Shown here: piece by piece, positions 1-64,000 of the stretch
Layout: every line of letters starts with the position of its first letter
Position numbering within the stretch: the first letter of the stretch is position 1
Source: Deltaproteobacteria bacterium
Lineage (GTDB): Bacteria > Desulfobacterota > Desulfarculia > Adiutricales > Adiutricaceae
Assembly (NCBI GenBank): GCA_031264185.1
Contig: JAISEL010000083.1
Location: 1 to 64,000, forward strand
Direction of reading: 5' to 3'
Length of the DNA: 64,000 nt
The notes under the pieces: model-generated
The model's input: only the letters and a program-made list of their open reading frames with translations
The model's database searches: none
Told to the model about the DNA's origin: nothing
Made by a program: the position numbers and the translations under genes

Positions 1-767
1 ACATAAAGCCCACCCTTTTTCAGACCGTTCCAACGGGTGCAGAATACCCGCGATTGGTAAATCGGGCATTGGTCTGCAAAAAGCGCGCCCACATAGGTCA
101 GCGTGTCATCGCCCATCAGCATTCCGAAAGAACGATAGTCTCTCGGCTTATCAATGGCAAATCCAGTCTTCTGCTTGTAAGTCGCCTCGAACAGTGTATA
201 GCTGTAATCCGAAAACCGATACTTTGTTTCAAGGGCGTCAAAGGTCTGGTGAAGCCCTTTTAGGAGCAGTTCGTTAAGGACTGCGGCTGGCGCTTGGCAG
301 ACTCGTTCCCGATACGATGATAGTAGGCGATCTTTGTGCCGTCACCGGTATATTACCTCGGCGGATTATTATGATAATCTATTTCTTTATTGATTTTACC
401 TTATGGTGATTTGTTTGTATCAAAATTATCCGCCGGGGTAATAGTAATAGGGCGTATTCGCTCCGCCGGAAATCTGGACACGAAGGATGTCCCTGCCATC
501 AGCGTTCAGCGGCTCAAGCATAATGTTTTTGATGGCAGACTCGATTCTCGCCTCGATTAGTTCGCTAATCTGTTCGGCGGCTTTCCGTGCGTTACTCAAT
601 CCGATGGCAATACCATCGTCGGACACGCCGAAGTATATGCTGCCGCCCACGCCGTTGGCAAATGCGCTCACGGTTTTCAGCCAACTGCGCGGCTTGTTCG
701 CTTCGGCAGCGGACTTGAACTCATATTCGGTTGCTTCTGCCACAAGCAGCTTTTTTAACGTCGGCAT
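1..767 (-). pseudogene. Broken AlbA_2/Schlafen-type DNA-binding protein gene, split by a miniature element
   Basis: The first ~110 codons from 767 encode an AlbA_2-like N-terminal domain (the FKSAAEANKPRSWLKTVSAF region and GGSIYFGVSDDG). A good Shine-Dalgarno (GGAGGA) lies just upstream of the ATG. Translation then runs into an inserted 89-bp element (353-441) and stops at 426. Beyond the element the same protein continues on the minus strand (TGDGTKIAYYHRIGNES), and after a second lesion, a frameshift near 291-293, continues again (VLNELLLKG ... ALETKYRFSDYSY ... FADQCPIYQSRVF) to the window edge. Removing the element and one TA joins the two parts exactly in frame. Proteins of this family usually also carry an ATPase-like C-terminal region; their role here is unknown. 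The gene follows radC by about 50 bp, so the two look like one acquired unit. The extra frameshift says it is dead even without the insertion. Confidence 0.8.
353..441 (+). mobile_element. 89-bp miniature inverted-repeat element, family 1, copy 1
   Basis: The element starts TTACCTCGGCGG and ends CCGCCGGGGTAA. Its ends are near-perfect inverted repeats of about 24 bp, and it is flanked by TA on both sides (351-352 and 442-443). It is nearly identical to copies at 1272-1360 and 25580-25668, all 89 bp and in the same orientation. It has no coding capacity. TA duplication and size suit a non-autonomous element moved by an IS630/Tc1-mariner-type transposase; this is inferred. It sits inside the AlbA_2-type gene and supplies its premature stop codon. 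Confidence 0.93.
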
Positions 768-818
768 ATCTTCATCCTCCTGCTTATATTATATCTTTCC
801 CAGCTCGCTATGATCCAC

Positions 819-1515
819 TCACTGCATCGCACTAGCGAAACCGTCACCGGCAATAATGATATGGTCATCAAGTCTAATTCCGAGCAACTCTCCGGCATCA
901 TTTATCCGCTTGGTAACTTCCTTATCCTTATTGCCAATATCAAGAGAACCGTTCGGATGATTGTGGGCGATGATTATGGAGGCAGCCCTATCTTCCATTG
1001 CGGGCGCAAATACCTCTCGCGGATGAACGAGCGAAGCCGTAAGCGTGCCAACCGATATTGTATGGGTTTTTATATAAGCCGTCTTGCACCATCAAGTGTG
1101 AGCATAACGAAGTATTCCTGCTTTTTGTTCCTGATGAAATCAAATTGCTCCACAGCTTTTTCTGTGTTATCGATTAGCGGGCGGGTCTTTTTCGCAAATT
1201 TTCTCTTCCAGTACTCTAAGGCGGCAAATACAACTGCAGCTTTGGCATCGCCGATGCCCTTGATTGCCTTATTACCTCGGCGGATTATTATGATAATCTA
1301 TTTCTTTATTGATTTTACCTTATGGTGATTTGTTTGTATCAAAATTATCCGCCGGGGTAATAACATCATCTATCGTCAGGTTTTCAATGCCGATTTTATC
1401 AATTGTGACACTAAGGTTTTTGGCGATCTGCTTGAAGTCATTGTCTTTGCCTCCGCTGCCAATCACCGCTTGAAGCAGTTGTTCGATGTCAGTTAGAGTC
1501 TCCGCGCCTTTCTTA
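819..1515 (-). pseudogene. radC: Broken radC (JAB-domain DNA repair-like protein)
   Basis: Minus-strand translation gives a RadC-family protein in pieces. The helix-hairpin-helix part (DIEQLLQAVIGSGG ... IENLTIDDV) is followed, after a miniature element at 1272-1360, by KGIGDAKAAVVFAALEYWKR. The JAB/MPN metal motif follows (AHNHPNGSLD) and the end is HIIIAGDGFASAMQ. Three lesions are visible: the first codons are replaced by the end of an IS1634-type relic at 1516; the 89-bp element sits mid-gene; and an extra TA near 1073-1076 shifts the frame between DGARRLI and KTHTISVGTL. Excision of the element plus one TA would rejoin IDDV and KAIKGIG in frame. RadC-family genes are often on mobile islands, which fits the neighbouring AlbA_2 gene. 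Confidence 0.85.
1272..1360 (+). mobile_element. 89-bp miniature inverted-repeat element, family 1, copy 2
   Basis: Apparently identical in sequence and orientation to the copy at 353-441, with TA duplications at 1270-1271 and 1361-1362. It interrupts radC between codons that rejoin in frame if the element and one TA are removed. Near identity to copy 1, about 0.9 kb away, suggests recent movement or local copying. Confidence 0.93.
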
Positions 1516-2330
1516 CCTGAAATCCCGGTCTTTTTTTACCAGATGATATTCGGATATTAATCACAATAATTTTATTTATTTAAGTAAATTTTTAGTATTA
1601 AATTGTGTTATAGGAAATGATTTAAAAATTTCGTTCTGTGAAGATAAAATTTACTTTATAAACACTTCATTTTTAGCGTTAAAAAAGTATTTAATATCAC
1701 TAATATGTTTTATTAAATTATTGAAAGTATATTTAGAAAACATTTTATTATCTTTAATAACTTTATCAATGTGTAATTTTATGATTAGAGATATAAAAGC
1801 GATAAAAGATTTAGAATTTAACATATGATTTAATTTTATATAGAATCGTTTAATACCTAAACTATATTTATATGACTCAAAGGCTTTTTCTACAGTATTC
1901 TTTTTCCTATAAATTTGATGGCATTTTTGTGAATTTTTGACTTTATTAGAAATCAAAACAAGCCACCCAGCATTTTATTGATACCTAAATTTCTCCAAAG
2001 TTTTCTAAATATTAAATTAGGTCCTGTCTTTTTTGTGCTGAGAGATGTAATATCGGCGTTTCCAGCCTCTGACAGAAGAACCTAATTTTTTCACATACCG
2101 CTCTCCTGACAGTAAAAGACGTTCAAGTTTGCCTGAGCTAATGGCATCTTCCAATAACCCAAAACTGGCGACAGTCCTTTGCCTGACTTTACCGTTTTCT
2201 CGGTATCCTTCGACCAAGAGGAGATAAGTTCTTCCCTTGACAGTTGAAGTTCTAAAATACATAAGGCCTCCTGGTTTGACAACAACAATATTATAGGAAG
2301 CTTGTATTGTCAAGGGTTCAAGTGACTAGA
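1516..2330 (-). mobile_element. Internally deleted IS1634-type element
   Basis: The end at 1516 (CCTGAAATCCCGG followed by a T-run and ACC) matches both ends of the relic at 15417-16356, so this looks like a true terminal inverted repeat. It lies inside radC. Inside are minus-strand fragments of one transposase. The distal end is not clear; I place it loosely just past the transposase promoter region near 2330. Intact IS1634-type elements are roughly 1.7-1.9 kb, so about half is missing. Confidence 0.6.
1651..2262 (-). pseudogene. IS1634-family transposase, internally deleted and frameshifted
   Basis: From an ATG at 2262 with a strong Shine-Dalgarno (AGGAGG) the N-terminal part reads MYFRTSTVKGRTYLLLVEGY then RENGKVRQRTVASFGLLED, typical of the IS1634 N-terminus. 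The frame shifts near 2020, after which PNLIFRKLWRNLGINKML is readable. After a deletion the C-terminal part follows (KKNTVEKAFESYK ... IKRFYIKLNHMLNSKSFIAF), again typical of the family. The central DDE catalytic region is missing. The N-terminal part has clearly higher GC than the AT-rich C-terminal part, so this could instead be two related relics fused together. Confidence 0.7.
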
Positions 2331-2794
2331 AAAGCTCCAGGTTTCACAACATTTTGGAGGAAAAAAGCCAAAATCACCCCATCCCATGAAATAAAACCAC
2401 GTATTTTCAACACGTTAGCATTTTCTGCTCCTCCCAAAAAATTTTTTACTGTCTAACTTGGGTTTTAGTTTATATGATTGTATTTTTGACTGGCTAATAT
2501 GAAGTAAACAGAGTGAGGTGATTCCATCATTCCGGCAGGACAAGCCGAGTTTTTCAACGTTTTTTGAACGGCAGTAATATGTAATAATTACCGGTATTTA
2601 CTAAACTCAGGTGCTCAACTCGGAGAACAGGCAGTTGGGCCCGCAGAGCCTAAGAAAAAGTTTTAGTATGATGATCTATTTACCGGGGGAAGCTTATGAA
2701 AAGCAGAGAATTCAGGGTTTTGGGTCAATAATCAGGGCGGCATCGGCCGCCCTGAAATATCACAAGCCCCGTAAAAGGTTCTGGCTTTTTGGGT
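2331..2794. other. Intergenic, no gene seen
   Basis: No ORF with family resemblance or a convincing ribosome binding site is visible on either strand. The stretch separates the mobile debris from the MORN gene, which ends at 2795. Confidence 0.5.
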
Positions 2795-3643
2795 TCAGGT
2801 ATTGCGGCGGGAACTATTGGCAATGGTTTGCCGGGGACCTGTTTCTTTGCCATTGTCAAAAACAGTCGTGTAGTTTTCCTGTCCCTGATAGTTAAAGAAC
2901 AGAGCCTGTCCGTGGGGCTGGCCGTTGACAAAATCAGCCTGATAACCGCTGCCGTCAGGAACTGTTACGGTGCAAAACCCGTTAAGTTTGCCGCTTTTGA
3001 AATGGCCGATGATCTTGATTACGCCGTACTGCTCGAAAATACCGGCCCCGTCGAAATTGTTGTTCAAAAACGTGCCGGTGTAGTTGAAGATGTTCCTGAG
3101 GCGCAGAGTGCCCTGGCCGGAGAACTGACCGTCTTTAAACCCGCCTTCATACAGCCAGCCGGAGGGAAATAAAGACATGCCCTGGCCGTTGGCCAGATCG
3201 TCGGCAAACTGACCTTCGTAGCGCAGACCGGAGCGTTGATCGATGTATACTCCGTAACCGCTTTTTTTGCCGTTCTTAAAGTCGCCTACGTAGCTGTCCC
3301 GCCCTTTGGCTAAACCCCGGCCTTCGGCTTTGCCGTTACTGTTAACCTGGCCGGTATACAAGGCGTTGATATCCGCATCGTCAACCGGGTTAATCTGGGC
3401 TGTTTGGGGTTCCTGAGGAGGGGGCTGGACTTCGGCTTTAGGCGCTGGAACGATTTGGGGATTAGGGACTGCGGCCGGAGGCTGATTGAGGTTCGGTAAA
3501 GGAACCGGATTCTGCTGCTGAGACTGAACCGGGGCCGTCCGGTTGGGCTCTAAAGCCGCCAGAGTCAGGGAAGTTTGGCTGCCCATCAGGATAACGGCCA
3601 GGATCAGGGAGAAAAAGAAGGATTTAATGACTGACCGGAGCAT
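2795..3643 (-). CDS. Exported MORN-repeat protein
   Basis: 282 residues. The N-terminus is a signal peptide or anchor (MLRSVIKSFFFSLILAVILM). Residues ~35-90 form a Pro/Gln-rich linker, and from ~95 to ~270 there are about seven MORN-type repeats with the pattern Y-x-G-x-F-x-x-G-x-x-x-G-x-G (YVGDFKNGKKSGYGVYID, YEGQFADDLANGQGM, YEGGFKDGQFSGQGT and so on). MORN repeats commonly bind membranes or proteins; here the protein should sit in the periplasm or on the envelope. GAGGT lies about 8 bp before the ATG. It is third in a same-strand run behind an aldo/keto reductase and a DUF3298 protein, though 130 bp separate it from the latter. The specific function is unknown. Confidence 0.85.
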   Translation of the reverse strand: MLRSVIKSFFFSLILAVILMGSQTSLTLAALEPNRTAPVQSQQQNPVPLPNLNQPPAAVPNPQIVPAPKAEVQPPPQEPQTAQINPVDDADINALYTGQVNSNGKAEGRGLAKGRDSYVGDFKNGKKSGYGVYIDQRSGLRYEGQFADDLANGQGMSLFPSGWLYEGGFKDGQFSGQGTLRLRNIFNYTGTFLNNNFDGAGIFEQYGVIKIIGHFKSGKLNGFCTVTVPDGSGYQADFVNGQPHGQALFFNYQGQENYTTVFDNGKETGPRQTIANSSRRNT

Positions 3644-3775
3644 TTGTGTTTACCTCAACAGACTATAGTTATAGGATGTCTTGGTATATTTTCCCATTTA
3701 AAGAAATTATTGTCAACGGTTTGGCCGGAACTCCAACGGTTCCGGCCAAAAAACTTTTTTAAAAAAGTTCGAAAA

Positions 3776-4732
3776 TTATTTAGCCTTCGGCCCTGACAGC
3801 CCGGTTGTCTGTTTAGCCGGGCCGTTTTGCCAGATTGCCGGGGATGCGCCAATTTTCAGTAAAACGTCTTTAGGGACATTGAGGCTGGAGGGGCCGTCGG
3901 CGTAGGACCAGCCTTCATAGGGACCTAATACTAAAGTCAGGCCTTCGGCTGTAAAGACCGGGTTGCCCAGAGCGGCCAGACTGGGATCGGCGTTTTTCAG
4001 GACATCGGGCAGAGGCGGTGCCTGCCCCCCGGCCGGGCATTTGAGGTTTATGCCGGCTGAGGAATAGTAGCTGGGCAGGGCGCTGTAATCTTTGTTATAG
4101 GCACACCACTTTGGTCCCACGTAATCCCAGAATTGGGGTATGCTCTTCTGGGGATCTTGAAACAGATCGAAAATGGTCATCACCCTTCCCTGGCCGACCA
4201 GATAAGTCTCGGTCTGGTAGCTGGTATCGGGATGAGCCGCCCCGGACGCATACTCAAAGGTCTGGTAGACCACTGAAAGATACCGGTTGGATGGTCCGTA
4301 AGCAGTAAAAGAGGTCGTCTGCTCGGACTGCCCCCGGTCGTCGTCGGCTTCGGCATCTGCCGGGCACTCCCCGGAACCGAAATCTTCCAGCATCAAAGCT
4401 TTCCGGTCATTAATGGACTGACGGAACTTCATTTTTATTAGTTCGTCGACCTTTTGATCGCCGGTCAGGTCAGGGTAACTGCTTTTTAAGGAAAGAGTGT
4501 AATAGGGGCATTTGGCCAGGACGATCCTTTCATTGACCGTTTCGGCGCTTAAAAGGGGGTAAACGGAAGTGGGCAGAACGTTGCCCAGCTCATCCCGGGT
4601 ATACCCGGCCGGCAGCTTGTCCTCGTCCCGGCTGTCTTGGGCTTTGAGGGCCAATCCGGAAAGGCATAAGGCGGTCAGGATTAAGATGGACAAACAGACT
4701 GAGGCTCCAAACGCGGAGAGAGATTTTCTCAT
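3776..4732 (-). CDS. Exported DUF3298 (RsiV-like) domain protein
   Basis: 318 residues with an N-terminal signal peptide (hydrophobic residues ~10-30). The mature part resembles DUF4163/DUF3298 proteins: a first section with short beta-strands, the conserved GAAHPDTSYQTETYLVGQ and IFDLFQD region around residues 165-195, and near the C-terminus YEGWSYADGPSSLNVPKDVL. In this family that last part folds next to the lysozyme-binding or peptidoglycan-linked domain of RsiV. The enzymatic or binding role here is not known. It starts only 15 bp after the aldo/keto reductase stop, so the two are likely co-transcribed. There is no strong Shine-Dalgarno, which suits translational coupling. Confidence 0.75.
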   Translation of the reverse strand: MRKSLSAFGASVCLSILILTALCLSGLALKAQDSRDEDKLPAGYTRDELGNVLPTSVYPLLSAETVNERIVLAKCPYYTLSLKSSYPDLTGDQKVDELIKMKFRQSINDRKALMLEDFGSGECPADAEADDDRGQSEQTTSFTAYGPSNRYLSVVYQTFEYASGAAHPDTSYQTETYLVGQGRVMTIFDLFQDPQKSIPQFWDYVGPKWCAYNKDYSALPSYYSSAGINLKCPAGGQAPPLPDVLKNADPSLAALGNPVFTAEGLTLVLGPYEGWSYADGPSSLNVPKDVLLKIGASPAIWQNGPAKQTTGLSGPKAK

Positions 4733-4747
4733 ATATCACCAGAAAAT

Positions 4748-5899
4748 TTATTGATGTAAACTCGCCGAAAAATCGGCAATTTCTTTAAGAAATACAGGAA
4801 CGTTAATGCTCTGAGGGCAGTGGCTGACGCACTCCCCGCAGGCCACACACTGGTCGGCTCTTTCAGGGACCAGCAGAGATTTTTGGTTATTTTCAAAGAC
4901 CAGATGGGCCGCAACAGGATCGGAGATCGACATTTCTTTATACTGGTTGTAGATGGCAAAATTGGTCGGAATGTCTACACCCTGAGGGCAATCTTCGCAG
5001 TAACGGCAGCTGGTGCAGGGGATGGCGTGAGAGGCCCGGTAGGCTTTGGCCGCTTCCTCTAAGACTTGCCGCTCTTCCTGGCTCAGGGGAGTGAAATTAT
5101 TCATGACTTTTAAATTGTCTTCCAGCTGGTCAAGTTTAGACATACCGCTCAGAACGGTCATGACGCCCGGCAAAGAGGCGGCGTAACGGATTCCCCAGGA
5201 GGCGACGCTGTTGTCAGGAGCGGATTTTTGAAAAATATCCCGGGTTTTGGCGTCCGGGGCAGCCAGAGATCCGCCCCGCAAAGGCTCCATGATCACGACA
5301 GGGATATTTTTAGATTCCAGAAGGCCGTACATTTCCCGGGCTTTTAAGGTATCCCAGTCAATGTAGTTAAGCTGGATTTGTGCAAAATCCCAGTCAAACT
5401 GGTCGGTCAGGGCCTTTAAATGGCTGGGGGAGTCGTGGACAGAAAATCCTAGATGTCTTACTACTCCCTCTTTCTTTTTCTGAAGAAAATAGTCGTACAG
5501 ACCTAAATCCTTCATGACCCGGAAACTTTTCTGGTCAATATTGTGCATAAGGTAGAAGTCAATGTAGTCGGTCCGGCATTTTTCCAGCTGGGTTTTGAAG
5601 ATATTTTCGGCTGTCTCAAAACTGTCCACTTCCCACAAGGGCAGTTTGGTGGCCAGATTATATTTGTTCCGGGGATGACGGGACAGAGCCCGGCCGGCCA
5701 AGACTTCGCTCTGACCTTTGTGGTAGATCCAGGCTGTGTCAAAATAGTTGACTCCGTTTTCCAGGGCCATATCGACCATAGCCTGAGCCAGGGGATAGTC
5801 AATTTCTTCGGTATTGCCGTTTAAGATGGGCAGGCGCATGAGACCAAAACCTAAAAGAGATATTTCTTGCCCAATACTTTTGAAAAGACGTTTTTCCAT
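4748..5899 (-). CDS. Ferredoxin-type aldo/keto reductase (cytoplasmic)
   Basis: 383 residues. Residues 1-~290 form an aldo/keto reductase barrel with the catalytic tetrad visible: D54 and Y59 (YFDTAWIYH), K85 (ATKLP) and H119 (DFYLMHN). The C-terminal ~90 residues carry two cysteine clusters, CTSCRYCEDCPQGVDIP and CVACGECVSHCPQSINVP, so it probably binds [4Fe-4S] clusters and may exchange electrons with ferredoxin as well as NAD(P)H. GGAAGGA precedes the ATG. There is no signal peptide, so it should be cytoplasmic, unlike its paralogue at 17453. It probably heads an operon with the DUF3298 and MORN genes. The substrate is unknown. Confidence 0.92.
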   Translation of the reverse strand: MEKRLFKSIGQEISLLGFGLMRLPILNGNTEEIDYPLAQAMVDMALENGVNYFDTAWIYHKGQSEVLAGRALSRHPRNKYNLATKLPLWEVDSFETAENIFKTQLEKCRTDYIDFYLMHNIDQKSFRVMKDLGLYDYFLQKKKEGVVRHLGFSVHDSPSHLKALTDQFDWDFAQIQLNYIDWDTLKAREMYGLLESKNIPVVIMEPLRGGSLAAPDAKTRDIFQKSAPDNSVASWGIRYAASLPGVMTVLSGMSKLDQLEDNLKVMNNFTPLSQEERQVLEEAAKAYRASHAIPCTSCRYCEDCPQGVDIPTNFAIYNQYKEMSISDPVAAHLVFENNQKSLLVPERADQCVACGECVSHCPQSINVPVFLKEIADFSASLHQ

Positions 5900-6222
5900 G
5901 CGGAATCCTTCCGGGACCGGTCAGAAAGCCGGTTTCAGGTCCGGGCAGGCAAAAGCTTTTGGGTATAAAGCAAATGTCTGTCTGGTATTTATCGGTCTGG
6001 ACTAAAGATTAGCAGCCGGCCAAATTATGACCGGCGCAGGGCGCCTTTTAAATCCTTCGCCGGCTTTTGGCTGGGCTGGAAGAACCGGAAGTCTTGCCGC
6101 TTCCTGTCTTCGGGCGGGCGCTGCCGGGCATCCGGTTTTCTAAAGGCTAAAAATTGGACTTCCGGCTGTTAAAACGCTTCCGGGGCTTTGGATAAGCTGC
6201 CCAAAACGAAAGAGGTCTGAAG
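5900..6222. other. Intergenic, no gene seen
   Basis: GC-rich 320-bp spacer upstream of the aldo/keto reductase. It contains short inverted sequences around CCGGC/GCCGG but nothing I can name. Confidence 0.4.
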
Positions 6223-6573
6223 TCAGGAGGGTTTATTGTATTTCCCCGACTGGCGCATTCTGGTGCCCAGATCGTGAGAGAGATGGATCTCGGTGGCCGA
6301 CAGTCCCCGGGGGAAGAAACAGCCGCTTATTTGAGCATTTTTGATGCTGGCTCCGTCGAGGTTGGCCCCGGACAGGTCCAGACCGCCTAAGTTAGCTCCC
6401 CTCAAGTAGCAGCCGGTCATATTGGCATTGTTGAGGTTGAATTTTCTAAGATCCAGATCGCTCATATTCTGGTTGGAAAGATCGGGCATCTTGCCCTGAC
6501 GGACCAGAGTGTTGAATTCGTCGGCGTTTTCCTCAAAGAGGAGCCGGAGTTTAGGATTTCTTTTGATTTCCAT
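6223..6573 (-). CDS. Small pentapeptide-repeat protein
   Basis: I place the start at the ATG at 6573 (MEIKRNPKLRLLFEENADEF), which has GAGGT upstream at a good distance. A longer reading frame to 6639 exists but adds a non-conserved leader. The protein is ~116 residues. Residues ~30-85 are pentapeptide repeats A(D/N)LXX (FNLNNANMTGCYLRGANLGGLDLSGANLDGASIKNAQ), which fold as a right-handed beta-helix. The C-terminus is charged. Such proteins are often binding scaffolds; the partner is unknown. It stands alone, with about 1 kb of non-coding sequence upstream. Confidence 0.8.
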   Translation of the reverse strand: MEIKRNPKLRLLFEENADEFNTLVRQGKMPDLSNQNMSDLDLRKFNLNNANMTGCYLRGANLGGLDLSGANLDGASIKNAQISGCFFPRGLSATEIHLSHDLGTRMRQSGKYNKPS

Positions 6574-7660
6574 ATGGACCTCAATTAAGCTGAAAGAAAA
6601 TTTTATAGCCCTGGGTGACCAGAGATATTTATAGATCAAACAGAAACTGTTAGCAAATCCAAAAAGGTTAACCTGGCCGGAGACTTAAAGTTTTGACAGG
6701 GTCAATAATAATCCACCGGCCGGCATACGAAGGCCAGGCTATGGCTGTAGCCGGAAGACAGGTCGCCGAAGGTTAGGCTGAAATTACCGGTCTGAACAGT
6801 TGCGATCAGACAGATTTATCATCCCACATTATATAGATTAGATCAGCCGATGTCTACATTCCGGCTGTTGTCGAAAACAAGTATTTATGACTAAAGTTAA
6901 AAAATAAAAAGCCGATTATAAATTTATTGACTTGAATTTTGATTAAATATCGGAAAAATTTCACATAAAATTTTTCCCGGCGAAAACTTTGACGACTCGT
7001 CACCGGGAGGTGGCGGACTGTTGGCCGTTGGTTTAAGTCGTTTTGAACCGGAAACTAAGTGTGGATTTTGCTTTTTTTGAAGTCTGGCTGTAAGTTAACA
7101 ATGAAGCGTACCGTGTCTGCCGAAGACTGCTTGTCTGTCCCGGACAGGCCTGAGATTTCGCCGTCGGCTTTCGGTTTTTTTCCGCAGAGCCGTCGGATAC
7201 AGCAAACTGCCTGCGGATGCCTTCGCAGGCTGGCCATACAGCTCCTGTTCTTCAGGGTAGGGTTGTTTATATAATATAACAGGCTTAATAATTACCGTTT
7301 TTATCTCTGTTTTTAAAGTCCGGCTTAACATGCGGAGAGCCATAAAGAAAAAACTAAATTTACAGTCAGCTTTTTTACAAGACTTAGCAGGATGTCCGGA
7401 TCCGGGTCATTTATGATGATAGGACAAAGTTAAATGGTATTTATTTTATAGCAAAATATTCAATTTCGGCCAAAAGATTTATTTTACAATAGAATAAAAC
7501 TCAAAAAATTTTAATCTGTGCCTTCAGGTTTTTCTCCGGATTTTCTAAGCCTGTCCTACAACAGCCTTAATTTTGGCTGTTGTATCAGATGGGAGTCTTT
7601 GTTAAAATAAGGCCTCTTATGAGTTTAGTATCCTTATTATTTTGCCTGGGAGGCGGCTTT
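6574..7660. other. Long intergenic region, no gene recognised
   Basis: About 1.1 kb with short ORFs on both strands between 7055 and 7345. None resembles a protein family or has a good ribosome binding site. Base composition drops from GC-rich to AT-rich around 6830-7020 and again near 7400-7520. No riboswitch-like B12 box (GCCACTG) is seen before the cobU-like gene. Confidence 0.4.
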
Positions 7661-8185
7661 TTGGGCCGATTGTACTTCTTTTTAGGGGGGGCTAAAAGCG
7701 GTAAGACCGGGGCGGCACTGGCTTTGGCTGAGATCTGGCCCGGTCCTCGGGTGTATCTGGCCACGGCTCAGGGCCGGGATGAGGAGATGCGGCAGAGGAT
7801 TTTAAACCATCAGGCAGAACGCGGCCCCCAGTGGCGGACGGTGGAAGCGCCCTTAGAGCCGGCTGCCGCTGTTTCATCTCTGGCCGGCTCCAGTCCGGTC
7901 TTACTGGACTGTCTGACTTTGTGGCTCAGTAATCTGCTGGAACAGATGACCGAGCCTTTTGAGTTTGAACCTTTGGGCCGGAAGACAGAGGAACTGCTTG
8001 AGGCGGTTGACCGATATCCTGGCCCGGTGATTATGGTCTCCGGTGAAGTGGGTTCAGGCCTCGTGCCTATGGATCCTTTGAGCCGGTTTTACCGGGACGC
8101 TTTGGGCCGTATTAACCAGTCAGTTGCTGCCCGGGCCGATGAGGCTTTTTTGGTGGCGGCGGGCCTCAAATTGAAATTAAAGTAA
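7661..8185 (+). CDS. cobU: Bifunctional adenosylcobinamide kinase / guanylyltransferase
   Basis: Acts in cobamide nucleotide-loop assembly: phosphorylates adenosylcobinamide, then transfers GMP. The P-loop GGAKSGKT is at the very N-terminus. The guanylylated-histidine region RILNHQAERGPQW and the C-terminal VSGEVGSGLVPMDPLSRFYR then RDALGRINQ are all present, giving the usual ~175 residues. I choose TTG at 7661 because GGGAGG (7648-7653) stands 7 bp before it and it puts the P-loop where the family has it. An upstream ATG at 7580 would add ~27 hydrophobic residues not typical of the family. No other cobamide gene is adjacent. A terminator follows at 8197. Confidence 0.9.
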   Translation: MGRLYFFLGGAKSGKTGAALALAEIWPGPRVYLATAQGRDEEMRQRILNHQAERGPQWRTVEAPLEPAAAVSSLAGSSPVLLDCLTLWLSNLLEQMTEPFEFEPLGRKTEELLEAVDRYPGPVIMVSGEVGSGLVPMDPLSRFYRDALGRINQSVAARADEAFLVAAGLKLKLK

Positions 8186-8196
8186 CAGTCCGCCGG

Positions 8197-8228
8197 AAGA
8201 CCGCGAAGGCTGAGGCCGGCGGTCTTTT
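8197..8228 (+). terminator. Rho-independent terminator after the cobU-like gene
   Basis: Perfect 8-bp stem AAGACCGC (8197-8204) / GCGGTCTT (8219-8226) ending in a short T-run, just 11 bp after the stop codon. Confidence 0.65.
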
Positions 8229-8416
8229 CCGTCAGGTTCAGACAGGCTTCGGTCTTTATTTCCGCCCTCCGGAAGTCTGGGGTTGCAGATAAGCCTGCCG
8301 GCAGGCCTGAATTTTTGTTATTGCGGACAGGCAGTGATACTTTTCGGTTTGAACTAAGCGTAAGGAGGTGGCGTTTGTCCTCGGCTTCCGCCAGGGGTTA
8401 GCTCGCCAAAGAACTG

Positions 8417-9508
8417 ATGAATCCCGGTCTTTACGTCCATGTCCCTTTTTGTCTGCGTCAGTGCCCTTACTGCGATTTCTTTTCCGTAAGCGATCTGACT
8501 AAGATACCTCTGTGGCTGAACGCTCTGGACATTGAAGTCAGCCACCAATCCCCTTACTGGACTTATCTTTTTGACACAGTTTATTTGGGCGGCGGCAGTC
8601 CCAGCCTGCTGGCCCCGGAAGAGCTTTTGACTCTGAAAGCAATTATTCACAGGTTTAAAATAAGCTCTAAAGCCGAAATTACTTTAGAGGCCAATCCCGA
8701 AGACGTAACCGATGATAAAACTGAGTTGTGGGCCAGTTTTGGCGTCAACCGGCTGTCTTTGGGGGTTCAGTCTTTTCAGGAAAAAGCTCTGACCGGCCCT
8801 TTGGGCAGGTCCCATAAACCTGAGGACATCCAAAGAGCCATAAGTTCAGTCCGCAAAAGTAAACTGCCTTTAAGCATTGATTTAATCTTTGCCTGGCCCG
8901 GCCAGACTTTAGTGAACTGGCTGGATGAGCTGGAAACCGCCGCAGCTGCCGGAGCCGAACATATTTCGGCCTACTGCCTGACTTTAGCTCCCGGTTCGCC
9001 GCTGGCCGAATCCATAAAAAGCGGCCTTTTTGAAGCAGTGCCGGAAGATCTGGCTGCTGATATGTTTTTAAAGACCGGCTCATTTTTAAAAAAACGGGGG
9101 TTCGGGCGATATGAAGTATCCAATCTGGCCAAAAAAGGGGCCCAGTGCCGTCATAACCTTAAGTACTGGCACCGGGACAACTATTTGGGCTTAGGCCCTT
9201 CAGCCCATTCATTTGACGGCACCAGAAGATCTTCCAACGTATCTTCGGTGGACAAATGGGCACAGGCTCTGGCTAACGGCCACACGGCCGTCAATTTTAT
9301 AGAAGATATTACTTTCGAGCAGGCCCAGACCGAAAGGATCATGCTGGCTTTACGTCTGGCCGAGGGAGTGCCTTTAAAATGGCTCAAAGATCTGGACAAA
9401 GCCGAGTTTCTGGCTAAAGAAGGCTATCTGGCCAATACAGGCGCTTATTACAAACCCACTGAAAAAGGTTTTCTGGCCAGCGATTTTCTGGCCCGCTCTC
9501 TGGCTTAG
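8417..9508 (+). CDS. hemW: HemW-type radical SAM protein (heme chaperone / coproporphyrinogen oxidase-like)
   Basis: 363 residues. The radical-SAM motif CLRQCPYC lies near residue 12, preceded by GLYVHVPF, the classic HemW/HemN start. YLGGGSPS, LEANPED, RLSLGVQSF and SIDLIFAWPGQT follow, and a HemN C-terminal domain includes HNLKYWHRDNYLGLGPSAHS. HemW proteins bind heme and are thought to deliver it to membrane enzymes; true HemN activity needs an extra N-terminal extension absent here. The ATG at 8417 lacks a strong Shine-Dalgarno. A strong AAGGAGG at 8362 instead precedes an 8-codon TTG-initiated ORF ending TAG at 8401. DUF362 follows 42 bp downstream on the same strand. Confidence 0.9.
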   Translation: MNPGLYVHVPFCLRQCPYCDFFSVSDLTKIPLWLNALDIEVSHQSPYWTYLFDTVYLGGGSPSLLAPEELLTLKAIIHRFKISSKAEITLEANPEDVTDDKTELWASFGVNRLSLGVQSFQEKALTGPLGRSHKPEDIQRAISSVRKSKLPLSIDLIFAWPGQTLVNWLDELETAAAAGAEHISAYCLTLAPGSPLAESIKSGLFEAVPEDLAADMFLKTGSFLKKRGFGRYEVSNLAKKGAQCRHNLKYWHRDNYLGLGPSAHSFDGTRRSSNVSSVDKWAQALANGHTAVNFIEDITFEQAQTERIMLALRLAEGVPLKWLKDLDKAEFLAKEGYLANTGAYYKPTEKGFLASDFLARSLA

Positions 9509-9550
9509 GCTCGGACCGCAGTCCGATAGTTTGAAGGAGAATCCATTAGC

Positions 9551-10654
9551 ATGTCTGAGGTGTTTTATACCACCATGCGCTGCAAATTAGGCGACAGTTT
9601 GTTAAAAAAGCTGAGTCGCCTGATTACTGCCGCCGGAATAGATAAGATCAACTTTCATGATCGTTTTTGCGCTATTAAGATCCATTTCGGGGAACCGGGC
9701 AATCTGGCCTTTTTGCGGCCTAATTTTGCCAAGACCGTGTCGGATCACATTAAAAAGCTGGGCGGCCGGCCTTTTCTGACCGATTGCGGGACTTTATACG
9801 TCGGCCGCCGGACTCACGCTTTAGCTCACCTTGAGGCGGCTTATGAAAACGGCTTCAGCCCTTTATCGACCGGCTGCCAGGTCCTGATTGCCGATGGTTT
9901 GAGGGGTACAGATGACGTGGAAGTGCCTGTTCCCAGCGGTCAGGCAGTAAAAAGCGCCTTCATCGGCCGGGCCATTATGGATGCCGATATAGTGGTCTCC
10001 TTAAACCACTTTAAAGGCCACGAACTGACCGGCTTCGGCGGGGCCATCAAGAATCTGGGCATGGGAAGCGGCAGCCGTGGCGGCAAGATGGTCATGCACA
10101 ATGACGGCAAACCCTCAGTCGAGCCCAATCTCTGCACCGGCTGCAAGACGTGCTCCAAATTTTGCGCTCAGGCCGCTTTTACGTTTAAAACTAAAAAAGC
10201 GCACATAGATCACCGCAAATGCGTCGGTTGCGGCCGCTGTCTGGGCGCCTGCTCTTTCCACGCCATTACCAACAGCTGGGATTCGGCCAACAGCACTTTG
10301 AACTGCAAAATCGTCGAGTACGCTCTGGCCGTGGTCCAGGACAGACCCAATTTTCATATCAACATAATTAACCAGGTTTCGCCTTTCTGCGACTGCCATG
10401 AGGAAAACGACGCAGCCGTCGTGCCGGATCTGGGCATGTATGCCTCCTTCGATCCTGTGGCTTTGGACCTGGCTTCGATTGAGGCGGTCAATAAAGCCGC
10501 CGGTCTGGCCAACAGCATTTTGGCCGAAAGGGTTCAGGACGGTTCAGATCTTTTCACTAGTATTCACCCCACCACCAACTGGCGTGAGCAGATCGACCAT
10601 GCCGTTAAAGTCGGCCTCGGCCAAAATAAGTACAGGCTGGTTGAAGTCAAATAA
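9551..10654 (+). CDS. DUF362 protein with two [4Fe-4S] ferredoxin motifs
   Basis: 367 residues. DUF362 regions flank a ferredoxin insert: N-terminal KIHFGEPGN, FLTDCGTLYVGRR and the conserved NHFKGHELTGFGGAIKNLGMG (~residues 152-175). Two clusters follow near residues 195-240, CTGCKTCSKFC and CVGCGRCLGAC. The C-terminal half holds VVPDLGMYASFDPVALD. Proteins of this type are found in anaerobes and are presumed iron-sulfur oxidoreductases or electron carriers; no reaction is established. GAAGGAGA precedes the ATG. It may be co-transcribed with hemW. It faces the DUF554 gene, with stops 11 bp apart. Confidence 0.88.
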   Translation: MSEVFYTTMRCKLGDSLLKKLSRLITAAGIDKINFHDRFCAIKIHFGEPGNLAFLRPNFAKTVSDHIKKLGGRPFLTDCGTLYVGRRTHALAHLEAAYENGFSPLSTGCQVLIADGLRGTDDVEVPVPSGQAVKSAFIGRAIMDADIVVSLNHFKGHELTGFGGAIKNLGMGSGSRGGKMVMHNDGKPSVEPNLCTGCKTCSKFCAQAAFTFKTKKAHIDHRKCVGCGRCLGACSFHAITNSWDSANSTLNCKIVEYALAVVQDRPNFHINIINQVSPFCDCHEENDAAVVPDLGMYASFDPVALDLASIEAVNKAAGLANSILAERVQDGSDLFTSIHPTTNWREQIDHAVKVGLGQNKYRLVEVK

Positions 10655-10664
10655 CTACTGCCGG

Positions 10665-11351
10665 TCAGAAAAATGACGGTAGCCAGACGGCAAAAATCAG
10701 AGCCGGCAGAGTGCTGGAGATGTTTATGGCCGGCTTAAAACCCAGCATATTGACTCCGATGGCCATGACCAGAAGGCCGCCGGTGCTTTGGAGGCAGTTC
10801 TCCATGGCCGGGGACAGCAGGGGAGCTAAAACCGTGGCCAGAACAATAAGGCCGCCCTGGTAGATTAAGACCGCCACAGAGGAGAAGATAACTCCCGATC
10901 CGGCTCTGGAAGCCAGGATGAGAGTGGAAAAGAAGTCAATCAGGGTTTTGGTGAAGACTGTTGTCCGGCCGCGGCCTAAGCCTTCCTCAAAGGAACCGAC
11001 AATGGCCATTGCCCCGACACAGACCATGACTGAAGCGTTAATCAGTCCGTCGGTAAAGAGGGGGTTTTTGGATTTGACTTTACTTTTCAGCCGGTCCGCC
11101 AGATTTTCTAAAATCTCGCCAAGTTTTAGAAGTTCACCGGCCACTGCCCCTAAAACAGCGGCTAAAATCACCGGGATGAAGTTCTGGCTGTCCAGGGCCA
11201 TCTTAAGGCCAATGACCAGGAGACACAGCCCGAAAAGCTGAAAAACCAGAGACCGGATCCTCTCCGGCAGCCGGTCGCCGATAAAAAGTCCCACGGAAGC
11301 TCCGGCCGCTATGACCGCCGCATTGATAACCGCTCCCCAAGGAAAAATCAC
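10665..11351 (-). CDS. DUF554 family membrane protein
   Basis: 228 residues, highly hydrophobic with about six to seven membrane segments. The family signature is clear: an N-terminal GAVINAAVIAAGASVGLFIG, then FQLFGLCLLVIGLKMAL, FTDGLINASVMVCVGAMAIVG and the Gly-rich end GGLLVMAIGVNMLGFK. DUF554 (YdfK/YqgA-like) proteins are uncharacterised inner-membrane proteins, perhaps transporters. It is convergent with the DUF362 gene and appears monocistronic. Confidence 0.88.
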   Translation of the reverse strand: MIFPWGAVINAAVIAAGASVGLFIGDRLPERIRSLVFQLFGLCLLVIGLKMALDSQNFIPVILAAVLGAVAGELLKLGEILENLADRLKSKVKSKNPLFTDGLINASVMVCVGAMAIVGSFEEGLGRGRTTVFTKTLIDFFSTLILASRAGSGVIFSSVAVLIYQGGLIVLATVLAPLLSPAMENCLQSTGGLLVMAIGVNMLGFKPAINISSTLPALIFAVWLPSFF

Positions 11352-11681
11352 AGTATACCTCTGATTTTACTGAAACAGCTGAAAAATATCGTTATTGTTT
11401 GGCCATGAGCCAAAATTTTGCGTTTAGCGTGTTTTTCAGGCCAGACCCTAAATGCTGGTCCGTTATATCAAATCCCCGCTTTATGTCAATTTTAAATTTT
11501 TGGCCAAGGCCTTTTTAAACCTGGATACAATGAACATGGAGCCTTTTAACATCTGCGTTAACCTCTTTATTTTACTGGCCTTTTTTCTATTTGGGGGAAA
11601 TATTGGTCTTCCTGCTCTATAATATGTCCGGCTTGATTCCGGATAAACCCGGGCATTTTAATCCTGTATCAGGGAAACAAG
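11352..11681. other. Intergenic region before asnS
   Basis: 330 bp containing divergent upstream regions for the DUF554 gene and asnS. A TATAAT-like box occurs near 11618, but no convincing -35 is spaced correctly. No other feature is seen. Confidence 0.35.
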
Positions 11682-13064
11682 ATGAATCATTTTAAAAACA
11701 GTCCGTCTTTTTCGGTCAAAGAGCTTCTCAGTTCTTCATCCTCTCTGCCCCAGGTGACGGTCCGGGGGTGGATCAGGACCAAAAGGGACAGCCGGGATTT
11801 TTCTTTTTTGGAACTCAATGACGGCTCCTGCCTGGCCAACCTACAGGTTGTAGTTCAGTCTACAGCCAAAGGCTATGATTTGATTAAAGATATAACTACC
11901 GGCTCGGCCGTGGCAGTCGAAGGCGATCTGGTGGAAAGTCAGGGCCGGGGCCAGGCCTGGGATCTTAAGGCTAAAAATCTTGTCCTGACCGGACCGGCCG
12001 GAGCCGATTATCCGCTGCAGAAAAAAAGGCAGACCGATGAGTACTTAAGGGAAATGGCCCATGTAAGAGCCAGAACAAACAAGTACGGGGCCATGTTCCG
12101 GATCAGAAGCGAATGTGCCTGGGCTGTTCACCGGTTTTTCCGGGAAAAGGGATTTTTTTATGTCCATACCCCCATCATTACCGGCAGTGACGCCGAGGGA
12201 GCCGGGGAGATGTTCCGGGTCACCACCCTAAAAGAAGGAGGCGGGACGTCCTTTAAAGACGATTTTTTCGGCCAATATGCAGCTTTAACGGTTTCCGGCC
12301 AATTGGAGGCCGAACTGTTGGCCCACGCCTTAGGCCGGGTCTATACATTCGGTCCGGCTTTTCGGGCCGAGAATTCCAACACGGCCCGTCACGCAGCTGA
12401 GTTTTGGATGATTGAGCCGGAAGCGGCTTTCTTTGATCTTTCTGACGACATGAGCCTGGCCCAGAATTTGATTCAGTCCGTGGTTCGTTTTGCCTTAAAT
12501 GAGTGCGCCGAGGATCTGGCTCTCTTTGACCGGTTTATTGAGCAGGGCTTACTGGATCGGCTGAACGGTCTGCTGTATTCGGACTACCCCCGGATACCGT
12601 ATGCCGAGGCGATCAGGATTTTGACTGATTCGGGCCGGAAGTTTGAGTTTTCGCCTTTTTGGGGGGCCGATTTGGCCACGGAACATGAAAGGTTTCTGTG
12701 TGAGGAGCATTTCAAGTCCCCGGTCATTGTCTTTGACTATCCTAAAACGATTAAGCCTTTTTACATGCGCTTAAATGACGACGGACAGACGGTGGCGGCC
12801 ATGGATCTTCTGGTGCCCAAAGTCGGCGAACTGGTGGGCGGCAGCCAAAGGGAAGAAAGAACGGAAGTTCTGTTAAGCCGGATGGCCGAACTGGGCCTTA
12901 AGACAGAGCCTTACTGGTGGTATTTGGACAGCCGCCGCTGGGGCTCGACACCTCATGCCGGTTTCGGGCTGGGCTTCGAGAGATTTTTAATGATGCTGAC
13001 CGGGGTCAGTAATATCCGGGACGTCATTCCTTTCCCTCGGACTCCCAAGAATCTGGCTTTTTGA
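11682..13064 (+). CDS. asnS: Asparaginyl-tRNA synthetase
   Basis: 460 residues, the usual length. It charges tRNA-Asn. An N-terminal OB-fold anticodon-binding domain (VTVRGWIRTKRDSRDFSFLELND) spans residues ~20-115. The class II catalytic core follows: motif 2 around FGPAFRAENSNTARHAAEFW, and C-terminal motif 3 GFGLGFERFLMMLTGVSNIR ending IPFPRTPKNLAF. The insertion EGGGTSFKDDFFGQYAALTV is typical of AsnRS rather than AspRS. A typical sigma-70 promoter for the next gene overlaps its stop codon. Confidence 0.95.
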   Translation: MNHFKNSPSFSVKELLSSSSSLPQVTVRGWIRTKRDSRDFSFLELNDGSCLANLQVVVQSTAKGYDLIKDITTGSAVAVEGDLVESQGRGQAWDLKAKNLVLTGPAGADYPLQKKRQTDEYLREMAHVRARTNKYGAMFRIRSECAWAVHRFFREKGFFYVHTPIITGSDAEGAGEMFRVTTLKEGGGTSFKDDFFGQYAALTVSGQLEAELLAHALGRVYTFGPAFRAENSNTARHAAEFWMIEPEAAFFDLSDDMSLAQNLIQSVVRFALNECAEDLALFDRFIEQGLLDRLNGLLYSDYPRIPYAEAIRILTDSGRKFEFSPFWGADLATEHERFLCEEHFKSPVIVFDYPKTIKPFYMRLNDDGQTVAAMDLLVPKVGELVGGSQREERTEVLLSRMAELGLKTEPYWWYLDSRRWGSTPHAGFGLGFERFLMMLTGVSNIRDVIPFPRTPKNLAF

Positions 13065-13088
13065 CTTGTAAAATAAAATGGTTATAAT
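13061..13088 (+). promoter_or_regulatory. Sigma-70-type promoter for cooC
   Basis: TTGACT at 13061-13066 and a perfect TATAAT at 13083-13088, separated by 16 bp, about 40 bp before the cooC ATG. The -35 box overlaps the asnS stop codon. A ribosome binding site (AGGAGA) follows. Confidence 0.65.
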
Positions 13089-13126
13089 TTAGCAGGCGTA
13101 AGCCTTATATATATTTAGGAGATAGT

Positions 13127-13879
13127 ATGTCCTTAATCATTGGCATGGCCGGTAAAGGCGGCACCGGCAAAACCACCCTGGCCGGACTGGCCGTCCGTTA
13201 TCTGGCCAAAATCGGGAAAGTGCCTATTTTAGCTGTGGATGCCGATTCCAACGCCAATTTGGCCGATGTTCTGGGTATGACCTACGATCGGACTTTATCC
13301 GAAGCCCGGGAAGAAATGAAATCTTCGGTCGGCAACGTGTCCATTACCAAAGATACCTTAATTGAGTTACGGACCCAGGAAGCTATTGTCGAAGGCGATG
13401 CGTTTGACCTCGTGGTCATGGGACAGCCCGAAGGATCCGGCTGCTACTGCGCGGCTAACTCCATTTTGGCGGCTGTTTTGGATAAAACATTAAAAAATTA
13501 CCCCTACCAGGTCATTGACAATGAAGCCGGCATGGAGCACATCTCCCGCCTGACGGCCCGGTATATGGATATCTTCTATGTGGTGTCCGATGCCTCCCGG
13601 CGGGGTTTTACTGCGGCTGTCCGGATTTGGCGCCTGGTGGACGAGCTGAAGATCACCATTAAGCATAAATATCTGATCTTAAACCGGACCCGGGGAGAGG
13701 TGCCCAGGGAAGTCAAAGATCTGATTAAACAGGAATCCATGGAACTGGCCGGGGTGATTCCGGATGACGACAATATCTACCAGACCGATCAGGCCGGAAA
13801 ACCGACCTCTTTTTTAGATGAAAAATGTCCGGCTGTGGCCCGAACTATGGAGATCTTTCAAAAAACTCTGGTTGAGTAG
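13127..13879 (+). CDS. cooC: CooC-type nickel-insertion ATPase for CO dehydrogenase
   Basis: 250 residues of the MinD/SIMIBI ATPase fold. The deviant Walker A GKGGTGKTT is at residues 9-17, AVDADSNANLADVLG follows, and the C-x-C metal-binding motif (GSGCYCAANS, C106 and C108) characteristic of CooC is present. The family binds Ni(II) at the dimer interface and matures the C-cluster of CODH, the key enzyme of CO oxidation or the Wood-Ljungdahl pathway. No CODH structural gene is in the window. A clear promoter lies upstream. The 3' end carries a tandem GTTGAGTAGT duplication leading into the next gene 12 bp later. Confidence 0.88.
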   Translation: MSLIIGMAGKGGTGKTTLAGLAVRYLAKIGKVPILAVDADSNANLADVLGMTYDRTLSEAREEMKSSVGNVSITKDTLIELRTQEAIVEGDAFDLVVMGQPEGSGCYCAANSILAAVLDKTLKNYPYQVIDNEAGMEHISRLTARYMDIFYVVSDASRRGFTAAVRIWRLVDELKITIKHKYLILNRTRGEVPREVKDLIKQESMELAGVIPDDDNIYQTDQAGKPTSFLDEKCPAVARTMEIFQKTLVE

Positions 13880-13891
13880 TGTTGAGTAGTA

Positions 13892-15169
13892 ATGACTAAA
13901 CTGGCTAATCTGGCCGCTTACGGTCAAAGCTGCCTGGATTGGGCCAGGGAAAATCTGGATTCCTATCAAAGTCCTATGGCCGTTGAGGCGGCTCTGGCCT
14001 CGGTCAATGCCTATCCAAATTTAAATAACTTAAAGGCGCCCCAAAGCCTGATGGTTTTAGAAGAACGTCCTGACCGAGGCCGTTTGCTGGCTCTTGGGCG
14101 GGAGGCCGTTTTATCCGGCCGGATATTCTGGGAACACACGGCAGCCGGGGAGGGCACCCGTCTGGGACTGGGCCCTAAGTTTTTTGTCAAGTCTTCTGAA
14201 CTCTCCGGTGAACCCAGACCAAAGCAGGAAAATTTGCCCCTTGGCCTCAGGCATCTAATCCAACTGGTTTTCGAAATCTACCGTCTGTCCGAAGAATCGG
14301 GTCAGGATCCGGTCCGGGTCTTAAGGCGGCAGAAGATGCTCATTATAGCTTCTCAGGACAGCATTAATGAGACTGTCAGGCTGACTTTAAAGACATTTAG
14401 CCCCCTCATTCCCCCGGAAAATTTTCTTTTCTTAGCCCAGGCCTCTTTTTACGGATTAAACCGCCAACCGGGCGGTGACTGGTATTTTGATCAGAATTCG
14501 CCCAGAAGACTTCACAACCACGGGGCCATGGCCATCCAAAAGATCATGGATGAGCAGGTTTTCCGGCAAATAGCAATCGGTGGCCAGGAGGACAGTTTTC
14601 AGTATTTAAGAGACTGGGAGTTTTTTAAGCTTTTAGAGGAGTCCTGGGATCTGGTCTCTTATAATATAGAAGATCTGGACTATCTGACCAGGGCTCTGGA
14701 TTTTGAAACCCTGGGGTTGGCAGTAGCCTGCGGCCAGGCAGGCTGCGGCATGGTCATGGAGATCTTAGGCAACAATCCCGAGCGGCCTATCAAGGGGGGC
14801 ATGTGCGCTTATGACGAAGTCTTAGGCCGGGATGTGATGATTGAAAGTTTCCGCCTCAAAGATATTCAACCCCGGGATATCCGTTATCTGAACAAAAATT
14901 TTAACCACTATCCCAACCCGGCCTTGGTTTTGGGACGTCTGAAAGAAGAAGGGCTTTTTCTGCCCGCCGTGGTCCACGATCAGCGTCTTTACTTTCAGCC
15001 GGTTCAGGGTGATTTGAACTTTCTGGTGGCCACAGTATTTTTTACCCGCCAAAATGCCAAAAGCATTAACAGTTTAAAATCAAAGGCAGACGTCCCTTCG
15101 GCTCTGGCCGCTATGTACGCCCAGGACCGTCAGCCCGGTTTTCTGGGCCTGATGGATGTCTTTGGCTAG
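13892..15169 (+). CDS. Divergent nucleotidyltransferase-like protein (UDPGP-type fold suspected)
   Basis: 425 residues, function unknown. Residues 84-96 read AAGEGTRLGLGPK, close to the nucleotide-binding loop of UDP-sugar pyrophosphorylases (GGxGTRLG...PK). Later, HNHGAMAIQKIMD (near residue 210) may match the P-x-G-x-G loop region of that family, and IKGGMCAYDEVLGRDVMIE with NYNIEDLDYL-like segments may be its sugar-side elements. There are about 80 extra residues before the motif. It starts 12 bp after cooC, with no terminator between, so the two are presumably co-transcribed under the cooC promoter. That pairing is unexpected, since cooC normally accompanies CODH genes. It could also be a non-catalytic relative. 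There is no signal peptide. Confidence 0.6.
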   Translation: MTKLANLAAYGQSCLDWARENLDSYQSPMAVEAALASVNAYPNLNNLKAPQSLMVLEERPDRGRLLALGREAVLSGRIFWEHTAAGEGTRLGLGPKFFVKSSELSGEPRPKQENLPLGLRHLIQLVFEIYRLSEESGQDPVRVLRRQKMLIIASQDSINETVRLTLKTFSPLIPPENFLFLAQASFYGLNRQPGGDWYFDQNSPRRLHNHGAMAIQKIMDEQVFRQIAIGGQEDSFQYLRDWEFFKLLEESWDLVSYNIEDLDYLTRALDFETLGLAVACGQAGCGMVMEILGNNPERPIKGGMCAYDEVLGRDVMIESFRLKDIQPRDIRYLNKNFNHYPNPALVLGRLKEEGLFLPAVVHDQRLYFQPVQGDLNFLVATVFFTRQNAKSINSLKSKADVPSALAAMYAQDRQPGFLGLMDVFG

Positions 15170-15416
15170 TGTGACTGCCGGGTGACTGAAATACAGTTCA
15201 TGACATCCGGACCGTACAGAGAAAGACATATTTTTCCAGCCGCTGAGTCTCCGGATGCAAGTCTTAAAGCCCGGCCGAACCAAGCGTAAACCTCGAAAGA
15301 CGGTCGAGGTGAAGCTCTTGACTTTTGTCCTGCTGGGCTAACCCAGATTGAAACAGTCTTCCTCTCCTTTTGAATATTATAATATACTTCTGAGCCAATT
15401 AATATATAAAGAGTTG
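15170..15416. other. Intergenic, GC-rich to AT-rich transition
   Basis: The coding-like composition fades and the sequence becomes very AT-rich from about 15370. No gene is recognised. Confidence 0.35.
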
Positions 15417-16356
15417 CCTAAAATCCCGTATTTTTTTACTATAGGATAGAAAAGAACAAAATAAAATTTTTAGACAAGTTAATATTTATTTTTATTCTAT
15501 TAACTATCTATTTACCTGTTTATCAAATTATTTATAATGATAATATGGTTGATATTGCTACTTTATATATTATAATAGAATAATTTGAGTCAATAGTAGG
15601 AACATCAAAGCTGACAGTGGTCATAGACAAAGATTTCTATAATGATAAAAATTTACGTTCTTTGTTAAATAAAAATGATATAAAATTTATAATTGCAGTG
15701 TTTTTTTACAAGTAAAAAAGTTAATTTATTAGTTGAAGAAATTAAAATTTCTGATGAATTACTGATACAATCCAATTTTATAACTACTTAAAATTAATTA
15801 ATCATATTAATTTATATATTTTTAATATGTTATAATAATATAAAACTTCATATTCATATCTATTATGATGCATAAAATGAAAAAAAGCAGAAAATAAACT
15901 TCTTAAATAATTATTAGATACAAAAAGTTATTTTTATCTATAAAATTCATACAAATACTACCAAATTTATAAAAAAATGATGCTATAGAGAAATTTTTTT
16001 AGTTATATAAATATAATTTAGGCAGTAAACATTTTTATACAAAATTAAATCATGTGTTTAATTCTAAATATTTTATCATTTTTATAAATATAATCATATA
16101 ATTATATATTGATAAAATTATAGAAGATAATGAAATATTTTATAAATATATTTTTAAAAGTTAATTAAATATATTTATAATATTAAATATATCTTTAATA
16201 CGGATGATAAAATTTTTAAAAAGGAAATTTTAGCTTTATAGAACAAAATTTTTAAATTATTTGATATAATTCAACCTAGTACTTAAAATTTACTCGAATT
16301 AATAAAACAATTAATAGCCGAATATCATCGGGTAAAAAAATGAGCAGGATTTCAGG
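15417..16356 (+). mobile_element. Decayed IS1634-type element
   Basis: Bounded by inverted repeats: CCTAAAATCCCG plus a T-run at 15417, and the complement (ending GGATTTCAGG) at 16356. Both match the end of the relic at 1516. Extremely AT-rich. On the plus strand transposase remnants are readable in shifting frames: KLTVVIDKDFYNDKNLRSLL and NKNDIKFIIAV near 15610-15700, and KNDAIEKFF then LNHVFNSKYFIIFINI near 15970-16120. These align with the C-terminal fragment at 1651-1956. 940 bp is about half of an intact element. There is no functional ORF. Confidence 0.65.
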
Positions 16357-17276
16357 TAGTAAACGTTCACGCTTACAAAATATAAAGTCAATTGCCGCCT
16401 GCCCCCTTAAGAGGTCTGCAAAAGATGGCCACCGCCTCTGCGACCAGTTTTTGCTAAACTCAATATAAGCTGCCTGGGAGTTGCGACCTTATAACCGACC
16501 TTCCTTGTCGTGAATTGAGCAATTCGAGGCGGTTGAGCTTTTTGAGAGTAATTATTTGGAAGAGAAAAACTGTTCTGGCTTTTCCAAAACTGAGCATGTC
16601 CCAGAACCCGATGTAATTTGTCAGAAATGTGACTTAACCACAAATCAATTATAACGAAAGAATAATAATCATGCTTGTTTACCAGATTTTATCGTTGTAA
16701 ACTCCAAAGATGAATAATATAGGCTAATAAATTAAAGTTACATAGTTAATAATTCGGAGATTAAGCAATAAATATTAAATATTACTTGAATAATAGCTTA
16801 TTATTTATAATATTATAAATAAAATAATATTATAAATAGCTATTAAAACAATAGAAAACAATTTTATAATTAAATTATTAAATTGTATCAATGGTATTTC
16901 CTAAAAAAATGAAACATCGTTGCTCTTAGTCATACGTCGTTGCTTTTAGTCGTAAACGAATCCTCTGTATCAGCTCATAGGCTAAAATTAAAATTGCTGA
17001 ACAATGAAGGTCTTGACAACACTGGGGTGAAGGGATACGATCTAACTACTTAATTACCTCACCAAGCGAGATATAATTTTAGGATAAAATTATAGTAGTC
17101 CTAATTAGGTCAACTTCTAATCAAATTTTTTTACTCTTAAATGGCAGCCAGCCACGACTGTCAGTCACCGGTCCCATCTCAGTACTTAGTACGGTTACCA
17201 AATGAAGAAAAAGTGGATTGACTTCAACTATTAAGTCTCCCCCTGACAAACTACGCCTTCCGAGGCAGATTAAAAA
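16357..17276. other. AT-rich debris, no gene recognised
   Basis: A short stretch at 16390-16640 has higher GC and could be a gene relic interrupted by the neighbouring IS. On the plus strand EQFEAVELFESNYLEEKN is readable but matches nothing I know. A loosely similar stretch (GAGCTTTTTGAGA ... GAAGAGAAAA) recurs at 57288-57330, hinting at a shared dead element. Confidence 0.3.
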
Positions 17277-17309
17277 CCAAAAGGCTCGTTGTTGGACAGA
17301 GCCTTTTGG
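17277..17309. terminator. Perfect stem-loop, terminator-like
   Basis: An 11-bp perfect inverted repeat, CCAAAAGGCTC (17277-17287) and GAGCCTTTTGG (17299-17309), with an 11-base loop. There is no long T-run on the plus side. On the minus strand the A-rich flank (TTAAAAACCAAAA) would read as a T-run, so it may insulate the Tat-exported reductase operon. Confidence 0.45.
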
Positions 17310-17452
17310 CGTTAGTTCAGGATTGTCAGGAAATTAAATCATACTGAGTTACGGAGGAGGAACCCTGTTCGCTATACGCATATTGAGACATCGCTCTTAT
17401 CACAGTGGAGCGGCACTCCAAAAACAAGCACTTGGGGTGTAAGGAGTCTGAA

Positions 17453-18877
17453 ATGGATGACAAATCAGCCAAACAAAATGCGGCCAATGCTGAAGCGCCC
17501 GGTCGCGTTTCCCGCCGGACATTTTTAAAAACAGCGGGCATTGGTGTGGTCGGCGCTGCGGCCATCACCACCGGTCTGGTTAAGCTCGGTCAGCAGGAAG
17601 AGTCCGACTTGCCGGAACCTTCGGAAGTAACTCTCCGGGAAAACCCAAAAAACGGAGACATGATCTCAGTTTTGGGTTTCGGTTTCATGCGGTTGCCTTT
17701 TTTGTCTGGATCGTCTGGACCCGCCCCGGCGAACGGCATTATTGACGAAGCAGCCGTGTTCAGAATGGTGGATCGAGCCATTGAGAGCGGGGTCAATTAC
17801 TTTGACACAGCTTATGTGTACCATGGTGGTAAGTCAGAGGTTGTTTTGGCCAGGGCCCTGCAGCGGTACCGGAGAGATAAAATTTTCATCTCCGACAAAA
17901 TGCCTCGGATGGAGCTGGATTTGGCTGGAGCAAAAGAAGTTTTCCAGACTCAGTTAGATCGGCTGCAGACTGATTACATTGACTACTACATGCTCCACAA
18001 CCAGACAACGACTGAGGCATACAAAGCCATGTACGAAGAAAGCGGCATTCTCGACTATCTGCTGGCCGAAAAAGAGGCCGGCCGGATTCGGAATTTGGGC
18101 TGGTCTTTTCACGGCGACAAAGAATGCCTTGAGTATCTTCTTTCCCGACCGGTGGAATGGGATATGGCTTTGCTTCAGTTGAACTATCACGATCTTCTTC
18201 ACGAGTATCAAGCGCCTCCTTATGTGATTGCCAGGACAAGCCAGCCATCGCCGCCAAAATGGAATTATGAACGGATGATGCAAACTGATATTCCGCTGTT
18301 TGTGATGGAGCCGTTGCTGGGCGGCCGTCTGGGCCGGTTGAGCAGAAAAGCGATGGCTGTCCTCAGTCAGGAAAAGCCCCGGGACAGCGCCGCCTCCTGG
18401 GCTTTCCGTTACGCAGCCGGTCTTCCCCATGTCGTGGGTGTTTTGAGCGGGATGACTTATATGGAGCATCTTGACGACAATTTGCGGACATTTGGGCCTT
18501 ACAGTCCTTTGAGTGAGCAGGAAATGACGGTTCTTCAAAACGCCGTGGCCATTTTCGTCTCCCAGGATGTGGTTCGCTGCACCTATTGCAACTACTGTAT
18601 ACCTTGTCCTTACGGAATTGATATTCCGGCTGTGTTCGCCCATTTCAACCGCTATGTAGATGACGAGCAAGTCCCCAAAGGCGAACGAAACGCCGACTAT
18701 GAACAGGCTCGCCGGGCATATTTGGTCGGCTATGACCGGTCTGTGGCGGAATTGAGCCAGGCTCAACGCTGTACCGGTTGCGGTAAATGCGTAAAGTTGT
18801 GTCCACAATGGATTGATATTCCCGCTGAGATGTCAAGATTGGGCCGATTTGCGGAACAGCTGAGAAACGAGGTCTGA
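17453..18877 (+). CDS. Tat-exported ferredoxin-type aldo/keto reductase
   Basis: 474 residues from the ATG at 17453, chosen because AAGGAG ends 6 bp before it; a reading frame from 17405 would add 16 non-conserved residues. A twin-arginine signal SRRTFLKTAGIGVVGAAAIT occupies residues 20-39, predicting folded export with cofactors. The aldo/keto reductase barrel follows with all four catalytic residues: D118 and Y123 (YFDTAYVYH), K149 (SDKMP) and H182 (YYMLHN). The C-terminal region has two cysteine clusters, CTYCNYCIPCPYGIDIP and CTGCGKCVKLCPQWIDIP. The membrane polyferredoxin gene starts 3 bp after the stop, so electrons probably pass between them. NAD(P)H is not available in the periplasm, so a cluster-fed reaction is inferred. 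Confidence 0.9.
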   Translation: MDDKSAKQNAANAEAPGRVSRRTFLKTAGIGVVGAAAITTGLVKLGQQEESDLPEPSEVTLRENPKNGDMISVLGFGFMRLPFLSGSSGPAPANGIIDEAAVFRMVDRAIESGVNYFDTAYVYHGGKSEVVLARALQRYRRDKIFISDKMPRMELDLAGAKEVFQTQLDRLQTDYIDYYMLHNQTTTEAYKAMYEESGILDYLLAEKEAGRIRNLGWSFHGDKECLEYLLSRPVEWDMALLQLNYHDLLHEYQAPPYVIARTSQPSPPKWNYERMMQTDIPLFVMEPLLGGRLGRLSRKAMAVLSQEKPRDSAASWAFRYAAGLPHVVGVLSGMTYMEHLDDNLRTFGPYSPLSEQEMTVLQNAVAIFVSQDVVRCTYCNYCIPCPYGIDIPAVFAHFNRYVDDEQVPKGERNADYEQARRAYLVGYDRSVAELSQAQRCTGCGKCVKLCPQWIDIPAEMSRLGRFAEQLRNEV

Positions 18878-18880
18878 TCC

Positions 18881-20338
18881 ATGCTGAGAAAAATCCGCAC
18901 GGCCGCAGCAATAGTGGTTTTTACCCTGGCCTGCTTCCTTTTTGTCAGCGGGTCTTTGTCAGTTTATTTTACCTGGGTCATTCACGCGCAGCTGGTTCCG
19001 GCGATTTTATCGGGCAGTCTCATAACGGCAGCTCTTCTATTGTCGGTAACAATGCTTTTCGGGCGGCTCTACTGCTCCGTCCTTTGTCCTTTGGGGATCT
19101 TACAGGATATTTTCAGCCGGTTTGGCGCTGCCGGAAGGTTTCAATATTCAAAAGGTAAACCCAGGATGAGACTGGTATTTTTGTTGATTTTTGTTACCAG
19201 TCTGCTAGCAGGGACGCCTATCATTTTTAATTTGCTGGAACCATACAGCGCGTTTGGCCGAATAGCCGCCGCCATTCTCAGCCCGGTTTGGCAGTTGGGC
19301 ATTAACGTCCTTGCCAGAATTGCCGAACATTATGAAAGCTATCTTGTGTCCGCTACCCCTGTCTGGATTAAAGGGGCGGCCTCATTAACCGTGGCTCTTC
19401 TAACCCTGCTAGTTATTGGTTGGCTGTCATACAGAGGCGGGAGAAGTTGGTGTAACACTGTCTGCCCTGTTGGTACGGCGCTGGGATTTCTCAACCGTTA
19501 CGCTCTTATTCACCCCAGAATTAAAAAGGCAGATTGCGTGCATTGCGGTATCTGCGCAAAAAAATGCAAAGCCTCGTGTATTGATTCAAAAAAGGCCTGT
19601 ATTGACGCCAGTCGCTGCGTGGTATGCCTCAATTGCCTTGATGTATGCCCTAAAAAAGCCCTTTCCTACACCGTCCCTAAGTGGCTGAAAACTCCGGGCC
19701 ACCATGTTCATTCTACGACAGAGCTTCTTCGCCGCAATTTTGCTGTTGCGGCGGCCGGAACATTGGCTACCCTTTTATTAAAGCCCGCCAGTGTTTTTCC
19801 GGATTCAGGTGAAGTTGATGCTCTAACGCGTAAACGGCCTTATCGGCGGGCTGTGCCTGTCTTGCCGCCAGGTGCCCATAGTCTAGAGACTTTCAGTGAC
19901 CACTGTACCGGATGCCAGCTGTGCGTCAGTATCTGCCCAAATCAGGTCTTGAGCGTCAGTGGCCAGCTGTTGGAAGCTCCTCAACCCAACTTATCTTTTG
20001 AAAGAGGCTACTGTCGACCTAACTGCGTTGATTGTTCCAATGTGTGCCCAACAGGGGCCATCAGGCCAATAACTCTGCCGGAAAAAAGTGCTCTCCAGAT
20101 AGGCATGGCTGTGGCTGTTCCGGCTAGGTGTCTTTTATCTCAAGGTGAAATATGCGTGGCCTGCAGCCGAAATTGTCCGACTGCAGCCATAGAAAAAATG
20201 GAGGCTAATGACGGGAAGTCGTATCTCACCATTAACACCGAACACTGTACCGGCTGCGGCGCTTGTGAATATTATTGCCCAATCCGCCCTCAGGCCGCAA
20301 TTCAGGTCCGGGGCAATGATGTTCAACGCTTGATTTAG
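18881..20338 (+). CDS. Membrane polyferredoxin (NapH-like plus NapG-like halves)
   Basis: 485 residues. The N-terminal half has four to five membrane segments and the NapH/MauN-type motifs GRLYCSVLCPLGILQD and WCNTVCPVGTALG. Two cytoplasmic-type clusters follow (CVHCGICAKKCKASC and CVVCLNCLDVCP). After another hydrophobic segment near residues 287-305, a second ferredoxin region resembling NapG has CTGCQLCVSICP, CVDCSNVCP, CVACSRNCP and CTGCGACEYYCP. Such proteins move electrons from menaquinol or ferredoxin across the membrane to periplasmic enzymes. The gene lies 3 bp behind the Tat-exported aldo/keto reductase, its likely partner. A terminator stands 26 bp downstream. Confidence 0.88.
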   Translation: MLRKIRTAAAIVVFTLACFLFVSGSLSVYFTWVIHAQLVPAILSGSLITAALLLSVTMLFGRLYCSVLCPLGILQDIFSRFGAAGRFQYSKGKPRMRLVFLLIFVTSLLAGTPIIFNLLEPYSAFGRIAAAILSPVWQLGINVLARIAEHYESYLVSATPVWIKGAASLTVALLTLLVIGWLSYRGGRSWCNTVCPVGTALGFLNRYALIHPRIKKADCVHCGICAKKCKASCIDSKKACIDASRCVVCLNCLDVCPKKALSYTVPKWLKTPGHHVHSTTELLRRNFAVAAAGTLATLLLKPASVFPDSGEVDALTRKRPYRRAVPVLPPGAHSLETFSDHCTGCQLCVSICPNQVLSVSGQLLEAPQPNLSFERGYCRPNCVDCSNVCPTGAIRPITLPEKSALQIGMAVAVPARCLLSQGEICVACSRNCPTAAIEKMEANDGKSYLTINTEHCTGCGACEYYCPIRPQAAIQVRGNDVQRLI

Positions 20339-20364
20339 TAACCCTAATTCCTATGGTCCGTCAG

Positions 20365-20394
20365 TAAAGCCAGATTTTTTTAAGTCTGGCTTTA
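20365..20394 (+). terminator. Rho-independent terminator
   Basis: Perfect 10-bp stem TAAAGCCAGA (20365-20374) / TCTGGCTTTA (20385-20394) with a T-rich loop. It follows the polyferredoxin stop and closes the two-gene operon. Confidence 0.6.
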
Positions 20395-22136
20395 CTACTT
20401 AAGGTTAATGCCACAGCAAGGCTTTTTTCTGTGGTTCCATAAAAATTCAACTATTTTTTTAACTTCCGGCGATTATCAATATTTCTGTCTCTTTTGACAT
20501 TGATTTAGTTTTTTTTAATTTAATTACTTGGCATTTAACAGTTATTGCAGCCTCCGCCTTAAAGCTTCATTAGTCACTTAATGGTAACCTCTATTTCCAG
20601 CGGAAAAGCTAGCTCCCAGTCTTCAGCCTCATCGGTAGAATTAGAATTGCTCTTCGGCCATAAGGCTGTATTTGAGTGCCTGCGGTTATTCAAAGCCGAA
20701 TAAAACCTCAGGCTGACTCGGTAAAAATTAGGAGTAAAATACTAATCATTGCCCAAAGAATTTTTAATTAAAGCCAGATTTTTTGCAGGCATCAGTTGCA
20801 GCGGATTTTGTTTAGCTAAAGACCTAAAAGAGAAGGACAAAAATGAATCTGTTCTCTGGTCAGATTAAAGGACTCATTGTAATCGTCGATGCTGACGGGA
20901 CCAGATAATCCCAACCTCAGCATGTCACCAGAGCCGGCGCGACCGAGTATTTTTTTGGCCAATATCTGCCATGGCTGATATTTTGCAGCAGTTTCCGGTC
21001 TTTCGTTAAAATCTCACATCGTTAGCCAAACCTTATTCATTGGGATTTTGACAAAATGACATCTCTGGATCGGACTGACCGAATATTTATCCAGAGAGTC
21101 GGGTCAGAGGACACGAACAGAGAAAAATCGACAGTGCGTCTGGGACGCCCAAGCTATTGACGGCGATTTTAGTAGAACTGGCTTTTTTGTCTAGCTCGCT
21201 AATTCTAAGTCGCTTTTAAGACAGCAATAATTAAAGTCAATAATACAGAAATAAAATTATTGATCACAGTTGTGGTTATCCCTGAAATAGCCAGTCATAG
21301 CTGACTTTTCTGAGATAAAAATGAGTATTATAGCAATGAAATAACTCCATTGTTGTAATTAATAATAACTGCGATCTTGAAAACAATTTAGAATAAGGAC
21401 CGTTGGATAGTCCAAGCTCGTGCCTGTGGCAAAATTGCATCTTTGACCCAGAGTAATTATTGGACTGTGTAACTTTTGATTTGGCCTCTGAGCTCTCTCT
21501 TAAGCTGGGTTTAGGGAGCTATTAAAAGAGGCGTGAAACCAGAATGTTTTTTTAATGTACTCTAGACAGAAATTGGGTATATAAAAAGAAAATATCGGCG
21601 CCGCTGAGGTTACAGACCAGGAAGACGGTGGCTTCAAAGCCGAAAAGACAGATTATGTTCCTGCTGGGTTTTAAATACTTATTGGATTCTGGAGCACTTG
21701 CTGGTAAATTTATGAGGAGGCCAGGTCATGAATTTTCTCAGAAATTCCCCAGTTGATATATTGCTTCTATGGCTAAATTCAGGAATCTTAAACAGACATA
21801 GCCAAAATTTTAATATCACCAAAGGCGGCAGCTGCAGAGGTCTTGGATCTGTTGATAAATTTAGCCAGAAGCCTTTCATTGGCTTTAATGGAAACGGAAA
21901 TAGTTCAGGCTTTTTCAACAGAGGTCTCTTCCGGTGGCTCATCTGGGCCACTGGTTTCGTGTTCAGAATACGAAGAGATAAAATTTGGCGCATACCTGTC
22001 TTCTGACTGATTGTTCTCTTTCTCCGTAGCTCTTAAGGTGCCTGACTCACATTCACAGTTGAAAGGAACAGCCTCGGTCAAAGCGGACATTTTTAAAATG
22101 ACAGCTACCCCCCCTGCCTTTAAGGAAAAAAAACTG
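20395..22136. other. Long intergenic region, no gene recognised
   Basis: 1.7 kb of mixed composition. Overlapping ORFs near 21679-22006 on both strands show no family resemblance and no good ribosome binding site. The part next to 22137 is the 3' flank of the AraC-type gene. Probably decayed sequence. Confidence 0.35.
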
Positions 22137-23072
22137 CTAGGAATCAGTTCTTGGTTCTGTTGGTTGGCCTGCCCAGAGACTGGCTGTGTCTCGGTGAGGC
22201 GGCTGGCCGAAAAGGCGTCGGTATTCCCTGTTGAATTGCGTTTGACTTTCATAGCCGACCATGAACCCGACCAGAGCAGCGTTTTCATTGGTGGTCAACA
22301 TAAGGCGTCTGGCCTCATACAAACGCAGCCGTTTCTGGTACTGCAGTGGACTTATACTGGTCACCTCGCGGAAATGCCGGTGAAAAGTCGAGGGAGCCAT
22401 ATTGATCATCTTAGCCAGGGACTCTACCGAAAGAGGTTTTTGATAATTTTCCTGCAACCAGACGATTGCTCGAGAAATTTGGTTCCCGTTTGATTCAGCT
22501 GCGCAAAATTTTTTCAGCCATTCGCCCTGGTTTCCGATAAGGAGGCGGTAATGGATTTCACGAATGAACAAAGGAGCCAGAACCTGGATCCGTTCTGGAT
22601 ATTCCAGGAGCTCGGTCAAACGAAAGAAGGCGTCCAGAATCTCCGGTTCAGCTGTAGCTACGGCGGCACCCTCGCCGGAGCAAGCTGGCAATTCGGCGGT
22701 CCGTAGTGTTTCGGCTGCCAGGGAGGCCACTAGATACCTGTCCAAGCTCAGGGTGATCCCCAAAAATGGCTCTTCAGGAGAGGCTTTGGTTATGCGGAAC
22801 ACACCAGGTAGGTCCACCCCTACAAGTAGGCATTGGTTTTTTTCATACTCAAATTTTTTAGTGCCCAAGACAGACCGCTTGGCTCCCTGAATCACCACTC
22901 CTATGACTGGCTGATAAAAACAACGGCCGACATGAGGAATTTCGTCTATCCGGGAAAGACTAAAACCGTCGATGGCTGTTTGGAGTTGGCCGGGTTCCGG
23001 CAGCCAGTGTAAAATTTTGTCCGCTAAAAGACTGTTGGTTCGGTCAAGGCTCCTGGATCTTTTGTCCGTCAT
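22137..23072 (-). CDS. AraC-family transcriptional regulator (cupin N-terminal domain)
   Basis: 311 residues. Residues ~1-170 are the AraC_N-type domain (FYQPVIGVVIQGAKRSVLG, a region conserved in YqhC-like regulators). Residues ~200-295 are two helix-turn-helix motifs (SVESLAKMINMAPSTFHRHF and VGFMVGYESQTQFNREYRRL followed by GQPP). Relatives such as YqhC activate aldehyde or aldo/keto reductase genes. Here the gene is convergent with the exported aldo/keto reductase and polyferredoxin operon 1.8 kb away, so control of that operon is a reasonable but untested inference. Confidence 0.88.
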   Translation of the reverse strand: MTDKRSRSLDRTNSLLADKILHWLPEPGQLQTAIDGFSLSRIDEIPHVGRCFYQPVIGVVIQGAKRSVLGTKKFEYEKNQCLLVGVDLPGVFRITKASPEEPFLGITLSLDRYLVASLAAETLRTAELPACSGEGAAVATAEPEILDAFFRLTELLEYPERIQVLAPLFIREIHYRLLIGNQGEWLKKFCAAESNGNQISRAIVWLQENYQKPLSVESLAKMINMAPSTFHRHFREVTSISPLQYQKRLRLYEARRLMLTTNENAALVGFMVGYESQTQFNREYRRLFGQPPHRDTASLWAGQPTEPRTDS

Positions 23073-25010
23073 TGCGTCTGCCTCTGATCATTAAATAGTA
23101 GTACTGCGGGATTTTAAGTCTTGAGGATGTATTATGCTAAGTATTGTTTAAAATGTTATCTATCCATGGTTACCAGGTAAGCTCCTTAACGCTATCCTTT
23201 TTGAATTATTACCTCGTCATTTAATTCTGAGAATGCTGTAATACCGTATTCTATTGCAGGTTTTGAGCTAATTCTCTAGAATTTCGTGCCGTGGTAATAA
23301 TCTTAAAACGATCACAAACGGCTTGAGCCATAGCGTCTTTCAAACAATTGAAGTGTTTATTAGCGAATTAGGTTCTCAATAATACGAACTAAATACGGTA
23401 TTTATATGATAATTACGCTAATTTTTAGTATAAAATAGGAAAAATTAGCAGTAATTAACATTATTTTAACTTATGTGAAGAAGCACTATCTGAGATTGTT
23501 ATTACGACGTGTTTGTTTGATTGAGCTTTTTTAGATCTCTTACGAAAGAAGAATATATTTTCAATTTTTATATTATTGTAGACAATCAGGTAGTTAAGTG
23601 ACCTGTTCTGTTTATGGACATACCGCTCCCTAGGCATATTGATACTCATCGACAAGTGCATAGTAAACGTTAGATAGTTTGGAATAAGCGTCAAGCATTT
23701 TTGGTGGCTGCCGTATAATCTCCGAACCTGGTTTCATCTACATACATGGCGGCGAAGAGAGGATGGGCCATTTTTATTGTTCAGGGAATCTTTACCCAAG
23801 TCTATTTTGAGAGTTTTTTAATTTTTCACGCTCATCATGATTGACTTTTTGGTGTATTTTGCCTGGCATAACTCTTCCGCTAAATTTGGTCCTATATAAG
23901 AGTTCGTAAAGTCGGCTTTGGATTAAGTAAGTCAACCCACTCGCCGATAGTCCGATGGTGTTAAGAGTGAAGCTTTTGCCTTGTGATACTGAATCCGTTT
24001 TTGGCAACTTCTTGTAATTATTTGAGAAATTTGAATTCGTCTCCAAATGTCTCCAGTTGGCTGTTGCATTTCCCCAAACTTCCTCTTCAACGTAGGATAT
24101 TGAATTGTTCTTGAGGGGTAACAAGTCCCGCAAGGATAGAGAGGTCGTGGTCAGGCCGGCCTTATCTTGTTAAAAGAGTTTTTTGTCAAATTGGCAGATA
24201 GAGCTGGAAGACTCTGGCCCAGAAGTTCCAGAGCCTCCATCCGAACAAGTCTTTATTGCTAATACAACTATAGCCCATAATAACAATTTCCACAAGCCGC
24301 CTAGTAGAATCGGGCAAAAATCTGAGTGAACTGTGTCCTAAACTAGCCTACTGGATAACGTATATTACACTTAACTGATTTTAATCAGTACTGTCTGCTG
24401 GTTTTTGCCAAAACGCTGACTGGAACAGACTTCGATAAAGAGTGATAATTGCCTTGGTGAAAGCTTTTTAGTTTTTTTAATTGACCGTGGTCCGGTCTGC
24501 GCACAATTACTATATGGACTGATGATGATCAAGGCAACAAGCCTTGAGATTAATAGTTCTATGTTGTGTTTTAGGGTAAAGAGGCCTAATAAAGATTGGG
24601 TTTACTTGTATCGTCATATTTAACCCACTTGGTTGAAAAAAGCTATTGTATCTTTATTTTTTATATATTATTTGTTTTAATATTTATTAATAATATATAA
24701 ATTTCAATTGATATGTAATAACTATAATATAGTTGATGCATGAATAATATATTATTAAGATACCTTTTTTTGCTGTAAACGCATAAAAAGTCACTCTCTC
24801 GTTGTCAATAAAAGTCCCAATATTTAAGAGTTCCAATGTTTACAAAATGATCAGCTTGGACTAAGATAAAATGGTTCCTTTTAGAGATTTTATTATCTTC
24901 CGCCAACCCAACCAACACAAAAAAGAGAAAAGGTCGGCCAAAGTAATTCGACTCTTTTCGGGACACACATCTGACATTTTGGCTAAACATTTTCTGCTAA
25001 GGATAGATTT
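23073..25010. other. Intergenic debris with one miniature element
   Basis: Apart from the family 2 element at 23209-23297, nothing is recognisable. Two minus-strand ORFs (23461-23694 and 23792-24133) have no family resemblance and no good ribosome binding site. A strongly AT-rich stretch lies at 24640-24770. Confidence 0.35.
23209..23297 (-). mobile_element. 89-bp miniature inverted-repeat element, family 2, copy A
   Basis: Flanked by TA (23207-23208 and 23298-23299). On the minus strand it starts TTACCACGGCACG and ends GACGAGGTAA. Its interior matches the copies at 29208 and 30529 (TTAGCTCAAAACCTG, CGGTATTACAG) at roughly 85 percent by eye. It is opposite in orientation to the other two copies. 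No coding capacity. Confidence 0.85.
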
Positions 25011-25409
25011 ATGCTAAAGAATTTATGGTGCCTCTTAATTTTAGCCGTCGTATGTCTGGCCGCCTCCCCGGCCTATAGTCAGCCAGAAAAGCCGAAACTT
25101 CTGTTTTCTGGTAGTGAAGAGGGTTTCTTTTGCGGCTATGAACATTCAGAATCCGGAGACAATCCCGATGAAATACTGGTAAAAAGAGGGAGATTTATTT
25201 TCAGTCTACAGGCAGGATTTCGGACAGAAGAACTTTGGAAGCAAATTGAAACTTTAAAACCGGATGTGCCTATTAAATTTGATTTTTGGGTCATAGATTA
25301 TTTTGATGAAAATGGTGGTGGCCGAATGACAGCCGTGGGCGTTAGGAAATTTGAAGTAACAGGCGATCCTGTCCCCGGTTCATGCAAAAGCGGCAAAATC
25401 CCCGAATAA
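25011..25409 (+). CDS. Small secreted protein of unknown family
   Basis: 132 residues. The signal peptide is MLKNLWCLLILAVVCLAASP with probable cleavage near AYS-QP. AAGGA precedes the ATG at a good distance. The mature part contains GFFCGYEHSESGDNPDE and a C-terminal KFEVTGDPVPGSCKSG, leaving two cysteines that could form a disulfide. I do not recognise the family. A broken paralogue follows at 25675 with the same landmarks (FCGYEPS, KFKVSGEPVPDSC), so the locus was once a tandem pair. Function unknown. Confidence 0.7.
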   Translation: MLKNLWCLLILAVVCLAASPAYSQPEKPKLLFSGSEEGFFCGYEHSESGDNPDEILVKRGRFIFSLQAGFRTEELWKQIETLKPDVPIKFDFWVIDYFDENGGGRMTAVGVRKFEVTGDPVPGSCKSGKIPE

Positions 25410-25579
25410 TTTATTTCGCATTAGAGGTCGGATGACTTCTTTGGTCTCTAAATTCTTGAGTCTGGGGACGGCCTGCCTAATGCAGGCCTCCCTATCTGGC
25501 CGGTCAACAGCCAGATTAAAAACCGGAAACCAATCAGCCTTCTTTTTTGGGGGCTCAATATCAAGTTTGAAGTGAGTTA

Positions 25580-25668
25580 TTACCTCGGCGGATTATTATG
25601 ATAATCTACTTCTTTATTGATTTTACCTTATGGTGACTTGTTTGTATCAAAATTATCCGCCGGGGTAA
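25580..25668 (+). mobile_element. 89-bp miniature inverted-repeat element, family 1, copy 3
   Basis: Differs from the 353 and 1272 copies at about two positions (CTACTTC, GTGACTTG) and has TA at 25578-25579 and 25669-25670. It ends 6 bp before the ATG of the broken secreted-protein paralogue, so it removed or replaced that gene's ribosome binding site. Confidence 0.92.
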
Positions 25669-25674
25669 TAAATC

Positions 25675-26069
25675 ATGAAAAAATACCTTTGGTTCCTTTT
25701 GGTTTTGGCCGCTGTAAATTGTTTGACTGTAAGTCAGGTCTGGTTTCAGCAGGACGAACCGAAAATTTTGTCCTCCGGAAATTCAAGCGGTATTTTTTGT
25801 GGCTATGAACCTTCATAGTCAGGTGACGGCCCTGATAGTGTCGCAGTAAAAAAGGTAATGATATTTCGTATTTGTCCGTCGGCATGGATTCTGAAGATGA
25901 ATTGCTTCTTATCCAGTCGCTAAAAAATGGTGTTCCCATTACTTATGATTACGAGGTGGTAAATTATTACAATATTTCCTGGGACGAACGCGTAACCAAT
26001 ACGTTTATGACTAAATTTAAGGTCTCCGGGGAACCGGTTCCCGATTCTTGCCAAGGAGCCAAAAGATAA
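25675..26069 (+). pseudogene. Broken paralogue of the small secreted protein
   Basis: From the ATG at 25675 a signal peptide (MKKYLWFLLVLAAVNCLTVS) and FCGYEPS are readable, then an in-frame TAG at 25816-25818. A frameshift follows near 25850-25870, after which the last 60 residues (DEDELLLIQSLKNGVP-like region to KFKVSGEPVPDSC) resume in another frame. The intact relative lies upstream at 25011-25409. A miniature element occupies the place of the ribosome binding site. Confidence 0.75.
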
Positions 26070-26279
26070 GAATTGATATTTTTTTGGAACATTGCCTGAT
26101 TGAAGAGTGTCCCAAGTCATTTACTGCTTTTCTTCTGTCCATAGCAAATGTTTCCTGGATTGTGCTCCTTTGAAAGTATAACCAGATGCATAAGTTTCAT
26201 TTTATGGTCCAATTCATTCTTAAAACTTCCGGTAGTTACCAACAAAGATCGAAGATGCTCTTTCTGGAGGCATCAGATT

Positions 26280-27182
26280 TTATTTGTTTGGCTGATCAAA
26301 TGAAACGGCTGCTCTATAGCAACTATTTACCAACCTGGTTTGAACAGCGGGGCTTAACAAGTAATCCTTAAGTGTGTTGGCTAAAGGTATAATTTCTGTA
26401 TCAATCTTGACTAATGTTCCATACAAAGGCAAATCAAAATTTGCAGGAAACTGCACATAAGCGGCGGACGGCAAGATGGTACAAATCTGATTTTTCTCTA
26501 CAAATCCTGCGTCTTTAATCTCATTGTAAACGCTGTCGTATGTCTCTTTGATGCTGGGATAAAAAATTGAGATCGAATCGAGTTCAGCTTTCTGATCTAA
26601 GAAATCATTCTCAATTCTCACAGTTGCAGCACTGTTTGAGGTTACATCGGGGTCGGTTACAGCAAATGTTTCAACATTACCTGTTCCCAAAATAATTTTG
26701 CTTTCACTCGTATTATACATTTGAGGAACCGATAATTTATGTGAATAAAGAACATTGATGACCGATGCATAATGAAAGGCATTTAAAGCAAAGGCATTGG
26801 CTACTATATCCGCTACATCCTGGTCAGACGACAGGAATAATGAATAGTTGTAAATATTACCCTGGGAAAGAAGTAATTGGATAAATGAACTGTTAGAACC
26901 ATGGCAGACAAGAATGGTTGCAGTGGAGTAAACCGGGTCCTTTAAAAATTGAGTCACAACGTCAACTCCGTGCTCATAAAAATTTGTGGCCACCGCGATT
27001 TTGAGACTGGCTTCAGTAGTAGGAGGGAGACCTGATGACTGGCTTGAGTAACTGACAATAGTGCAAGAAGCGTAACCCATATCACCACAAAAAAATATCA
27101 AGACCGTAGAAAGCACTATTGTGGTTACAGTAATAATCAGGCAATGTGCTCTTTTTTTTGGCCAAATAAAAACCGTGGACAT
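26280..27182 (-). CDS. ModA-like periplasmic binding protein
   Basis: About 300 residues from the ATG at 27182, chosen because GGAGG lies 6 bp upstream; a longer frame to 27239 has no such signal. The N-terminus is a long signal peptide or anchor (LIITVTTIVLSTVLIFF). The mature part resembles ModA: LKIAVATNFYEHGVDVVTQF, then HGSNSSFIQLLLSQGNIYNY and LFLSSDQDVADIV, the place of the usual G-S-S-G and A-D-V-F-L-S-A-D segments. Molybdate or tungstate binding is the family expectation, but the motifs are diverged. No permease or ATPase gene is beside it; the region is full of mobile debris, so it may be an orphan or a duplicate. A di-Mop protein is encoded at 56145. Confidence 0.65.
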   Translation of the reverse strand: MSTVFIWPKKRAHCLIITVTTIVLSTVLIFFCGDMGYASCTIVSYSSQSSGLPPTTEASLKIAVATNFYEHGVDVVTQFLKDPVYSTATILVCHGSNSSFIQLLLSQGNIYNYSLFLSSDQDVADIVANAFALNAFHYASVINVLYSHKLSVPQMYNTSESKIILGTGNVETFAVTDPDVTSNSAATVRIENDFLDQKAELDSISIFYPSIKETYDSVYNEIKDAGFVEKNQICTILPSAAYVQFPANFDLPLYGTLVKIDTEIIPLANTLKDYLLSPAVQTRLVNSCYRAAVSFDQPNK

Positions 27183-27553
27183 AACATACCTCCATGCTAT
27201 TAGTGGCGGTAAAATCAAAAATAACCAATTCTCTGTCAAGATCAGTAAAGTCGATTCTGACAGAGGGCCGACCTTGACTTGCCTTTAGAATAAAACGTTT
27301 GCGGCTCCTCGCCCATAAATATAATAATATAGAAAATTCATCCCCCATTTATTTTGAGACTGAAAATCGCTCCAGTTAGTCGTCTGTTTGAGAGACATCG
27401 GGGAGCCAAGTTAGCGGAAAAATGAAATAGTCGCGGAGAGGCCAGACAATCAGAGAGAGATGACCGGCTGGCTCTTTTTGCAAGCGTGAATGACGAAAGC
27501 TGTACCAAATACAGGAAAAGACTTTCTCGCTTAATTTTCGATTGATCTGATAA

Positions 27554-28709
27554 TCAATTGCCCGTCAACGCAGTTTGTCCGTATTTGTTCCCGGAAGAAA
27601 GCGTTATAAATCCAAAAAACAATTTTTTTGCTGTCCTGTCGTAAGCGGCTCTGATTCTAATTTGGTTTAAAATTCCCTTAATCCAATCCCAGTATGTCAA
27701 GCTTCTAAACGCACTTCGGTTGCTTTTCATTTCTTCAAGGCCACACTCAGCCTGCTCCACAGCTTCATCTAATGAGTCGATGTATCTATTTAAGAAATAG
27801 TCTCTTCTCATTGTATTCCAAATTCTTTCCGCCGGATTAAGCTCTGGAGAATATGGAGGAAGAATAATCAATGAAACATTTGAGGGAATGACCAAGACTT
27901 TAGCCTTGTGTGCTAGCTCCATATCAAGAACCATGATAATGAACTTTTTATGATGGGCTTTGCTGACATGCTTTAAGACGCGTGACATACTGTCAGTCTT
28001 CATGTCATCGGCTGTCAAATAATCCAAATGACCGGTATGAGGCAAACGGCTCCAAAAATACGCTTGCATTGACACAACAGCGATGAAAGGACCGTTGGTC
28101 TGTATAGCGCCTGGGCCCAACACCTTCAAGGGTCATAAAGCCGCCCAATCCTTGTTTCATCCTGAAACATGAGATAAACTTGCAGATTCCGTTCGTTTTT
28201 TAGGAGAACTTTTTCCATCTCCATTTTAAGCGTTTTTTTTGAACTCATCCTGAACAGCCGGATCTGCTTTTGTGTGGCAAGCATCCGGCATACCCTTTCG
28301 CCAATTATGTTGTTTTAGCAGACGGCAGAAAGTGGATTTTGGGTTGCCAAGTCCAATTCGTTTATTATACTCAGCGTGTAATTCCGGCACAGTGATCATA
28401 TGCCCTGCTTGGGCTTTTCAGAATATTCACCGGTAAATTCTGTTTCCTCCTCAACTGTCACCAGACAGTTGTGCCTGCCTCCCCATTCTTTTGTATTTTC
28501 AAATTGAGGATTCTGAATCATTTCCATGTCATTAAAGCAGTCTTGATGTCAGTACCAAAGATGTCGGCCACTTCTTCCCTTGTAAGATCTCAGCCGGCTA
28601 TTGACAGAACTATAAGGGAAGTCCTGTATTTCTTCTCATTCTCATTGGCATCTCTAAGTTTTCTGGCTCTGTACAGCTCGTCTTGAGTAAAGGTCGCAAT
28701 TCTGGCCAT
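27554..28709 (-). pseudogene. IS630-family transposase, broken
   Basis: From the ATG at 28709 the N-terminus reads MARIATFTQDELYRARKL, then hits an in-frame TGA at codon 40 (28590-28592) and several frameshifts through 28130-28500. The C-terminal catalytic part from 28129 is long and clean: FIIMVLDMELAHKAK and LPPYSPELNPAERIWNTMRR, the D-E end of the IS630 DDE signature. IS630-type enzymes use TA targets, as do the miniature elements in this window. No terminal repeats matching those elements are visible around this gene, so it is not shown to be their source. Confidence 0.85.
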
Positions 28710-29207
28710 GGAACACCTCAATGGCTAAAATTATGTCATACAGTTATATTGAAGGGAATTTATAATAAATAACTTCTGTCTGGGTTAAGTTCAGCCTAAC
28801 CTCAAAGGGCTGATTTACGGACCGGTCTCCGATCCATTAATTTAACCCGACCTAACTTGCCGCACCTCCGCCGTTTTAGGTCAGTTACTGAAGTTTTTAT
28901 AAACTGTTCGACACCTTATGTACGGGCGCTTAAAAGTAAACTTTTCTACCTGACAATTCGTCCTGCTTAATAGCATTTTCAGAACAGAGGATAGCGATAT
29001 AACCAAGGCCGGACCGCTGAAAAGAATCTTTTAGGTATGCGAACAGGTCGAGTTCCTCCAATTTTAAGCAAGCGGTTCGCAAGCCTTAAGCTCTTTTTGC
29101 CTGAGACGTCAAGCTCGACAAGCCGTCAGAGCAGTCCCGGACGGTCTTGACTTCAGAGAGGCAGCCGAGGTTTTGCCGGAGTTTTTAACCCTTGATTAAT
29201 TTGATTA

Positions 29208-29296
29208 TTACCACGACACAAAACTCTGAGAGGATTAGCTCAAAACCTGTAATAGAAACGGTATTACAGTATTCTCAGAATTAAATGCCGAGATAA
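29208..29296 (+). mobile_element. 89-bp miniature inverted-repeat element, family 2, copy B
   Basis: Starts TTACCACGACAC and ends GCCGAGATAA, with TA on both sides (29206-29207, 29297-29298). Imperfect terminal repeats of ~25 bp include CTCTGAGAG / ATTCTCAG. Same orientation as copy C. Confidence 0.88.
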
Positions 29297-30528
29297 TAAT
29301 TTGATTCTGGAGTCTCGTTTAAATCCTGTTACGGTTGGAATATATCACATTACCTCGTGAACTTTAATTCACAATTCGCTCTGATTCTTGCCCATTTCTT
29401 CCAGCTTTTCTGGCGGTATTTTCTAAAAGGCTATCAAAACGCGAAATTATTTGATCGACACTGGCCTATAAGCGACAGTGCAAATCGCTCTGGAACTTAC
29501 GTTGAATCCTATTCCGGGGTAAGAAGCCTTCCGATGAAAGGTTCGGCCAACCACATTGAGCGAGAGCGACGGACTGTTTTTCTGGTCAATTATATTTTCT
29601 TATTTGGCCTGAAAGAGAGTTGTCAAGCGTTAGTAATGGGAAAACCAATAACCTTTCAGGCCTACTTTTTTAAGTCATCAATGAGCAAATGCTACGTCCA
29701 GCCCAAAGTCGCCAGTTCCCGTCCGCCGCCTGAGGCTCTGTCTCCATTTTTGGCCACAAACCAGCACTCCTGCCATTTTTGATTCCAGATTTGACCGGAT
29801 GACTCAAGACGCTGTCGCCATCAAAAAGCAGTATATCCATCCTGCGGCGGGGAATATTTTCAGGCCTGATTAGGCCTAAAGGCTGGCTGGCTGGTCATGG
29901 AACGTCCGATTTTGGGAGCAATGGACCGGAATTTAGAGAAGCTGGCCACAGGCTCCAGAAACCAGAAGAGGACTTTTGCCCTTGGTATATCCTTCTGACT
30001 GTTGGCCAGACCTTTAGCTGCCAGTGCCCGGCTGATGTTTGAAGTGGACTTGGCTTTAATATGGGCCTAAACCCTGACGCTCAAGGGAATGGAAATTTTT
30101 AAAAACTTTAATTTTACATGACCGTGACTGTTTTAAAGACCGGGCCCAAAATACGGCTTCAGGGAGCTTTAAGTTGGACGCGATTTGAACAAAACAGCAA
30201 AAACACGGATAAACTAAAAAAACTTACCGGAAATAATAATTTTTAGGCCAATAATTTTCGAAGACAAATTTTACACAGACAAGACTCCATATATTTACAA
30301 AATGGTGGAGGAATCGGAATACAGCTGTCTGTTCCTCTCAAGGCCCAGAAGTTTTGGGAAGAGCTCCTTTTATTGGACATCCTGAACTGTTTATTTTCAG
30401 GCTGCCAACATCTTTTTGAAAATCTCTGGACAGGCCGGGAGACCGATTACGATTTCCTGCCCACAGTCGGGTCATTCGCCGTCCATGAACTGCGACGAGG
30501 CAGACAGCTCTGGACTGCTAAAATACTA

Positions 30529-30797
30529 TTACCACAGCATGAAACTCTGAGAGGATTAGCTCAAAACCTTTAATATTACCCCGGTGGATAATTATGATAA
30601 AAGAGTTTATCCTTTGTTTCTTCAGTCTTTAGTATACTCAAAAATTATGCAATTTATATAGTCTGTTTGTAATATGGCTAAAGAATTATTATACCGTGAT
30701 TATCTATAAATAATGAGGAATATTTGATCTATCATAATTATCCGCCGGATTAATAAAAACGGTATTACAGCATTTTCAGAATTAAATGCCGAGGTAA
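30529..30797 (+). mobile_element. Family 2 miniature element, copy C, with a second element nested inside
   Basis: Starts TTACCACAGCAT and ends GCCGAGGTAA, flanked by TA (30527-30528, 30798-30799). The 269-bp span contains a 178-bp element at 30576-30753 plus its duplicated TA. Subtracting these 180 bp leaves exactly 89 bp, the length of copies A and B. Confidence 0.9.
30576..30753 (+). mobile_element. 178-bp miniature element with family 1 ends, nested in a family 2 copy
   Basis: Ends are TTACCCCGGTGGATAATTAT and the complement of TTAATCCGGCGGATAATTAT, each continuing GATA, so about 24 bp of near-perfect inverted repeat matching the 89-bp family 1 ends. The interior is AT-rich and unrelated to family 1. 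TA at 30574-30575 and 30754-30755. No ORF. Confidence 0.88.
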
Positions 30798-31046
30798 TAC
30801 ATCATAAATCAGCTATTATCCGCAGCAGAAACCATGGAAATCTTTATACTCTCAGCATACGACGGCACCGTTTTAGAAGAACTTCTCTTAAATAAAGAGC
30901 AATTTGAAAAAAATTTCAGTGTCCGCCCTGTCCACTGACGGCAGCCAGCTCTTTTTCTAATCAGCTTGTATAATAACTTCAGAAGACATTCTGTGGTTGA
31001 ATAAGCCAGAGATGTCAGGTAATGGGAGAAAAAACAGTTGATATTT

Positions 31047-31670
31047 TCATGATATTTCTTTAAGGCATTTTTGGATGTAGCCTTCGGGGTCCGGCTCCTT
31101 CATCAGGGGCCCTCTTATAAAGATAGTTTCAGCTCCGGCTTTTATTACTTCTTTAATATTGTCTGGCTTAAGACCGCCTACAGCCCAGACCGGTATGGAA
31201 AGATTGCTTTTTAATAGGCAAATAAATTTTATGCCTGTTCCGGGATGGCCCGGTTTACTGGCGGTCGGGAAAATAGGTCCGGCCAGGACCTGAGAGGCTC
31301 CGGCTTTTTGGGCCGCCAGGGCTTCTGCCAAACTGTGAACCGAGACGCTGACTGACAGATCAGGATATTCCGGGCTTAAGACCTGACAGCCGGACTCTTT
31401 CAGTCTGGTGAAGGGCAGGTGCAGGCCGAAAGATCTGACCTCCATGGCTACGGTTAAGCTTGAATTTATTATTAATTGTCCCTTGGTTTTATCGGATGCG
31501 GTCTTAATTTTCAAGGCCAAAGTTAATAGCTCCGGCTCGCTTAAATCTTTTTCACGCAAAATAATCCGGCCCGCTCCAGCTCTTATGATTCTTGTGGTCC
31601 TTTCAGTTAAAGGCTCAGAACACAGTAGGCGGTCCGTAATTAACCCGAGCCTAAAGTCACAGTCGGGCAT
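31047..31670 (-). CDS. thiE: Thiamine-phosphate synthase
   Basis: 207 residues. Joins hydroxymethylpyrimidine diphosphate with the thiazole phosphate to give thiamine phosphate. TIM-barrel landmarks: GLITDR near the start, IILREKDLSEPELL, QLIINSS (N-terminal substrate contacts), VSVHSLAEALAAQKAGASQV then LAGPIFPTASKPGHPGTGIK, and the C-terminal VWAVGGLKPDNI. Its start overlaps the end of thiH by 14 bp, marking a coupled thiSGHE operon. It is the last gene of the operon. Confidence 0.9.
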   Translation of the reverse strand: MPDCDFRLGLITDRLLCSEPLTERTTRIIRAGAGRIILREKDLSEPELLTLALKIKTASDKTKGQLIINSSLTVAMEVRSFGLHLPFTRLKESGCQVLSPEYPDLSVSVSVHSLAEALAAQKAGASQVLAGPIFPTASKPGHPGTGIKFICLLKSNLSIPVWAVGGLKPDNIKEVIKAGAETIFIRGPLMKEPDPEGYIQKCLKEIS

Positions 31671-32784
31671 AATCAGTGAAAACCGGCTGAAATCCCCTGG
31701 TTATGACTGCCCGGCAGACTTCACCGACATCTCGGGAGTCAGATTTCAGGAACTGATTGTCACCGTGATCTTCTCCGGCGTAACCGCCCACTGAGGTCGA
31801 AACTCCAGCTGACAACCGGTTTACGCCTATACCCATGAGTCTGTCTCTGAAAGAAGGCTGTTCCCGGGTTGACAGAGTCAGACCGAAAGAAGGACTGAAG
31901 ATCCTTAAGGCTAGAATAATCTGGAATAAATTTTTTTCACTGATCTCGTTGAAAGTCTCTCTCGTACCGATGACCGGTCTCAGTCTGGGCACGGAATAGG
32001 CCAAATCTGAGGCCGGAAATTTTCTGCTCAGGTAAAGGCCGTGGACCCCCATAGCCAGAACATCCCGTCGAAAATCGCCCAGACCCAGTAAAGCCCCCAG
32101 ACTTGCCCCTCTGATCCCGGCTGATAAAGCTCTGGACTGGGATTCCAAACGGAAAAGGTAGTCGCGTTTTGGGCCTTTTAAGTGGACCCGGCCGTAGAGA
32201 TCAGGATCGTAGGTTTCCTGATAAACGCAGACATAATCGGCCCCGGCTTTTTTGACCTGAGCGTATTCTTCGGTCTTAAGGGGATAGACCTCTAAACCCA
32301 CGCTGGGAAAGAGCCCGGCGGCCAGTTTCACCGCTTCGGCTATATAGGCCGGTCCTGATTTAGCTCTGTTGTCGCCGGTTAAAAGTAAGATATCCTTCAG
32401 ACCGGTTTCTTTAACAGCCAGAAGTTCTTTTTCAATTTCCAAAAAATTTAATCGGCCCCGCCTGATTTTGTTGGAAAAGCTGAAGCCGCAGTAGGCACAG
32501 AGGTTAAGGCAGTAATTGGACAAATAAAGGGGGGTAAAAAGATTAATATTGCGGCCGAAAAAACGCTTTGTTAGATCCATGGCTCTTTGGGCCATTGGTT
32601 CAAGATAATTTTCAGCAGCCGGGGACAAAAGAGCGGCCAGATCTTCAACTGTCAGGCTCTCCCGCTCCAGAACTCTCCTGGCTTTTTGGGTGGTGACAGA
32701 GGAAAAATCAAAAGCCAGAGCCTTATTTATGTCATTTTGTAATTCAGTCAGATTATGGGGAATATGAGCATTATTTGGGTACAT
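31657..32784 (-). CDS. thiH: 2-iminoacetate synthase (tyrosine lyase)
   Basis: 375 residues. A radical SAM enzyme that splits tyrosine to dehydroglycine for thiazole formation, the oxygen-sensitive route used by anaerobes. The cluster motif CLNLCAYCGF lies near residue 92, with LYLSNYCLN before it. Later landmarks are LLLTGD, VCVYQETYDP, RLRPVIGT and the C-terminal GAGVSTSVGGY-type segment (LSAGVSTSVGGY). It follows thiG by 20 bp. Length matches the family. Confidence 0.93.
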   Translation of the reverse strand: MYPNNAHIPHNLTELQNDINKALAFDFSSVTTQKARRVLERESLTVEDLAALLSPAAENYLEPMAQRAMDLTKRFFGRNINLFTPLYLSNYCLNLCAYCGFSFSNKIRRGRLNFLEIEKELLAVKETGLKDILLLTGDNRAKSGPAYIAEAVKLAAGLFPSVGLEVYPLKTEEYAQVKKAGADYVCVYQETYDPDLYGRVHLKGPKRDYLFRLESQSRALSAGIRGASLGALLGLGDFRRDVLAMGVHGLYLSRKFPASDLAYSVPRLRPVIGTRETFNEISEKNLFQIILALRIFSPSFGLTLSTREQPSFRDRLMGIGVNRLSAGVSTSVGGYAGEDHGDNQFLKSDSRDVGEVCRAVITRGFQPVFTDYARL

Positions 32785-32804
32785 AGTTAATTCCCAAGAT
32801 AATT

Positions 32805-33605
32805 TCAGTCTGTCTTGCTGCTTCCCGGCTCGGAAGTAAACAAAAAACCGGTCAGAGGGGAAGAGGCCTGAGGCTCTCCGACTGGCCCCAGACCGGCTAA
32901 ATAGGCCTCCCGACCGGCCCGGACAGCCTGAGCAAAGGCTCTGGCCATGGCTGGCGGATCGTCGGCTGTGGCTACGGCCGTATTTACCATAACTGCGGCT
33001 ACTCCCATTTCCATAGCCTGACAGGCTTGGCTTGGGCGTCCTATCCCGGCGTCCACAATGACCGGCACGGTCAGTTCATTGATCATAAGTCTTATTAATT
33101 CTTTGGTCATAAGGCCTTTATTGCTGCCAATTGGGGAGCCTAAGGGCATGACGGCCGCTGCTCCCGCTTCTTCCATTTTTTGGGCCATGACCAGATCCGG
33201 AGTCATATAGGGCAGGGCGATAAAGCCATCTTTGACCAAAAGCTTTATGGCCTGTAATGTTTGTTCATTGTCCGGCAGAAGGTATTTGGCGCAGGTGATG
33301 ACTTCAATTTTAATAAAATCTCCGCAGCCCAGTTCCCGGGCCAGATGAGCTAAAGTCAGGGCTTCCTGGGCCGTTCGGGCTCCGGAAGTATTGGGAAGGA
33401 CGGTTTTACCCTGGGGCAGAAAATCTAAAATATTTTCCTGACCTCCTGCGTTAACCCGCCGCAAGGCTAAAGTTACTATTTCCGCTTCCCCGGCCTCCAC
33501 CACCTCTTTGATTTGGGGCAGGGGATATTTGCCTGACCCCAAAATAAGACGGCCGGTAAATTTATACCCTTTTAGATAAAAGGGATCGTCATCAGGTGAG
33601 TACAT
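32805..33605 (-). CDS. thiG: Thiazole synthase
   Basis: 266 residues. Forms the thiazole ring from deoxyxylulose phosphate, dehydroglycine and ThiS thiocarboxylate. Landmarks: RLILGSGKYPL near the start, EIVTLALRRVN (region of the Schiff-base lysine environment), KIEVITCAKYLLPD, VMPLGSPIGSNKG, VIVDAGIGRPSQA and VMVNTAVATADDP. The ATG overlaps the thiS stop as TGATG, indicating coupling. Start and length match the family. Confidence 0.94.
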   Translation of the reverse strand: MYSPDDDPFYLKGYKFTGRLILGSGKYPLPQIKEVVEAGEAEIVTLALRRVNAGGQENILDFLPQGKTVLPNTSGARTAQEALTLAHLARELGCGDFIKIEVITCAKYLLPDNEQTLQAIKLLVKDGFIALPYMTPDLVMAQKMEEAGAAAVMPLGSPIGSNKGLMTKELIRLMINELTVPVIVDAGIGRPSQACQAMEMGVAAVMVNTAVATADDPPAMARAFAQAVRAGREAYLAGLGPVGEPQASSPLTGFLFTSEPGSSKTD

Positions 33606-33799
33606 CAGCCGCCTCCGACAAAAGCCACAACTTCCAGAACATCGCTGTCTGAGATGGCCAGGGTGTCGGCCTCGGTTCTGGACACGATCTGACCGTTTTT
33701 TAAGACAGCCACCCGTGACGGCTCAAAACCGGCCTGAGCCAGAACTTCGGCTAAAGTCTGGCTTTGGGCCAGTTCGACGTTCTGACCGTTTAAGATCAT
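33605..33799 (-). CDS. thiS: Sulfur carrier protein ThiS
   Basis: 64 residues of ubiquitin-like fold ending in the required Gly-Gly (VAFVGGG). Starts MILNGQNVELAQSQTLAEVL. It carries sulfur as a C-terminal thiocarboxylate to ThiG. First gene of thiSGHE, directly under the TPP riboswitch. No ThiF activating enzyme is encoded nearby; its function must come from elsewhere. Confidence 0.93.
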   Translation of the reverse strand: MILNGQNVELAQSQTLAEVLAQAGFEPSRVAVLKNGQIVSRTEADTLAISDSDVLEVVAFVGGG

Positions 33800-33854
33800 A
33801 AGAAATCCCCCAAAAAACTGCTTTCAAAAGAAAACAGCCTAATAATTAACCAAA

Positions 33855-33956
33855 GAACCCAGGCAGCTTCCTGCGCCGAATACCCGTGTCAGGTTCAAGG
33901 GTTCGGCTCAAGCCGTCTCAGCGAATGCTCTGCACTGGCTGGACTGACCCGAGTCT
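33855..33956 (-). promoter_or_regulatory. TPP riboswitch (THI element)
   Basis: On the minus strand: GACTCGGG at the 5' side, then GCTGAGACGG, GAACCCTTGAACCTGACACG and GGGTATTCGGCGCAGGAAG. These are the conserved thi-box helices. It stands about 55 bp before thiS, so thiamine diphosphate should turn the thiSGHE operon off, probably at transcription or translation initiation. Confidence 0.93.
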
Positions 33957-34371
33957 GCAAGTTATTTGACAGAAGAACGCTTATGACTGATTGAAATCAC
34001 TGAATTTTTTTACACCAGTTTGTATCTAAACTAACATTCATTTCAGAGTTTGTTTTTTAATGCCTGTGACTGTCCGGTGACCAGAGGCTGGCAGAAACAC
34101 AGCTGCGGTTTCTCTGTAACTGCCGCCCTCCGCCATGCTGATTCAATAATGAAATCAGGTGCGTTTTTGAGCATAAGAAAAAAGAGGCTGCCGGCTCACC
34201 TTTTTTATGGGTGTTAATGAAAAAGCTTTCCGGCCCTAAGTAGAAATCACAGGACAGCTTTTTTGGCAGCCCAACCGGCCTCTATTGGACAACGTAAATC
34301 CGTGTCCCGGCCTAGTGGGTTCGTAGAGGGCGGAGTCTGGGAGGCGCAGAGCTGAAAATAGCGGATAGACC
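33957..34371. other. Intergenic, no gene seen
   Basis: Holds the presumed promoter for the thi operon leader and the 3' flank of the broken nuclease gene. I see nothing definite. Confidence 0.35.
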
Positions 34372-35578
34372 TCAGCCGCCCACGAAGACCTCGTCTATTG
34401 TCTGGGCCTGAAGGATGCGGCCTGCCCGTAATTCAATTTGTTCGGAGTTGGCGTTCTGGAGCAGATTGGCCGCATCGGCGCGGGCACTGTCCAAGTCGAA
34501 TTTTATTTTGAGCTGACGCTTCAAAATTTTCAGCTCCCCTTCAGCCCGTCCCTTAACTTTTCCCTCATTTTCGGCTTTATTGAATAACTCAGGGAGATTG
34601 TCTTGAGACGTGTCCAATTCCCTCGGAGCCGAAAATTGTGGAGAGACCTCAGCCTCACCCTCGTCTGTGGTCCTGACTTGAAGTATGCGGCAGCCCCATT
34701 GTTCAATTTGTGTGGGGCTGGCGTTTTGGAGCAATTCAACCACATCGGCGCTGGTGCTCTCCGAGCCGAATTTCATTTTGAGCTGATGCCTAAAAATTTT
34801 CAGCTCTCCCTCAGTCCCTCATTATTCTATTTTAGAGAATAAATCAGGGATATTGCATATAAGTATATCCAATTTTATCTCAATTGTAGCGCTTTGAGGC
34901 CACCCAAGGCCTAGTTTATTCAATTTTGGCAGGTAAATATGCCCTGTAATATCCATGAACGCATGGGCAAGTGAAATACGCTCTTCGACTTTACTGCGGA
35001 TTGCCTTTCAAGGCTTTGAGTGTTTCTTTCAGCATTTCCTGACCTCTGGAGTGTTCCTTTCTGAGAAATACGGACATTAAAACTGAGATTCTTCTGTCGT
35101 TCCGAAACCTTTCCGGCTTCAGTGAGAAAAGTAGTACCGCCCCAAAATTAGGTTCCATTCCTGGCGGTATCTTTGAGATCAGCTCGGTGGCATCCTTATG
35201 GGCAGTCCAGAAGTATTTTCCAGTATAAATAACTGCAGGTATAACTGCGGCAATATCTCTTGCTTTTTTACATCCTCATCGGACACTGTCAGGTACTGGT
35301 ACAGCAAACCGACATAGGTCATGAACCGGATGGCCGTTTAGGGGTCAGCTGGGGTTTGAAATTCTAGGAGAAGATAGAAATAACGCCGCTGGTCTTTAAT
35401 TTTGAGGCGTCAGACTAAATCGTCGCGGCGGCGGACCAGATTATAGTGCGGCATAGCGGCTGTTTAGCATCTCCAAGAAGTCAAAATTAAGATACTCCCC
35501 CCATTCTTCAGGGATGTGGTCTAGGATCAGGCTTTAGATCATCTCCGGATGGCTGAAGGGTTTTTCAGACGCTGTCAT
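34372..35578 (-). pseudogene. Rpn/YhgA-type PD-(D/E)XK nuclease (transposase-like), broken
   Basis: From an ATG at 35578 the protein begins MTASEKPFSHPEM, then IPEEWGEYLNFDFLEMLNSR, the typical start of Rpn-family recombination-promoting nucleases. Internal stops and frameshifts appear from codon 15 onward. The middle is readable in pieces (IPAVIYTGKYFW, SLKPERFRNDRRIS). The last 134 codons (34372-34776) form a clean frame with two DUF4351-like units, the second ending AQTIDEVFVGG. The family is mobile and often present in many decayed copies. Confidence 0.75.
34384..34805 (-). repeat. Duplicated DUF4351-like C-terminal unit
   Basis: Two similar units follow one another: LKIFRHQLKMKFGSESTSAD with VVELLQNASPTQIEQWGCRI, and LKILKRQLKIKFDLDSARAD with AANLLQNANSEQIELRAGRI. 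The first lies at about 34668-34805, the second at about 34384-34530. Most family members have a single unit. The duplication is diverged, so it is older than the pseudogene lesions or evolving fast. Confidence 0.7.
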
Positions 35579-36416
35579 ACTCTAAAGACTGTTCAGTTTC
35601 TTTAGTCGCTGAGGTTATTATCTTGTAAATTGGCCTGCATGTCAAGTTTGCCGATAAGCAGTTTGAGAGCAGAGAGCCAAGAGAGCAGCTGTTCAGCTGT
35701 CAGAAGCGAAAAACAGCTTAATTGCGGTTTTACTGAAAGCACTATGAATGTTTTTACGAATTCAGGTCTTTTTTGGATCCTGACCCGTTTTTACAAGTTA
35801 ATGTAATTGCCAAATAAAATATAAGCTTACCTAAAAAATAATTTTATAGAGAGAGCATATAAAATTATTGGGCTTATGCGGCCAATGAATAATTGCATTA
35901 TGTAACTTATTTTAAAATAATTGCTGATATAAATTCCATTATATATCTGAAAATGGAATTTAATTACTAAAATATATATGAAGTTTATCTTAAGATGTCT
36001 ATTAAATTATTGTAATAAATAAATTGTAGCCAATATTGTCGATATTATTCTTAAATTGAAAGTATAGCGCCACGTAACGGACTGATCAAAATTTGACTAT
36101 CAGGTTCTAAATATAAAAAACAGATAAAAAAGATAATATTCAATTAAGAACATAAAAGCGTATAATCCCAAAGCCAGGTGAAAAGATTTTGGGGCTGACG
36201 CTGGTTTTGTCAGTCAGGGGAAATCATTGCGCAAGCCGTTTTTTTGTTTGGTCATAAAGCAGGCTCTAAGAGATGATTAGGGACCCCTAAGATTACTTAA
36301 ATTCAAAACAACAAAAATAAATGACTGGGACATTATTTTGGTCACAGCTGTCATTCGGGCAGCTGCAGTCTGGAATTAGCAAAAAACTTCCGGGGCGCGA
36401 GGCTTAAAAAGCAGTC
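35579..36416. other. AT-rich intergenic region
   Basis: No gene is seen. The interval from about 35790 to 36150 is strongly AT-rich. pheT would be expected downstream of pheS, and it is not here. Confidence 0.4.
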
Positions 36417-37448
36417 CTAAAACTGCTCCAAAAACCTTAAATCGCCTTCGTAGAGATGACGGATATTGGACAGGCCGTATTTAAGCATAGCCGCCCGATC
36501 CACCCCTAAGCCAAAGGCAAAACCGCTGATTTCCCGTGGGTCGTAGCCGACAAAATTATAAAGAGCCGGATCGACCATGCCGCTGCCTAAAAGTTCCAGC
36601 CAGCCGCTGCCTTTGCATAACCGGCAACCGCGTCCGCCGCACAGAACACAGGCGATATCGACTTCGGCCGAGGGTTCGGTGAAGGGGAAAAAACTGGGTC
36701 TTAAGCGAATAGCCGTATCAGGAGAAAAAAAGGCCGTGGCGAAGGCTGACAGAATCCCTTTCAGGTCGGTCATGGTAATGCCTTTGTCCACCACCAGTCC
36801 TTCGACCTGATGAAACATGGGTGAATGGGTGATATCGTCATCACGGCGGTAGGTCTTACCGGGAGCCACAACCCAGACCGGGGGAGACTGTTTTTCCATG
36901 GTTCTTATCTGAACCGGCGAGGTGTGGGTCCTCAGTAAGAGTTTATCCCCGACAAAAAGGCTTTCCTGCATATCCCGGGAGGGATGATCGGCTGGAAAAT
37001 TTAAGGCCTCAAAATTATAGTAATCAGTTTCAACTTCCGGACCTTCCACTACCGTAAAACCAAGTTTTTCAAAAATGCGGCAGATTTCGCTCATGGTCCG
37101 GCTGATTAAATGCTGGTGGCCAAGTGTCGGTCTTCGGCCTGGCAAGGTGACGTCCAGAGCCGATTTCTGGCTTTTAGCCCGGTTTAAAACGGTCTGGGCG
37201 TTTAAAAAGGCCTCTTTGACTTCCTTTAAGGCTTTATTGGCCGCCTGGCCGGCCGCTGGTCTCATTTCGGCCGGCAGAGTGCCGACCTGGCGGGTCAGTT
37301 CCGGCAGCCGGCCTTTGGTTCCCAGAAATTCCACCCGGATTTTTTCCAGATCTGGGGCGGTCTCAGCCGAACCGATAGCCTGAAGAGCTTTGTCGCGGAT
37401 TATTGGTATTTTTTCCAGAAGACTGCTCATTATTGTCTCCGAATCCAA
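36417..37448 (-). CDS. pheS: Phenylalanyl-tRNA synthetase alpha subunit
   Basis: 343 residues, normal length. It forms the catalytic core of the alpha2-beta2 enzyme. An N-terminal coiled coil (residues ~1-90, with EFLGTKGRLPELTRQVG) is followed by class II motifs: GHQHLISRTMSEICRIF, LLRTHTSPVQIRTM (motif 2 region), FHQVEGLVVD, RLRPSFFPFTEPSAEVDI and the C-terminal GFAFGLGVDRAAMLKYGL. The beta-subunit gene pheT is not downstream, unlike the usual pheST order. A hairpin lies between rplT and this gene. Confidence 0.95.
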   Translation of the reverse strand: MDSETIMSSLLEKIPIIRDKALQAIGSAETAPDLEKIRVEFLGTKGRLPELTRQVGTLPAEMRPAAGQAANKALKEVKEAFLNAQTVLNRAKSQKSALDVTLPGRRPTLGHQHLISRTMSEICRIFEKLGFTVVEGPEVETDYYNFEALNFPADHPSRDMQESLFVGDKLLLRTHTSPVQIRTMEKQSPPVWVVAPGKTYRRDDDITHSPMFHQVEGLVVDKGITMTDLKGILSAFATAFFSPDTAIRLRPSFFPFTEPSAEVDIACVLCGGRGCRLCKGSGWLELLGSGMVDPALYNFVGYDPREISGFAFGLGVDRAAMLKYGLSNIRHLYEGDLRFLEQF

Positions 37449-37469
37449 AGGTCTAAAGCTGCGGAGGGT

Positions 37470-37497
37470 AAAAATTAAGCCGCCTGGGACCGGCGGC
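37470..37497 (-). terminator. Hairpin between rplT and pheS (terminator or attenuator)
   Basis: On the minus strand a GCCGCC/GGCGGC stem (37492-37497 with 37479-37484, 7-base loop) is followed by TTAATTTTT. It sits about 50 bp after the rplT stop and 20 bp before the pheS ATG, so it may end the ribosomal transcript or attenuate pheS. Confidence 0.5.
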
Positions 37498-37550
37498 CTG
37501 ATGTAAATATTTTTTCATGGCTTTATTTTAAGCAGTTCAACAAAAGCCGC

Positions 37551-37904
37551 TCATGCAGCCTGACCCTGGAGGGATCTTACCAGAGAAGCAAAATGTTCCG
37601 GTTCCCTGGTGGCCAGTTCAGAAAGAGATTTGCGGTCCAGTTCCACCTTGGATTGGTGCAGAAGGTGAATGAGCTTTGAATAGGAAAGGCCCAAATTTTT
37701 GGCCGCTGCTCCCAGACGGACTATCCACAGAGAGCGCATCTCTCTTTTGCGGACTTTACGATCCCGGTAAGCGAAACAAAGGGCTCTTTCCACCCCTTCC
37801 CGGGCGCTGCGGTAGAGAGTCCGGCGGCCGGCCCTAAAGCCCTTGGCCATTTTCAGGTATTTATTATGTCTTTTCTTAGCCTGCAGGCCGCCTTTAACGC
37901 GCAT
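37551..37904 (-). CDS. rplT: 50S ribosomal protein L20
   Basis: 117 residues, the family length. Basic N-terminus (MRVKGGLQAKKRHNKYLKMA) and the typical KGFRAGRRTLYRSAREGVER then ALCFAYRDRK, followed by LWIVRLGAAAKNLGLSYSKL. Binds 23S rRNA early in assembly. It follows rpmI by 53 bp. Confidence 0.96.
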   Translation of the reverse strand: MRVKGGLQAKKRHNKYLKMAKGFRAGRRTLYRSAREGVERALCFAYRDRKVRKREMRSLWIVRLGAAAKNLGLSYSKLIHLLHQSKVELDRKSLSELATREPEHFASLVRSLQGQAA

Positions 37905-37957
37905 GGCCCAGCTCCTTTAAAAAAAGGTTTCCCCGCAAGGGGGCCCCGGTGGTATCT

Positions 37958-38161
37958 TCAGCTGCCCAGATAGGGCAGAAGTTTGCTTACTGATTTTATA
38001 TTGGCCTGATCCACCAGAGAATGGGCCCTTAAGCCTCTTTTCTGTTTAGTGGTTTTGGTGGTCAAAATGTGGCGGGCATAGGCTTTATACCGCCGGACCT
38101 TGCCGGTGGCCGTTGCGTGAAAACGTTTAGCCGCGCCGCGGTTGGATTTCATTTTAGGCAT
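37958..38161 (-). CDS. rpmI: 50S ribosomal protein L35
   Basis: 67 residues with the family pattern [20 protein letters not shown], then [20 protein letters not shown]. It heads rpmI-rplT-pheS. The translation factor gene infC, usually just upstream, is absent; instead there is a 360-bp spacer with a promoter-like sequence. Confidence 0.95.
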
Positions 38162-38523
38162 AAGCTGACCTTAAGGGCATAGATTCGAGCCAGAAGCTCA
38201 GGGCCCCCTTGACTCAATATAACCTTGGAAATGTATCAAAAAAATAACCGGCGATCAAGAGGTTTGGAGGTTTTTTTAGAAAAATCTTTTTTTTATGAAA
38301 ATCCGGAATATTTTTTAGAGCCTTAAGACTTTGAAATTAAAGTAAAACTGGCTTTTATTAAAAATATTTTACTATTTTGTTGTTTAATTTATTGATAATA
38401 AATAAACAAAAATCGCATATTTCAGTTTTATTATGCTGAATCAAGAAAACCGCCGTTTCAGGCTGCATTCAGACATCTAAAAAATACAGGTCCTGTTAAG
38501 ACCGGCTGAAAAAAATGAATTTT
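38162..38523. other. Spacer upstream of rpmI
   Basis: AT-rich spacer with no ORF. It holds the predicted rpmI promoter near 38230-38258 and the 3' flank of the thioesterase gene. infC is missing from this place. Confidence 0.45.
38230..38258 (-). promoter_or_regulatory. Possible promoter of rpmI-rplT-pheS
   Basis: Minus strand TTGATC (38258-38253) and TACATT (38235-38230) with a 17-bp spacer, about 70 bp before rpmI. Moderate match to the sigma-70 consensus. Confidence 0.4.
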
Positions 38524-38967
38524 CTACTCTTTGCCCCCAGGTTTTAATAAATCGGACAGCCAGACAGGGATCTTAGTAACTTTGAGTTCTTCGTTGACAA
38601 TAGCGTGGATAGTGTGGCCGGCCACCCGGACTTCATGACTGTCCCCGTGGTACAGGCGGTAATCAAACCGGAAACTGGCCCTTTTAACCTGCGAGATCCA
38701 GGCTTCCACTCTGATTAAATCATCATAGTGGAAAGAGGCGTAATAATGAGCCCACGCCTCAGTCAATGGTGTGCGGATGCCTCTGGCTTCCACTTCTGAG
38801 TACGGCAGCCCCATGGCCCTTAAATATTCACCTCTGGCCTGCTCGAAAAACCGGAAATAATGGCCGTTGTTGACCACCCCCATGAGATCGGTGTCGACGT
38901 AAAGGACCCGGTACCAAGTGGTTATTTTAAAGGTGTCCTGATCCGGGCAAGTCATCGAAATCGTCAC
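38524..38967 (-). CDS. YbgC-type acyl-CoA thioesterase (hot-dog fold)
   Basis: 147 residues. The hot-dog thioesterase signature near residues 22-50 reads YVDTDLMGVVNNGHYFRFFE, with the catalytic Asp of YbgC-like enzymes in DTDLMG. YYASFHYDDLIRVEAWISQV and FRFDYRLYHG follow. Hydrolyses acyl-CoA thioesters; the substrate cannot be told. Its ATG overlaps the end of the apgM gene by 4 bp (ATGA), so the two are translationally coupled. Confidence 0.88.
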   Translation of the reverse strand: MTISMTCPDQDTFKITTWYRVLYVDTDLMGVVNNGHYFRFFEQARGEYLRAMGLPYSEVEARGIRTPLTEAWAHYYASFHYDDLIRVEAWISQVKRASFRFDYRLYHGDSHEVRVAGHTIHAIVNEELKVTKIPVWLSDLLKPGGKE

Positions 38968-40172
38968 AGCGGCCTCTCCGGTCCGAAAATGAATTCCCCT
39001 AAAGTCGGTCCGTCTGGAATGAGACGGCCTGAAGCCAGAGAGTTTTTTTCGGAATAGCCGGCTGTCCCTGAGGCAGCCGGTTTTGTTGAGTCGTAGAAGA
39101 CCATCGGCACCGGATCGTCGGAATGGGTGCGTAATTTCAAAGTCGTAAAGTGATCGCAGGCGGCCATAAGCCGGTAGGGACCCATATCCCTCAGACCTTC
39201 TAAGACCGGTCCAACAATAAGTTTATCAAAATTTTCAATGGCCTTAAGTTTAGCGGCCAGATCTCCCTGATGGGACATCTCGTCAGGAGCTTCCAAATGG
39301 ATGATAACCAGATCTTTTTCTTTTAAGGCTTTAAGTCCGGCCGAAACTTTGCCTTGATAATTGGTGTCCAGAAGACCGGTCGCCCCCGGGACGGTCAAAG
39401 GTTCCAGACCGGAGTAAAGGGCCAGTCCCCGGATAATATCCACCGCCGAGACCGTTGCCCCCGACAAACCCCATTTCTCACGGTAAGTCCGGATTTTGGG
39501 GGCCTGACCCTGACCCCACAGCCAGATGGAGTTGGCCGGAGGCAGATTTTGCGCTCGTCTTTTCTGGTTAACCGGGTGTGTGTCCAAAACAGCCCACGAG
39601 GCCTTAACCAAAGACATTACGGGCTCTAAAGCCTGGTCGTACAGGAATTTTTTGACCGATTGGTCGCGGTAGTCGTGGGGTGGCAGAGAGGGCAGATTTA
39701 AATCAGCGCCATCCGGCCAGACGAGAAGATTCCGGTAGGAAACTCCCTGATGGACAGTCCTGTTTTTTAAAGGCAGGTTTTTAGTCAGAGCCTCAAGAAG
39801 TTCGGCCGCTTCCGGGCTGGTGATGTCGCCGGCTGCGTGATTGCGCATGATGATATCGTCACCTAAGTCCAAAGTGACCAGATTGAGCCGGAAAGCTGAA
39901 TCCCCCGGATTGAGCGGAATGTTCAAAGCCGCAGCTTCCAAAGGTCCCCGGCCGGTCAGAACGCCTTTGGGGTTGTAGCCCATTAAAGTCATAATGGCCA
40001 CATCCGAACCCGGGGACAGACCTTCCGGCGTAGTGCGGACCCGGGCGATTAAACCCTCTTTAGCCAGACGGTCTAAGTTGGGGGTGGAGGCTTTTTCAAT
40101 GGGGGTCAGACCGCCTAAAGCCTCAATGGGATAATCACCCATGCCATCGCCGATTAAAATAATATATTTCAT
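38964..40172 (-). CDS. apgM: Cofactor-independent phosphoglycerate mutase, archaeal type
   Basis: 402 residues. Interconverts 3- and 2-phosphoglycerate in glycolysis or gluconeogenesis. The N-terminus MKYIILIGDGMGDYPIEALG holds metal ligands. The catalytic serine region GLSPGSDVAIMTLMGYNP lies near residue 55. Later: GPLEAAA, NPGDSAFRLNLVTL, HLEAPDEMSHQGD and the C-terminal DHFTTLKLRTHSDDPVP (metal ligands). ApgM-type enzymes occur in archaea and many Desulfobacterota. It is the upstream gene of a pair with the thioesterase. Confidence 0.93.
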   Translation of the reverse strand: MKYIILIGDGMGDYPIEALGGLTPIEKASTPNLDRLAKEGLIARVRTTPEGLSPGSDVAIMTLMGYNPKGVLTGRGPLEAAALNIPLNPGDSAFRLNLVTLDLGDDIIMRNHAAGDITSPEAAELLEALTKNLPLKNRTVHQGVSYRNLLVWPDGADLNLPSLPPHDYRDQSVKKFLYDQALEPVMSLVKASWAVLDTHPVNQKRRAQNLPPANSIWLWGQGQAPKIRTYREKWGLSGATVSAVDIIRGLALYSGLEPLTVPGATGLLDTNYQGKVSAGLKALKEKDLVIIHLEAPDEMSHQGDLAAKLKAIENFDKLIVGPVLEGLRDMGPYRLMAACDHFTTLKLRTHSDDPVPMVFYDSTKPAASGTAGYSEKNSLASGRLIPDGPTLGEFIFGPERPL

Positions 40173-40215
40173 GGTGAATTTAGTTTAAATATAGATAAAA
40201 TAACCTAATCTGACA

Positions 40216-40250
40216 TAAAAAAAGGGTACCCGGTTGCTTTAACCGCACCC
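40216..40250 (-). terminator. Minus-strand terminator upstream of apgM
   Basis: On the minus strand GGGTGCGGTT, a short loop, AACCGGGTACCC, then seven or more T. The stem has one bulge. It would end a transcript coming from the small gene at 40734, separating it from apgM. Confidence 0.6.
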
Positions 40251-40521
40251 CTGTAATTTTAATTCTTGTGGCTGAAGCTGGGGCAAGGAGATACATACTT
40301 TTTCCGGCCCAAGGTAACACTTTTTATCTTAAATGGCAAGAAAAAAGCGGCCTTTGGCCTTTCGGCTTTTATCTCAAAAACCTTGATAAAATCTGCATTT
40401 CAGAGCCAAAGGGCAGCTGGCTGGGATTTTGGGCAAACCTTCCCCCTTGTCATGACGGAAAAAGAGCCTACCTGCCGTGTCGTCTGCTTAGTTGCTCCCT
40501 ATTGAGGTCAAGAAAATAAAT
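40251..40521. other. Spacer, probable 3' region of the small coiled-coil gene
   Basis: Short overlapping plus-strand ORFs (from 40266 and 40268) lack ribosome binding sites and family resemblance. The terminator to their left reads in the opposite direction. Confidence 0.35.
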
Positions 40522-40734
40522 TCAGACCTGACCGGGCAGAAAAAGCCCTTCCAGTTGGGATTCCAGTTCGCGGATCCTGGCTTCTATGCGGGAGTAGTCT
40601 TCCACTACACTGCGGTGCTGCAGGACCAGTTTATTGTAATAATCCCGCTCCTGGCCATCGACCAAGCCACTGGCGGAAGATTCTTTAGTTAGCTGGGTTA
40701 ATTTGTTTTCAGGCACATCAATGACTTTCGGCAC
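40522..40734 (-). CDS. Small hypothetical coiled-coil protein
   Basis: 70 residues from a GTG at 40734. The first third is polar; residues ~33-64 have heptad-like spacing (YYNKLVLQHRSVVEDYSRIE then ARIRELESQLEGL), suggesting a coiled coil. There is no signal peptide or membrane segment. Composition looks protein-like and matches neighbouring genes in GC. The Shine-Dalgarno is weak and the start uncertain. A minus-strand terminator downstream supports transcription in this direction. Family unknown. Confidence 0.5.
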   Translation of the reverse strand: MPKVIDVPENKLTQLTKESSASGLVDGQERDYYNKLVLQHRSVVEDYSRIEARIRELESQLEGLFLPGQV

Positions 40735-41223
40735 AAACCGGAATAAGGTTCAATACATTAAAGGAAGTTCAAAGCCGCCTGGCAAAATTTAAGACCGGAT
40801 CTCAAGGAACCGGCCAATTTTCGGCCAAAAGGAAAAAAATTTGCCGGAATATAGGACTGATTTTTAGGTCATTAAGAGTCCCGTCTGGGCTTGGGTTCTA
40901 TATATTGACTCATCATATTCAAATACCACAAGGGAGGCCCTTTGGGGAACTCTTTAGACAAAAGTCAAGATAAAGAATAAAATATTAGAAATTGTTTGTC
41001 AATAGTTTTTTACAGAGATTTTAAAGAGATTTGACAGTGGAAATATTTAGATAGTTTTTAATTGTTCAGAATGTTTACATTTTTTAGTTTATCTATAATG
41101 CCCGATAAAAGATGTGATAACAGGTTTTATTGGCTATAAAGTCATATAAAACTATAAATTAATATCCATATATGCTTTATATAGAAAATAACGATTTTTC
41201 TGTCAGATCTGTAAAAATACAGC
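40735..41223. other. Intergenic, AT-rich
   Basis: No ORF or family is recognised. AT content is high from about 40970 to 41220. Confidence 0.4.
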
Positions 41224-42522
41224 TCAGGGATTTAAGACTTCCGGAATACCCCGCGGGCAGGCCGCCAGGCACTCCAGCCGGCAGTCCTTATGCATAAGGC
41301 AGGCCGGTTGATTGAGAGAAGGAGGGCCGAACTCTCTTTTGGTCAAAGCTTTGGCCGGACAGGCTTTGGCGCAGCGGCCGCATCCCAAGCAGGCCCTCTG
41401 GCATAAATCGGCCATGACTTTTAGTTTCTTTCTCCCCCGGCAGGGAATTATGGCTTTTAACGCCTTTGGTCTTAGAATTAGAAGTTCCTGGGGGCAAGCG
41501 GTTAAACATTGTCCGCAGCCCCGGCAAGCAGCCGGGTCAATTCTGGGGGCGCTCTGGCAGTCTATAATGATGGCTTCATAAGGGCAGGCCCGGGCGCAGT
41601 CGCCCCAGCCCAGACAGCCTGCGGCGCAGGCCAGGGAAGATACGGCTAAGGCACAAGTTTTGGGCGGCGGCAGTTCCCCCAAAGTGTCGACCCGGCCAGA
41701 TTCCCGCCGGCAAAGACGATGGGCTGTAAAATCCGGTCGTTGGATCATACCGGCCCGGAAGGCTTCGGTATTTTTGTCATCCGCAAAAGTCGGACATGGC
41801 TGGGGGCCTTTTTTTATGGGCCAAAAAGCGTTCAGGCCCCAGACAGTAATACCCAAAGCCAAAGTTAACGGACTGCCCGCTAAAGCCAGAAAGCCTGCCA
41901 GAAGAGCCGATAAAAACGATCGCCGGTCAAAAGGCCTTCGGGGTCCTAAAAAAAAGAGGATAACCCAAAAAGTGATGTTTCGGTTTAGATGCCAAAGCCC
42001 TGGTTCCGCTGCCCAGACCAGATAAAGAATTATAAGGCCGGCTGCGTTTTTTATTTTTACTCGGCCCGACAGAATTAAAATCATGGCCCCGGGCAGAAGA
42101 GCTAATGGGCTGTAACTGGGTGGGGATGTTAAAAACATAAGCCCCAGTAATGCCCCCAAAAGGCCGGGTGCTTTAATTAAGCCAGGGCCGGCGGCTGCAG
42201 CCGCTCCGCCCAGACCGGCGGCTCCGGCCGCCCACAGGTTGCCCGGACCGATTACAGCCAGAGCGGCCAGAGTGGCCGCCGGAGCATCCAAGTCCCGCCA
42301 GGGTGTTTTTTCCTGGGATTTTGGGCCAATTCGGGCGAGAATCCAAAAGCCCAGAAAAGCTAGGCCTAAGGACAGCGGCAGCCACAGGCCGGGCCCGGCA
42401 ATGAACCAGTAAGCGATTAAAGGACCTAAAGATAAAATAATTTCCAGGTTATAGCTTCTAAAAGAACATTTTTTAAAAGCATAGGGTCCAAGTTTAATAG
42501 ATAAGGTTGGTTGGCGGGTCAT
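41224..42522 (-). CDS. RnfD-like membrane domain fused to an RnfB-like polyferredoxin
   Basis: 432 residues from the ATG at 42522, which overlaps the rnfC stop as ATGA; a longer frame to 42579 would overlap rnfC by 61 bp. Residues ~1-250 hold seven or so membrane segments. Their start (SIKLGPYAFKKCSFRSYNLE and then IILSLGPLIAYWF) resembles RnfD, but the S-x-A-T-P flavin-attachment motif is not seen. Residues ~275-432 are a ferredoxin region: CAAGCLGWGDCARACP, an RnfB hallmark, then CRGCGQCLTACP, CLGCGRCAKACP and CRLECLAACP. RnfB's N-terminal C-G-x-C-G cluster is absent. With rnfC it would form a membrane ferredoxin:NAD-like electron path. RnfA, E and G are not adjacent. Confidence 0.75.
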   Translation of the reverse strand: MTRQPTLSIKLGPYAFKKCSFRSYNLEIILSLGPLIAYWFIAGPGLWLPLSLGLAFLGFWILARIGPKSQEKTPWRDLDAPAATLAALAVIGPGNLWAAGAAGLGGAAAAAGPGLIKAPGLLGALLGLMFLTSPPSYSPLALLPGAMILILSGRVKIKNAAGLIILYLVWAAEPGLWHLNRNITFWVILFFLGPRRPFDRRSFLSALLAGFLALAGSPLTLALGITVWGLNAFWPIKKGPQPCPTFADDKNTEAFRAGMIQRPDFTAHRLCRRESGRVDTLGELPPPKTCALAVSSLACAAGCLGWGDCARACPYEAIIIDCQSAPRIDPAACRGCGQCLTACPQELLILRPKALKAIIPCRGRKKLKVMADLCQRACLGCGRCAKACPAKALTKREFGPPSLNQPACLMHKDCRLECLAACPRGIPEVLNP

Positions 42523-43607
42523 GGAACAGGTGAGGTCAGGACCCTTAAAGGCCGGTTGGCCGGACAGGCCAGGGAGCACTGGCCGCAGTCGGGGCAGGAT
42601 ATTAAGATCTCTCTGGCCGGACTTATAAGGTCCGGCCAGGATGAAAGGGGCTTGTCCGTCAAACTGTCAATTGGCAAATTTAAAGGACAGACCCGCCGGC
42701 AAGAACCGCAGCGCCGGCAGGGACCGGGCCGGGGACCTAAAAAACGGGCCCGGACGAGGTGAACAGAAATTACCTCCGGTCCTAAACCGTCGTCTAAGCG
42801 GGCTGTGGGCCGGCCTCTACGCAAACCGCCTAAAACGACTGCGTCACCGGCCAGAGGTTCCAGGCTGACGGTCTTTAAGATATCCCGGGGTCTTAAGCCG
42901 GGAGGCACCAGATAGTTCTGGGTCTGGACCGTCATAGGCCACAGTCCCGGAGGACGGCCCTGCCGTCTAGTCTGGCCCAATAAATAAACAGTCCGGCTGT
43001 CAAAAAAAGCTTTAGGGGTCAGCTCATATTCGAACCCCAGCACAGTTTTTAAGAAAGGCGGCAGAGTATAGGGATAAGGGTTGGAGACTAACCGTGATTT
43101 ATAGTTTTCCGGGCAGATAAGTTCAGGGGGGCGGGCTATTAAAAGGTCATTGTCAGGGTAGAGGTTTTTAACGGTCTCTAAGCCGTCGGCCATAATCTGG
43201 GGCCATTCGGACCATAAAACCCCGGCTAGGCCCAAATCGGGTTCTGGATCTAAGCCTGAGATAACCACTTTTTCGCCCGGCCGGGGATTAGGCGGCAATT
43301 TTAGGCCCAGATCCAGTAAAGCTTCTTTTAAGTCCGGCCCTTTTAGGGAGGTTATGTCCAGTGCAGGCGGAGGCGCGGCTGTGCCGGCCGAACCGGGAAC
43401 CAGGGTCACAAATCCCGGCTCTAAGGCAGTAATTTCTCCGGCCGCGGGCGCCCGGAGGTGCCCGACCAGCGGTTTCCGGCTTCTGGCCAAAAGCTGTCCG
43501 TAAGCTACGTTTTTTCCCGGTTTAAGACCTTTTTCCGGAATTTTAGAGTCCAAGGGCAGATGAAGTTCCCCCGGCTGAGGCCAGGCTTTTAAGACTTCCC
43601 GGGCCAC
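42519..43607 (-). CDS. rnfC: RnfC-like NADH/ferredoxin-binding subunit
   Basis: 362 residues, shorter than classical RnfC (~440). The start LPLDSKIPEKGLKPGKNVAY then GQLLARSRKPLVGHLRAPAA and GEITALEPGFVTL is the RnfC barrel-sandwich region. The central part, an SLBB-flanked flavin/NADH-type domain in the family, is diverged and I cannot confirm a nucleotide-binding motif. Two [4Fe-4S] clusters close the protein: CRRCGSCRRVCPLNLP (~residue 297) and CPDCGQCSLACPANRPL (~residue 338), as in RnfC. The MFS gene ends 4 bp upstream and the fusion gene overlaps its end, so all three form one transcription unit. Confidence 0.82.
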   Translation of the reverse strand: MAREVLKAWPQPGELHLPLDSKIPEKGLKPGKNVAYGQLLARSRKPLVGHLRAPAAGEITALEPGFVTLVPGSAGTAAPPPALDITSLKGPDLKEALLDLGLKLPPNPRPGEKVVISGLDPEPDLGLAGVLWSEWPQIMADGLETVKNLYPDNDLLIARPPELICPENYKSRLVSNPYPYTLPPFLKTVLGFEYELTPKAFFDSRTVYLLGQTRRQGRPPGLWPMTVQTQNYLVPPGLRPRDILKTVSLEPLAGDAVVLGGLRRGRPTARLDDGLGPEVISVHLVRARFLGPRPGPCRRCGSCRRVCPLNLPIDSLTDKPLSSWPDLISPAREILISCPDCGQCSLACPANRPLRVLTSPVP

Positions 43608-43611
43608 TGTT

Positions 43612-44817
43612 TTAATGCCCCTGTCTTTTTCGGCCGGCCGAAGAGTAGCAAGTGAAATAAAGAGCCAGAAAAATGATCATAAACACGGCAGCCAGCAGGT
43701 AAACCACTTCAAATGTCTTAAAGTAACCGGCGAAAAAGCCCATGAACATGGTGCCCAGACCTATGCCGATGTCAAAGGCGTTGTAGAAGTAGGCCGAGGC
43801 TCCGGTCCGGTAGGCCATGGGCACGGAACTTAAGGTTAAAGCCTGGATAGACGGAAAAAGCGAACCCACGCCAAGTCCGTAAATAATGGCCGCCAGATAG
43901 TAGATCCCCGGAGTGAGGGCCTCGTAGACCAAAAATATTGAAGCTGTAATGAGCAGTATGGACGGCGGAATGACTGTGAAGTGACCGTAACGGTCATAGA
44001 TCCGGCCGCTCGTCACCCGTGAGACCAGAGTGCCGACTGTGGAGACCACAAAGAAATGGGCCGCCGGGGGCAGGTTCTTTTCATGGCAGTAAACGGCTAA
44101 ATAGGCCGAGACAGCGCAGATAGCCATACCGTAAATACAGGTCAGAAAAGACGGGGTTAAGGCCTTTTTCAGGGCCTTAAAGACACTGAAAAAAGATTCC
44201 GCACCTCTGTCCGCTGCGGCTAAAGTAACTTTCGGCAGGGTCAGACTGATGAGCGTGGCCAGGATATAGCACAGGGCCACTGAGGAAAAGAGGACCGAGT
44301 AACCCTGTCTTTCAGCCAGATTAAGTCCCGCCAGAGGCCCTATGGCCAGAGCCACGGTGGCTCCCAGACCCAGATAACCCAATCCTTCGCCCAGCCGGGA
44401 GGGCGGTATATTTTGGGCCGCCATGGAGACCATTAGGGTGGAAGTAAAACCGTAGCCTGCGCCGAACATGAGTCTGGCCAGCACATAACTCATGGTCTTG
44501 GGGAAGACAAAAAACATAAATGCGCCTAAGCAGCACAGCAAAAGGCCGCATTTTAAGATCTTTAAGGCTCCGAAGCGCTGGCTTAACCGGCCGGTCCACA
44601 ACCTGCTTGTTACCGAGGAGACGGCAAAGGAGGCAAAAATAAGCCCTATGACTTCCTCTGGACAGCCCTGAGCGACCAGGTACAGAGACAAAGTCGGCAG
44701 AAGCATGTCAAAGCCCATAAAGATACACAGGTTAATGAGCAGATACGTCAGAAAGGTCAGGGTCCACAGAGGCGGCGGGCCGGAACTGACCCTCTGATCC
44801 GACGGACCGGGGGGCAT
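43612..44817 (-). CDS. Major facilitator superfamily transporter
   Basis: 401 residues from the ATG at 44817, chosen for AAGGAG about 6 bp upstream; a frame to 44910 would add 31 polar residues. Twelve membrane segments. The MFS motif A region is RLWTGRLSQRFGALKILKCG (residues ~65-85), repeated in the second half as RVTSGRIYDRYGHFTVIPPS. It resembles sugar- or drug-efflux MFS proteins; the substrate is unknown. It is the first gene of a run with rnfC and the Rnf fusion, an unusual pairing. Confidence 0.88.
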   Translation of the reverse strand: MPPGPSDQRVSSGPPPLWTLTFLTYLLINLCIFMGFDMLLPTLSLYLVAQGCPEEVIGLIFASFAVSSVTSRLWTGRLSQRFGALKILKCGLLLCCLGAFMFFVFPKTMSYVLARLMFGAGYGFTSTLMVSMAAQNIPPSRLGEGLGYLGLGATVALAIGPLAGLNLAERQGYSVLFSSVALCYILATLISLTLPKVTLAAADRGAESFFSVFKALKKALTPSFLTCIYGMAICAVSAYLAVYCHEKNLPPAAHFFVVSTVGTLVSRVTSGRIYDRYGHFTVIPPSILLITASIFLVYEALTPGIYYLAAIIYGLGVGSLFPSIQALTLSSVPMAYRTGASAYFYNAFDIGIGLGTMFMGFFAGYFKTFEVVYLLAAVFMIIFLALYFTCYSSAGRKRQGH

Positions 44818-45358
44818 GGTCAGCTCCTTAATGGGGCGGGTTGTAGCCCCAGGCCGAAGCCTCTGGGACTGATATTTTGTCTCAACTGAAAAATCATGAT
44901 CCAAAGCCAAAAAACGTAATGATTCCCGAAGGCTAAAAAATCGGGGCCGGATTGAGCTCAGGGGAGCACAGGTCAGTCAATTCTATAAATTTAAGATTTT
45001 TACATAAGTTTAGGATTATTTCCACCCGGCCAAACTGTGGCCAGCAATTCTGATTTTGGCCGATGAGCCACTGCAGAGGGCCCATTTAGCTAAGACCGGC
45101 GCACTTAAAATTTTTCAAAAATCTTTTCAGTACAACCTCAGTAATCTTCAGAACCGGCGTTTGCCAAAAAATTACTTATTAAATTTGTCTATATTTATCG
45201 CATACAATAATTTCAAAAATAAATTATAAATAGTATTTTATTATATATTTATATTAATTTATAATATTTTATTAAATATATTTTATTTAACATTATAATA
45301 AATATATAATACATTTATTTTTGTTTATTAAAAATATTTTTTTGTAATAATAAATCAT
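44818..45358. other. Intergenic, becoming extremely AT-rich
   Basis: The 44940-45180 part is mixed. From 45180 to 45358 the sequence is almost all A and T. No gene seen. Confidence 0.4.
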
Positions 45359-46563
45359 ATGAACGTCCTGCAGTACCTTACATGCCTCCTTAGAGAGGCT
45401 GTAAATATTATCCATGACCCAGGGAAAGAGAAAAATAGTAATTACTCATTAACTGATATTATTTTATCAGCGCATGCTGTGTTTCGCTTTCAAAGTCCTT
45501 CCTGGTTAAGCCGTCAACGGAAAATGGCTTCAGAATATGGCTCATTAAATCTACAATCCCTGTTCGGAAATCTACAATCCCTGTTCGGCTGTACAGAATC
45601 ACCGGCAGACAATCATATTAGGTCTGTATTTGATAATATTGATAATAAATAATTTAATAATTTATTTCATAAAATTATAAACATATTTATAAAAGCAAAA
45701 GTATTTAATTAAAATATTCAAAAAAGGCATTTAATTGCTTTTGACGGAACTGAATACTTTAATTCTCAAAAATTAAATGGCCCTAATTGTTCAACTAAAT
45801 ATCATAAATCTAAGGATTGCATTGAATATCATCATACAGCAGCTTGCGGTGTTATTTGTTCTACTAAAACTTCAGAAGCTGTCCCTCTGCCTCCTTTTTT
45901 TGTTTTCCGCGAAGAAAACTGCAACAATAAACAGGATACTGAATGTAAAAGTTTCAAGTGCGCTTCAGGTGATTTATATGATAAAATTTTAAAGCCTGTA
46001 TTTCTATTGGATGCAGCATGTGGCAGTCAACCGATGATTAAAGAAATTAATAAATATAAAAACTGTAATTTCATAATAACATGTAAGTCTGGCAGTCAAA
46101 AAACTGTTTTTGATTATGTTGAAGGAGCGAATTTACCAATTTATAAAATTCAGGAAAAGACTGGCGATACTAAAATTATAAAAGAATATCGCTGTATGAC
46201 TGATGTCCCAATCAGAGACATTAAAGATGCTGTTAATGTTCATTATATTGAACTTAAAGAGACTGTAATTCCATCACAGATAAAAATTGAACGTATAAAA
46301 GAAAAATTACGTAAGAACTCTAAAAATAGGATATATCAGCATAAGGAATCTATTTGCTTATATTACCGACATATATCCTTCACAAGGCAATATAGAAACA
46401 TTAATTTCATGCGGCAGAACAAGATGGTCCTTAGAAAACGGATTCAATTCCCTAAAAAATCGCGGGTATAATTTCGCTCACAATTTTTGGCATGGGCAAA
46501 ACAAATTTTCATATATTTTAGCAATATTAATGTTGTTAGCTCTTTTAATAGATATTATTTAAT
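45359..46563 (+). pseudogene. Decayed DDE transposase
   Basis: Readable in shifting plus-strand frames. N-terminus at 45359: REAVNIIHDPGKEKNSNYSL then TDIILSAHAVFRFQSPSWL. From about 45720: RHLIAFDGTEYFNSQKLNGP then NCSTKYHKS (first Asp of the DDE triad in DGTEY). From 46007: DAACGSQPMIKEINKY then NFIITCKSGSQKTVFDYVEG. Near 46400-46560: RTRWSLENGFNSLKNRGYNF then AHNFWHGQNKFSYILAI (Glu-bearing end). This is the pattern of a transposase group usually annotated as unclassified or ISNCY-like. Frameshifts and the AT-rich setting mark it as dead. Confidence 0.7.
45547..45588 (+). repeat. Perfect 21-bp tandem duplication inside the transposase relic
   Basis: Two identical 21-bp units (45547-45567 and 45568-45588) encode NLQSLFG twice in frame. 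Probably a replication-slippage event after or during decay. Confidence 0.85.
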
Positions 46564-47118
46564 GTTAATGTGACAAATTATATATAATAATATATAAATT
46601 TAGTTCAATAAAAATTTTTGTCCAGAAAATAGTTTTTGTTGCTAAATAGTTTTATTTAAAGTCTTTTAATTATCTTTTTAGTTTATTATACAAAATTAAT
46701 TTTAACAAATACTATAATAATACTTTATAATAGCTTTTCCATCCAAAAACCGCCAATTTTAGCTTTAACTGTTTCTTGAAGCCAAAAGGCTTATTTTCTG
46801 GCGGACAAAACATTTTTTGCCAAAAAATTTTAAATCTTCCGGTGAGTGAAATATTTCTGTCCTTTTTCCCCTCATTATCAACCTGTCATAATTGGAACGG
46901 CCCAGTTTTTTTTCTTAGCTGCTTCCGGGGCGCTGAATATTCATCAGCGAATCTAAATTGACCGCTATCCTCTGTGAAAAAAATTGGGTCTCCAATTACT
47001 TCGGCAAAATTAGAATTGCTGTTTAGATTTGAGCCGAATTAATCATTTTCACGGACCTGTGATATAATTATCCGGATGAGGTTATTACAGTAATAGGGGA
47101 TAATCCGGGTTATAATAT
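46564..47118. other. AT-rich intergenic region before the Hpt gene
   Basis: No gene is recognised. A stretch at 46996-47084 has the length and partly the ends of the 89-bp elements, but lacks proper TA flanks and convincing repeats, so I do not annotate it. Confidence 0.35.
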
Positions 47119-47931
47119 ATGAGTAATGACATTCTGGAAGAATTCATCTTTGATTCCCGCGAACATCTGGCCAATGCCGACACTCAGCTTCTGGCTCTGG
47201 AAAAAGCCCCCCATTCTTTGGACGACTTAAACGCCCTCATGGGTACCCTCCACACCATCAAAGGCAACAGCGGCTTCGTTAATCTCAAAAATCTATATAA
47301 TCTTCTCCATGCTTCCGAAACTCTCCTTCAGACCGTCCGGGAGACACCGGACCATTTTTGTCCGCCTTCGGTCATAGAGCAGCTTTTCCAGGTTCTGGAT
47401 ACGGCCGAGTGCATCATGGACCGCCTGGAGAGCGGAGAGAGCGATGAGGTCGATTGGCTGTCGGCTTTGAATCAGGCTTTAAAAGAGGCCGAGGCGGCTT
47501 TAGAGGCCGGAACTTCGGCCGAGTCGGCTTCGGAGGTCGGATCTGCCACCGGGGCCGAAAGTCCGGCTGACGAAATCAGGACCGTACGGCCTGAAGGCTC
47601 GCCCTCCCCGGCGGCCATAGGTCCGGTGGTGATTTTGGGCAACGGCCAGCTGGCTGAAGAAGGCCTGAGTTTTTTGGACTCCTGTCAGGCCGCCAGGGAA
47701 TTAGGGCAGACAGGTCTGGTTTTGGATTTAACTGAGCTCAGTCAGTTTTCCAGTGAGGAGATGGATCTTTTATTGGCTGTCCAAAAGGCTTACGGCTCGG
47801 AACTGGCCGTGGTTCTGGATCAGGACGTCCAGACGGATTTTTACCGGGTCCTGACGGTTTTGGGGCTGGACAATCTTTTTCGGCTTTATCCAGACCGCGA
47901 GACTGCTCTGGCTTCTTTGGGGGGCGGTTAG
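47119..47931 (+). CDS. Hpt-STAS two-domain phosphorelay protein
   Basis: 270 residues. Residues ~1-115 form a histidine phosphotransfer (Hpt) domain with the phospho-acceptor motif LHTIKGNSGF (H45). Residues ~120-170 are an Ala/Glu/Pro-rich linker. Residues ~172-268 look like a STAS domain (GNGQLAEEGLSFLDSCQAAR, then LVLDLTELSQFSSEEMDLLL, and LDNLFRLYPDRETALASL). The usual STAS serine motif DSSG is replaced by QFSSEE. It probably receives phosphate from a histidine kinase and passes a state to an anti-sigma or partner-switch protein. No kinase is adjacent. The next gene starts after a terminator. The domain pair is uncommon to my knowledge. Confidence 0.78.
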   Translation: MSNDILEEFIFDSREHLANADTQLLALEKAPHSLDDLNALMGTLHTIKGNSGFVNLKNLYNLLHASETLLQTVRETPDHFCPPSVIEQLFQVLDTAECIMDRLESGESDEVDWLSALNQALKEAEAALEAGTSAESASEVGSATGAESPADEIRTVRPEGSPSPAAIGPVVILGNGQLAEEGLSFLDSCQAARELGQTGLVLDLTELSQFSSEEMDLLLAVQKAYGSELAVVLDQDVQTDFYRVLTVLGLDNLFRLYPDRETALASLGGG

Positions 47932-48010
47932 AGCTTTGGCTGGTTTTTGGGGTTTGTAGTATAAGTCCATCTATTTGGTCTTAGCTTTTGGTCTGTTCGG
48001 CCAAGAATAT

Positions 48011-48033
48011 AAACCGGCCCGCTGCCGGTTTTT
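48011..48033 (+). terminator. Rho-independent terminator after the Hpt-STAS gene
   Basis: Perfect 8-bp stem AAACCGGC (48011-48018) / GCCGGTTT (48024-48031) with a 5-base loop and a T-run. It separates the Hpt-STAS gene from the nucleotide-sugar operon. Confidence 0.65.
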
Positions 48034-48049
48034 GTAAGGCGATTGTATT

Positions 48050-49672
48050 ATGGCGGAAATAATCCACCGGCCTGGGGTGGCCGTAATCGGCACCGGCTAT
48101 TGGGGCCGGAATCTGGTGCGCAATTTTTATCAGCTGGGGGCTCTTTTGGCCGTAGCCGACTCCAACCGGGACATTCTTCAGAGAATCTGCCGGGAGTATC
48201 CAGGCATTCGCGGAGCCGAGAGCTTAGAAGAGGTTTTAAAAGATCCGGACATAAGGGGAGTTGTTCTGGCCACTCCGCCCCGGCTCCACGCCGAACAAAC
48301 TTTAATGGCCTTAAAAGCCGGCAAAGACGTGCTGGTGGAAAAGCCTCTGGCTTTAAACCTTGAGGACGGCAAACGGATGGTCCGTCTGGCTGAGGAAAAG
48401 CAGGCCATTTTAATGGTCGATCACATACTGAACCGCCACCCGGCGGTCATCAGGCTGAAAGAAATTATTAATACCGGCGATCTGGGCCGGATCTGCCATG
48501 TCTACTCCAGACGCCTTAATTTCGGTCGCATCAGGCGGGAAGGCAAGGCTCTGTGGGATTTGGCCCCCCATGATATCAGCCTGATCATGAATTTACTTGG
48601 CACTCTGCCGGTGTCCGTCCAGGCTTTCGGAGGCAGCTATCTGACTCCCGGCACTCAGGATGTGGCCGACGCGGATCTGGTTTTTCCCATGGGCATTAAG
48701 GCCCATATCTCGGTTTCCTGGCTTAATCCTTTTAAGGAGCAGCGCCTGGTTTTAGTGGGCTTGGACAAAATGGCCGTATTTGAGGATACGGCTCCCTGGC
48801 CGGAAAAGCTGATCTTATATTCCTACCGCCTAAAATGGCGGGGCTTAGAGCCTGAGGTGGAAAAAGCCGAACCGGAAAGAGTTCATTTAACAGAAAAAGA
48901 GCCCTTGAAAGAGCAGTGTTTGGCTTTTTTGGCGGCCATAGAGACCAGGATTCCGCCCACAGACTCCAGCGGAATGGAAGGGCTGCAGGTTCTGGCCGTG
49001 CTGACGGCTATGGACAGCTCCTTGGAAGAATCCAGGGCCCAGCTGATGAAATTGGATGATCCGGTCGGGGATTTTTTAACCAAAAAGATAGAGGCCGGTA
49101 CGGATTATACGGCTCACCCCACAGCGGTAGTGGATTCCGACGTCGTTGTCGGCCCTGGCACCCGGATTTGGCATTTTTCCCATGTCCTCCAGGGTTCTCT
49201 TGTCGGTCCGGAGTGCAATATCGGCCAGAACGTGGTCATAGGACCCCGGGTAAGAATCGGCCGGGGCTGCAAGATTCAGAACAATGTCTCCATTTACGAA
49301 GGGGTTGAACTGGAAGACGATGTCTTCTGCGGACCAAGCATTGTTTTTACCAATGTCTTTAACCCCAGGGCGTTTATCCGGCGGATGAGCGAGATGCGGC
49401 CTACTCTGGTCAGAAGAGGCGCCACCATCGGGGCCAACGCCACCGTTGTCTGCGGCCACACTTTAGGCGAATACTGCTTAATCGGGGCCGGGGCGGTCGT
49501 AACTTCGGACGTCCCGCCGTACGCATTAATGATGGGTGTTCCGGCCAGAAGGACAGGGTGGATTTGCCGCTGCGGAGAGAAACTGGGCCTGGATTTAAAA
49601 TGCCAGGTCTGCGGTTTGGAATACCGGGAAACAGGCTTTGGTCTGGAAATTAAGGGTGAAATGGAGGTCTAG
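48050..49672 (+). CDS. Fused nucleotide-sugar 3-dehydrogenase and N-acetyltransferase (WlbA-WlbB-like)
   Basis: 540 residues. Residues ~1-335 form a Gfo/Idh/MocA dehydrogenase: Rossmann loop GTGYWGRN (14-21), the EKP motif (97-99), and the DLAPHDISLIMNLLG region with the catalytic His at 174. Residues ~352-505 form a left-handed beta-helix acetyltransferase (VGPGTRIWHFSHVLQGSLVG, then ECNIGQNVVIGPRVRIG and IGANATVVCGHTLGEY). The C-terminus carries a zinc-ribbon-like C-x-C ... C-x2-C. In the WlbA/B or WbpB/D route, the 3-keto sugar from the dehydrogenase is aminated by the next gene's product, then acetylated. The fusion joins the first and last of these steps. It heads a three-gene operon. 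Confidence 0.9.
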   Translation: MAEIIHRPGVAVIGTGYWGRNLVRNFYQLGALLAVADSNRDILQRICREYPGIRGAESLEEVLKDPDIRGVVLATPPRLHAEQTLMALKAGKDVLVEKPLALNLEDGKRMVRLAEEKQAILMVDHILNRHPAVIRLKEIINTGDLGRICHVYSRRLNFGRIRREGKALWDLAPHDISLIMNLLGTLPVSVQAFGGSYLTPGTQDVADADLVFPMGIKAHISVSWLNPFKEQRLVLVGLDKMAVFEDTAPWPEKLILYSYRLKWRGLEPEVEKAEPERVHLTEKEPLKEQCLAFLAAIETRIPPTDSSGMEGLQVLAVLTAMDSSLEESRAQLMKLDDPVGDFLTKKIEAGTDYTAHPTAVVDSDVVVGPGTRIWHFSHVLQGSLVGPECNIGQNVVIGPRVRIGRGCKIQNNVSIYEGVELEDDVFCGPSIVFTNVFNPRAFIRRMSEMRPTLVRRGATIGANATVVCGHTLGEYCLIGAGAVVTSDVPPYALMMGVPARRTGWICRCGEKLGLDLKCQVCGLEYRETGFGLEIKGEMEV

Positions 49673-50812
49673 ATGGAAGCCATACCGTTTATTGATCTGA
49701 AAAAGCAGTTTTTATTATTAAAGCCTCAAATGGAGAAGGTCTTGCTGGATGTGGCCGCCGGCAGCCATTATATAGGGGGATCGGAAGTAGGGCAGCTGGA
49801 AAAAGTTCTGGCCGAGTATGTGGGGGTGGCCGAGTGCATAGGTTGCGCCAATGGTACTGACGCCCTGACTCTGCCTCTGCTGGCCTGGGGTATAGGTCCG
49901 GGGGAGGCTGTTTTCTGTCCCAGTTTTACCTTTATCGCCACTGCCGAAGTGGTGGCTTTAAGGGGAGCTGTTCCGGTGTTTGTGGATATTGATCCCCGGA
50001 CATTTAATATGTGCCCAGTTGACCTGGAAAATAAAATAGAGGCCGTAAAAAAACAGGGCCGCTTAAAACCCAGGGCTGTCATTCCGGTCGATCTTTTCGG
50101 GCTCCCGGCTGATTTTAAGAGTATTAATGAAATAGCCCGGAAGCACGATCTTCTGGTTTTAGAAGACGCGGCTCAGGGTTTTGGGGGAGAAATCGACGGA
50201 CAGAAAGCCGCCTCTTTTTCAGGAGTCGGGGCCACCAGTTTTTTCCCGGCCAAACCTTTAGGCTCCTACGGGGATGGCGGGGCGATCATGACCTCGGACA
50301 AAAGCCTGGCCGAAGTCTTAAGGAGTTTGCGGGGCCATGGGACCGGGCAGAGTAAATACGAGCATATCCGTCTGGGCGTCAATTCCCGTTTGGATACATT
50401 GCAGGCTGCTGTTTTACTGGTTAAGTTTTCCGTCTTTCCCCAGGAAATAAAAGCCCGCCGTAAAGTGGCCGAAGCCTATTCCGAGCGCCTTTCGCCGTAT
50501 GTTTCAGTTCCGGAAGTTCCTGCCGGTTACGGGTCTTCCTGGGCTCAATATACGGTCAGAGTCCCGGCCGGCAAGAGGGATACTCTGATAAAGCACTTAA
50601 AAGAGCAGGGGATTCCGTCCAACATTTACTATCCCCTGGGGCTGCACCTGCAACCGGCTTTTGCCTCCTATCCGGGCCTGGGCAATTGTCCGGAAACGGA
50701 GAAAGCCTGCCGTGAAGTCCTGTCGTTACCCATGCATCCTTATTTAGACGAGCCGACTTTGGACCGGATTGCCGAAGCCCTTATCAGCGGACTGACAACG
50801 GAGGACCTTTGA
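49673..50812 (+). CDS. DegT/DnrJ/EryC1/StrS-family sugar aminotransferase (WlbC/WbpE-like)
   Basis: 379 residues. A PLP enzyme that aminates the 3-keto sugar nucleotide. Landmarks: the N-terminal [39 protein letters not shown] (cofactor-binding Asp), and the PLP lysine K194 in [15 protein letters not shown]. The C-terminus holds [13 protein letters not shown]. The first codon follows the previous stop directly (the TAG and ATG share an edge). It sits between a WlbA/B fusion and a UDP-sugar dehydrogenase, which points to a UDP-2,3-diacetamido-2,3-dideoxy-glucuronate-type product. Confidence 0.92.
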
Positions 50813-52119
50813 TGTCTGAGCACGAAACGAAACTGGTGAAAAAAATTGCTGACCAAAAAGCCGTTGTCGCCATAGTCGGTTTAGGCTACGTGGGTTTGCC
50901 CCTGGCTTTGTCTTTTGCCGAGGCTGGTTTTCAGGTTCTTGGGTTGGATGTTGACGGGGAGAAAGTTAAAAAGATTGCTCAGAGAGAATCTTACATAGGG
51001 CATATTAAATCAGCTCGTCTGAAAGCTGCGGGCAGTCTGTTTTCGGCCTCAACCGACTTTACTTTGGCCAACGAGGCCGATGCCATTCTGATCTGCGTCC
51101 CGACCCCCTTAACCAAGTACCGGGAACCTGATCTGTCCTTTGTCGAGGGCACCTTAAGGTCTCTTTTACCCCACTTAAGGGTTGGCCAGCTTTTGTGTCT
51201 GGAGAGCACTACTTACCCGGGCACAACGGACGAGGTATTAAGGCCGCCCATTGAGGCTAAGGGGCTGACTGTGGGTCAGGATTTTTTCCTGGTGTTTTCC
51301 CCCGAAAGGGAAGATCCGGCTAACCCCGACTTTACGACCAGGACCATTCCCAAAGTATTAGGCGGTACGACGGCGGCCTGCACCCGGGTCGGCCGGGCCT
51401 TATATGGTCAGGTCATTGAGCAGGTCGTGCCGGTTAGTTCCACCCAGGCGGCCGAATTGACAAAATTATTGGAAAATATCTACCGGGCAGTCAATATCGG
51501 TCTGGTCAATGAACTGAAAGTTGTGGCCGACAGCATGGGCCTTGATATCCACGAAGTCATTCGGGCCGCCGCCACCAAGCCTTTCGGCTTTACCCCTTTT
51601 TATCCCGGTCCCGGCCTGGGCGGTCACTGTATTCCCATTGATCCTTTCTATCTGACCTGGAAAGCCAGAGCTTACGGCCATCATACCCGTTTTATTGAAT
51701 TGGCCGGCGACGTCAACTGCCGTATGCCCGAGTATGTGGTCGAAAAGCTGTCCCGTGGCTTGAACCTCCGCAATAAACCCTTAAAAGGCTCGAAGGTCCT
51801 CCTTTTAGGCATGGCTTACAAAAAAAATGTCGAGGATATGCGGGAGTCGCCGTCTTTGGAGATCTTACGGCTTTTAAACGAGGCCGGTTCCCTGGTGGAG
51901 TACAGCGATCCCCACATTCCGGTCCTGCCGCAAACGAGGCGCTCAAGATTTGAACTTAAAAGTGTGCCATTAAATCCGGAAACGCTCCAGAGTTATGACG
52001 CAGTCGTCCTTTTGACCGATCATGATTTATTTAACCATGACATGATTTTAAAGCACTCCCCTCTGTTGGTTGATACCAGGGGCGTCTTTCAGAGCGGTCC
52101 CACAGTCATTAAGGCCTGA
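50812..52119 (+). CDS. UDP-N-acetyl-sugar 6-dehydrogenase (WbpA-like)
   Basis: About 435 residues. I use the ATG at 50812, which overlaps the aminotransferase stop (TGATG) and has GGAGG upstream. NAD-dependent four-electron oxidation of the sugar C6 to uronic acid. Rossmann motif [11 protein letters not shown] near residue 22. The catalytic cysteine is in [13 protein letters not shown] (~C273). The C-terminal UDP-binding domain has [17 protein letters not shown]. The family can use UDP-GlcNAc, UDP-ManNAc or UDP-Glc; its neighbours favour UDP-GlcNAc. The 2-epimerase and glycosyltransferases of the pathway are not in the window. Confidence 0.92.
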
Positions 52120-52311
52120 AATTTCTTCTTGATTTTTTTGGCCTGCCGTGATAACTGGAAGTTATATGAAATTATTTTATGTATATTTTTGGCCAATAGG
52201 CCGAGGGGATTTTTTTGTCCCTGGAACCAAGACATTTTTTAATTATTAATGTTTTGGCTTTGAGCTGAGAGCCAGTTTTTTCCGGCCCTGCCGACTATGC
52301 AAGGAGGTCAT
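52120..52311. other. Spacer before transketolase
   Basis: 190 bp, T-rich, with two runs of T and a GGCC ... GGCC palindrome near 52194. It may contain a terminator for the nucleotide-sugar operon. No promoter could be placed with confidence. Confidence 0.35.
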
Positions 52312-54309
52312 ATGTCAACCTCGGTCTACAACCGCAAGGATCGGGCTTCGGTCGATACCTTAAGGCTTCTGGCCGTAGACATGGTGGAAGCCGCCAGGAG
52401 CGGTCACCCGGGGTTGCCGTTGGGAGCCTCGCCTTTGGTTTATGTCTTATGGACTCGTTTTTTGAAGCACGATCCCGGGTGTCCTAAGTGGCCCAACCGG
52501 GACCGCTTTGTCCTGTCACCCGGCCACGGCTCGGCTTTGCTGTACGCCCTTCTCCATCTGGTCGGCTACGATATCTCCATGGATGAACTTAAAAGATTCC
52601 GTCAGTTCGGCAGTATAACTTCCGGTCATCCCGAGTACGGCCTGACTCCGGGAGTGGAAGTTTCAACCGGGCCACTGGGTCACGGTATGGCCATGGGCGT
52701 GGGTTTAGCTATGGCCGAAAGGTATATGGGGGCCCGGTTTAACCGTCCGGATGCAACTCTTTTTGACCATTACACTTACGGGCTGGTTTCGGACGGGGAT
52801 CTTATGGAAGGGGTGACCTCGGAAGCCGCCTCCCTGGCCGGCACTCAGTGTCTGGGCAAACTCATTTATTTATACGATGACAACCATATGACCATTGAGG
52901 GCAGTACGGATTTGGCCTTTTCCGAAGATGTCCGGGCCAGGTTTTTAGCTTACAGCTGGCAGGTTATTGTGGTCTCCGACGGCAATGATCTGGCCAGTAT
53001 CCATTTGGCTATCGAAAATGCCCGGGCTAATACGGAAAAGCCTTCTTTAATAATGTGCCGGACGAAACTTGGGGCGGGCAGTCCTCGGGAAAATACCTCG
53101 CGGGCTCACGGTGAGCCGCTGGGGCCCGAGGCTCTGGCTAAAACCAGGGAATTTTACGGCTATGGTGATAAGCCTCCTTTCTTTATTGACGACCGGGTAC
53201 TCCGTAACTTCCGGGACCGCACCAAAGTCCACGAGACGGCCAGGCTTGAATGGTATGAACACTTTTCCGGCTATGCGACTTCTTACCCGGCCGAATATAA
53301 AGAATTAACCCGCCGGTTAGAAGGCCGTTTGCCGGAAATTACGCTGACGGCCGATTTCCCCAAAGACAAAAAAATTGCCACCCGGACAGCCTCTGGGCTT
53401 ATGCTGAACACTATCGCCCGGCAGATGCCGGAACTTTTGGGCGGCAGCGCCGATTTGGGGCCTTCCAATAAAACTGAACTGTTGGATTTCGGTTCATTTC
53501 TGCCCTTTAACCCCGCCGGACGCAATATCCATTTCGGGGTCAGGGAACAGGCGATGGGGGCCATTGTCAACGGTCTGACCGTTTATCAGGGCATCCGCTC
53601 TTTCGGGTCAACGTTTTTTGTTTTTTCCGACTTTATCAGACCTTCGGTCAGACTGGCCTGCCTTATGAACCTGAAAAGTATTTTTATCTTCACCCACGAC
53701 AGTATCGGGGTGGGGGAGGACGGACCGACCCATCAGCCGGTTGAGCAGCTGGCCTCTTTTCGGGTTATGCCCGGTCTGACCGTCATCCGGCCGGCCGACG
53801 CTTATGAGACGGCTGTTTTATGGCCCATAATCTTAGAAATTGACGGTCCCACAGCTCTGGTCTTATCGCGGCAGGATCTGCCTGTTTTGCATCCCGATGA
53901 CTATCCGGCCGTTTTAACCGGACCGGTCAAAGGCGGCTATGTCATATCAGACTGTCCGGGCGAACCGGAAGCCATTATTCTGGCTACAGGTTCGGAAGTC
54001 TGTCTGGCTTTGGAAGTTCAAAAACGTCTTTCGGGTCAGAGAAAAATCCGGGTTGTGTCCCTGCCGTCCTGGGAAATTTTTGAAGCGCAGGATAAATCTT
54101 ACCGCGATGAGGTCTTGCCGCCCAATGTCGGACGGCGTCTGGCTCTGGAGATGGGCTCGTCTTTCGGCTGGGAGAGGTATACAGGCCCCCAGGGTAAGAT
54201 GATTTCCGTGGATATTTTCGGTCATTCAGCGCCGGCCGAGGAACTTATAGCCGAATTCGGCTTTACTCCGGAAAATGCGGAGGCAAAAGTGTTGGAGCTT
54301 TTTGACTGA
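52312..54309 (+). CDS. tkt: Transketolase
   Basis: 665 residues from the ATG at 52312, with a strong AAGGAGG (52301-52307); an in-frame ATG at 52297 lies before that site and is unlikely. Thiamine diphosphate-dependent transfer of C2 units in the pentose phosphate pathway. Landmarks: [11 protein letters not shown] near residue 28, [33 protein letters not shown] (ThDP region), [20 protein letters not shown] (metal site) and [15 protein letters not shown] (the catalytic Glu). The [20 protein letters not shown] motif follows. Full length. Its downstream neighbour nth starts only 4 bp after the stop. Confidence 0.96.
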
Positions 54310-54313
54310 CCTT

Positions 54314-55027
54314 ATGACTGGGAAAAAAATTAAAGAAAAAAAAGTCCGTCCCCTAACCCGGGCCGGTGAAAAGACGCTGTCTTCCGGGGAGGGAGATTTT
54401 AAGCCAAGGCCTCTTCGGGAGATCGCCCGAATTACGGCCTATTTGGCTGAGACGTACCCGGAAGCCAGGTGCGGTCTGGACTTTGAAAACGCTTACCAGT
54501 TATTGACGGCCACTATCCTGTCGGCCCAATGCACTGATCAGATGGTCAACCGGGCTACTCCGGAACTGTTCCGTCTTTTTCCTGACCCGCAGGCCTTGGC
54601 TGCAGCTGAGGCGGAGGAAGTTGAACAATGCGTCAAAAGTTGCGGTTTTTTCAGGCAAAAAGCTAAAAGTATTATTGACTGCGCTCGGACCATAACTGAG
54701 AAATTTGGCGGACAGGTGCCAGGAACTTTGGAGGAGCTGGTAACTTTAAAAGGTGTCGGCCGCAAAACAGCCAATGTGGTTTTGGGCAATGTTTTTGGCA
54801 TCCCCGGTCTGACCGTGGATACTCATGTCAAAAGAATCAGCTTGAGACTGGAACTTACGGCCAGCCAAATTCCCGAGCGGATTGAATCAGATCTTATGGT
54901 TCAGATTCCCCAAAAAGACTGGACCGAATTTTCCCACCGGGTCATTGCCCACGGCCGGACCCTGTGTCTGGCCCGCAAACCTCTTTGCGGACTGTGTACG
55001 CTCAGTCTTTGCCGGGCCAGAACTTAA
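54314..55027 (+). CDS. nth: Endonuclease III
   Basis: 237 residues from the ATG at 54314. DNA glycosylase/AP lyase for oxidised pyrimidines. Landmarks: LLTATILSAQCTDQMVN, the helix-hairpin-helix LKGVGRKTANVVLGN with the catalytic Lys, and VDTHVKRISLRL with the catalytic Asp. The C-terminal iron-sulfur motif reads C-x6-C-x2-C-x4-C (CLARKPLCGLCTLSLC); the usual last gap is five residues, here four. The basic N-terminal extension of about 40 residues (KKIKEKKVRPLTRAGEK) is longer than in E. coli. Likely co-transcribed with transketolase. Confidence 0.92.
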   Translation: MTGKKIKEKKVRPLTRAGEKTLSSGEGDFKPRPLREIARITAYLAETYPEARCGLDFENAYQLLTATILSAQCTDQMVNRATPELFRLFPDPQALAAAEAEEVEQCVKSCGFFRQKAKSIIDCARTITEKFGGQVPGTLEELVTLKGVGRKTANVVLGNVFGIPGLTVDTHVKRISLRLELTASQIPERIESDLMVQIPQKDWTEFSHRVIAHGRTLCLARKPLCGLCTLSLCRART

Positions 55028-55065
55028 TTTGCCTGAATTATCTTCTTTCGGCCCGGTTAATGTTT

Positions 55066-55284
55066 TTAAGCTACCGTGATCTGGACGGCTGCATCGGCGG
55101 CCAGACTGATGCGGGCTTCGCCGACGGCCACTAAGACCCCGCCTTTACTTTTGGTAATGAGTTTGATTTCCGCTCCCGGAAAAATACCCATTGATTCCAG
55201 ACGATGCCTTTCAACGTCCTGACCTCCAATAGCCAGTACAAATGTTGGCTGACCGACTTTATATTCCGGTAATCTCGATCCCAT
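55066..55284 (-). CDS. feoA: FeoA-domain protein
   Basis: 72 residues of the FeoA SH3-like fold: LPEYKVGQPTFVLAIGGQD, HRLESMGIFPGAEIKLITKS and VAVGEARISLAADAA. FeoA helps FeoB-mediated ferrous iron uptake or acts as its regulator. No feoB is adjacent, so it stands alone. Weak Shine-Dalgarno. Confidence 0.88.
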   Translation of the reverse strand: MGSRLPEYKVGQPTFVLAIGGQDVERHRLESMGIFPGAEIKLITKSKGGVLVAVGEARISLAADAAVQITVA

Positions 55285-55818
55285 ACGCCCCCCGCTAAAA
55301 ACCGGTCATCACCGGCTTCCGGAAAACTAATAAAATAACATCAGCGACCTGGTCAGGAGACTGGTTGTCAGTAATTGAATCTGAATTTCAATTATAGTAT
55401 AAACCAAAATTTTAATTCTGAAAAGACTTTTGGTCAGGAAGGTCAATTTTTTTTAAAAGAAAAAAATATTAATAACTGCTAAAAATTAGCCTTTATAGAA
55501 ATTTTTATATTTTTTTAAGGTGAAAACAGAGGAATTTAGACGAAAACAAATTGTGATAAAATTGTTGTATCCCTCAAGATATCTAGAGGACAAGGCCGAT
55601 TCCCGGTCAAAAATGGGGAGAATTCAGGGACATTTTTAATAATTTTAGTTGAAGGATGCGGGGCACGAGAAGTCCATAAACCCGGCCGCCCAGTTTTTTC
55701 CGAGGCAGAAATAGGCAAGTTAGGAAATAACAAAACAAAGGCTCGGAATTTTTTCCAGTTCCAGATGCTCTGAGGTTTTGGTCAGGAATTTGAATTAAGA
55801 TTCGAGACGGTCTGCGTC
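55285..55818. other. Intergenic, no gene recognised
   Basis: AT-rich at 55380-55560. A minus-strand ORF at 55536-55733 has no family resemblance. Confidence 0.4.
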
Positions 55819-56064
55819 TCAGGATTTAAAGACGAAAGAGTCGTCCAGACCGAATTTTTCTTTCAATAGCTTAATGACCTCCGGGGACCTCTTTCTTAAG
55901 TCTTTAAAATTGTCATTAAAATACAGTTCCCCGGTCACCCGATCCAGGCGGCCGATTAGGACTTTTTTGTTGCGGGGGCTTTTAATCTCTTTATCCCAGT
56001 AGGCTTCGACGTAATTGATGTAGGTCCGGCCGTTTTTAGTGTTCTGCAAACTTATGTGAGCCAT
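55819..56064 (-). CDS. Small protein resembling a transposase N-terminus
   Basis: 81 residues: MAHISLQNTKNGRTYINYVE then AYWDKEIKSPRNKKVLIGRL, the kind of N-terminal segment seen before the DDE domain in IS4/IS1634-like transposases, followed by DRVTGELYFNDNF. The rest of a transposase is not downstream, so this is either a stand-alone small gene or a transposase remnant. No strong Shine-Dalgarno is seen. I favour a remnant, without certainty. Confidence 0.45.
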   Translation of the reverse strand: MAHISLQNTKNGRTYINYVEAYWDKEIKSPRNKKVLIGRLDRVTGELYFNDNFKDLRKRSPEVIKLLKEKFGLDDSFVFKS

Positions 56065-56112
56065 GGAAGTCCTTAAAAAACCAAAATTATAATCCGGTTG
56101 GGTTTGTAGTTC

Positions 56113-56136
56113 CCAAGGGGGGAGGGCCTTGGGGAA
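56113..56136. terminator. Hairpin between the di-Mop gene and the small gene
   Basis: Stem CCCAAGG/CCTTGGG in a G-rich context just downstream of the di-Mop stop on the minus strand. No T-run, so its function is uncertain. Confidence 0.35.
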
Positions 56137-56144
56137 AATTAGTT

Positions 56145-56579
56145 TTACTTAACCGCGATAATGACGTGAGAGGCCTTAATCAGGGCTGTGACCTCATCAC
56201 CGGCTTTAATTCCCAGATTAGCAATACTGTCATTGGTGATGATGGCTACAATAATCTGACCGCCTGGCAGTTCAATTTCCACTTCTCCGTTGACCGCCCC
56301 GGTTTTGACCTGTTTGACCTTGCCTGTATACTGGTTGCGGGCGCTGGTTTTCAGGCCTTTTTCCTTGCTGACAATAACCCAGGATGCTTTGACCAGAGCA
56401 CAGGCTTCGGTGCCGACGGCCAGTCCCAGATTCTTGGCGCTGATGTTGGTGATGATGGAGGTAACGGAGTTTCCTCCGCCGAGATCTAAGACGACCTCGG
56501 TGTTAACGGCACCGGGGGTCAGCAGACTGACTTTGCCGGCTAACTGGTTACGGGCGCTGGAGATGTTTCCTGTCGACAT
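56145..56579 (-). CDS. Di-Mop molybdate-binding protein (molbindin-like)
   Basis: 144 residues, two tandem Mop/TOBE domains of about 65 residues each (SARNQLAGKVSLLTPGAVNT ... LVKASWVIVS and SARNQYTGKVKQVKTGAVNG ... LIKASHVIIA). Each binds oxyanions such as molybdate or tungstate in a trimeric or hexameric assembly. It likely serves as a cytoplasmic molybdate buffer for molybdoenzymes such as formate dehydrogenase. A ModA-like binding protein is encoded at 26280. AAGGGGA precedes the ATG. Confidence 0.93.
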   Translation of the reverse strand: MSTGNISSARNQLAGKVSLLTPGAVNTEVVLDLGGGNSVTSIITNISAKNLGLAVGTEACALVKASWVIVSKEKGLKTSARNQYTGKVKQVKTGAVNGEVEIELPGGQIIVAIITNDSIANLGIKAGDEVTALIKASHVIIAVK

Positions 56580-58305
56580 AGTGTTTTGTCCCCTTGAAAG
56601 AAAATAACCGGATTATTCCGGGTTAGTAAGCCCAAACGAGGCTTATTTGGCAAAAAAATATCTAAAAAAATATAATAAGTCTAATATTTATTGTTCCAAC
56701 TGTATTCACTGTTTAATGACAGAACAATGGTACAAAATTTGGTAATTTATCTGAATCATTTGTGGTGTATACTTATGTTGGTTTAGGCCAAAATATTGTC
56801 AAAAATCAATATTTCAAATTTTCATGACCTAAATATAGCATACCTTGGTTAGGCTGTCAATTTTTATTTCCCTGGGCGGCTTCTAATTTTAGGGCCAAAA
56901 AAATCTTGTCAGGCTATTTTTGAGATAAATAAAGTAAAATAAATGTTAAATATTTGTGTTATATGATTAATATATTATATTAATATAATAAATCAATCGT
57001 TATTTAATAAAATTTAGTAACATTCAGTCTTTCAAAATATAGAACCAATTGCTTTTCCCCCAGCCGTCTATCCGCCAAATAATGGCCTCTTACTGGGCTA
57101 TTCATAGCCACGCGCCTCCGAGAAAGCAGCGCCTTTATAAGCCAGTTCAGTCTGTCCTGAACCAGCCGCCAGCCTAATAGCATCCGTTTAATTGCGCGAA
57201 AAAACTGACGTTACTGAGAACAAAACGTATAAATTGGGGAGGCGAAAAGGCAATCCTCTGTCTGACCTGAGTCGTTCAAAGCAATGAGCTTTTTGAGATT
57301 ATTCATGACCATCTTGAAGAGAAAACTTATTCCGGCTGTTGCAAAATATAATACGGCCCGGAGCCTGATGCAGCCAACTAACAGTCTGGCTTAAACCAAA
57401 AATCAACTGTAAAAGTAATATTATATTATGCCTGTTTACTCAGGCTTGACCTGCGGAAAAAACCAAAAGCGATATAAGTTTCGGCTGATTTGTTGGTTTT
57501 CAGCCGGCAAAAAACTGGCTGCCTTTGCAGGCAATTTGAATCTGGCCGGTCACAGGTCGATCCGGGTGATCAAAAAGCGCTGAAAATTCAGATGGAAATT
57601 ATTCTCAAACTATATCTTATAAAAAATGGGCTACAACGGGCTGCATGGATTCAGAATATAAAAGATGAGTTGTTTTATGAGGCTTAATTAATATTTGATT
57701 TTATTTATTTAATAGTATTTAGTTTTTTTGTTTAATATATATTTAATTTTGATAAATATAATAATATATCTTAAATTAATGAAGTAATTAATTAATAAAG
57801 TAATTAAATAATTAAAAATAGATTATAAATTTAACTTAAAAAACAACTAAAATGCAATATTAAACTATATAATTATTTCTATTAATGATATAAACAATAT
57901 TAATTATGCTGTTTATATGGCTGCTGTTTATATGGCTGACGGGTTGGTGTTGGCATATTAGCGGCGCCACCGAAAGTACCAACAAAACAGTATTTCAGTC
58001 CCGATTCTAACAAACTGGGATGAGGTGGAATGTAGAATCAGATCAAAAAATAATTTCATTGATGGTAAAAGCTAAAAGCGGTCTTTGGGTTTTGCGAAAT
58101 AGGCGCTGTTGAACCAGTTCTTCGTCTTTACCGAAAAAGGGGCGAAGAAATCACTGGCCATTATTGGGGCCTGGTCATTGGCGGCAAGGTCATAGATTTT
58201 GAAAAACAAATAGAGTAATCAAAAAGGGACAATTATTGCGTACACCCAAAATAAGGCGTCTGTTGAATAATTTAAACTTATTGATATATGGTAAGTAACT
58301 CTTTT
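56580..58305. other. AT-rich debris, no gene recognised
   Basis: Alternating AT-rich and moderate-GC patches (57050-57340 and 57470-57620 are richer in GC). An ORF at 57490-57687 shows no family. The 57288-57330 stretch loosely resembles 16534-16570. Probably decayed mobile DNA. Confidence 0.4.
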
Positions 58306-58650
58306 GTGAGAAGAAAAGTCGTGTCTGCCGAAAACAATTTCCTGCAATCAGATCTGTCGAGGACCAGTTCATCATCTGGTCAAATAGCTGGCTCTGCTTT
58401 TAGTTCTGATCTGGAAACGTGGAAGGATTTTATTAGGCGCGACATAACACGCGAATTGTAAATTGTCGACATTAATAAAAAATTGTCTGTAATGACTGCC
58501 GACCTAACTGATCTTAAGGCAGATGTTTATCGTTTAGAAAATAATCTTACTTTAAAATTAAAAACATTTAAAACTAAAATAAAAGCATCAAACATATGGA
58601 AAAATCATATTATAATAAGTATTTTAATTGCTTTTTGGGTTAAAATATAA
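58306..58650 (+). pseudogene. Possible small coiled-coil membrane protein gene with one stop codon
   Basis: A continuous 114-codon frame from a GTG at 58306 to TAA at 58648, broken only by TAA at 58459-58461. The N-terminal part is polar (SSGQIAGSAFSSDLETWKDF). After the stop a heptad-like segment (KLSVMTADLTDLKADVYRLE) and a C-terminal membrane helix (NHIIISILIAFWV) are readable. This is the layout of phage- or plasmid-type DUF1640-like proteins. It may be a recent pseudogene or chance. Confidence 0.4.
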
Positions 58651-59076
58651 TTTTAATAACTAAATAAATAACTAACTTAATAATGAAATATACTTTATTT
58701 ATTATATTGTTCATCTTCAGTCAGTTTTCATTTTTCACTCAAATAATAATATTTTTTATTTTTTTATAATATTTTTTGAGTATGTAATTTAAATAGCATG
58801 TGTATTTTATTTTTTGAATACTTTTATCTGTCTTATTTACATATAATATGAATAAACATGCAATAATAGCTCTATTATAACCAATTTTTTTGGGCCTTAA
58901 AGTCCACGATCCCGCCGAGGCCGGGAAGCTGTCATGGATGACATTCAAACGCCCAAAATTTACCTCGACTCATGAAAGTTTCTGAATTAACAGAGTAATT
59001 CTGACAACTGCAGTGGGGCTTCCACAGGAAAACCGCCATTGACTGATTTCTTAAAAGTTGCCGGTGGACATTAAAA
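58651..59076. other. AT-rich spacer, no gene recognised
   Basis: Short minus-strand ORFs have no family resemblance. It ends against the malic-enzyme-like gene. Confidence 0.35.
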
Positions 59077-60162
59077 TTAAATAGCCCGGTGACCGGCCGC
59101 CTCCATGACCGCCTCGGCCACTTCCTGGGCCATAGAGGGTTTGGATAATAAAGGCAGAAGTCTGTCTTCCGAGTCATCGGCAAGAGAGCTTAATTTCTGA
59201 GAGACCGCCAGTCTCATGGCCATTGTGATGGAACCGGCTCCGGTTTTTAATGTGCCGGTAAAAAGACCGGCTAAAACCAGAGCCGTATTCAGACTGGCCG
59301 GTAGCCTGGTCGGCGGTCCGGGCCCCACACCTAAAGTCACCGGGTTATTACCGGTAGCCAGCACCCCCGGGTTAAGAAGACCTGGGGAAAAATTTAAAAT
59401 AACTGGCCGGTCGGCCATGGAGGCTACCATGTCTTTAGATAAACCCAGCGGACTGGCCCGGGAGATAAAGACATCTGCCCCGGCCAGGGTCCGGGCCAGA
59501 CTGCCTTTAATCTGTTTGGGGTTGGTTTTTTGGGCCAAATGCTCTTTCAGCCAGGAGGTGGGTCCGGGACGGCCTTTGTGGATGGCCCCCAGTCGATCGC
59601 ATACCACCAGATCGACAGCTCCGGCCGCCAGAAGAAAATCCACAAATTGGACACTGTCAGATTCAAAGCCGCTTAAAACAATCCGGCAAGCCGCTATGTC
59701 CCGGCCGGTTTTGGCTAAGGCCCGAGATAAAGCGGCCAGAGCCAGAATAGGCCGGCTCTGCTGGGGATTAAAGAAGACCGGCAGCTCCAGAGGCGCCAAG
59801 AGCCTTTCAGCAGTCAGAAAGATTTCATCGCCCAGACTGTCCAAACAAAGCGCTCCGCACGAAGGGGACAGGATATTTGTCACCGAGACCAGTTCCTCGG
59901 CCGACCTGGTGTTTAAGGCCAACGGCAGGACCTTAAGGCAGGTCACCTTCCTTAAGAAAGAGGCTTGAGATTCCAGGTAAGGCAGGCAGGCCGCCGGGCC
60001 GATGGGCCCCAGACCGGGGATGTCGCTGCCGTCGGAGATTAAGGCCACTGTCCGACCTTTGGAGGTCATGTCCCAGGCTTTCTGGGGATCCTGGGCCACA
60101 GCCTGGCAGAGTTCCAGGATACCGGAATCATTGCCTAGAGGTTCAGCTGGATAAGATGTCAT
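59077..60162 (-). CDS. Malic-enzyme-like protein lacking catalytic motifs
   Basis: 361 residues, clearly related to NAD malic enzyme: ALISDGSDIPGLGPIGPAAC, DLVVCDRLGAIHKGR and QIKGSLARTLAGADVFI align well. The N-terminus starts ~40 residues late and lacks the Tyr-containing Y-T-P-G-V-A segment. The E-D-I metal site is replaced by LCLDSLGDE, and the H-D-D-Q-H-G-T metal/substrate motif by FNPQQSRPI. The F-P-N-Q-I-N-N motif is also replaced (PTRLPASLN). It is therefore unlikely to decarboxylate malate. Its ATG overlaps the stop of the upstream NtrC-type regulator (ATGA), which suggests a sensory or regulatory role. It could also be an enzyme with a new substrate. Confidence 0.82.
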   Translation of the reverse strand: MTSYPAEPLGNDSGILELCQAVAQDPQKAWDMTSKGRTVALISDGSDIPGLGPIGPAACLPYLESQASFLRKVTCLKVLPLALNTRSAEELVSVTNILSPSCGALCLDSLGDEIFLTAERLLAPLELPVFFNPQQSRPILALAALSRALAKTGRDIAACRIVLSGFESDSVQFVDFLLAAGAVDLVVCDRLGAIHKGRPGPTSWLKEHLAQKTNPKQIKGSLARTLAGADVFISRASPLGLSKDMVASMADRPVILNFSPGLLNPGVLATGNNPVTLGVGPGPPTRLPASLNTALVLAGLFTGTLKTGAGSITMAMRLAVSQKLSSLADDSEDRLLPLLSKPSMAQEVAEAVMEAAGHRAI

Positions 60163-62417
60163 TTTGGGGAGCGTCCTTCCAGTATGGCCTGCTTGGCCAT
60201 TTCTTTTTCGTAATTTGTCCGTTCTACCCTGTGTTTTAGTGATCGTAAAGACAGGCCCAGTAAAGCGGCTGCGTCGGTTTTACTGTCAGCCTGCTTCAGG
60301 GCCTGGCGGATGTAATGGCGTTCCACCTGATGGAGGACTTCCACAAGATTTAAATGCTGCCCTGTCCAGTCGGGAATTAAATCAGCCGGCAGAGGGGGTT
60401 TGGGATAGTGGTTTTGGGGCAAGTCCGTAATTTCGGCCGGATTTCGGTTGGAGAGCCCAAGGGCTATTAAGCGGACTCGGAAGCGGAAGGGAGAAAGGTC
60501 TAAAAATTTGGCCGCCTGGCCTTTACGGCCTTCGGCCGACAGCAGGGCGTTAAACATATAATAGCCTTCCACCTCGGCTAAGATATTATCCAGACCGCCT
60601 GGCGGGATGACATCAAAAGCCTCAGCCTGGGAAGTATTCTCGGGGGCTTTTAATGCCTCGGCTTGCTCTGGAGCCTTGTGGTCCGGGGACTCTTGGGGCT
60701 CCGGGGATTTTTCGGTTTTGGCCTGATTTTCGGTCTTTTGAGCTTTTGACTTCGCTCCTCTTTTGGCTGTTTCTCTGGGGTTTTTGGGAACTTCGGCTGC
60801 CGTGGTGCCGGAAGCGGGCGTGTCTCCGGCCGGTTCGCCTTTGGTTTTTTTGCCTTCGGTGGCCAATTCCTGGGGTCTTTCGGTAATTTCTTCCTTGGGA
60901 TAGCTGTCTGTATTTTTGGCATTATGGGCCGATGGCGGGTTGGCCGGCAGACCTTGGCCGCCCGGAAAGATCGGGGCGGAAGAATCATATCTGGGCAGAC
61001 CGGAAAAAAACGGCTCTGAGTCGCCCGGCCGGAGGCGACTGTTGGGAAAAACCTGATTGGAGGCAGGCGAGGTTAAGCTTTCCGGTAAATCAATGGCTTC
61101 CCCGAAAGAAGTTGCCGAATCGGCCGGAAGATTGGGGCCGCCTGAGAAGACAGGGGAAGGAGAGAGTTCGGCCGGGGCGGCCGAGAAAAAAGGATTGACC
61201 GGAAAAGAGCCTGAGCCAGGGAGAGAAGAATTTATGTTAATGGATTCCCGTTTAAAATCGGCCAGTCTTAAGCTTTCCGGCAGGATTATGTTGGACTGCT
61301 CTAAGGCCACCGACCTTTCTATGATGTTTTCCAGTTCCCGGACATTGCCCGGAAAATGGTAACGGGACAGGATATCCAAAGCAAACGTGGATAATTTGCG
61401 AACATCTTTTTTTTGTTGGCGGCTGTATTTTTCCAGGAAGAAGTGGGCCAGAAGGGGAATATCCATGGGCCTTTCCCTAAGCGGCGGCAATTGGATATTA
61501 ATGACATTTAACCGGTAATAGAGATCTTCCCGGAATCGTCCGGCCATGATTTCCGTTTCTAAGTTTTTGTTGGTGGCGGCAATGAACCTGACATCGGCCG
61601 TCAGTTCCGTACCGCCGCCTACCGGCCGGAAAGTTTTCTCCTGAACGAACCGGAGTAATTTAACCTGCATGGGCAGAGTCAGTTCGGCCAGTTCGTCTAA
61701 AAATAACGTACCTCCGTCGGCTAAGGCCACCAGTCCCTGTTTATCGGCCATGGCCCCAGTAAAAGAGCCTTTTTTATACCCAAAAAGTTCGCTGTCCACC
61801 AGTTGTTCAGGCATACCGCCGCAATTGATGGCCACGAAATTTTTATCGGCCCGGGTAGAATTGGCGTGTACGGCTTTGGCCACCATTTCCTTGCCCGTGC
61901 CGCTTTCTCCGGTAATTAAGATGGACGTACTGGTCTGGGCAGCTCTTTTGACCAGATCGTAGACTTGCATCATGGCCGGTGACGAGCCGACTAAGCTGCC
62001 GAACCTTTGGTTGTTTTTGACGTTGTCCACCAGAGCCTGACGCTCCTGGTCGACATTTTTATGGATTAAAGCGGAATGTACGGCGGTCAGTAAATCCTGA
62101 TTGCGGAAAGGTTTGGGTATAAAATCATAAGCCCCAAAACGCATGGCCTCAACTGCCGTTTCGGCACTGGCGTAGGCCGAAATGAGGATCAAAGTAGTCT
62201 GGCGGCCGGACTCCCGGAACTTGCGCAGTAATTCCAGGCCGTTTAAACCGGGCATCCGTATATCGCTTATAATCAGGTCATAATCACCTTTTAAAGCCAT
62301 GTCCAGACCTGTCTGACCGTTATTGGCCAGGTCGGTCTGATGACCTTCGTTCCGCAGGATCATTTCCATGATCTCGCGCATACTTAAATCATCGTCTATT
62401 ACCAGAATAGTGCCCAC
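60159..62417 (-). CDS. Sigma-54-dependent response regulator with long linker and two Fis-type domains
   Basis: 752 residues. Receiver domain 1-120 (D8-D9, phospho-Asp D52 in IISDIRMPG, K102). AAA+ domain ~140-385: Walker A GESGTGKE (170-177), GSFTGA (217-222, the sigma-54 loop, Ser for Ala), Walker B GGTLFLDEL. Residues ~390-625 are a Pro/Ser/Lys/Glu-rich low-complexity linker. Two Fis-type HTH domains follow (~628-672, LAEVEGYYMFNALLSAEGRK ...; ~697-740, VLHQVERHYIRQALKQADSK ...). Usual NtrC proteins are ~450-480 residues with one Fis domain. It activates sigma-54 promoters on phosphorylation; targets unknown. No kinase is adjacent. Translationally coupled to the malic-enzyme-like gene. Confidence 0.92.
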   Translation of the reverse strand: MGTILVIDDDLSMREIMEMILRNEGHQTDLANNGQTGLDMALKGDYDLIISDIRMPGLNGLELLRKFRESGRQTTLILISAYASAETAVEAMRFGAYDFIPKPFRNQDLLTAVHSALIHKNVDQERQALVDNVKNNQRFGSLVGSSPAMMQVYDLVKRAAQTSTSILITGESGTGKEMVAKAVHANSTRADKNFVAINCGGMPEQLVDSELFGYKKGSFTGAMADKQGLVALADGGTLFLDELAELTLPMQVKLLRFVQEKTFRPVGGGTELTADVRFIAATNKNLETEIMAGRFREDLYYRLNVINIQLPPLRERPMDIPLLAHFFLEKYSRQQKKDVRKLSTFALDILSRYHFPGNVRELENIIERSVALEQSNIILPESLRLADFKRESININSSLPGSGSFPVNPFFSAAPAELSPSPVFSGGPNLPADSATSFGEAIDLPESLTSPASNQVFPNSRLRPGDSEPFFSGLPRYDSSAPIFPGGQGLPANPPSAHNAKNTDSYPKEEITERPQELATEGKKTKGEPAGDTPASGTTAAEVPKNPRETAKRGAKSKAQKTENQAKTEKSPEPQESPDHKAPEQAEALKAPENTSQAEAFDVIPPGGLDNILAEVEGYYMFNALLSAEGRKGQAAKFLDLSPFRFRVRLIALGLSNRNPAEITDLPQNHYPKPPLPADLIPDWTGQHLNLVEVLHQVERHYIRQALKQADSKTDAAALLGLSLRSLKHRVERTNYEKEMAKQAILEGRSPK

Positions 62418-62476
62418 AAACTGAACCTACGGAAGAAGCTATTATTGAACTGAAAGACTTTTGAACCAAAAGACTG

Positions 62477-63190
62477 CTAGTCCAAAAGATTCGGAGGGCC
62501 GGGCAGACTCTCATAAAGAGCGGACAGCCAGTCAAACAGGGCCCGGCCGGACAGGAAGAGATCGGCTAAGAAACGGCCCGCCCCAGGTGACAGAAGCTCT
62601 TTGGCTACTGGATTATCCGGGTCCGACCAGGAATAAAGTCCCCGGTAGAGAAGGTATTGGGCCCTGGGTTTATTTTTGTCAGTCCCGGCCGGCAGCCTTT
62701 TACGTTGGGGTTCGTTTATCTGTAAGCCCCTGTTTTTTAAATCAGCTATTATTTTTTCCAGTTTGGGGCCTTTTTTCCGGTCATCTAAAAATAATGCCCA
62801 GCGCTCCAGAGCCGGGGGGCAGAACCGGTAGCAGCCTACAGACCACAGAAAGCCGTCGGCGGTAAGGTGAAAATAAAAGCAAGGACTTTCCAGACGTCCA
62901 AAGGGCGTATTCAGGTACCAGGTCAGAGCCAGCCAGTCTTTGTAGGGGCTTTTGTCCCGGCTGAACCTGGTATCGCGGTACATCCGGTAAATAGACCGAT
63001 CGGTTCGGGGATCAGCCACCAGGCCAGGAAATTTTGGGATCAGAATTTCGCCCACCTTTAAAACCAGCTCCCTGGCCGGAGCTAAGAGGTACTCGTCGAC
63101 AGCCTCTCTGTGTTCCTGAAACCACAGGCGGCTGTTGTTTTCCCGAATACCGTTCAAAAGAGCCAGAGATTTTCGGCTGAACTCAAACAA
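62477..63190 (-). CDS. DUF2461 (TIGR02453) family protein
   Basis: 237 residues. The family signature is clear: LALLNGIRENNSRLWFQEHR near the start, then DRSIYRMYRDTRFSRDKSPY followed by KDWLALTWYL, and CFYFHLTADGFLWSVGCYRF. Uncharacterised family widespread in bacteria; no activity known to me. It begins 18 bp after the ychF stop, so probably co-transcribed with it. Confidence 0.9.
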   Translation of the reverse strand: MFEFSRKSLALLNGIRENNSRLWFQEHREAVDEYLLAPARELVLKVGEILIPKFPGLVADPRTDRSIYRMYRDTRFSRDKSPYKDWLALTWYLNTPFGRLESPCFYFHLTADGFLWSVGCYRFCPPALERWALFLDDRKKGPKLEKIIADLKNRGLQINEPQRKRLPAGTDKNKPRAQYLLYRGLYSWSDPDNPVAKELLSPGAGRFLADLFLSGRALFDWLSALYESLPGPPNLLD

Positions 63191-63207
63191 GATCCACCTC
63201 TTTGGAA

Positions 63208-64000
63208 CTAGATATTGAATCTGAAATGGACAATATCGCCGTCTTTGACCTGATAAGTCTTGCCTTCCAGACGGAAAACCCCTTTTTTCTTAGCTTCGCT
63301 CATATTACCTGCGGCTCTAAAATCGTCAAATGCCACCACTTCGGCCCGGATAAAGCCTTTCTGTATATCGGAATGGATCTCTCCAGCTGCGTTTAGAGCC
63401 TCCTGACCACGGCGGATAGTCCAGGCCCGGCACTCGTCTTCGCCAACCGTAAAAAAGCTGATAAGATTCATCATTTCGTATAAAGTCCGGATAACCAGAT
63501 CCCGGCCCAGTTCGGTTAAGCCGTAGTCGCTCATAAATTCCAGGGCTTCTTCGGCTGACAGCTGACTGAATTCTTCTTCCAGCCGGCCTTTCAAGTAAAG
63601 TTCTCCGGCACCTGGGGCGGGGGCCGCAAAATCATCCGGGCAATTAAAAAGGGTTAAGACAGGTTTGGCCGAAAGAAACCCAAAGCCCCTGGTTTTGGGA
63701 TTAGCGCTTAAACGGCCGCTGAGACGTAAGGGTTTGTTGGCCTCCAAAAGTTCGCGGGCTTCGGTCAGAAGGCTCAGTTCTTCTGGATCGTTTTTCTTGC
63801 CCCTTTTTTTCTCCTCACTTAATTTTTCCAGCCTTTTCTCCACTGTCAGGTAGTCGGCTAAAATGAGTTCAGTTTCCAGGTTAAGGGCTTCAGTTTCCGG
63901 TTCGGGCCCGTTTCCGGCCGGGTCGGAAAAATTGCGGATAACTTTCAGTAAAACGTCCTGATCCCTGGATTTCTCTAAAACCGCCTTAAACGATTCGGCC
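63208..64000 (-). CDS. ychF: YchF/Ola1-type GTPase-family ATPase, C-terminal part
   Basis: The frame runs off the window edge, so the N-terminal G1 motif is outside. Visible: the coiled-coil part (LETELILADYLTVEKRLEKL), KPVLTLFNCPDD (the family's K-P-x-x-Y-x-x-N region, here TLFNC), and the C-terminal TGS domain: LISFFTVGEDECRAWTIRRG, then AAGEIHSDIQKGFIRAEVVA and the end KDGDIVHFRFNI. YchF binds ATP and ribosomes and is linked to stress responses. Its C-terminus is intact. Confidence 0.95.
   Translation of the reverse strand, partial: AESFKAVLEKSRDQDVLLKVIRNFSDPAGNGPEPETEALNLETELILADYLTVEKRLEKLSEEKKRGKKNDPEELSLLTEARELLEANKPLRLSGRLSANPKTRGFGFLSAKPVLTLFNCPDDFAAPAPGAGELYLKGRLEEEFSQLSAEEALEFMSDYGLTELGRDLVIRTLYEMMNLISFFTVGEDECRAWTIRRGQEALNAAGEIHSDIQKGFIRAEVVAFDDFRAAGNMSEAKKKGVFRLEGKTYQVKDGDIVHFRFNI

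Follow-up and report, generated by a model that had tools for sequence, protein, structure and literature searches.

Two overlapping genes in the 64,000-nucleotide stretch of Adiutricaceae DNA analysed here (the window) encode an RnfC-like protein and a fusion of an RnfD-like membrane half with an RnfB-type polyferredoxin half. The pair is probably what is left of a cytochrome-linked Rnf complex, retained as a ferredoxin-linked Fe-S relay without a pump; we assign this reading a probability of roughly 0.55. Five [4Fe-4S] ligand sets are retained in the RnfB-like half and two in the RnfC-like protein, together with the arm motif of RnfD. The losses comprise RnfA/E with their [2Fe-2S] cluster and RnfG, and also the RnfD linker for FMN, the FMN loop of RnfC and the mobile first cluster of RnfB. 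Nothing that takes electrons through the membrane or on to NADH is left. The pair points to a device that could transfer electrons with no pump, no flavins and no NADH site. The open literature searched contains no account of a unit of this kind, and an earlier mention is possible.

As the preliminary description of this DNA had it, both open reading frames lie on the minus strand (Table 1) and are coupled through an ATGA at 42522-42519, which constitutes a 4-base overlap of the RnfC-like and fusion genes. The fusion is most likely translated from the ATG of this overlap, because the start context M..xLSIxLGPY is common to its relatives. The two-gene unit originally proposed is real, but it forms part of a larger one, as an MFS transporter gene located 4 bases upstream of the RnfC-like gene heads the same operon. 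The very long fusion ORFs of GC-rich relatives were rejected as real extensions, being partly read-through of the overlapping RnfC frame. Neighbours of the module in several genera, at a distance of about 1 kb, are the genes for a thioesterase-like protein and for a cofactor-independent phosphoglycerate mutase (window 38524-40172); their synteny is conserved and their spacing is not operon-like.

Table 1. Positions of the RnfC-like/fusion module and its parts in the window.
Feature	Position	Strand	Basis
MFS transporter (DHA1/NorA-like)	43612..44910	-	PF07690, E 1.1e-46; NorA, E 3.8e-11
RnfC-like protein, 362 aa: barrel-sandwich, degenerate NuoF-like domain without FMN loop, SLBB region, two [4Fe-4S] clusters	42519..43607	-	TIGR01945, profile, AlphaFold2 model
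Place of the deleted FMN loop in the RnfC-like protein (about residues 101-112; G-x-G-G-A-x-F-P in RnfC proteins)	43272..43307	-	Alignments
Two [4Fe-4S] motifs of the RnfC-like protein	42564..42719	-	Cys 297, 300, 303, 307, 338, 341, 344, 348
Fusion protein, 432 aa from the most likely start, ATG 42522: RnfD-like membrane half and RnfB-type polyferredoxin half	41224..42522	-	
N-terminal arm and first helix of the fusion (residues 1-42), equivalent of the RnfD arm	42397..42522	-	BLASTP, hhalign
Rest of the membrane half (about residues 43-240), RnfD-like fold	41803..42396	-	Foldseek, alignment, motif scan
RnfB-type polyferredoxin half, 20 conserved Cys for five [4Fe-4S]	41224..41730	-	Profile, Cys conservation, Foldseek

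The C-terminal part of the RnfC-like protein (residues 230-354) matches TIGR01945 (rnfC) with an E-value of 1.4e-12, and the RnfC_N domain is matched weakly. The profile of the family aligns with C. tetanomorphum RnfC (7zc6_C) over almost the full length (E 1.4e-31), and a Foldseek search with the AlphaFold2 model (pLDDT 93.5) revealed RnfC structures as the best matches, with a TM value of 0.84. All eight cluster cysteines are invariant in 24 sequences. No match to PF01512, the FMN/NADH domain, was detected in the protein, and the FMN loop is missing in all 24 family members aligned.

The fusion matches the long-RnfB model PRK07118.1-2 with an E-value of 1.4e-30 (residues 283-445, counted in the longer ORF) as well as 4Fe-4S families. 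In profile comparisons its ferredoxin half corresponds to RnfB of A. woodii (9eri_B, E 2.9e-41) and of C. tetanomorphum (7zc6_B, E 9.8e-35), and 9eri_B is also matched by Foldseek with an E-value of 2e-7. The three ferredoxin motifs pointed out previously (CLGWGDC, CRGCGQC and CLGCGRC) are all present. Exactly 20 cysteines of the fusion are conserved in 24 relatives, with one substitution in one sequence, while Cys 19, 243 and 322 of the window fusion are not conserved. PF04060, which represents the N-terminal single-cluster domain of RnfB that reduces RnfA/E, has no match in the fusion, and no conserved cysteine precedes residue 271; the domain of the mobile first cluster is thus absent. In one relative (G020, L061:2881-4893), the fusion carries a linker of about 250 amino acids, made of repeated LTSDQLASNG and QPNPDQLASD units, between the halves, and the fusion relatives of genus g4 display long disordered N-terminal extensions.

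The AlphaFold2 model of the fusion (pLDDT 78.6, moderate confidence) contains about ten helices in its first half. The top Foldseek match of this membrane half is A. woodii RnfD (9eri_D), with a probability of 0.99 and an E-value of 0.068. BLASTP relates the arm to RnfD of a class relative (E 8e-5), and hhalign aligns the membrane half to true RnfD over the first ~118 columns with a value of 2.6e-4, or 3.7e-5 for the genus alone; controls with reversed RnfD and MFS profiles gave 0.05 or worse. One subset of relatives (g3), taken alone, has no hhalign match to RnfD. The membrane half therefore appears to descend from RnfD, to which its resemblance is weak beyond the first ~100 residues. No other family was matched, and assignment of the membrane half to a different family was discarded. 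The proposed architecture, RnfC next to an RnfD-like/RnfB-like fusion, is consequently borne out by the profile and fold matches of each half. The covalent-FMN motif of RnfD, S/T-x-A-T-P-L, was not found in the membrane half; a motif scan and the alignment to true RnfD indicate that the FMN-attachment linker is deleted and that the riboflavin-site residues are lost, in agreement with the missing flavin-attachment motif noted before.

The only invariant columns of the membrane half are G12, P13 and P34. The arm motif reads G-P-Y/F in the fusion versus S-P-H in RnfD, and in the C. tetanomorphum structure the N-terminal arm of RnfD is buried inside RnfC (PMC9588780). The fusion of Smac51 is only 232 aa long and has no transmembrane segment, yet it keeps D-G-P-F and all cluster cysteines. 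Because Smac51 preserves both elements in the absence of a transmembrane part, it gives the strongest indication that the working pieces would be the arm and the clusters rather than the membrane part. The designation "membrane oxidoreductase" given in the preliminary description is, accordingly, not valid in general for its first word, and the second is questionable as well, since no substrate site or flavin is left in the pair.

Conservation of the cysteines also bears on whether the pair has a redox function. The membrane half evolves rapidly and has disappeared in Smac51, as might be expected for a slowly decaying pseudo-module or for a non-redox remnant with a structural or regulatory role. 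The latter would resemble NqrA of Na+-NQR, an RnfC-fold protein kept as a scaffold without any cofactors (PMC12174285, PMC4014512). The RnfC-like protein shares with NqrA the absence of FMN and of the NADH site. NqrA, by contrast, sits in a six-subunit pump and has also lost its Fe-S clusters along with the cluster cysteines, whereas in the pair the clusters are the conserved part: all of their cysteines stay while the rest of both proteins diverges to 24-43% mean column identity. A non-redox remnant is, in our judgement, improbable. A decayed duplicate of a complete rnf operon was rejected, because virtually all relatives retain the 28 cluster cysteines (five plus two [4Fe-4S]); moreover, no rnf operon was found elsewhere in the genome. 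Chance occurrence is excluded by the conservation of the 20 + 8 cysteines and by the presence of the RnfC-like protein in 33 of the 37 Adiutricaceae genomes.

Nearly all of these 37 genomes also encode the fusion, or at least its ferredoxin half. The carriers include Ca. Adiutrix intracellularis (LQAA01), the closed genome of Smac51 (CP026657) and many termite-gut MAGs. The RnfC-like/fusion pair is thus a trait of the family Adiutricaceae, which are putative acetogens of termite guts (PMC9137090).

The genome to which the window belongs has 4.40 Mb in 166 contigs and is 97% complete. That no RnfA, E or G gene is adjacent to the pair had been noticed already, and the genome-wide search extends this result: RnfA/E (PF02508), RnfD (PF03116) and RnfG (PF04205) have no match in this genome, while the same Pfam models do match in control genomes. 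RnfA/E and RnfG are equally absent from the 36 other Adiutricaceae genomes, as is RnfD, for which no match to PF03116 exceeded the cut-off. Within the order, the full rnf set is present in only one sister-family genome, and RnfD in a second. An ordinary Rnf whose other subunits are encoded by unassembled or very divergent genes could be envisaged, given that most of the genomes are incomplete bins and that the RnfD remnant of the fusion itself escapes the Pfam model. Nevertheless, RnfA/E/G are without a match in all 37 genomes, including the closed one of Smac51, and the losses are concerted, because RnfB no longer has the domain that passes electrons on to RnfA/E, and the FMN linker is gone from RnfD. 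We therefore consider an ordinary Rnf highly unlikely, as was anticipated in the preliminary description.

A scan of genome contigs with a single RnfC-like sequence gave no match, and an alignment-based scan then found the family. The latter scan suggested a restriction to Adiutricaceae, but its pattern was narrow, and the search was repeated as a scan of the phylum Desulfobacterota; the distribution beyond this phylum was covered by one pattern-limited scan. In the phylum scan, the full-length RnfC-like relatives outside the family all belong to complete rnf operons. They occur in four genomes of one genus (g86), where each operon encodes a decaheme cytochrome and RnfCDGEAB in the Desulfovibrio-type order. 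A maximum-likelihood tree of 74 RnfC sequences (Desulfobacterota sample; unrooted, drawn midpoint-rooted) places the 24 family proteins in one clade (100/100) beside the four g86 RnfC (100/99), and the deletion of the FMN loop is common to both groups. The pair thus most likely derives from a cytochrome-linked rnf operon of the Desulfovibrio type. Its description as distinct from Rnf is partly correct: several of the defining features of Rnf that were tested fail, and hence we name the pair Rnf-derived instead of Rnf, but the RnfC tree speaks against a separate invention.

RnfC lacks the FMN loop in 38 of the 50 sampled Desulfobacterota rnf operons. A protein with three or more CxxCH motifs is encoded alongside in 29 of these 38 operons, and in none of the 12 operons with the loop. 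Because the loss of the flavin is common in Desulfobacterota RnfC and is shared with g86, it most likely predates the Adiutricaceae; it was for this reason dropped as the distinguishing novelty of the pair. The steps that belong to the Adiutricaceae are the loss of RnfA, RnfE, RnfG and the cytochrome, the fusion of RnfD to a shortened RnfB, and the operon with the MFS gene. None of the ORFs between 36 and 49 kb of the window encodes a protein with several CxxCH motifs. Most RnfD proteins of the loop-less Desulfobacterota operons are devoid of the FMN threonine motif, and their RnfG keeps the SGAT motif. The Rnf of Desulfovibrio is called a ferredoxin:NADH oxidoreductase in the literature (PMC4215793), a label that may need re-testing.

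The pair and the cytochrome-linked Rnf (dhcA-rnfCDGEAB) both have an RnfC without the FMN loop but with two [4Fe-4S] clusters, an RnfD without the FMN threonine motif and the same RnfB polyferredoxin, and their RnfC proteins are sisters in the tree. The cytochrome-linked complex, which is regarded as an ion pump, differs in having the cytochrome, RnfG, RnfE, RnfA, a separate RnfD and an RnfB with the mobile first cluster. With the canonical Rnf of A. woodii (9eri), C. tetanomorphum (7zc6) and A. vinelandii (8ahx) the pair has in common the RnfC fold and clusters, the RnfB polyferredoxin and the RnfD-like arm. By contrast, the NADH/FMN site, the covalent FMN and RnfA/E/G are missing from the pair, in which RnfD and RnfB are fused. 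None of the components known to make Rnf a redox-driven ion pump is present.

In Rnf, electrons travel from ferredoxin to RnfB, and through its mobile first cluster, RnfA/E, RnfG, the flavins of RnfD and the clusters of RnfC to FMN and NAD (PMC9588780, PMC11889175). In the pump-less relay that we favour, reduced ferredoxin would dock on the RnfB-like half as it does in Rnf, and the arm would hold the RnfC-like protein against this half. Single electrons could then pass through the clusters to a redox partner docked on the RnfC-like side, with the membrane half serving as an anchor only, neither forming an ion channel nor contributing to pumping. The nearest cofactors of RnfB and RnfC are 25 to >30 Å apart in the known Rnf structures, and direct transfer between them is held to be unlikely (PMC9588780, PMC11889175). 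Because of this separation, a path from the RnfB-like to the RnfC-like clusters would require a rearrangement or a bridging partner. A more specific proposal, which we put forward tentatively, is that the seven clusters form a flavin-free and pump-free relay between an RnfB-type polyferredoxin and an RnfC-type protein that drives transport-linked or acetogenic reduction in the Adiutricaceae. If this were true, electrons would pass between RnfB and RnfC, which is not considered possible in the intact complex.

The co-transcribed MFS gene suggests a role for the electrons in a process linked to the substrate of this transporter. In most of the linked genomes the gap between the MFS and RnfC-like genes is -8 to +7 bases, and the MFS gene is the first of the operon in most genera. 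A narrower form of the pump-less relay is a transport-coupled reductase, in which ferredoxin electrons would reduce the MFS cargo, for instance a metal chelate, a corrinoid or a quinone-like compound. The MFS gene abuts or overlaps the RnfC-like gene in ~14 genomes of several genera and occurs in tandem copies in genus g4. A close MFS homologue is missing from three genomes that do not have the pair (G014, G019 and G032). The MFS is likewise missing from the sister families f2 and f3. A further apparent absence of the pair, in G034, was discounted as an exception, as the locus ends at a contig edge. This co-absence is supportive only, because neighbouring genes may be lost jointly from incomplete bins. 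In the genus Adiutrix, however, the MFS gene is found elsewhere in the genome, and the transporter has a NorA-like efflux fold, so that a transport-coupled reductase is a minority option for us. A flavoredoxin-like gene beside a second MFS paralogue of the same genome was considered as a redox link and rejected, as it is not conserved in other genomes.

Alternatively, the pair might exchange electrons with a soluble enzyme of acetogenesis, such as an Hdr-type methylene-THF reductase, for which it might provide the second acceptor, with the membrane half as a loose anchor. PduS and PrdC are stand-alone RnfC-like adaptors. Another, RnfC2, belongs to type III methylene-THF reductases (PMC8760232) and resembles the RnfC-like protein in being an electron adaptor outside Rnf. 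In addition, the Adiutricaceae are putative acetogens (PMC9137090), and metVF/mvhD/hdrABC are reported for Ca. Adiutrix (PMC7325909). RnfC2, however, works through an NADH site and partners MetVF, whereas the RnfC-like protein has no such site and partners a ferredoxin-membrane fusion. Furthermore, no gene for an acetogenesis enzyme of this kind is adjacent in the loci examined; the signature of type III methylene-THF reductases is absent, with neither metV nor metF among the neighbours (MFS, phosphoglycerate mutase and thioesterase genes) and no FMN loop. We regard this exchange as rather unlikely, and less so than a non-redox remnant.

Other redox genes were noted in the same DNA. Two aldo/keto reductases with C-terminal ferredoxin motifs, one of which has a Tat-type signal and is followed by a gene for a NapH-like membrane polyferredoxin, add further unusual ferredoxin-linked proteins (window 4748-5899, 17405-18877 and 18881-20338). 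A gene for a CooC-like nickel-insertion ATPase (window 13127-13879) fits an acetogen with CODH/acetyl-CoA synthase. The complex I operon (C3, L173:965-12049 in the same genome; L175 in Smac51) looks like an 11-subunit type, consisting of NuoA-D and H-N with no NuoE/F/G alongside, and one NuoH is present in nearly every Adiutricaceae genome.

Rnf is normally treated as an all-or-nothing pump of six subunits. The Adiutricaceae have kept only the cytoplasmic clusters and the docking arm, which isolates the role of the RnfC and RnfB clusters from pumping and from NADH. The same question of their role arises for the many Rnf complexes of sulfate reducers in which RnfC is without the FMN loop and keeps both clusters. 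The finding also bears on energy conservation in these putative acetogens of termite guts, which do without an Rnf pump and possess an 11-subunit Nuo-like complex.
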